IMG/VR virus record: IMGVR_UViG_3300021980_000099
Coordinates: 1-25,141 of that record
Strand: one strand, 5' to 3'
Origin: a virus
DNA: 25,141 nt
Shown: one piece after another, positions 1 through 25,141 of the stretch
Layout of the letters: the number at the start of each line of letters is the position of its first letter
Position numbering within the stretch: position 1 is the stretch's first letter
Program-made: the position numbers and the translations under genes
The notes under the pieces: generated by a model
The model's database searches: none
Told to the model about the DNA's origin: nothing
Seen by the model: the letters and a program-made list of their open reading frames with translations, nothing else

Positions 1-353
1 ATAACCCTTTTAGCGCCGGCATCCAGATGCTTTGCGGCCTTATCCCGGGACCTGAAAATTCCCGTGGATTCCACCACCACATCCGTTTCCAGCTTTCCCC
101 AGGGCAGGTTACTGGGGTCTCTTTCAGCGAACACCGGTATCTCTTTACCATCAACTATTATCGAGTTTTCAGTATGCTTGACCTCCCTGTCCCACACACC
201 GAAAGTGGAATCATACTTGAGGAGATGTGCCAGGGTTTTGGCATCAGTTATATCGTTCACGCCGACAAACTCCACATCGGGGTCGTTGAATCCGATTCTG
301 AACACGAGCCTGCCAATCCTTCCGAAACCGTTTATACCTATACGGACAGTCAT
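1..353 (-). CDS. gap: Glyceraldehyde-3-phosphate dehydrogenase, N-terminal part (cut by window edge)
   Basis: Read on the minus strand from ATG at 353-351, this encodes the first ~117 residues of type I GAPDH. The NAD-binding Rossmann motif INGFGRIGR lies at residues 6-14, followed by the family signatures VNDITDAKTLAHLLKYDS, VDGKEIPVFAERDPSNLPW and VVESTGIF. The enzyme converts glyceraldehyde-3-phosphate, NAD(P)+ and phosphate to 1,3-bisphosphoglycerate in cytosolic glycolysis/gluconeogenesis. The catalytic Cys lies beyond the left edge. A Shine-Dalgarno-like GGAAGG stands about 8 bases before the ATG. This stretch is more G+C-rich than the phage genes and reads away from them, so I take it as the chromosomal flank of an integrated phage. 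A phage-borne metabolic gene or a misassembly is less likely but not excluded. Confidence 0.95.
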   Translation of the reverse strand, partial: MTVRIGINGFGRIGRLVFRIGFNDPDVEFVGVNDITDAKTLAHLLKYDSTFGVWDREVKHTENSIIVDGKEIPVFAERDPSNLPWGKLETDVVVESTGIFRSRDKAAKHLDAGAKRV

Positions 354-388
354 TTTATACACCTTCCATTTTCCATGTATGTCAACCC

Positions 389-670
389 ATGTATGCTAAA
401 GATAAAACCCTTTCTGTAAAAACCCATTTCTCCGGCTATGGAAAACCCAAAAATCTAAGCAGGCAAATCAAATTAGCCCCTTCCGCTTTACCGCTGGTCC
501 AATCTCAAAAAGCATTTCCTCTTAACAGAGCTGAAGATGTAATAGACAATTACGAGAAAAAGACACTTTTATTATCTAATCTAACCGCATTTGCTCTACC
601 TGTGAGTAGCGCCTTAGCAGTAGGGCTTTATGAGACAATCAACAAAATCAAAAAGGAAGAGAAAAACTAA
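389..670 (+). CDS. Small hypothetical protein with one hydrophobic C-terminal segment
   Basis: A 93-residue open frame with a basic N-terminal half, then a hydrophobic segment at about residues 62-80 (LLLSNLTAFALPVSSALAVG) that could span a membrane, and a charged tail ending KIKKEEKN. I do not recognise the family. There is no Shine-Dalgarno before ATG 389, and the start region overlaps the likely promoter area of gap, so the true start may be further in. Its stop overlaps the stop of the next, opposite-strand gene by four bases. It is the first frame past the host gene and may be phage-encoded or the remnant of a gene broken at the junction. Only moderately sure it is expressed. Confidence 0.45.
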   Translation: MYAKDKTLSVKTHFSGYGKPKNLSRQIKLAPSALPLVQSQKAFPLNRAEDVIDNYEKKTLLLSNLTAFALPVSSALAVGLYETINKIKKEEKN

Positions 671-1020
671 GACAGCCCCAAAGCGAAAGCGGTTATCGGG
701 TCTACACTCGATACGCTAGGGGTATCCGAAGGTCTGAAAGCAGTATTTATCACCGAAGCTCTCTTTTCCAACTCTTCTGCAAGGAGGATAGCCAGTTCAG
801 CGGCTACATCGGGATTGTGTATTTCTTCCACATAAGCCGCATATTTCGCCAGCCCCAATTGGGTAAGTTTATCCATCAACTCCTTTACCTTTTCAGGAGA
901 TGCTTTCTTTTCCAAAGCCGGCTGCTGTGGTAACTCTTGTGTAGTTTGAGAAGGATGGGTTGCCGAAGCCTTTTTGGATAAAACTTCTTCCTTTATTTTT
1001 TCCAAAACTTCTACCAACAT
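667..1020 (-). CDS. Small helical protein of unknown function, minus strand
   Basis: A 117-residue protein. Residues 1-16 are charged and helical, residues 17-40 are a Gln/Pro/Ser/Thr-rich linker, and residues 41-88 form a predicted helical pair (PEKVKELMDKLTQLGLAKY, then AAELAILLAEELEKR). The pattern is clearly that of a real protein, but no family is recognised. It is divergent from the head genes, sharing a 72-base intergenic region with the decoration gene, and convergent with the small ORF to its left. A CATAAT hexamer on the minus strand (1037-1032) lies 11 bases before the ATG, with no Shine-Dalgarno, so the mRNA may be nearly leaderless. Location suggests a head-assembly or regulatory accessory role, which is inference. 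Confidence 0.7.
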   Translation of the reverse strand: MLVEVLEKIKEEVLSKKASATHPSQTTQELPQQPALEKKASPEKVKELMDKLTQLGLAKYAAYVEEIHNPDVAAELAILLAEELEKRASVINTAFRPSDTPSVSSVDPITAFALGLS

Positions 1021-1092
1021 GGTGATTTGGAATTATGCAGATTTCACAAAATTCCCTTCATAACACAATTCTGAAAGGAGGTACAAAACAAG
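1021..1092. promoter_or_regulatory. Divergent intergenic region upstream of the head genes
   Basis: These 72 bases separate the minus-strand 117-aa gene from the decoration-protein gene, so leftward, and perhaps rightward, transcription should start here. An AAAGGAGGT Shine-Dalgarno sits at 1074-1082, 10 bases before ATG 1093. A CATAAT hexamer on the minus strand (1037-1032) could be a -10 box for the leftward gene. No convincing -35 partner was found. Confidence 0.4.
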
Positions 1093-1524
1093 ATGGCATT
1101 GATTAGAGAATTAGACAGCGGCAGCAAGTTTCGTGTAGTTAGAGGGTTCCCCTTTGAGGGAACGCTTTTTGCGGATATAGAAATCGCCCCTAACGCTTCC
1201 ATCGAATTTGGCGACCCCGTAGCTTTGGATGCCCAAGGTAGAGCAATAAAGGCAACCGATGCAGCCAACGCTATCGGTTTTGCGTACGGAGATACCAACG
1301 TCCCCAACAACAGAGCGTCCGGAAAAATCACCGTTCTGCTGGGAGCATTCGTAGCAATTACTCAGAAATACAACAAAACCCAAACTTACCAGCCTGGGGA
1401 TAAGCTAACTATCAAACAAGGACAATTGGACAAGGCGGGAGATAGCGACATAGTAGTCGGTAGGGTGCTCAAAGTTAACCCTGCTCAGGGTGAGTTGGAA
1501 TTCGTTTACAAAGGGGTAGATTAA
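1093..1524 (+). CDS. Phage head decoration / capsid-stabilising protein (DUF2190-like)
   Basis: A 143-residue, beta-rich small protein directly upstream of the major capsid gene, the usual place for decoration (cement) proteins that bind the outside of the expanded shell. Recognisable elements are GDPVALDAQGRAIKATDAAN (residues ~40-59), GKITVLLGAFVAI, the GDKLTIKQGQL segment and the closing VVGRVLKVNPAQGELEFVY, the same layout as DUF2190-type and similar capsid accessory proteins. The start is fixed by a strong AAAGGAGGT Shine-Dalgarno. Its stop lies 34 bases before the capsid start, so the two are probably co-transcribed. Assignment rests on pattern and position, not a database match. Confidence 0.75.
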   Translation: MALIRELDSGSKFRVVRGFPFEGTLFADIEIAPNASIEFGDPVALDAQGRAIKATDAANAIGFAYGDTNVPNNRASGKITVLLGAFVAITQKYNKTQTYQPGDKLTIKQGQLDKAGDSDIVVGRVLKVNPAQGELEFVYKGVD

Positions 1525-1558
1525 TCTGCGTAAACAACATACTTAGGAGGTAATGGGA

Positions 1559-2479
1559 ATGCAATACAAAATTGAAAACCCTAGGGAAATAAATATCGCA
1601 CTTGCAAACAAAATCTTCTCCGGCGACCAAGGCCTGGTAAAACAGGCAGCCGATGCTTTCACTGGGTTCGTTAGAACCTATCTCAGAGAGCAAGGTATTC
1701 TGAGAAGGGCTATTACTCCTCAGATTGTAGGACCGGACGACATCGACCGTGTAGATTGGACTGACAACCCTGTGAAAATTCTCGAATTTCAAGTTGACTC
1801 CGAAGCGTATGCTATTCCTTTCTCCGGTAGAGGAAAACTGAGAAGGTATCAAGGTAAAAGAGCAGTTGTAGAATTCCAAGAATACGAGACCGATGTATTC
1901 CACATTGAAAGACAAAGGCTCTTGACTTACAGACACCCCGTTCAAGATATTCTCATAGAGCAAGGTATTCTAGACCTCCAAAAGCAAGAAGACGTTACGT
2001 TCATCAAAGCTTTGGAAGATATAGTAAAGGAAAAGCCTAACAGAAAGGTTCAAATTTCCAGCGGTGGAAAGCTTACTTGGGAAGCGTTGGTAGAAGCTGA
2101 AAAAGCATTCCACGCTTCTAGACCCGCTAACAGACAAGTACCTCTGGCTACTATCATAGTAAACCACGTCACCTTCGCTGACCTAAAAGCGTTGCCTGCT
2201 AACAGCTTCTATGCCCCCAACTTCAACGAGCAAATTGTCCGTGAAGGAACCGTAGGTCCTGTTGGTGGCTACAATTGGGTAGTTACCAACAAGATTGACC
2301 TGGTTCCCAATGGGGTAATGTATCTACTATCTAGCCCCGAATATCTAGGCGGTTTCTACCTATTGCAAGACGCAACCGTATACCTCAAAACCGAAAGAAA
2401 CTTGCTTCAATGGAGCATATATGAAATAGCTGCATTGGGTATCGTTACCGACGCATTCCTCAAAGTAGAACTCGTGTAA
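1559..2479 (+). CDS. Major capsid protein (HK97-fold type)
   Basis: A 306-residue protein of normal length for an HK97-fold shell protein without a scaffold/delta domain. It has a helical N-arm (residues ~1-40), the ILRRAITPQ segment, a beta-rich middle with acidic stretches (AYAIPFSGRG, VEFQEYETDVFHIERQRLLT), a long helix-containing spine region (ILDLQKQEDVTFIKALEDIV), a P/A-domain stretch around ATIIVNHVTFADLKAL, and a closing beta region that includes FYLLQDATVYLKTERN. Met 1559 is preferred over Met 1553 because the AGGAGG at 1545-1550 is eight bases from 1559 but only two from 1553. It follows the decoration gene. No protease or portal gene accompanies it here. HK97 fold is inferred from length, pattern and neighbourhood. 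Confidence 0.8.
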   Translation: MQYKIENPREINIALANKIFSGDQGLVKQAADAFTGFVRTYLREQGILRRAITPQIVGPDDIDRVDWTDNPVKILEFQVDSEAYAIPFSGRGKLRRYQGKRAVVEFQEYETDVFHIERQRLLTYRHPVQDILIEQGILDLQKQEDVTFIKALEDIVKEKPNRKVQISSGGKLTWEALVEAEKAFHASRPANRQVPLATIIVNHVTFADLKALPANSFYAPNFNEQIVREGTVGPVGGYNWVVTNKIDLVPNGVMYLLSSPEYLGGFYLLQDATVYLKTERNLLQWSIYEIAALGIVTDAFLKVELV

Positions 2480-2498
2480 TTTCTTCCTTTCTTCTCCT

Positions 2499-2978
2499 TC
2501 AAAAAACTTGTTCCCAATCGGTAACATCTTGGGGAAAGGGAGTCCCATCTTGGGCTAATGGATGAGGCAAAACTTTGAAAGCTTGGGAGTCCAAATCTGG
2601 AAGAGCCATTACCAATTCGGTCGTTTCCCCAGCCTCGGTGGTAATTTGATACACCACTGCTAACTGCCTGGTAGAAGGAGAATAATACCCACCGACCAAA
2701 TCTACGCTTTTTAGATTGTCTTCTGGTGGAAGGGTATAGTCATTCTCAAAAAGTTGTTCGCATTCTAAGGCAATAGTAGCTGCCATTTCGTGGGCATTAT
2801 GAGGCCAACTATCAAAAAGACGTTCAAAGAAATTGAGGTATTTGAGCATTATTAGAGCACACATTTGAGCAACTTTTTGCGGACCGCTAATTTTTTGAGG
2901 CAATCGAGGTAATACCGCTCCCTTCTTGTCCAAATACAGCCACATTATGTCTCTCTTTGCAAAAGGCCGGAAAAGCAT
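2499..2978 (-). CDS. Unknown protein on the minus strand between head and tail genes
   Basis: A 159-residue frame (148 residues if the second Met, codon 2945-2943, is the start). The N-terminal half is helical, including KVAQMCALIMLKYLNFFERL. The C-terminal half looks like a beta domain (SVDLVGGYYSPSTRQLAVVY, TTELVMALPDLDSQAFKVL). I do not recognise it. It converges on the capsid gene (20 bases between stops) and diverges from the next plus-strand gene (eight bases between starts), so its promoter must lie inside that gene's 5' end. No Shine-Dalgarno is obvious for either start. A lone reversed gene between head and tail modules could be a late-acquired accessory gene, which is inference. Confidence 0.6.
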   Translation of the reverse strand: MLFRPFAKRDIMWLYLDKKGAVLPRLPQKISGPQKVAQMCALIMLKYLNFFERLFDSWPHNAHEMAATIALECEQLFENDYTLPPEDNLKSVDLVGGYYSPSTRQLAVVYQITTEAGETTELVMALPDLDSQAFKVLPHPLAQDGTPFPQDVTDWEQVF

Positions 2979-2986
2979 CTTTCTGA

Positions 2987-3967
2987 ATGATGAGACGAAA
3001 GATAAAACTCAAAATGAAGCAGATAGACCAACCAAAAGTAGGAAAAACCGGTACAGCCCTTCGGTTAGATAGACTTGCTCCAACTACGCAAATTCATATA
3101 TCTGGTTGTAGAGAACAAACAAAAGCTATTGCAAAAAAGTTTGTATCCGGAGGAAAAGACCCGGACAAGTTCATCGCCGTTGTCAGACACTTTTCAAGAA
3201 AGGTGTCACATTCAGGTGTAGAGCAATTACTACGCCGAATCAAATTTCAGGGAAAACATCCGGCACAGAGCGGTGTAGGGGTAGAAACAGACAGGGAGGA
3301 GTGGGAAAAGCAAACGGAACAGATGTTGAATAGTGTAGCTACCATTGTGCAGCAAGCATTCCAGACAGAGTATCCGAAAAAGAAGCTAGAGAAACTAGCG
3401 AAAGATAAAAAGCTGAAAGAGGGTGTTTGGCAGATGTTCAAACAAGCTACCCCCCAAATGAGACACGCGCTGGATGTTATTTTCACACAAGGGAAGATGA
3501 AAGGTAAGAAAAACCGCTTCGAAGCAATGCTCTTTCAAGAGGTGCAAGGGGCATTGAATGAGGTTTTCGATGAAAAAAAACTTGAAGAGGCCTTTGAAGC
3601 AAAAAATTTAGATGAGTTTGCTCAGAAAATAGGGGAAGCAGTGAAGAAGGATAATGAGGGAAAAGTGCAAAAAGCGGTATATAACATAATCCGTTCGGTT
3701 CAGAAAGCGGCTGAACAAGAGAAAGATACAGACCTACCAAACATACTCTCTTTTTTGAAGGAACCCGTACCACAAGAAGCACCGAAGAAAGTTACAGAGG
3801 GAGATAAAACCAGATTAGGAAAACAGCCAAAGCCGGAGAATTTCCCAATTAGCATGTTTGGGTTGGTACTACAAGGTATCCGCAAAACACAGCAGGAGTG
3901 GGAGAAAGAAAAGAAAAAAGGAGAAGATGAGGGTACCACCTTCACAATTCCCACACCATGGGATTAG
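2987..3967 (+). CDS. Lys-rich helical structural-region protein, unknown function
   Basis: A 326-residue protein, strongly basic and largely helical, with many short Lys/Glu-rich segments (KKKLEKLAKDKKLKEG, KKLEEAFEAKNLDEFAQKI) and a Pro/Lys-rich linker at residues ~255-285 before a last short domain ending TFTIPTPWD. The composition would suit a head-completion, scaffold-like or tail-assembly protein, but no family is recognised. The start is double (ATGATG), with no Shine-Dalgarno and only a pyrimidine-rich CATCTTTCT just before it. It overlaps the next gene by 10 bases and begins a compact plus-strand operon that runs through the hub and sigma genes. Confidence 0.65.
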   Translation: MMRRKIKLKMKQIDQPKVGKTGTALRLDRLAPTTQIHISGCREQTKAIAKKFVSGGKDPDKFIAVVRHFSRKVSHSGVEQLLRRIKFQGKHPAQSGVGVETDREEWEKQTEQMLNSVATIVQQAFQTEYPKKKLEKLAKDKKLKEGVWQMFKQATPQMRHALDVIFTQGKMKGKKNRFEAMLFQEVQGALNEVFDEKKLEEAFEAKNLDEFAQKIGEAVKKDNEGKVQKAVYNIIRSVQKAAEQEKDTDLPNILSFLKEPVPQEAPKKVTEGDKTRLGKQPKPENFPISMFGLVLQGIRKTQQEWEKEKKKGEDEGTTFTIPTPWD

Positions 3968-4833
3968 CGGACGCAGTTTGGAAATTAGCAGATAAAGCTT
4001 TACAAACGTTCTCAGATGCACTCAAAGCCTCTTGGGGAGGCCATTGGAAGGAGAAATATCAACAAGCTATCTCCCCGCACCCGCAGGGTAAATCGAAACA
4101 AAAGGTTTCCTTCAAAGGGAAGACCGCCGTTCAAGCCGTTAATACTGAAAGGAAACTGAGAGTAGACCCTTTTGATGCCCTCTACGTTTTTACAGAAAAA
4201 CATATGAAAGAACTCTTTCCACCCAAAGAACCTGGAGCCAAGCTGGGGGTAGTAAAGCTGAAGTATGAAGACGGTAAGGATGAGTTAGGTAACTACACAA
4301 TAACATCTATCATTCGATTAACAGATGCCGAACCGCATGTGTTGATAGAAAACATATCGTTCGCTTCAGGACACAAAACACAGATAATCTCCGGTTTTGG
4401 CAGTCAATTTCTTCCCATAGGCTTTGGGAAACTACCAACTCAGATAGCGCTTGTAATGAGAGCTATTTCATCCGGCAATTACGCAGGTGGGTTTACAGCT
4501 GAGCAAATGCTACATATCTGTTCTACAACAAACTTCGGAAAATTCCTCACAAATAGGGAGTATTACAAGAAAGGTAAACTATCTCAAAACCCTTGCTTTT
4601 ACGTGTGTTATCTTTCGTACGAAAACATGGTCTATTACTTTTTGACTATGAACATATCCCGCACCAAAACAGCCCAGGACCAGCTTTTTGAATATCTCAA
4701 CACACAGGGTGTGGTATTAGGCCAATACCAATTGATGGACTCATCCCAATCTAAGAAGATGGAACCTTGGAGTAAGGCAATAGAGTTGTTTGACCCAATA
4801 CAGAATAAAGGAGGAACCACATGTCAGCAGTAG
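3958..4833 (+). CDS. Unknown tail/baseplate-region protein
   Basis: A 291-residue protein. The N-terminal 60 residues are basic and amphipathic (ADAVWKLADKALQTFSDALK). Residues ~80-160 look like a beta domain (KLGVVKLKYEDGKDELGNY, TSIIRLTDAEPHVLIENISF). Residues ~165-260 are mixed and aromatic-rich. No family is recognised. It overlaps the preceding gene by 10 bases and the following hub-like gene by 13 bases, so it is probably translated by coupling and belongs to the same assembly module. By place, directly upstream of the hub-like protein, a tail-tube, chaperone or baseplate component is plausible. That is inference from position only. Confidence 0.6.
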   Translation: MGLADAVWKLADKALQTFSDALKASWGGHWKEKYQQAISPHPQGKSKQKVSFKGKTAVQAVNTERKLRVDPFDALYVFTEKHMKELFPPKEPGAKLGVVKLKYEDGKDELGNYTITSIIRLTDAEPHVLIENISFASGHKTQIISGFGSQFLPIGFGKLPTQIALVMRAISSGNYAGGFTAEQMLHICSTTNFGKFLTNREYYKKGKLSQNPCFYVCYLSYENMVYYFLTMNISRTKTAQDQLFEYLNTQGVVLGQYQLMDSSQSKKMEPWSKAIELFDPIQNKGGTTCQQ

Positions 4834-6821
4834 ATGTAAGAGTATTCCTTGAAGGGAAGGAAATACCGGCCAAGTATATACAGGGTATTACTATCTCCCA
4901 AGCCACGAATACCCTCAACAGGGCAGTGGTAAATCTCTCTTTTTCGCCAACAAAACCACCGTTTGAGATAAGGAAGGATGGACCGATAGACATTCTAATA
5001 GTCGTAAATGGACAGATTTTGTTTCAGGGGGTAGTGTTAGCCCAAAGTCAAACGAAAACTTCTCAGGGGACACAAATATCCCTCTCAGCTATTAGTTCTT
5101 TCAGTTTACTCAATACATTGCGCATTGGACTGCTTAGTCCCACCTTCAATCCGGCTAATATACCGGCTATTTGGATTGCTCAAATGGGCGGGACCGTTTT
5201 CTTACCTAAATATCTCTCTCCCGAAGAGAAGGGGGCAGTAGCATACGATGTTACTTCTCTCATCTTCAATATTGTCAAGAAAATCAAAAAGCGGATAGAC
5301 AACAAAGATATACCCCTCAAAGCACAACATCCGATAAGGCAGTTTCTTGAGGAACTCCTCAAATTGGATGAAGATAAATGGAAAGCGGTAGCGATAGATT
5401 ATGGTCAAGCCTGTAAAAGTAAATCGGGAGCGTCTCCTACCAAAGTCGACCTGGAACTAGAGGGTAAAGAGTGGTGGAAAAAGGTACACAACAAATACAA
5501 GCTATCGGACCGAATTGTTGAGTATTCTCCCTTTACCGTAGCCTCTATTAGATTTTTCTTCCCACCTGGTAATCTAGCAGAAATCGTGCATGCCATTTTC
5601 CAAGGGGCAATGTTTTCAGGACAAACAGTTATGGCCTCATTGCAGGATATACTGTTCGCCTTTCTGAGTTATATGCTCTTGAACTTTATTGAGGTTTCCA
5701 CCGAAAAGGGTATAGCCCTTGTACCAAAACCTAGACTACTGTCAGCCCTACCACCAAAGAGCAACATCTTACCACCATATGCTGTTCAGGGTATTTCTCT
5801 TTCTATTGCCGACTCTCAAGTTCCTACCAGAACATTGGTAGTTCCGAACAATATGGCGATACCAAATGCCGACCCTACGGTGATTAGAATAGCCTCGTCG
5901 TCCTATATTGTTGCCTATCCCGAAGAGATAGAAAAGAAATCCTTATTGCTTGGGCTCAAAATAATGGAAAAAGCAGGTTTGGTGGAAAAGGCCGACCCAC
6001 ATAAACCTCTACCGGACTTAGCTCAGGAGTATTACACGGCAAAATGTTCAATGCCAAAGCCCGTGATGGCCGTTATTTCAGAAGAGGAAAAGAAGAGGGG
6101 AATAATACCCAACACCGTTCAGGTTCCTACCCAATTACAAGCGCTGGTAGACCAATTTCTAGGACAAACCTCTACCTTCAAAGCGTGGCTCACTCTCTAT
6201 GGCTGGGCGGCGTACAACCACTTAACACTTGAAGGTCAAGCTAAACGGGCACAAGTCCAATCAGCTTTCAATCCGTGGGCGCTGGTAGACCATACGGTGG
6301 TATTTTCGGATGGTAACCAAATATATATGGGACACGCTGAGGAAATTACCCATGTCATTACACCCACGGGGGCATATACAACATACCAACTATCCCACGT
6401 CAAGATAATTACCGAAGAATTTCTTGCCCACGTTATAGGAGGTAGTAAGAAGAAAGAGAAAGAAAAACCTCAAAAAGGGGAATTGGCAGAGTTTGATAAA
6501 GATGACAAGGAGTTTTTCGGGGAAGACTTTACCATCTTTGACTTGACCGCGAGTAAAGGGGTTGATGAATTGGAAACTCCGGATTACGAGGAACTCAAAA
6601 AATACCACAAAGAGGTGTTTGGTATCGAATACAAAGATGAATATGACGACAAGGCCATAGCTAACTACCTTTTGGATAGAAACAAACCAATTGACTTTGT
6701 CTATACCACCCTCTGGCCTCGTAAAATGGCGGAAGATATAAAAGGAGCTTTGAAGCAGATGGATAGAAATGAAGAACTGGTAAAGAAGATTTCCGACATT
6801 ATTGATACGCAATGGCTATAG
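4821..6821 (+). CDS. Baseplate / tail hub-like protein
   Basis: A 666-residue protein whose ends resemble the phage hub family (gp27/gpD 'late control' type). Residues ~1-100 form a beta domain (DVRVFLEGKEIPAKYIQGIT, then NRAVVNLSFSP, then DILIVVNGQILFQGVV). Residues ~476-525 carry the second barrel signature (FNPWALVDHTVVFSDGNQIY, MGHAEEITHVITPTGAYTTY). Between them are a Lys-rich helical insert (~150-190) and a hydrophobic stretch at ~243-293. The C-terminus is a Lys/Glu-rich linker plus a ~100-residue helical tail. An AAGGAGG at 4808-4814 sets the start. It overlaps the upstream gene by 13 bases and the sigma gene by 10. Such proteins form the central trimer at the tail tip. The family call is from recalled pattern only. 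Confidence 0.6.
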   Translation: MSAVDVRVFLEGKEIPAKYIQGITISQATNTLNRAVVNLSFSPTKPPFEIRKDGPIDILIVVNGQILFQGVVLAQSQTKTSQGTQISLSAISSFSLLNTLRIGLLSPTFNPANIPAIWIAQMGGTVFLPKYLSPEEKGAVAYDVTSLIFNIVKKIKKRIDNKDIPLKAQHPIRQFLEELLKLDEDKWKAVAIDYGQACKSKSGASPTKVDLELEGKEWWKKVHNKYKLSDRIVEYSPFTVASIRFFFPPGNLAEIVHAIFQGAMFSGQTVMASLQDILFAFLSYMLLNFIEVSTEKGIALVPKPRLLSALPPKSNILPPYAVQGISLSIADSQVPTRTLVVPNNMAIPNADPTVIRIASSSYIVAYPEEIEKKSLLLGLKIMEKAGLVEKADPHKPLPDLAQEYYTAKCSMPKPVMAVISEEEKKRGIIPNTVQVPTQLQALVDQFLGQTSTFKAWLTLYGWAAYNHLTLEGQAKRAQVQSAFNPWALVDHTVVFSDGNQIYMGHAEEITHVITPTGAYTTYQLSHVKIITEEFLAHVIGGSKKKEKEKPQKGELAEFDKDDKEFFGEDFTIFDLTASKGVDELETPDYEELKKYHKEVFGIEYKDEYDDKAIANYLLDRNKPIDFVYTTLWPRKMAEDIKGALKQMDRNEELVKKISDIIDTQWL

Positions 6822-7501
6822 AAAGCGTAGAAGAAGCTTATCAAAAGTGGAAACAAAACAGGGACCCTGAAGCTTTTCTCTTTATCTACAAACGCTATGA
6901 ACCTATGCTCATTTCAGTGGTAAATAAGTGGAATGCCAACTTGTCTCCCTCTTCTCTCAAAGCCCACGGTAAGGTCCAGTTACTGAAAGCCTTGGAAAGT
7001 TACGACCCTACCAAAGGAACTCAGTTACAGACCCACATCTACAACTATTTCCAAAAACTCAGCAGGGTAAGTATGACTTACGGCGAAACTGTCAGATTAC
7101 CTGAAAACCTTCGTCTCAAAGTGGGTAGTTATCTAGAGGCCGCAGAAAAGCTAAAAGAAAGACTCGGAAGGGAACCTACCCTGGATGAGTTAGCCGATGA
7201 GCTAAACTGGCCAAAGTCTGAAATAGAACGTATTCGTAAATATCTCTACCACGAGGGGGCTGAGTCCGCCGCGGAAGCACCTCATGCGTTTGACGAGTGG
7301 ACTGGAGATTCGGCTGTAATAGAGGCTGTCTACCGGTCTTTATCTCCAAAAGAACAGCTGGTATTTGAACATCTCACAGGCTACGGTGGAGCTTCCATAC
7401 TACAAGCGAAAGACATAGCTCGGAAATTAGGTATTTCCCCAGCTCAAGTAAGTCAAATCCGTAAGAAAATAACGAAGAAACTTCAGGAGGCATTACAATG
7501 A
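6812..7501 (+). CDS. Phage-encoded sigma-70 family RNA polymerase sigma factor
   Basis: A 229-residue protein with three sigma domains in order. Region 2 is at ~20-90 (AFLFIYKRYEPMLISVVNKW, and the 2.3/2.4-like KALESYDPTKGTQLQTHIYN). Region 3 is at ~94-148 (VRLPENLRLKVG, GREPTLDELADELNWPKSEI). Region 4 is at ~172-228 with the -35-reading helix-turn-helix (SLSPKEQLVFEHLTG, AKDIARKLGISPAQVSQIRK). Region 1.1 is absent, so it resembles alternative (FliA/phage-late type) sigmas. It would bind host core polymerase and redirect it, probably to phage late promoters. The start overlaps the end of the hub gene (ATGGCTATAG) without its own Shine-Dalgarno, so translation is coupled. Its stop overlaps the next ATG. 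Finding it inside the tail operon is unusual. Confidence 0.85.
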   Translation: MAIESVEEAYQKWKQNRDPEAFLFIYKRYEPMLISVVNKWNANLSPSSLKAHGKVQLLKALESYDPTKGTQLQTHIYNYFQKLSRVSMTYGETVRLPENLRLKVGSYLEAAEKLKERLGREPTLDELADELNWPKSEIERIRKYLYHEGAESAAEAPHAFDEWTGDSAVIEAVYRSLSPKEQLVFEHLTGYGGASILQAKDIARKLGISPAQVSQIRKKITKKLQEALQ

Positions 7502-7737
7502 ACTTGGCTCAGCTAATACTGGGACTTCTACTTTTTCTGGTATGGTTGATGTCTGTCTATTTCTACCGCAAATACCGGGAGGAGTATGGAGGTTTTAGTT
7601 TAGGCTGTCTTATTACAGGCATAACAGCAGGGGTAATTGGGTTACTTATAAACGTGCATGTTGGAATAGGTTTAGCTTGGATGTTGGTAGTTTTGGAAGG
7701 AATCGTTCTTTACTACACAATTACCCAGGGGAAGTAA
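7498..7737 (+). CDS. Small membrane protein, three predicted helices
   Basis: A 79-residue protein with hydrophobic segments at about residues 3-22, 34-53 and 55-74, separated by a basic loop (YRKYREEYGG). It starts in an ATGA overlap with the sigma stop and has an AGGAGG at 7485-7490. Size and topology would fit a holin, or a small inner-membrane protein altering the host surface. No endolysin is nearby, so the lysis role is a guess. Confidence 0.7.
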   Translation: MNLAQLILGLLLFLVWLMSVYFYRKYREEYGGFSLGCLITGITAGVIGLLINVHVGIGLAWMLVVLEGIVLYYTITQGK

Positions 7738-7738
7738 G

Positions 7739-7993
7739 ATGCTCTTTCTCGTTCTCCTGGTAGGTATTATTACCACTGTCTTTTGTGCTTGGGGCTGGGA
7801 GAAAAAAATAGAACTATTACCTCTGGAGTTTCTGGTATTACTTGTTGGCCTATGCTTCACCTTTTCTTACGGAGTAGCTTTCTGTGTTTTCGCTATAAAA
7901 GGACAACCTGAAGCAATCCATTATCTTTTCGCTTGGGTATATGAACTTACCCTTACTATTCTCGTTTACCGTTTTCTTTTCTTGAGCAAATAA
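7739..7993 (+). CDS. Small membrane protein, second of a pair
   Basis: An 84-residue protein with hydrophobic segments at about residues 1-18, 29-52 and 62-82 and a short polar C-terminus. It follows the previous membrane gene with one base between stop and start, and has GGGGAAG at 7728-7734 as ribosome site. Two adjacent three-helix proteins of nearly equal size suggest a holin/antiholin-like pair or a two-component membrane complex; neither can be shown from sequence. The last codons (AGC AAA TAA) form the left half of a hairpin with 8011-8019, so the operon may end in structured RNA. Confidence 0.7.
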   Translation: MLFLVLLVGIITTVFCAWGWEKKIELLPLEFLVLLVGLCFTFSYGVAFCVFAIKGQPEAIHYLFAWVYELTLTILVYRFLFLSK

Positions 7994-8019
7994 AATTGGA
8001 ATACAAAACCTTATTTGCT
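7985..8019. repeat. Left outer hairpin, member of a direct-repeat pair
   Basis: AGCAAATAA (7985-7993) pairs perfectly with TTATTTGCT (8011-8019). The left half includes the stop codon of the preceding membrane gene. The stretch GCAAATAAAATT...ATACAAAA (from 7986) recurs in direct orientation from 8434, beyond the other end of the palindrome. Confidence 0.7.
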
Positions 8020-8035
8020 TGACATAAAGAAAGCC

Positions 8036-8058
8036 AAAGCTTCATCTGATGAGGCTTT
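8036..8058. terminator. Hairpin AAAGC...GCTTT, left arm of the palindrome
   Basis: 8036-8046 pairs with 8048-8058 (one G-T pair; in practice an 8-9 bp stem, because the loop must open). The A-flank/T-flank arrangement looks like a weak bidirectional intrinsic terminator, but only three T follow the stem. It is 43 bases past the stop of the last membrane gene, so it could end the upstream operon. Confidence 0.4.
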
Positions 8059-8101
8059 CCTGACTCTAATCTTATTTTTATTGACAATAAAGTCGAATAA
8101 T

Positions 8102-8118
8102 TTGACAATCGTGTCCGA
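8102..8118 (+). repeat. 17-base element TTGACAATCGTGTCCGA, copy A
   Basis: Exact copy, forward orientation, outer left position. It is preceded 21 bases upstream by another TTGACAAT (8081-8088). It is mirrored by copy D around the dyad centre. The length suits a protein-binding site. TTGACA also equals a -35 consensus, but no good -10 follows at 16-18 bases. Confidence 0.85.
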
Positions 8119-8159
8119 AAGTCAAATCCGCTTGTCAGTAAGACGAGAATAACAATAAC

Positions 8160-8176
8160 TTGACAATCGTGTCCGA
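8160..8176 (+). repeat. 17-base element TTGACAATCGTGTCCGA, copy B
   Basis: Exact copy, forward orientation, inner left position, 58 bases after copy A. With flanking TAAC it forms a 21-base block perfectly mirrored at 8276-8296, the best-conserved inner block of the palindrome. Confidence 0.85.
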
Positions 8177-8275
8177 CTCTAATCTCAATTGCCCCCCAAT
8201 TTTCGAGGTACTAAACGTTTTTCGAAGTGAAAAACCCTATATATCTCGAAAAAGAGGGGGCAAGCAAAATTAGAT

Positions 8276-8292
8276 TCGGACACGATTGTCAA
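8276..8292 (-). repeat. 17-base element TTGACAATCGTGTCCGA, copy C (inverted)
   Basis: Exact copy in inverted orientation, inner right position. Start-to-start distance from copy B is 116 bases, exactly twice the 58-base A-B and C-D spacing, so the vacant middle slot falls on the dyad centre. Confidence 0.85.
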
Positions 8293-8333
8293 GTTATGAA
8301 CACTCTCAGCTTACTCTAATGGGCATTTGGCCT

Positions 8334-8350
8334 TCGGACACGATTGTCAA
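8334..8350 (-). repeat. 17-base element TTGACAATCGTGTCCGA, copy D (inverted)
   Basis: Exact copy in inverted orientation, outer right position, 58 bases after copy C. It is followed by a further inverted TTGACAAT at 8364-8371, mirroring the left arm. Confidence 0.85.
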
Positions 8351-8395
8351 GTTATTCGACTTTATTGTCAATGAAAATATCGTTAGAGTCAGCAA

Positions 8396-8414
8396 AGCCT
8401 CATCGGATGAGGCT
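8396..8414. terminator. Hairpin AGCCTCATC/GATGAGGCT, right arm
   Basis: A perfect 9-base inverted repeat around a single G (8405), so the physical stem is somewhat shorter. It is the mirror counterpart of the left-arm hairpin. No T-run follows on the plus strand; reading leftward it is followed by TTTGC. It may be part of the large structure rather than a working terminator. Confidence 0.35.
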
Positions 8415-8430
8415 CAGAAGTGTTTTATGT

Positions 8431-8466
8431 CAAGCAAATAAAATTTTGCATACAAAATGTTGCTTG
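8431..8466. repeat. Right outer hairpin, member of a direct-repeat pair
   Basis: CAAGCAA (8431-8437) pairs with TTGCTTG (8460-8466). The loop carries the second copy of GCAAATAAAATT...ATACAAAA. The hairpin abuts the promoter that drives the fibre operon. Confidence 0.65.
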
Positions 8467-8467
8467 C

Positions 8468-8496
8468 TTTATAGTTAGAGAAAGGTCTGTTATACT
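8468..8496 (+). promoter_or_regulatory. Extended -10 promoter for the distal tail/fibre operon
   Basis: TTTATA at 8468-8473 (4/6 to the -35 consensus), a 17-base spacer, then TATACT at 8491-8496 (5/6) preceded by the extended -10 dinucleotide TG at 8488-8489. The expected start point, about 8502-8504, falls right at the ATG at 8505, so the first gene would be read from a leaderless or nearly leaderless transcript. Host sigma-70 could use it; whether the phage sigma does is unknown. Confidence 0.6.
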
Positions 8497-8504
8497 TTAC
8501 CTTC

Positions 8505-8732
8505 ATGCCTAAGCAGATTTGGCACTCTCCTTGTTTTGTGGAGTTTGTAGAAGAACCTCAAGAGAAACGTCAGCGAATTTTACTGGAGTGGGCGGAGTAT
8601 TTACTGCATATGTTTGCAGCAATGGGGGACAAGAAAGCCAAGCAGTTGTTATCAGAATTACCAAAGTATGACCAACCTAATTACCCAACTTCAAGACAGG
8701 TTTCGGGGGGAAGTGGAGATAGTAACCCCTGA
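8505..8732 (+). CDS. Small acidic/helical protein, first gene of the fibre operon
   Basis: A 75-residue frame with a helical core (EKRQRILLEWAEYLLHMFAA, then KAKQLLSEL) and a low-complexity tail. The ATG sits about 8 bases after the -10 box and has no Shine-Dalgarno. It overlaps the next fibre-type gene by 65 bases in a different frame. The family is not recognised. It could be a leader that couples translation to the following gene, a small structural protein, or the 5' part of a product joined to the next frame by frameshifting. The helical pattern favours a real product. Confidence 0.5.
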   Translation: MPKQIWHSPCFVEFVEEPQEKRQRILLEWAEYLLHMFAAMGDKKAKQLLSELPKYDQPNYPTSRQVSGGSGDSNP

Positions 8733-9135
8733 TGGTATAGTGCTTTCCCGTCAGAAGAATCTGGTAGTGAATATGCGCCGACCTCTTATTTTACGCGCTC
8801 TTACCGGTATCAACCCCGAAATATACGCCGTTCGTTATATAGCTTTGGGAGATGGCACATCTCAACCGAAAGGAGAGGATACCACTTTGGAACATGAAAT
8901 CATACGTTTAGAAATTTCCAGTTACACTTTTCCCGATGAACAATCCGTTGTTTTCGAGGCGTATATGGACTACTCTGTTGGTAATGGCAAAACGTTCAAA
9001 GAAGCTGGTCTGGTAACACCGGTTAGTGACGCTTACCCCCAGGGTATGTTGTTTGCTCGCACACTTTTGAAGAAACCCATTACGAAGGATGAAACATTTT
9101 CTTTCTACATCCGTTGGAAAATCACAATGCTGTAA
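8668..9135 (+). CDS. Phage tail-fibre/baseplate-type protein
   Basis: Read from ATG 8668 this gives 155 residues; the frame is open from 8614, but the earlier residues lack family character. It shows a layout common in tail-fibre/baseplate accessory proteins: TPDGIVLSRQKNLVVNMRRP, then IALGDGTSQPKGEDTTLEHE followed by IIRLEI, a middle VFEAYMDYSVGNGKTFKEAG, then LFARTLLKKPITKDE and a closing FYIRWKITML. This corresponds to the 'ALGtGt...LenEv.R...EaGLf...laRt...i.Kt...W.i' pattern. No Shine-Dalgarno is seen; the start lies inside the preceding frame, so coupling is likely. Its stop is 17 bases before the large tail-protein gene. Confidence 0.65.
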   Translation: MTNLITQLQDRFRGEVEIVTPDGIVLSRQKNLVVNMRRPLILRALTGINPEIYAVRYIALGDGTSQPKGEDTTLEHEIIRLEISSYTFPDEQSVVFEAYMDYSVGNGKTFKEAGLVTPVSDAYPQGMLFARTLLKKPITKDETFSFYIRWKITML

Positions 9136-9152
9136 AATTTAGGAGGTAAGAG

Positions 9153-12100
9153 ATGGCGGACAAAGATATAAAGTTCAACGGGTGGATAGATGAACCCGAT
9201 TGGGTAAAGCCCGGTGAGCCGGTCAATGCTGAAATTGTAAATAGGCCTGTAAAGCAAGTCTTTCAGGATACCGAGATTGTTGCACTTGCTTTACAGAACC
9301 ACCTGGAAGATTACGACAACCCCCACAGGGTGAGTCTAGAACAGCTTGGCTTTGACACGGAAGGTGTTGGGTCCTTGAAAGAGCTGGTACAAAGGATTAT
9401 TTATGACATTGCAGGCTCTTTTGTTGCACAGGGTATGGATGTCTCTGTTCACGAATTCGATGACCCCAACTCGAAAGTAATCCTCTCCGTCTCTGCGGGA
9501 AGGGCTTACCGAGAAGGTGAGACCATCATCTTTGATAAAGACCAATTCGTTGAAGTTCCTACTAATAGGTATTACTTCCCTGTAATTGGAGAACTCCAAC
9601 AATTCACCCCCGGTGAATTCGTATACAAATTGCAAGAGGGTCCGCTAAGGAGAACTACTCAGGTTTTGTTGGATGTAGTAAGAACAGAACAGGTAACAAG
9701 AGGCAGTACACCAGGTGGGCACGATGAACTCGAAATGCGGCCTGTCAGAAAAGTGCTCAAGGTTTACCAAGGAGATACGGTTTACCAAGAAGGAACCGAT
9801 TTCAGGGTAACATCGAACGGTATCGATTGGTCTCTAGGTGGACAAGAACCTTCCCCGGGTTCAACCTATACGGTAGTTTATGTTTATGGAAGACAACTCA
9901 CCAAAGGAACGGAGTATGTAGATGGCTCCAAATTGAAGGCGGGGGATAAAGTAAGCTTCTTTATAGCTTCCGTGGATAGTGATGGTAAGGAATCCTCTTT
10001 GGATACCAACGCTACGAAGACTTTCACTATACATAAGACCGGCAAATATCTCAAAGTTTACTGGAATTCCGTTCCCGGAGCTGTAAAATACAGAGTCTAT
10101 GCTTCTGTTAACGGCGGTACCTATAAGTTGGTGGGAGAAACTACAAACACCTCTATGGAATTCTGGGGGGTAGTACATAGTCAGACCCCCACAGGTGGTG
10201 GTTCTGTAGGTCCCGCTGAAATTCATAAGATTGAAGATTTCCATCCCGGAGCTATTACCCTTACAGGACACCTGGACGATGGTAATGCCCGTTATATCAA
10301 AACCTCGGACAATTATCCCGGATTACTTATAGTCAGCTATGAATATCACGTACCGGTATACGCTATTTTGCAAATCAACAAAAACGGACTTATGCTCAAA
10401 TGGGGTGAACCTGACGATGCGGGTAACCCAAAACCGCCTACGGTGGACCCTGACGCTGTAGCTTTGGCCAAATTGTGGGTACCGGCGTTGGATGTTTCCC
10501 AGTTTTACATCTGGGACATCAAGGCCCGCCCACCCAAAGCCAAATTGTTGCAATCAATTCAGAATAGATTGGAAAGTGTCGAAGATGACATAATGCGTAT
10601 GAAATTAGCCCTAGGGTTGGCGAATAAATATACCGGTCCGACCACGGGTTCATTTGTAGACGATTTCTCCAAGCCTGACCACATAGATTGGGGAAGACCG
10701 GGATTGAAAGTTGACTTTACCGGTTCTGAAATTACCAACCCCAGGATAAATGTTGGTACTATCAAACCTAATGTAACTCAACAGGCTGTTGCTCAGTTAC
10801 TAAACGGCAAAAGGATCAAATGGTTCAAAAACACTAATTCCGTAATGCTTTCATATAAAAGTGTTCAGGTATATAAGCAGAATACATACACACGCACAGT
10901 AGACTTGGCCGGAGCCACGTACGATGTGCAGCCTAAGCCTCATATTTTTGTGTTCCCTGCTTATATCCACCAAGGTGGGTGGGTATATGTTCATATAAGC
11001 GGTTTTGAGCCTAGCACTGATGTGGATATAAAGATAAACGGTGTAAAGATTGGAACAATCAAAACCAACATCTTTGGTAGTGGGGGTAGATGGTTACACA
11101 TACCCAACGATTTGATTGATCAATCCTTTGCTAGGAAGTTAGCTAGAGCGGCTAATACTCAAATTCAAGAACTTGCAAAGAGTATCTATTCTATCTTGAA
11201 AACAGCCGAAAGGTCGCTATGGCCTATTAGAAGGACATATAGTGATGAGGTAATAGGAAGATGGTGGAGAAGTTGGTCATGGACATCCAGCTGGACACAA
11301 TGCAACTGGTGGTGGTGTAGAAGGGTTACTACTACACATTACACTTGGAAAAGGTATGACCTTCATAGATTTACGGTAACAAGCTATGTAGATCGCTTAG
11401 GTTTGAAAGAAGAGCCTATGGGAACTCTGAACCTGCACTCTACTATACGCTCCGCAGTAGAGGCGGAAGACCAGAAAGGACACCACGTAATCAGGAATGT
11501 AATACTAACTTCCGGTCCCGTAACGGTTCCTATGAAAGCTCCCGTTTTGACAAAACATACGGACATTTACAGGTGGCATTGGTATTACATTAGGACACAT
11601 ACATGGCACTGGACGACAACAACGTATTCCAATTGGTGGTGGCGAGACCCGATAGCTGAGTCCTTTACCATGCCCCGAGATGGGTATATCACCCGTGTAG
11701 GAATACGCTTAGCTACTGTACCTTCGCAGGATATTCCTATAATAGTACGCATAGGAAAGCTGGAAAATGGATTGCCTGGAAAAGAGGACGCAAAAGTTTC
11801 TTACTCCAGGTCAGAGGTAGTAGCAAAGCGTTCTGCTGATGGATGGGTTTACTTTGACTTGCCTGAACCGTTGTATTACAAGAAAGGAACGAAACTGTAT
11901 GTTAGCTTTGGAGCTCCCGCGCCCGGCTACAGAGCTTACGTTGCTAAGGTAGGAGACAATTTACCCTCGGGTGGTAGGTTGACTAGAAAAGTAAATCCCG
12001 GTCAGGTTTTCTTCACGTCGTCGAATGCGGAGACATGGACTCCCGACCAATCTACCAATATGTGTTTCGCCGTGGAGTTAGCCGAATTTGAAAATAACCC

Positions 12101-12752
12101 CAACATTTCCGACCAACTCCGCGGAGGGTATGAAGCTGTAGAAATGATAGAATTCCCTGAAATAGATATACCGGCGGGAGCTACTGTGGTAGCAATACAT
12201 AGCGAGGCAGATGTAAAACCTACGGGCACTGAGATTGGGTGGTATATAGGTATACCTACCACCAGTGGAGATTGGAAATGGTTCCCTGTGGAGGAGGATA
12301 GAGAAACTTCTCTGGGGGCAAATGTAACGAAAATCAAACTAAGAGCTATTTTGAGAGGAAGTAGACATGTATCCCCCGTTATAGATTTGGATGGAATAAA
12401 GATTTCACACTTAGCATATGCTAATAACGGTACCTATATCTCCACTATGTTCCAATTATCCAACAACACAGCGGAGCATGCTGACATTTACGTTTATGCA
12501 GATATTCCCGAAGGGCAGGATATGACCGTCTGGTTCTCTGCAAACGATGGGCAGGATTGGATACAGATAGGAGACCCTCCGGAAGTGACGGATTACGACC
12601 TCAATAGAGGTATCAAGCAGTATAAATATACCGTTCAATTACCTTCTTCTGACTCCGACCAAAATACAGGTAAATTCAGGCTCAAAATAGACTTCACCTG
12701 TGATGGTATAGAACCTGCGGTGATAGATCAGGTTGGAGTAATTCTCCGTTAG
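9153..12752 (+). CDS. Large multidomain tail/baseplate protein with Trp-rich blocks
   Basis: 1199 residues, start set by AGGAGGT at 9141-9147. Residues 1-70 hold an attachment region with the fibre motif HLEDYDNPHRVSLEQLG (~49-65). Residues ~92-135 resemble DUF4815 (VILSVSAGRAYREGETIIFD). Residues ~262-340 form an FN3-like domain (GKYLKVYWNSVPGAVKYRVY). Residues ~470-490 are a short helix. Residues ~702-740 and ~805-833 are Trp-rich blocks, each containing NWWW. Residues ~830-980 match the recurrent tail module DPIAESF...FFTSSNAETWTPDQS known from large myovirus structural proteins. The C-terminus is beta-rich. It is the likely scaffold to which the downstream fibre proteins attach. Domain names are from recalled pattern. 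Confidence 0.75.
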   Translation: MADKDIKFNGWIDEPDWVKPGEPVNAEIVNRPVKQVFQDTEIVALALQNHLEDYDNPHRVSLEQLGFDTEGVGSLKELVQRIIYDIAGSFVAQGMDVSVHEFDDPNSKVILSVSAGRAYREGETIIFDKDQFVEVPTNRYYFPVIGELQQFTPGEFVYKLQEGPLRRTTQVLLDVVRTEQVTRGSTPGGHDELEMRPVRKVLKVYQGDTVYQEGTDFRVTSNGIDWSLGGQEPSPGSTYTVVYVYGRQLTKGTEYVDGSKLKAGDKVSFFIASVDSDGKESSLDTNATKTFTIHKTGKYLKVYWNSVPGAVKYRVYASVNGGTYKLVGETTNTSMEFWGVVHSQTPTGGGSVGPAEIHKIEDFHPGAITLTGHLDDGNARYIKTSDNYPGLLIVSYEYHVPVYAILQINKNGLMLKWGEPDDAGNPKPPTVDPDAVALAKLWVPALDVSQFYIWDIKARPPKAKLLQSIQNRLESVEDDIMRMKLALGLANKYTGPTTGSFVDDFSKPDHIDWGRPGLKVDFTGSEITNPRINVGTIKPNVTQQAVAQLLNGKRIKWFKNTNSVMLSYKSVQVYKQNTYTRTVDLAGATYDVQPKPHIFVFPAYIHQGGWVYVHISGFEPSTDVDIKINGVKIGTIKTNIFGSGGRWLHIPNDLIDQSFARKLARAANTQIQELAKSIYSILKTAERSLWPIRRTYSDEVIGRWWRSWSWTSSWTQCNWWWCRRVTTTHYTWKRYDLHRFTVTSYVDRLGLKEEPMGTLNLHSTIRSAVEAEDQKGHHVIRNVILTSGPVTVPMKAPVLTKHTDIYRWHWYYIRTHTWHWTTTTYSNWWWRDPIAESFTMPRDGYITRVGIRLATVPSQDIPIIVRIGKLENGLPGKEDAKVSYSRSEVVAKRSADGWVYFDLPEPLYYKKGTKLYVSFGAPAPGYRAYVAKVGDNLPSGGRLTRKVNPGQVFFTSSNAETWTPDQSTNMCFAVELAEFENNPNISDQLRGGYEAVEMIEFPEIDIPAGATVVAIHSEADVKPTGTEIGWYIGIPTTSGDWKWFPVEEDRETSLGANVTKIKLRAILRGSRHVSPVIDLDGIKISHLAYANNGTYISTMFQLSNNTAEHADIYVYADIPEGQDMTVWFSANDGQDWIQIGDPPEVTDYDLNRGIKQYKYTVQLPSSDSDQNTGKFRLKIDFTCDGIEPAVIDQVGVILR

Positions 12753-12770
12753 TCTTAATCTTTTCTTTTT

Positions 12771-13601
12771 ATGTCTCGTTATTTTCGTGCAGAAGATAAC
12801 AACATTATTACCGCCAAACAGCTCAACGCTCTCTATGAGGAACATATCAATAAGCCTCTAGAAGAGGCGCACCCCTATTGGAAAGAGAAACTTTTTGAGC
12901 ATATAGCTGATACCACTGCCCACCATCTAATTACTCGATTATCAACCCAATTGGAACGACATAAGAAAGACCCCAAGGCTCACTGGGCGGTGGTATTGGA
13001 AATACAGAACTTTTTGAAACGACATTCTCACCCGGAACTTTACCATGAAGTGGAGAAGGATTTGGGGGGGCTTATTGAGGAACATGAGGAAAAAGGGCAC
13101 CTACGGGTTTTGGAAACCTTAGGTAAGGTCTATATCTCCGCTGAACCTCCGGACAGAGATGATATTCCAGACAATTTTCTGTGGTATTCCCCAAAAGAAG
13201 GGAAGGTCTTCATACGTAAAAGTGGTGAATGGAAAGAATTGGGATATTCGAACCCCTTCGAAGTAGACTATGACTATTTTTGGGCACTGATGTGTGCTAT
13301 TATCTGTTCCGAAGCCTTTTATCGTGTTGATAAGGTTGATGAGACGATAAAGGTTCTGTCTGAAAAACTGGGCTTCATAGATTGGGGCTTGGTCAAAGAA
13401 ATTGTTACTTCTGAGGAATACCGCAGGTTGATGATAGGTTATATGTGGCCAAAGGATTATTATGCTATGAAATACCACGAGTGGTATTCAGACTACGGTG
13501 AGGTTTTACCTCCTCAGTACGAGGAGGATGAAATCGATTTGGTAGACTGGTTGTGTCTATTGGCTTACGGTGGGTTACTATTGGATTCCCCATCTTTCTA
13601 A
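12771..13601 (+). CDS. His-rich tail-fibre-like protein
   Basis: 276 residues. The N-terminus has a fibre-type beginning (AEDNNIITAKQLNALYEEHI). Residues ~40-125 are helical and repeat a His/Asp motif: HIADTTAHH, HKKDPKAHW, HSHPELYHE, HEEKGHL. Residues ~131-157 form the short beta module found at fibre ends (PDNFLWYSPKEGKVFIRKSG then EWKEL). The last ~110 residues are aromatic and helical and not recognised. The start has no Shine-Dalgarno, only a pyrimidine run; CTTAAT lies 11 bases before the ATG. It starts 18 bases after the preceding stop, and the next ATG follows after three bases, so it is read from the same message. The specific role is unknown. Confidence 0.65.
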   Translation: MSRYFRAEDNNIITAKQLNALYEEHINKPLEEAHPYWKEKLFEHIADTTAHHLITRLSTQLERHKKDPKAHWAVVLEIQNFLKRHSHPELYHEVEKDLGGLIEEHEEKGHLRVLETLGKVYISAEPPDRDDIPDNFLWYSPKEGKVFIRKSGEWKELGYSNPFEVDYDYFWALMCAIICSEAFYRVDKVDETIKVLSEKLGFIDWGLVKEIVTSEEYRRLMIGYMWPKDYYAMKYHEWYSDYGEVLPPQYEEDEIDLVDWLCLLAYGGLLLDSPSF

Positions 13602-13604
13602 TTC

Positions 13605-15485
13605 ATGTTAACCGATGAGATTTTGTCCCCATTCAAAAATCTTGCTGATACTTTACGAAAAATAGTAGAGCGTCTCCTCGGTTTTCTCTTTCTGGGTGAA
13701 ACCCCTATTGGTAATTTAGCGGAAAACGTGGTATATATTACTCCCCTCAAACCGGGAAATATAGTAGAATTCCCTTTCGCTATAAAGTCGTTGGAGATAT
13801 ATACGGACACTACTTGTCGGTTTCCGGTGAAGTTTTCACAAATCTCCCCCAGAGAAATTCAAATAGACCCGTCCGGTTTGAAAAGGGTGGGGGATAAAGT
13901 AATCCTTTTTCTCAAACGGGTTGAAGCAGTGGGTGATAACCTTTGGCAAGCTTATGGTAAATCCTTGTTTGACTATTTTCGTGAGGATAGTGAAGAGTAT
14001 AGGGAAGTTCTACTATCGTTTCTGAAATTCTACGTATTAGGACCAACCCATGAGGGAACGCAAAGTATAGCCGGGGCTACCCAGGTGTTGGATTATATAG
14101 ACAACGGCGATTGGTGGGATGGGCTCATAGCACCGGACTCTCTTTTTCAGGTGAAAGATAGGATACCCCGCATAGGGGAGTCCTTGGAACCGGGGTCTAG
14201 ATTACCATTCGACGACTTACTTTCCAACCCCGAGTTTCTATACAGATTATCACGAAATTTTGGAGAGGCGTATTTCAATCAAGAATTTCCACTTCACTTC
14301 CAAAAGCCGGGGGAACCATTGAGGTATGTTTTCAACGGGAAGACCGTAGCTTATAGGGCGTTCGAAAATGTTCTCAAATATCATGTTTTTGCCCTGCGTT
14401 TGAGTGAAATCCCTAATAGGGAAGAATGGTATGCCAGAATAAAAGCGATAAGAGAAGGTAGACCGACGCATACTTTTCCCCTTCTGGTAGCTTGGGCGGA
14501 TTTGCAGGATACAATATCCTGTCAAGAAACAGATTGTGCAGAACGTGTAAGATTTGAGATACATCAAAATTTGAAGGACGTTACCCCCTTGTGGTATTTC
14601 AACTCACCTGACAAATATCTCTTCAATCGCTTTGAGGAAACTACACTGAAAATATATGTCTTCAACGAGCCCAACTTATACTTTGATTTCGGGCGATTTG
14701 TTTCTAAGCAGGGAAATGAAATTGTTGCGAGGGAGTATATATACTCTTTCAACGATAGAAAACTTACGTTCAACATGAAACCACCGAAAAAATTCAATCA
14801 AAAAGCGGCGAGCATAGTGCCTTATGGGCAAGGACTACTCTACTTCAATGGTAGATTTACCGAACACGTAGAAACCCCGTATGCTTTCAACAATCCACCG
14901 GCTTTTGCTGACTTTGGTTTGAAGATAGACAGGTATACCACTCTGTACGATAATACTCGACTGGTTACTCAAGATGTGGTAGAACTGGCTGTTAGCTTGC
15001 ACGCTACTCTCCAGCCTAATCTTGTTATAGGCGACAAGGTAACGACTATTATAGGTTCCATCTATTCAATAAAGTACGATATAGACCCCGAAACACGAAG
15101 TATTACTACCTCTATCAAAACCTCAAAAGGGGAATTGAAGATATACCGTTTTGAGGAAGCATTAGAAGATACGATTTCAGACACGTGGGGAGGGGGAAAG
15201 TTTGATACAATCTACACCTTCGGTGGTACGATAAAGAAACCTCAGGCTTATTTTGATTCTTCCCAACAAAGGTTCGGCTCTACAGACCCCCTTCATCCTC
15301 CTCTTCTCCGGTTTGACTCGATTGAGGAAATAGTGTACGGAGGGCCTGCTTTGCTCTTTGGACAGTCTCAGCAGGGTGACGACGTTTCAGAGGTTCCAGA
15401 AATTTTAGTGCTCCCGACTGTAGAGTTTGTTGAATCAATGCAAACATCTTTTGTTGAAGAACTAACCGTTCAGAGTGGGGAATAA
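13605..15485 (+). CDS. Large distal-tail/baseplate protein, unrecognised
   Basis: 626 residues with an amphipathic N-terminus (FKNLADTLRKIVERLLGFLF), a beta domain at ~40-105 (PLKPGNIVEFPFAIKSLEIY, SPREIQIDPSGLKRVGDKVI), a helical middle (~115-330) with NWQ/W-poor, charged segments such as EEYREVLLSFLKFYVLGPTH, and a beta-rich second half with repeated short hairpins (PNLYFDFGRFV, KLTFNMKPPKKF, GLLYFNGRFTEHVE). I do not recognise the family. It begins three bases after the preceding stop without Shine-Dalgarno, so translation is probably coupled. Its stop overlaps the end of the reversed fragment on the minus strand. Position among fibre genes suggests a virion surface or baseplate protein. 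Confidence 0.6.
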   Translation: MLTDEILSPFKNLADTLRKIVERLLGFLFLGETPIGNLAENVVYITPLKPGNIVEFPFAIKSLEIYTDTTCRFPVKFSQISPREIQIDPSGLKRVGDKVILFLKRVEAVGDNLWQAYGKSLFDYFREDSEEYREVLLSFLKFYVLGPTHEGTQSIAGATQVLDYIDNGDWWDGLIAPDSLFQVKDRIPRIGESLEPGSRLPFDDLLSNPEFLYRLSRNFGEAYFNQEFPLHFQKPGEPLRYVFNGKTVAYRAFENVLKYHVFALRLSEIPNREEWYARIKAIREGRPTHTFPLLVAWADLQDTISCQETDCAERVRFEIHQNLKDVTPLWYFNSPDKYLFNRFEETTLKIYVFNEPNLYFDFGRFVSKQGNEIVAREYIYSFNDRKLTFNMKPPKKFNQKAASIVPYGQGLLYFNGRFTEHVETPYAFNNPPAFADFGLKIDRYTTLYDNTRLVTQDVVELAVSLHATLQPNLVIGDKVTTIIGSIYSIKYDIDPETRSITTSIKTSKGELKIYRFEEALEDTISDTWGGGKFDTIYTFGGTIKKPQAYFDSSQQRFGSTDPLHPPLLRFDSIEEIVYGGPALLFGQSQQGDDVSEVPEILVLPTVEFVESMQTSFVEELTVQSGE

Positions 15486-15811
15486 GAAATAAGAACGAGG
15501 GTATCTCTATCCTCGTCTTCTATTTTTACAATATCTACAGGAAAGTTGGTCCACCCTCCGGGTTTGATAGTATATGCCTGAATATTAGGGTGGGGAAATA
15601 ACTCTAATTCGTGAGAATTTATTCGTAGTTCCAGTTTCCAACGCCAGAAAGGTACGTGTTGCTTTCCGTGTTTATGGTAGACATAGTCTTTGTAGGTTTT
15701 CAGAAAGTAGTGTTCGTGGTTTTCCATTAGGTCGGAAACAATTTCCTCAAAAGGGTGGTCGTGTAAATCTAACGCTCCTTTATGTGCTTGTGGGTCCTTC
15801 TCGTGTGCTTT
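15470..15811 (-). pseudogene. Reversed fibre-like fragment, probably 5'-truncated
   Basis: The minus-strand frame is open from 15811 (just after TAA at 15814-15812) to a stop at 15470. The first usable ATG is at 15727 (85 residues), but the 28 codons before it already encode fibre-type sequence, HEKDPQAHKGALDLHDHPF, matching the motif HKKDPKAHW of the 276-aa fibre-like protein. The rest is a charged helix (MENHEHYFLKTYKDYVYH) and a beta tail ending TLVLISYSPL. With no ATG, GTG or TTG in those 28 codons and no well-placed ribosome site at 15727, it is best read as a remnant or silent cassette of a fibre gene in opposite orientation. A functional short protein from ATG 15727 remains possible. 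Confidence 0.5.
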
Positions 15812-15882
15812 TTACAAGGTCGAGCGAAAAAATCTGACCTTCTTTGAAGTATCTAGCCATATCTGGCAAAAATATTATGTTT

Positions 15883-18800
15883 ATGCCTCAAAAGAGATAT
15901 TGGCGTAAACTCCAAGATGGAGAGTGGGCTCTTCCGAAAATTCTGGAACTACCCTTAGTAACGCATACCCACCAGTGGGGTTCTTTATATCAACAACACG
16001 TTGAGGATAAGGTAAATCCTCACAAAGTTAGAGATAGAACTAAGCAGTTGTTAACAAAACACTACTGGGATGTTCATATTGAAGCGTATAAGGCTATTCT
16101 AAAAGCTTTGACGGAACACGTGACCGATTTCGATGCCCACCCGGAGATTTGGGAGAAATATATTGACAAGTTTTTACAACATACCCATTCCAACCCAAAA
16201 CCCCTGATTCCATTGGAAACTGATACCCCACAAACGGGACAGATTTTCTGGAATAAAGAGGGTAAGTTTGCCGTAAAGACAAATACAGGGGCATTCAACT
16301 TCGGTATAGTTCCGAAAAAGGACAATGTGATAGTCTTATCTGAATATCTCAAACCTCTTCTTGATTTTGTTGCCACGGAAGAACAGGAAGAAGAGCAATC
16401 AACGGAGTTAACGTTGGAAGAAAAAATCGTTCGATATATGGAGAAGGAATTTTCTTCAGAGACGCTCAAGAAACTTTCCAGAGAGGAGCTGATAGATCTA
16501 TTTTTCGTAAAGCTTATGGTACACATACCTCCCGAACAGCTTAGGGAACTGATTACCCCCGGGCGGAAACTATTTCGGGATTACAGTAAAGTGAAAGATT
16601 TTCTATTTTACGCCTATGTGCTGTGTAGTTATGCTGATCTTGGAAAATGGTTATTAGGTATTGGTCGTTCTCCGTACCAGGGAGCAGCATTGGTGAACTT
16701 TGCTCCGTATATGCAGTGGATGTATTATTCGGATTTTCCTGCGTTGGGAACGAATACATATAGCGTAGGAAGCACCTATTTTGTCGTTGTAAATGATGAC
16801 TATTTCTTTTATCCAGAACTCCGTTATGGTAGTCACGTGTGGAGTGGAGACGACTGGTCTCCGTATTACAGGACTGAAACTACTCCTATCATAGAAGGTC
16901 TGGCAAATGACGTACGTACCGTTTACGAGATGTATCCTAATTTCAAATTCCCTCTTGTTGAGGGTATCAATTACGATAGTTTGAAGACAATATCTTTGGA
17001 AAACATAGAACCAGAAGATACCGTATGGTTTTGGTGTTTGCCCGAAAATCTGGACTTCCTACAATACCCAAAACTGAATCTGAGTAAGTACCTGGAAAGT
17101 CCCGTAGAAGAATTGAAAAAGGAAGCCATTTCGACTAACTACAAGCTGTTACGTGTAAAAGGAAGAGTATGGCATCAGGAAGAGTCTGAATTTTACGCTA
17201 GAGCAAAGAAGATACTGGTAGGATACAAAGAGCGGATAGAACGAATAGTCGGTAAGGAGCTACCTCCCGATAATCCTCTGGCTTGGTATAGATATCTGTT
17301 GGAATTCATTGAAGAAAACATCCAACCGGACAAAAGAAAGTTGAAACATCTTGCTTTTCTCCTGAATGCGTTAGAAAGTAAAGACCATACTGCCCTAATT
17401 CAGGGTGATTACCTACTGAGAAAACTCAATAAGCACTGGTTATATGCTAAACTCGGGGGTAATCTAACTTGGAAGGTAAAATTTGCCGGTGAAATAGAAG
17501 ACAAGAAGTTTGTCCCTTATGTCTTTTCGTATAATGAGGAGACACTTAATGACCCTGTGGAATTACCCAACCTTTATCTACTTACCGAACCTCAAACGGA
17601 ATATTCTATTGCCGTTCTTATTGTCCTTCTTACCTCCGCGTTGGAAGTAATCCTGGACCTCATTCCAGAGGAAGAGAAACGTATTGGAGTAGAAAATTTA
17701 TACGGTGTAGTAGTAACTACTGTTCGTCATGAGGGGGGAGCTAAAGCAATAACTCACTATATATTGTCCCCATATGTAGCAGACAAGCTGTATCGCTATA
17801 TACGAAATCAGCTGGTAAGTTTCAAATCGGTTACTAATCCTGATAATATCAACCGCCCGCTACGTCTACCCCACTCAGACGAGATTTTCTCTATAGAAGA
17901 GAAACTTAACAGGGAAGATGTTGAACATGTTTCATTTTATTTCGATATTTCTATTGAAAATTCTGATTGGGCTACAAATTTTACAGACAACTTGTTTGCA
18001 TTCGGCTCTTCTAATTATGAATATGGTTCTGAGGGAACGGTACCTCCTCTTTCAGCGCATATGAATTTCTTTCAATCTACGGATATATCCGTTCTTCGAA
18101 TTGGAAATATGCCTGACATAGGTGTTGGTCTATATACACGCATAGTAGAAGGAGAAGAGGAGTTCAAAAAACTTGAGGTCAAAAGGTTGTATCAACTTCC
18201 CGAATCTATTCCCTATCAATTCTTCCACCGTATGTCTTATTGGGGAGATGAAATATTTACTTCTCCGATTTTCTATATAAAGTTCACTAATGGAGCTACC
18301 TACAGCTTTTCTACCGTAGTAGAATTGTTAGGCCATTTATTTGCCCACTCCTTGATTTTGGAACAATGGGAAAATTTATTTTCCGGTGACGATACCGGTT
18401 TAGGGTATGTTCTTTATAACTTGGTAGACTTTGCGTATCGACAAGAAAGGCTTGCATTAGAGGAAAAAGAGTTTTTGAAAGAGGATAAATACACTCCCCT
18501 ATTCAAGGATAACAGATGGAAAATAGAAGTTGGTACAAGCGTAGTTACCAATAGGCCAATATTTATTCCCATTCTTCCGGCTGAGTCGGGACTAGCCAAT
18601 ATCTATGTTATGCATTACGCCTGGTATGCGTGGGCAATTGAAAAAACATATGGAGAGTATAATGTCAACGGTCCTTATTTGAGACAATTCCACTTTACAG
18701 AAGAAGGTGTGGATCCTTTCTTCTATCTGGCAGATATAGAATGCTCCTATTTTGAAGGTTCTTACTTATCACTAATGTCACTACTAATACCTTACTTTAC

Positions 18801-19398
18801 CTCAAAAAATTTGGATATAAAGGCTGAAAAACTGCTGGCAAGTTTTTTTGCTTCATATAGGCTATTCAAGAGGAAGATATACTCATGGTATACATATAAA
18901 CTAAATGGAGAAGATGTGAACCTATATGCCTTGCTGGACCCATTTCTGGTACGTCTATCCTACTACATGGCAAAACTTAACTATACTGAATCAGATAAGC
19001 TTGAAGAAGCAGCGTGTCTTGTAATAGACCTCTATCGAGATCTGTTTAGTAAATACTCACCTTCAGAAGGGTTTAATATATACTCATCTTCAGATGAAGA
19101 ATACATACTTCTACAAAATGACCTAGTTAGAGGATCTAGATTTCATATGCCCATTTTATCTTATGGAGGCATAGGTATAAGCATCTTCCCTTTTGAGTTG
19201 GTACCATATTTCCAATGGGGTTGTAGAACAGCTAAAATGCTGCAGACAAAAGCAACTGAACAAATGGCAAAGTTCGTGGTAGATTATACAAACCCCTTTG
19301 AAGGTCCAGTGTTTGAAGCAAACAAACTTTATCCTCTTCTACAAGGTGTTCATTTCTCACACAATCCATTCACAGTTTTCCGCACTATATATCTATAA
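15883..19398 (+). CDS. Giant tail-associated protein with fibre-type N-terminus
   Basis: About 1171 residues from ATG 15883; ATG 15877 and TTG 15844 are in frame upstream, and none has a Shine-Dalgarno. The N-terminal ~130 residues are fibre-like: HVEDKVNPHKVRDRTKQLL, HVTDFDAHPEIWEKY, and the beta module TPQTGQIFWNKEGKFAVKT near residue 115. An acidic helical stretch follows at ~165-185 (EEQEEEQSTELTLEEK). The remaining ~900 residues are unusually aromatic (Tyr/Phe/Trp) and mostly helical. The last third contains repeated hydrophobic helices (SYLSLMSLLIPYF, AEKLLASFFASYRLFKR), which might form an alpha/alpha toroid. No enzyme motif is secure. Probably a host-contact or baseplate protein. It ends in a TAATG overlap with the next gene. 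Confidence 0.65.
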   Translation: MPQKRYWRKLQDGEWALPKILELPLVTHTHQWGSLYQQHVEDKVNPHKVRDRTKQLLTKHYWDVHIEAYKAILKALTEHVTDFDAHPEIWEKYIDKFLQHTHSNPKPLIPLETDTPQTGQIFWNKEGKFAVKTNTGAFNFGIVPKKDNVIVLSEYLKPLLDFVATEEQEEEQSTELTLEEKIVRYMEKEFSSETLKKLSREELIDLFFVKLMVHIPPEQLRELITPGRKLFRDYSKVKDFLFYAYVLCSYADLGKWLLGIGRSPYQGAALVNFAPYMQWMYYSDFPALGTNTYSVGSTYFVVVNDDYFFYPELRYGSHVWSGDDWSPYYRTETTPIIEGLANDVRTVYEMYPNFKFPLVEGINYDSLKTISLENIEPEDTVWFWCLPENLDFLQYPKLNLSKYLESPVEELKKEAISTNYKLLRVKGRVWHQEESEFYARAKKILVGYKERIERIVGKELPPDNPLAWYRYLLEFIEENIQPDKRKLKHLAFLLNALESKDHTALIQGDYLLRKLNKHWLYAKLGGNLTWKVKFAGEIEDKKFVPYVFSYNEETLNDPVELPNLYLLTEPQTEYSIAVLIVLLTSALEVILDLIPEEEKRIGVENLYGVVVTTVRHEGGAKAITHYILSPYVADKLYRYIRNQLVSFKSVTNPDNINRPLRLPHSDEIFSIEEKLNREDVEHVSFYFDISIENSDWATNFTDNLFAFGSSNYEYGSEGTVPPLSAHMNFFQSTDISVLRIGNMPDIGVGLYTRIVEGEEEFKKLEVKRLYQLPESIPYQFFHRMSYWGDEIFTSPIFYIKFTNGATYSFSTVVELLGHLFAHSLILEQWENLFSGDDTGLGYVLYNLVDFAYRQERLALEEKEFLKEDKYTPLFKDNRWKIEVGTSVVTNRPIFIPILPAESGLANIYVMHYAWYAWAIEKTYGEYNVNGPYLRQFHFTEEGVDPFFYLADIECSYFEGSYLSLMSLLIPYFTSKNLDIKAEKLLASFFASYRLFKRKIYSWYTYKLNGEDVNLYALLDPFLVRLSYYMAKLNYTESDKLEEAACLVIDLYRDLFSKYSPSEGFNIYSSSDEEYILLQNDLVRGSRFHMPILSYGGIGISIFPFELVPYFQWGCRTAKMLQTKATEQMAKFVVDYTNPFEGPVFEANKLYPLLQGVHFSHNPFTVFRTIYL

Positions 19399-20042
19399 TG
19401 GATAACGTTTTTTCTTCTTTCCTGCAAAGCCTAATAAGTACATCTCCCCAAGAGGAGGACACTATTCCGATACAATTGATAAATTTCATCAAAACCTACC
19501 AATCGGATTATGTATTCGTGACTATAGATTACATCTACTATGATTTTTATTGTAACTCAAATTACTCCTCAGATAGCGATATTTCAGAAACGAGCGACTA
19601 CAAACAAACAATCAGTCGAGCTATAGAAAACTTCCAACCCTTACCTTCTCTAATAACATCTGAAAAAGTGCTCAAAACTCTGGAAAATCTCTCCCCACAG
19701 CAACGGTTTGTAGGACAAAAAGCAGAGCTTATAGTGGACATACCACCTCAGTTGGTGATACCACCGATGAAACTCAATGGAAAAATCAAAGTCCCCATAC
19801 TGGTATTCTTTTGGGATACGCAAGATTACACGGAGCTGGAACTAACTATCAGGGGAGTAAAAGGTGTAATACCTTTTAGCGGATATTTCCTATTCATCTT
19901 AGACGGGAAGAAGGGGAAAAGAATAGAAAAAATAAAGATAAACGTGGAAAATTCATTCGTTCCCCGAATTTGGTTCTTAGACCTTACAGCGCCTGAAAAC
20001 GTAGTAGACGCGGAATTTCCTTCTATAGATTTCGAGTGGTAA
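19398..20042 (+). CDS. Unrecognised beta-rich virion-region protein
   Basis: 214 residues. The N-terminus is aromatic and acidic (YVFVTIDYIYYDFYCNSNYS), followed by a Ser/Asp-rich segment. Residues ~85-214 are a beta-sandwich-like region (FVGQKAELIVDIPPQLVIPP, GKIKVPILVFFWD) ending with KINVENSFVPRIWFLDLTAP. That last motif resembles the INVKNSL motifs of the next protein. It starts in a TAATG overlap with the preceding stop and has no Shine-Dalgarno, so translation is coupled. No family recognised; presumably a partner of the neighbouring large tail proteins. Confidence 0.6.
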   Translation: MDNVFSSFLQSLISTSPQEEDTIPIQLINFIKTYQSDYVFVTIDYIYYDFYCNSNYSSDSDISETSDYKQTISRAIENFQPLPSLITSEKVLKTLENLSPQQRFVGQKAELIVDIPPQLVIPPMKLNGKIKVPILVFFWDTQDYTELELTIRGVKGVIPFSGYFLFILDGKKGKRIEKIKINVENSFVPRIWFLDLTAPENVVDAEFPSIDFEW

Positions 20043-20063
20043 AAGCCATAATAGCTATATACC

Positions 20064-21926
20064 ATGGGAATAGTTGCCGGAGGTGGATGTTGTTCTACCC
20101 CACTTTATTTACCTTCTGAACTCAGCAAAGAAGAAAAGACCTTAATAGCAGACTGTTTTTGCTACTTTTATTTTGGAGAACATTATGTAGCAGCCGAGTG
20201 GAACGAATTGAAAAAGCTATACCTCAATATGCCTAGAGAAGAATTTTGGGCTTACTTGGGAGAGTACTTGGAACTAGAGAATTCTGACGATCATCCAACA
20301 GCTATCAAGTATAATGGGCAAATAGTAGATGAAGAAGGAAATGTGTATCTGATTGTAGCAACATATTATTATTCCTGCGAAGATGTGGATGAATTTTTGG
20401 AGGATATAAGTGATGAATTTTTAGTCGAGGAGGAGGACGAAGAAGAAGAGGAAGAAGAATCTATTCCCGTTCAGTTTATAGACTGTTTGAACTGTGGATC
20501 GAGTAGAGCCGTCTTTCTAATCAAGGTTCCTTTGGACTCTCTAGAAGACTACTTGCGTATAACATGTAAAAAGACGGAACAAAAAGTATCTACAAAGTGT
20601 AAAAACATCAAATTCTTGCCGGATCCAATATACAACAGCTATGAAGATTGGTACTATGGGGAACAACACTGGAAGCCGATTTTCTTGGATAGGGTATCCG
20701 AATGCCCTCTAAATTTATTAGGGTCGGATGATGAAGATATTTCTTCCTTACACATTTTCCTACTGTTTAGATACCCAACGGTATTCACTCAATTCGAGGA
20801 CCTTGGTATTTCCTTTGTATCTAAGTTATGTGACTACCCTATTGTAAAAATTTGGATTGCCGGGCTTATTTCCACCTATTTCCACTCTGACTATAAAGAG
20901 TTGTACGAGACTTTACTGAAACCCCTATCCCCAGATAACCTGAAAAATTTGCCGGGGGGATATAAAGTAGCCTTAGCTGTATTAGAGCTAATGGCATTAT
21001 TAATCCGTTCCGGATTTTACAAAGAATACCCCCAATCGACTGTGGGAAGCGCGACTCTACGAGTTATTTGGGATATATTATCAAGAAACAAGTGCTACTT
21101 AGACTTCGTAAAGAAGTTTCCTGAATTTCTCAACTCAAAAGACGTCTTCTTACTCTACCAATTTGTTTGTAAAGATTTAGCGAAAGAGGTATTTACAATT
21201 ACTGCCGATACTTGCTTTAGACAAGCTCCAGATATAGAAATTAACGTGAAAAATTCGTTACTTATAACTGGATTGCCCGGAGCAACAGCAATAGTCAGTT
21301 ATAAATACGGGAAAAACAGAATATATTGGCCGCTAACCGCCGTTGCTTTATCAGACAAACCCGGTAACTATACAGCAAAAGTACCCCTCATGCGGTTAGA
21401 TGTGAATGTAAAGAATTCGTTAATCAGAACTATCAACTATACCAGTGGTGTAGAAGAAAATCACCCCCTTTCGGCCGCACCTCCTGTTGACCCTTGGTTC
21501 GTGGTATATATTCCTCACGCCTTTGCAAAATATAACTACGACATAGAAAATACCCTAGCTGTTCCTTATTGGGATAGAAACCACAATCTAGAAAATTGTT
21601 TCTATACCCCCCGTCCTCTGGGAAATCCGATGAAAACCATAGGAGTTACTTACTTTCAGATGCCGGCCGATATCATCGGTATAGCAGAGGGTAGATACAG
21701 GGAAAGTAATCAGGAAGAGCGGTTTGTAGAGCCGGTCTATCTCTTCAAGGGAAAAGACCTACCCTCTAGTGCTTTTCCAGATATTTTCTTACTCTTAGCC
21801 AAAACTTATATACACAAAGAAGGAGGACCAAATGGCAACACCAACACCAATTGGTGGGACTCCCTCTATACAAGGGCCCAGCGAATTTACTGGATGTACT
21901 GGAACGACGCCCTCCTTACCACATGA
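20064..21926 (+). CDS. Large unrecognised tail-region protein with acidic run
   Basis: 620 residues. Residues ~1-115 are a mixed domain (EEKTLIADCFCYFYFGEHYV). Residues 122-132 are an acidic run encoded by GAG/GAA repeats. A CLNCG motif follows at ~143, then beta strands, a helical domain (~230-390), and a beta domain at ~390-500 that repeats EINVKNSLLITGL and DVNVKNSLIRTIN. The C-terminus is Trp/Tyr-rich (NWWDSLYTRAQRIYWMYWND) and overlaps the start of the next gene by 95 bases. Nine Cys, including CC at residues 9-10, are scattered in the first ~200 residues. CATAAT lies 11 bases before the ATG and no Shine-Dalgarno is present. The family is not recognised. Confidence 0.6.
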   Translation: MGIVAGGGCCSTPLYLPSELSKEEKTLIADCFCYFYFGEHYVAAEWNELKKLYLNMPREEFWAYLGEYLELENSDDHPTAIKYNGQIVDEEGNVYLIVATYYYSCEDVDEFLEDISDEFLVEEEDEEEEEEESIPVQFIDCLNCGSSRAVFLIKVPLDSLEDYLRITCKKTEQKVSTKCKNIKFLPDPIYNSYEDWYYGEQHWKPIFLDRVSECPLNLLGSDDEDISSLHIFLLFRYPTVFTQFEDLGISFVSKLCDYPIVKIWIAGLISTYFHSDYKELYETLLKPLSPDNLKNLPGGYKVALAVLELMALLIRSGFYKEYPQSTVGSATLRVIWDILSRNKCYLDFVKKFPEFLNSKDVFLLYQFVCKDLAKEVFTITADTCFRQAPDIEINVKNSLLITGLPGATAIVSYKYGKNRIYWPLTAVALSDKPGNYTAKVPLMRLDVNVKNSLIRTINYTSGVEENHPLSAAPPVDPWFVVYIPHAFAKYNYDIENTLAVPYWDRNHNLENCFYTPRPLGNPMKTIGVTYFQMPADIIGIAEGRYRESNQEERFVEPVYLFKGKDLPSSAFPDIFLLLAKTYIHKEGGPNGNTNTNWWDSLYTRAQRIYWMYWNDALLTT

Positions 21927-24072
21927 GGGTAGGCTGCTTTCTTTTTCCTTTGAAAACTCCGTAATCTTGGAAGCTTATGATTACAGTCCGGCCGTGCGTG
22001 AGTTATTGGCCACGCCTTCTACAGTAGCACAAACAATAGATGTGTTTGGAGGTATCACAGATCCATTGGGAAAATCCTATATCCTGCCTTGGGAAGAAGT
22101 AGAGGATTTTACTGTAATAAACCAATCAATAAAAGTTGCCAACACCGTTTGTTTATTGCATTTTTCCCCGCATAGTAAGTTCGTCAATGATGACCTAGCA
22201 CTTCACGGGGGTACCTTCATCGCTACAGCAGTACTGCCTGTATTTCGGACATTCATATTACAATGGAACCTAAACAAAGTAAAGATACATGACCTTTCTT
22301 ATAACGATTACAAGGGTTATGTACTTCTAGCTCCCTTGATTACTCAACTATCTTTCCCAACCAAGTTGGTAGTAAAGGCAGACTTTCAAGATAAAGATAC
22401 AAATATTGTTACCTTACTTCCGAGTACGGTATATCCTAGATTAGAACTCGACCTCAATATACGAGAGGATGTAATATTCCCCATTTTCCCCGTGGTAGGG
22501 TATTATACTAAGATTACGGACAAGTATTCCCCTCCTGCCGTAGAATTCAAAATAAAGACTAACAACAGGAGGGCTTTGGCACAATTCTATTTCGTACATG
22601 ATATACCTTTTCCTGAACCATTTCTAGCAAAACATTTGGTTTATTTGAAGTTGGTTTTTTACGCCAACGCATTTACAGGATATTCACCTTCCAAGGAAAA
22701 CTATTACGGGCCATATCAATGGGTTATTAGATCTCTCAGTACTTGGAGAGGAGAGGCAAGCAAAATAGGTTTTGCAGAATCTTCGTGGGGTAAACTGAAT
22801 TATCAAGCTTTACTTGGTAACAAGCTGATAATTCAATCCGGTGAGACTGAAATTATACCGATAAGGAATTTTGTTCCCCCCAACAACTATGGTAATCTTG
22901 TGATAGCGGAAGACACGGAACTGATACTATATCCGGGTTTTGATGATTACCTAGAAGATTACTTGATAAAATTACATCCCTTTGAGTACACTAACAAATT
23001 TTTACAATTGGAGAAAACATTCCACATCTTGAGAAAGATAATCTCAGGTAATGGCAAGCTGAAAGTTAGACTATCTTCATTTGATGAAGAATGGGATATA
23101 TATAGGATTGCAATTTACATGCCTAAAATGCCACAGACCTTAGCAGAACAGCAAGATGAACGGATAGTATCAATGCTCCCGCCCACTTCCAGGACTGTAT
23201 TAGCCATAAATCCCCCTGAAATCCCTACAACGGAAAATGTGCTCATATCGGCATTTGATAAGCCAAAAATACTGAAACTTCAAGGTAATGAAGGAAAAGT
23301 CACAATTTATATTGCTCCCACAGACAAAGAGAAATATACCCTGCTGGTTCCGGAAGACAACAACATCACTCTGAATGTATTAGGCTCATGGGAAATAAGG
23401 ACAGGTAGATTTCGTCTAAAGAAGGACAATTGGTTCTCATTTACCCCGCCAGACCCCGATATAGTAAAACGGGCAGCTTTATACGATATCAAACCGTACG
23501 ATGACACATTTATAAGCCTACAACCTGACGGGGATTTACAATATGTAGACCTGTTTTTCTACCCTGATGGAACCATAAAGGTGACCGGTCCCGGGGATAG
23601 GGGCGTGTTGAAAATACATCACTACCTGCGGCTTCCTTTGAAGGGATACAAATACCCACGTATCATCGTAGAAGGAAACTTCAAAGTGGAGTACTCGTTC
23701 TACAATAGGGGTTATTTATACGATAGATGGGAGGCAGACGATGTTTACAAAGAACCTGTGGGCTTTGGGGTCCTCACAGTTCCTCTTAGAAAAAGTGTTT
23801 TTGAGGAGATGTTCCCTATCCGAGTGTACACTCCGAAAGTAACCTTCACTGGGGCGTATCCCATATCAAAAGAAGGTTATGACTATGCTGAGGAATACAA
23901 CTTTTATGGAGATAACAAGAAAAACCGTGCAAAAGAGTTACTCTTCGAAAAATACATAGGATACTCATCTTACGACTATCTCCCCTACCACTTTCTTTTT
24001 GACCGCGGTATTTTGCGTTACATAGCCCCCATAGCTAGAGAATTGGAATGGAAAAAAGGTGGGGGTGAATAA
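21832..24072 (+). CDS. Large beta-rich tail-region protein, unrecognised
   Basis: 746 residues, start set by AGGAGG at 21821-21826, one of the clear Shine-Dalgarno sites in the distal block. The first ~30 residues (MATPTPIGGTPSIQGPSEFT) are low-complexity and lie in the overlap with the preceding gene, as expected for a dual-coding start. The rest is rich in beta strands (TLLPSTVYPRLELDLNIRED, NLVIAEDTELILYPGFDD, KVTIYIAPTDKEKYTLLVPE) and aromatic residues, like receptor-binding or baseplate proteins built of several beta domains. A basic stretch near the end (KKNRAKELLFEKY) precedes the tail KKGGGE. No catalytic signature is evident. Confidence 0.6.
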   Translation: MATPTPIGGTPSIQGPSEFTGCTGTTPSLPHEGRLLSFSFENSVILEAYDYSPAVRELLATPSTVAQTIDVFGGITDPLGKSYILPWEEVEDFTVINQSIKVANTVCLLHFSPHSKFVNDDLALHGGTFIATAVLPVFRTFILQWNLNKVKIHDLSYNDYKGYVLLAPLITQLSFPTKLVVKADFQDKDTNIVTLLPSTVYPRLELDLNIREDVIFPIFPVVGYYTKITDKYSPPAVEFKIKTNNRRALAQFYFVHDIPFPEPFLAKHLVYLKLVFYANAFTGYSPSKENYYGPYQWVIRSLSTWRGEASKIGFAESSWGKLNYQALLGNKLIIQSGETEIIPIRNFVPPNNYGNLVIAEDTELILYPGFDDYLEDYLIKLHPFEYTNKFLQLEKTFHILRKIISGNGKLKVRLSSFDEEWDIYRIAIYMPKMPQTLAEQQDERIVSMLPPTSRTVLAINPPEIPTTENVLISAFDKPKILKLQGNEGKVTIYIAPTDKEKYTLLVPEDNNITLNVLGSWEIRTGRFRLKKDNWFSFTPPDPDIVKRAALYDIKPYDDTFISLQPDGDLQYVDLFFYPDGTIKVTGPGDRGVLKIHHYLRLPLKGYKYPRIIVEGNFKVEYSFYNRGYLYDRWEADDVYKEPVGFGVLTVPLRKSVFEEMFPIRVYTPKVTFTGAYPISKEGYDYAEEYNFYGDNKKNRAKELLFEKYIGYSSYDYLPYHFLFDRGILRYIAPIARELEWKKGGGE

Positions 24073-24083
24073 TATTTCTCCTT

Positions 24084-25141
24084 ATGTTTCTCTTTACATT
24101 TGCGGGCGAAGACAAAATTTTCGGTGCTATTTCAGAGGGAAAAAGAATAAAACTCACCAAAATGGTAGTAGGCTACGACCCAAATATAAAGGAGGAAGAC
24201 TTACCCAAACTAAGCAGTATTCCGAACAAAAAGTTCGAAACCGATAAACTGACGGTAAAGATTGTAAAAAAAGGAAACGAGAAAATACTGTGGGCAACAG
24301 CCTTTATTCCGTTGGAAGTCGGAGGATTTACCTACAATCTCATAGGACTTTACGATGAAGAGAATACCTTGGTAATAGTAGGAAAAATTACCCCCCGCTA
24401 TAAACCGACGCTATCAGAAGCCGTAGTATCCCAAACTGCAACAGAGTCCACTTTTATAGACATCCACCTTTCAGTGGGAAATGTAGAAAATCTACCTATT
24501 CAAGAAATCAGCAACGAAACCTCAGCCTTTGTAACTACGCCTGATTTTACAGCACACATAGAAGACACGGACCCTCATCCCACCTTTAGAAGAGAGTTGG
24601 AAAAGAGACTATCCGAATATGGCAAAACTTCCCCCCAACAAGCAAACCCGGGTAAAATTTGGATTTCAGAGCATGAAACTTACTTCTACGATGGTTCCCA
24701 ATGGAAGCCCATACCAATAGGTCGAATTGCTCAGCTAGACCCAACCAAATTAGTAAGGCGGGATGAGGATACCACAATCACTGGAACTTTTATATTTCAA
24801 ACAACGCCTATTTTCGAAACTTCGGACCTTATAGCTAATCTAAATTCAGATAAATTGGATGGTTTTGATGCCTCCCAGATACCTCTGGAAAATAGGGTAA
24901 TAGTTTCTAATTCGGAAGGCAAGTTAGATGAAGGTTGGTTGCCTACCCTGCTTATACAGCAGTATACTTTTGATAAACCTTTCCAACTTACCTCTAACGC
25001 TCAGGGACAACTGATAGAAGGCCTCAATGCGGACCAGGTCGACGGGGCTGAGCCTAAAACTAGCCCGACTGCCAATGCAATTGTCCAAGCAAACGACCAG
25101 GGTAAGATTGACGAAGGTTGGCTACCAACTACTCTCCAACA
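24084..25141 (+). CDS. Tail fibre protein, N-terminal part (cut by window edge)
   Basis: The frame is open from ATG 24084 to the right edge: 352 codons plus two bases. Residues 1-~125 match the phage tail-fibre N-terminal domain (DUF3751-like, P2 gpH type): ISEGKRIKLTKMVVGYDP, ILWATAFIPLEVGGFTYNLI with GLYDEENTLVIVG directly following, and YKPTLSEAVVS. Then come the fibre His motif HIEDTDPHPTF (~157), a beta module PGKIWISEHETYFYDGSQWK (~188-207), and the fibre repeats LNSDKLDGFDASQIP and LNADQVDGAEP. This domain attaches the fibre to the baseplate, with receptor binding at the missing C-terminus. It starts 11 bases after the preceding stop with no Shine-Dalgarno, only a CU-rich leader (TTTCTCCTT). 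Confidence 0.85.
   Translation, partial: MFLFTFAGEDKIFGAISEGKRIKLTKMVVGYDPNIKEEDLPKLSSIPNKKFETDKLTVKIVKKGNEKILWATAFIPLEVGGFTYNLIGLYDEENTLVIVGKITPRYKPTLSEAVVSQTATESTFIDIHLSVGNVENLPIQEISNETSAFVTTPDFTAHIEDTDPHPTFRRELEKRLSEYGKTSPQQANPGKIWISEHETYFYDGSQWKPIPIGRIAQLDPTKLVRRDEDTTITGTFIFQTTPIFETSDLIANLNSDKLDGFDASQIPLENRVIVSNSEGKLDEGWLPTLLIQQYTFDKPFQLTSNAQGQLIEGLNADQVDGAEPKTSPTANAIVQANDQGKIDEGWLPTTLQ
24840..25141 (+). repeat. Tandem 61-residue (183-base) tail-fibre repeat
   Basis: Within the fibre gene, LNSDKLDG (24840) recurs as LNADQVDG (25023), and GKLDEGWLPT (24918) recurs as GKIDEGWLPT (25101), both exactly 183 bases apart. The DNA has diverged, so these are protein-level repeats of the fibre shaft. 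More units may follow beyond the window. Confidence 0.75.

Follow-up and report, generated by a model that had tools for sequence, protein, structure and literature searches.

A mirror-symmetric stretch between two phage operons

Which function preserves a near-mirror-image palindrome of 461 bases between two operons of a tailed phage? The question is raised by positions 7996-8456 of a viral DNA fragment of 25,141 bases, the whole of which is called the window here; it carries capsid and sigma factor genes of a tailed phage. In bacteria long palindromes tend to be unstable. The retention of a 461-bp palindrome by a phage therefore implies a function, and the arms themselves must be asked what this function may be.

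Repeat detection and direct counting define a left arm at 7996-8223 (plus strand) and a right arm at 8229-8456 (minus strand), separated by a loop of 5 nt (8224-8228). In an inverted-repeat search of the window the arms, 228 nt each, are 79% complementary with 0 gaps; direct counting gives 179 of 230 matches. The next-best centre of symmetry anywhere in the window reaches 39%, the mean over centres being 25.5%, and a gapped alignment of the arms introduces gaps solely at the loop and beyond their outer edge. These results bear out a preliminary description of the locus, which had placed an ungapped palindrome with about 80% pairing at approximately 7991-8461 and had asked for such a self-alignment. 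Its best blocks (21/21 and 18/18) come close to the four longest perfect runs found here, i.e., 22, 21, 18, and 18 nt. The matches are not spread evenly but form clumps (shuffling of match positions gives P about 0.006), and the innermost block, around the loop, matches in 24 of 35 positions. An amplification chimera was considered and rejected: it would yield identical arms, and those of the window are 21% diverged.

The palindrome occupies most of the 511-nt gap between the end of one open reading frame (ORF) at 7993 and the start of the next at 8505. A gene for an RNA polymerase sigma factor lies upstream (6812-7501, plus strand), followed by a small ORF (7739-7993, plus strand) whose stop is located 2 nt before the left arm. 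The first ORF after the palindrome (8505-8732, plus strand) is a mechanical call without a family match. DNA similar to the palindrome was absent from the phage and plasmid collections searched, Rfam and tRNA scans returned no match, and no site resembling an intrinsic terminator, with its G+C-rich stem and subsequent T run, was found within 7996-8456.

The arms carry a mirrored array of sites

Where do the arms match best? All four longest perfect runs contain the hexamer TTGACA, and the remainder of the arm matches in 100 of 149 positions (67%). Within 415 bp of the palindrome TTGACA is present eight times, compared with seven times in the other 24.7 kb of the window. All eight sites face the centre, from which they are 66, 124, 145, and 207 nt away in either arm. 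That the symmetry looks maintained, as originally proposed, is supported.

Four of the eight sites are part of exact copies of a 17-mer, TTGACAATCGTGTCCGA, to which two of the four longest perfect runs belong. The window has four exact copies, two per arm and 58 nt apart, where 0.05 would be expected even with up to 3 mismatches. They are located at 8102-8118 and 8160-8176 on the plus strand and, as their mirror images, at 8334-8350 and 8276-8292 on the minus strand. The third TTGACA of the left arm resides in the 21/21 run ATTGACAATAAAGTCGAATAA (8080-8100, plus strand; mirror at 8352-8372, minus strand), the outermost one in the 18/18 run TTATTTGCTTGACATAAA (8011-8028, plus strand; mirror at 8424-8441, minus strand). 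Furthermore, each arm has a copy of a small dyad, AAGCYTCATCNGATGAGGCT, at 8035-8056 and 8393-8414, the left one without a T run after it. A 13-nt direct repeat, AGCAAATAAAATT, starts at 7985 and 8433 and lies partly within the arms. An exact scan for the 17-mer gave 11 GTDB genome stretches and three viral contigs, each with a single copy; such isolated matches elsewhere are mostly in coding-looking DNA.

Elements of parallel design in distant relatives

No close relatives of the window phage were found in the collections searched with its capsid, its fibre and a 666-aa protein as queries. Distant relatives were reached via alignments of the capsid and sigma factor proteins. They include Salmonella phage Arash and Vibrio phage D69, and the major capsid proteins are about 33-35% identical to that of the window. 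A scan limited to the stretches beside their sigma or capsid genes found no palindromes of the kind sought. Scans of whole contigs did find long, ungapped inverted repeats, one to four per contig: four in G020, three each in G022, G024, and G026, two each in G003, G021, G023, and G028, one each in G005 and G001 (the latter the same element as in G003), and in G030 one plus a second at the contig end. The arms are about 50-240 nt long and 68-89% matched. They enclose spacers of about 90-410 nt with a TA-rich core (82-95% A+T in 60 bp), and the whole inverted repeat measures 0.3-0.65 kb. In contigs with at least three elements consecutive ones are 37-68 kb apart, a spacing more even than random (Fisher P 0.0006-0.008, according to the relative included in the count); the two found in G003 are separated by 92 kb.

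The arms of the relatives, too, are built from short sites, nGACA/TGTC, the letters of which differ by phage group: TTGGACA in G003, CTGGACA in G020-G024, TAGACA in G026 and G028, and ATGACA in G005. Each element-bearing contig was scored with its own motif, four or more sites being taken as a cluster. The clusters coincide with the inverted repeats, extra ones being present only where G017 and G030 end; outside of clusters motif counts are close to those expected by chance in some contigs, and in others reach about 1.6-fold the chance level at most. Within a group the distances of the sites from the centre are nearly constant (in G022 and G024 121, 166, 186, 196, 252, 262, and 272). A second conserved motif, similar to CATAyACCyACyTTT, was observed in each arm of the elements of G020, G022, G030, and G005, at a position between the innermost site and the core; in the outward direction it looks like a ribosome-binding site plus ATG.

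The genes on either side of the elements may run in tandem, converge or diverge. Genes within 3 kb point outward above chance, at 20 of 21 elements. Seven of 25 elements are overlapped by mechanically called ORFs of 100-175 aa, which are presumed to be spurious.

In the capsid tree one clade has an element in every scanned contig (G001, G003, G005, G020, G022, G023, G026, and G028; contigs of up to 185 kb). In an Arash-like clade (Arash, D69, G009, G012, and G014) no element was found, four members having been scanned essentially whole and D69 in part. No strong inverted repeat is seen in 760 kb of control loci. The capsid of the window groups with the element clade at 82/54 support and on a very long branch.

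Several further repeats were inspected. At one end of G017 (L170) and at both ends of G030 (L253, L258) the contigs break inside or beside site-array elements; the repeats thus probably interrupt assembly, so that databases will lack some of the copies. One inverted repeat outside the main clade, weaker and with sites of the type GGGAACA/TGTTCCC (L268, G008 70890-71151), is possibly a further variant which, like the window element, has no TA-rich core. Excluded was an inverted repeat of G019 (L161 17167-17737, i.e., G019 75667-76237) since no site array was seen in its sequence; its arms of 121 nt are 93% identical, its spacer of 329 nt holds a 108-aa ORF, and it is possibly a mobile element. 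Likewise rejected were the L018 repeat, in which two terminator-like hairpins flank a stretch without a site array, and motif clusters of G014, which do not look like elements. A pair of genes for 666-aa and 228-aa proteins before the G005 element was considered as synteny with the window and discarded because there is no similarity.

Base pairing or protein binding

Two properties could in principle keep arms in register, pairing of one arm with the other or protein sites in each of them. The preliminary description had named a large dsRNA-like hairpin transcript as a candidate and suggested looking for pair-preserving differences. A long hairpin RNA, be it a dsRNA-like transcript, a substrate of RNase III or an attenuator, would have its pairing selected, and indeed both strands of the palindrome fold at about -262 kcal/mol (z -28.8 and -24.6 against shuffles). 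However, such folding is a consequence of the palindrome itself. Among the 51 mismatches between the arms about half, i.e., 26, are transversions, and the transitions that would keep a G-U pair number nine on a plus-strand transcript and 16 on a minus-strand one, favouring neither. This pattern gives no sign of a protected RNA pairing. Moreover, the conserved blocks have the shape of sites, and the Rfam search was negative.

The relatives permit an independent comparison, for which seven contigs were used (G003, G020, G021, G022, G024, G026, and G028). On average an arm resembles its partner no more than arms from different elements resemble each other: the values within and between elements are 0.62 and 0.65 in G020, 0.62 and 0.64 in G021, 0.66 and 0.73 in G003, and 0.67 and 0.72 in G026. 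The opposite sign is seen in G022, G024, and G028, where arms are more alike within elements than between them. As arms are not specially matched within an element, protein sites rather than hairpin pairing explain the symmetry. The arms thus look like copies of one common functional pattern, and pairing between partner arms need not be the selected property. A hairpin RNA is improbable, and maintenance of the symmetry through base pairing is not supported. The palindrome of the window is probably a protein-binding DNA site of some kind.

Does the window element belong to the elements of the relatives?

Window and relatives have in common long, ungapped mirror arms, a non-coding position, and clusters of nGACA/TGTC sites which are confined to the element. 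They also differ. The arms of the window reach a 5-nt loop, and a TA-rich core is missing: the maximum is 67% A+T in 60 bp, compared with 82-95% in the relatives, and the centre of the palindrome has 62% A+T versus 58% for the whole window. Local alignments of the window element with those of the relatives score at shuffle level for nearly all that were tried; the elements of the relatives also differ strongly from each other. Because the core that is defining in the relatives is absent and the sequences do not align, the window element is not filed as a member; it is similar in design, its membership unproven. The 25-kb fragment is too short to show a second copy.

A broader reading is possible, if doubtful. 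The palindrome might belong, as a divergent member, to a class of phage elements not described before, in a clade of large phages that may replicate from several regularly spaced, mirror-symmetric origins. Initiator and sites might have changed together (GGACA, AGACA, and TGACA as variants of nGACA, and TTGACA in the window), and the window copy might have lost its A+T-rich core in a phage whose host is suggested to be warm.

An origin of replication as the preferred explanation

Which protein might bind to such an array? Tentatively, we favour an initiator, the palindrome being a binding platform and most likely an origin of replication. A protein, presumably encoded by the phage, would recognize sites of the TTGACA/GTGTCC type in their mirror arrangement, so that two arrays of it would face each other across the centre. 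The arms would stay in register because selection would act on every site and on how far it lies from the centre, and pairing between arms would be dispensable. DNA replication would then initiate at the centre of the palindrome, probably one of several origins of a genome which exceeds the 25-kb fragment. The window element would presumably do the same job as those of the relatives.

Clustered symmetric sites, an A+T-rich core, several elements per genome and their occurrence with any gene direction fit origins best. Hence, of the candidates initially listed a replication origin remains the most likely function, on account of the site array and the design in the relatives; its support by GC skew did not materialize. 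At the elements of the relatives GC skew has no consistent origin signature, and a jump in purine skew is partly explained by gene orientation. Phages that replicate by recombination may lack a GC skew signature. It counts against an origin that no initiator gene was identified. The outward bias of nearby genes fits divergent transcription equally well.

The main rival, which we consider rather unlikely, is two-sided control of transcription: a repressor, an activator or the phage sigma factor would bind the mirror sites and govern transcription that leaves the centre both ways, the fibre operon included. TTGACA is a -35 box, mirrored TTGACA-N17-GACAAT scores 10 out of 12 in both arms, a sigma factor gene is located upstream, and the genes of the relatives tend outward. 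Yet promoter-like matches number five where shuffles give 5.3, and the left-hand genes of the window run toward the palindrome. In the relatives the motif forms only one to four clusters per contig instead of preceding many operons, and convergent and tandem contexts are occupied as well. The varied contexts, together with the lack of a terminator-like site, also speak against the earlier notion of an insulator or switch tied to the junction of sigma and fibre operons. Sites for partition, segregation or genome organisation, comparable to a centromere, would account for regular spacing and clustered symmetric sites; they leave the TA-rich core of the relatives unexplained and have a low probability.

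Long inverted termini with repeated sites and the 13-nt direct repeat are reminiscent of a miniature transposon, a fold-back element or two transposon ends joined together and bearing transposase sites, and GACAATAAAGTC may resemble sites of Tn7 ends. Against such an origin by transposition, for which the chances are small, the 17-mer matches in GTDB and viral contigs are always single exact copies, neither similar DNA in the phage and plasmid collections nor further copies at other sites were found, no transposase was recognised among the window proteins searched, and the 13-nt repeat is partly inside the arms. A hairpin telomere or concatemer-resolution site cut by a protelomerase, also raised at the outset, would be a large symmetric element with flanking inverted repeats, as is seen here. 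The imperfect symmetry of the centre makes it very unlikely; furthermore, the relatives have long spacers and carry several elements inside continuous contigs.

Known systems and significance

Herpes simplex oriL and oriS consist of inverted arrays of initiator sites that flank an A+T-rich centre, a layout which matches the elements of the relatives. oriL is a perfect palindrome of 144 bp with few sites; the arms described here are longer, imperfectly matched and rich in sites, and the window copy is without an A+T-rich centre. Baculovirus genomes contain several symmetrically placed palindromic elements, the hrs, which are bound by the viral protein IE-1 and serve as origins and enhancers (PMC6669502). 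As in the relatives, several symmetric elements are present in one large dsDNA virus genome, but hrs are composed of imperfect palindromes of about 30 bp, unlike one inverted repeat of 0.3-0.65 kb composed of short sites. The virus groups are unrelated and no homology is claimed.

SPP1 and lambda have iteron origins. The PLE ori is of the iteron type, with short repeats for protein binding grouped in non-coding DNA (PMC7145576). The origins of this kind in phages, satellites, and plasmids share with our elements short repeated sites clustered in non-coding DNA; they mostly have direct repeats and a single origin, whereas here the sites are mirrored and, in the relatives, recur within a genome. 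In the window the repeated sites are seen and the A+T-rich unwinding region is absent. The intergenic repeats of halovirus HF2 are reported to be 29 or 58 bp long, to have A+T-rich motifs and to carry promoters (PMC8707807). Like our elements they recur between the genes of a tailed virus and contain A+T-rich motifs; they differ in being short and promoter-bearing instead of large and inverted. By analogy, baculovirus hrs and herpesvirus oriL appear to be the nearest functional parallels. A phage element of such design was not found in the open-access literature searched, which is not proof of novelty.

If the proposal is correct, mirror-symmetric multi-origin elements would be the phage counterpart of baculovirus hrs. 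The parallel elements would predict the sites, several per genome, at which DNA replication begins in the large phages of an uncultured clade. Further, the letters of the sites vary between phages at a constant layout, which provides a natural data set for the coevolution of a protein and its sites.

The phage of the window and its host

A large protein of the window carries a DUF4815 domain and resembles tail proteins of SPO1-like phages. At the very left (1-352, minus strand) the window encodes the N-terminal 117 residues of a glyceraldehyde-3-phosphate dehydrogenase (GAPDH), running off the contig end; this is either a gene carried by the phage or a host or chimeric join. In the PDB its nearest entries, 1hdg among them, come from thermophiles. 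The IVYWREL fraction of the window proteins is 0.41, compared with 0.34-0.38 in the relatives. From these two observations the host of the window phage is possibly warm, and one may speculate that a warm host relaxes the need for an A+T-rich core.
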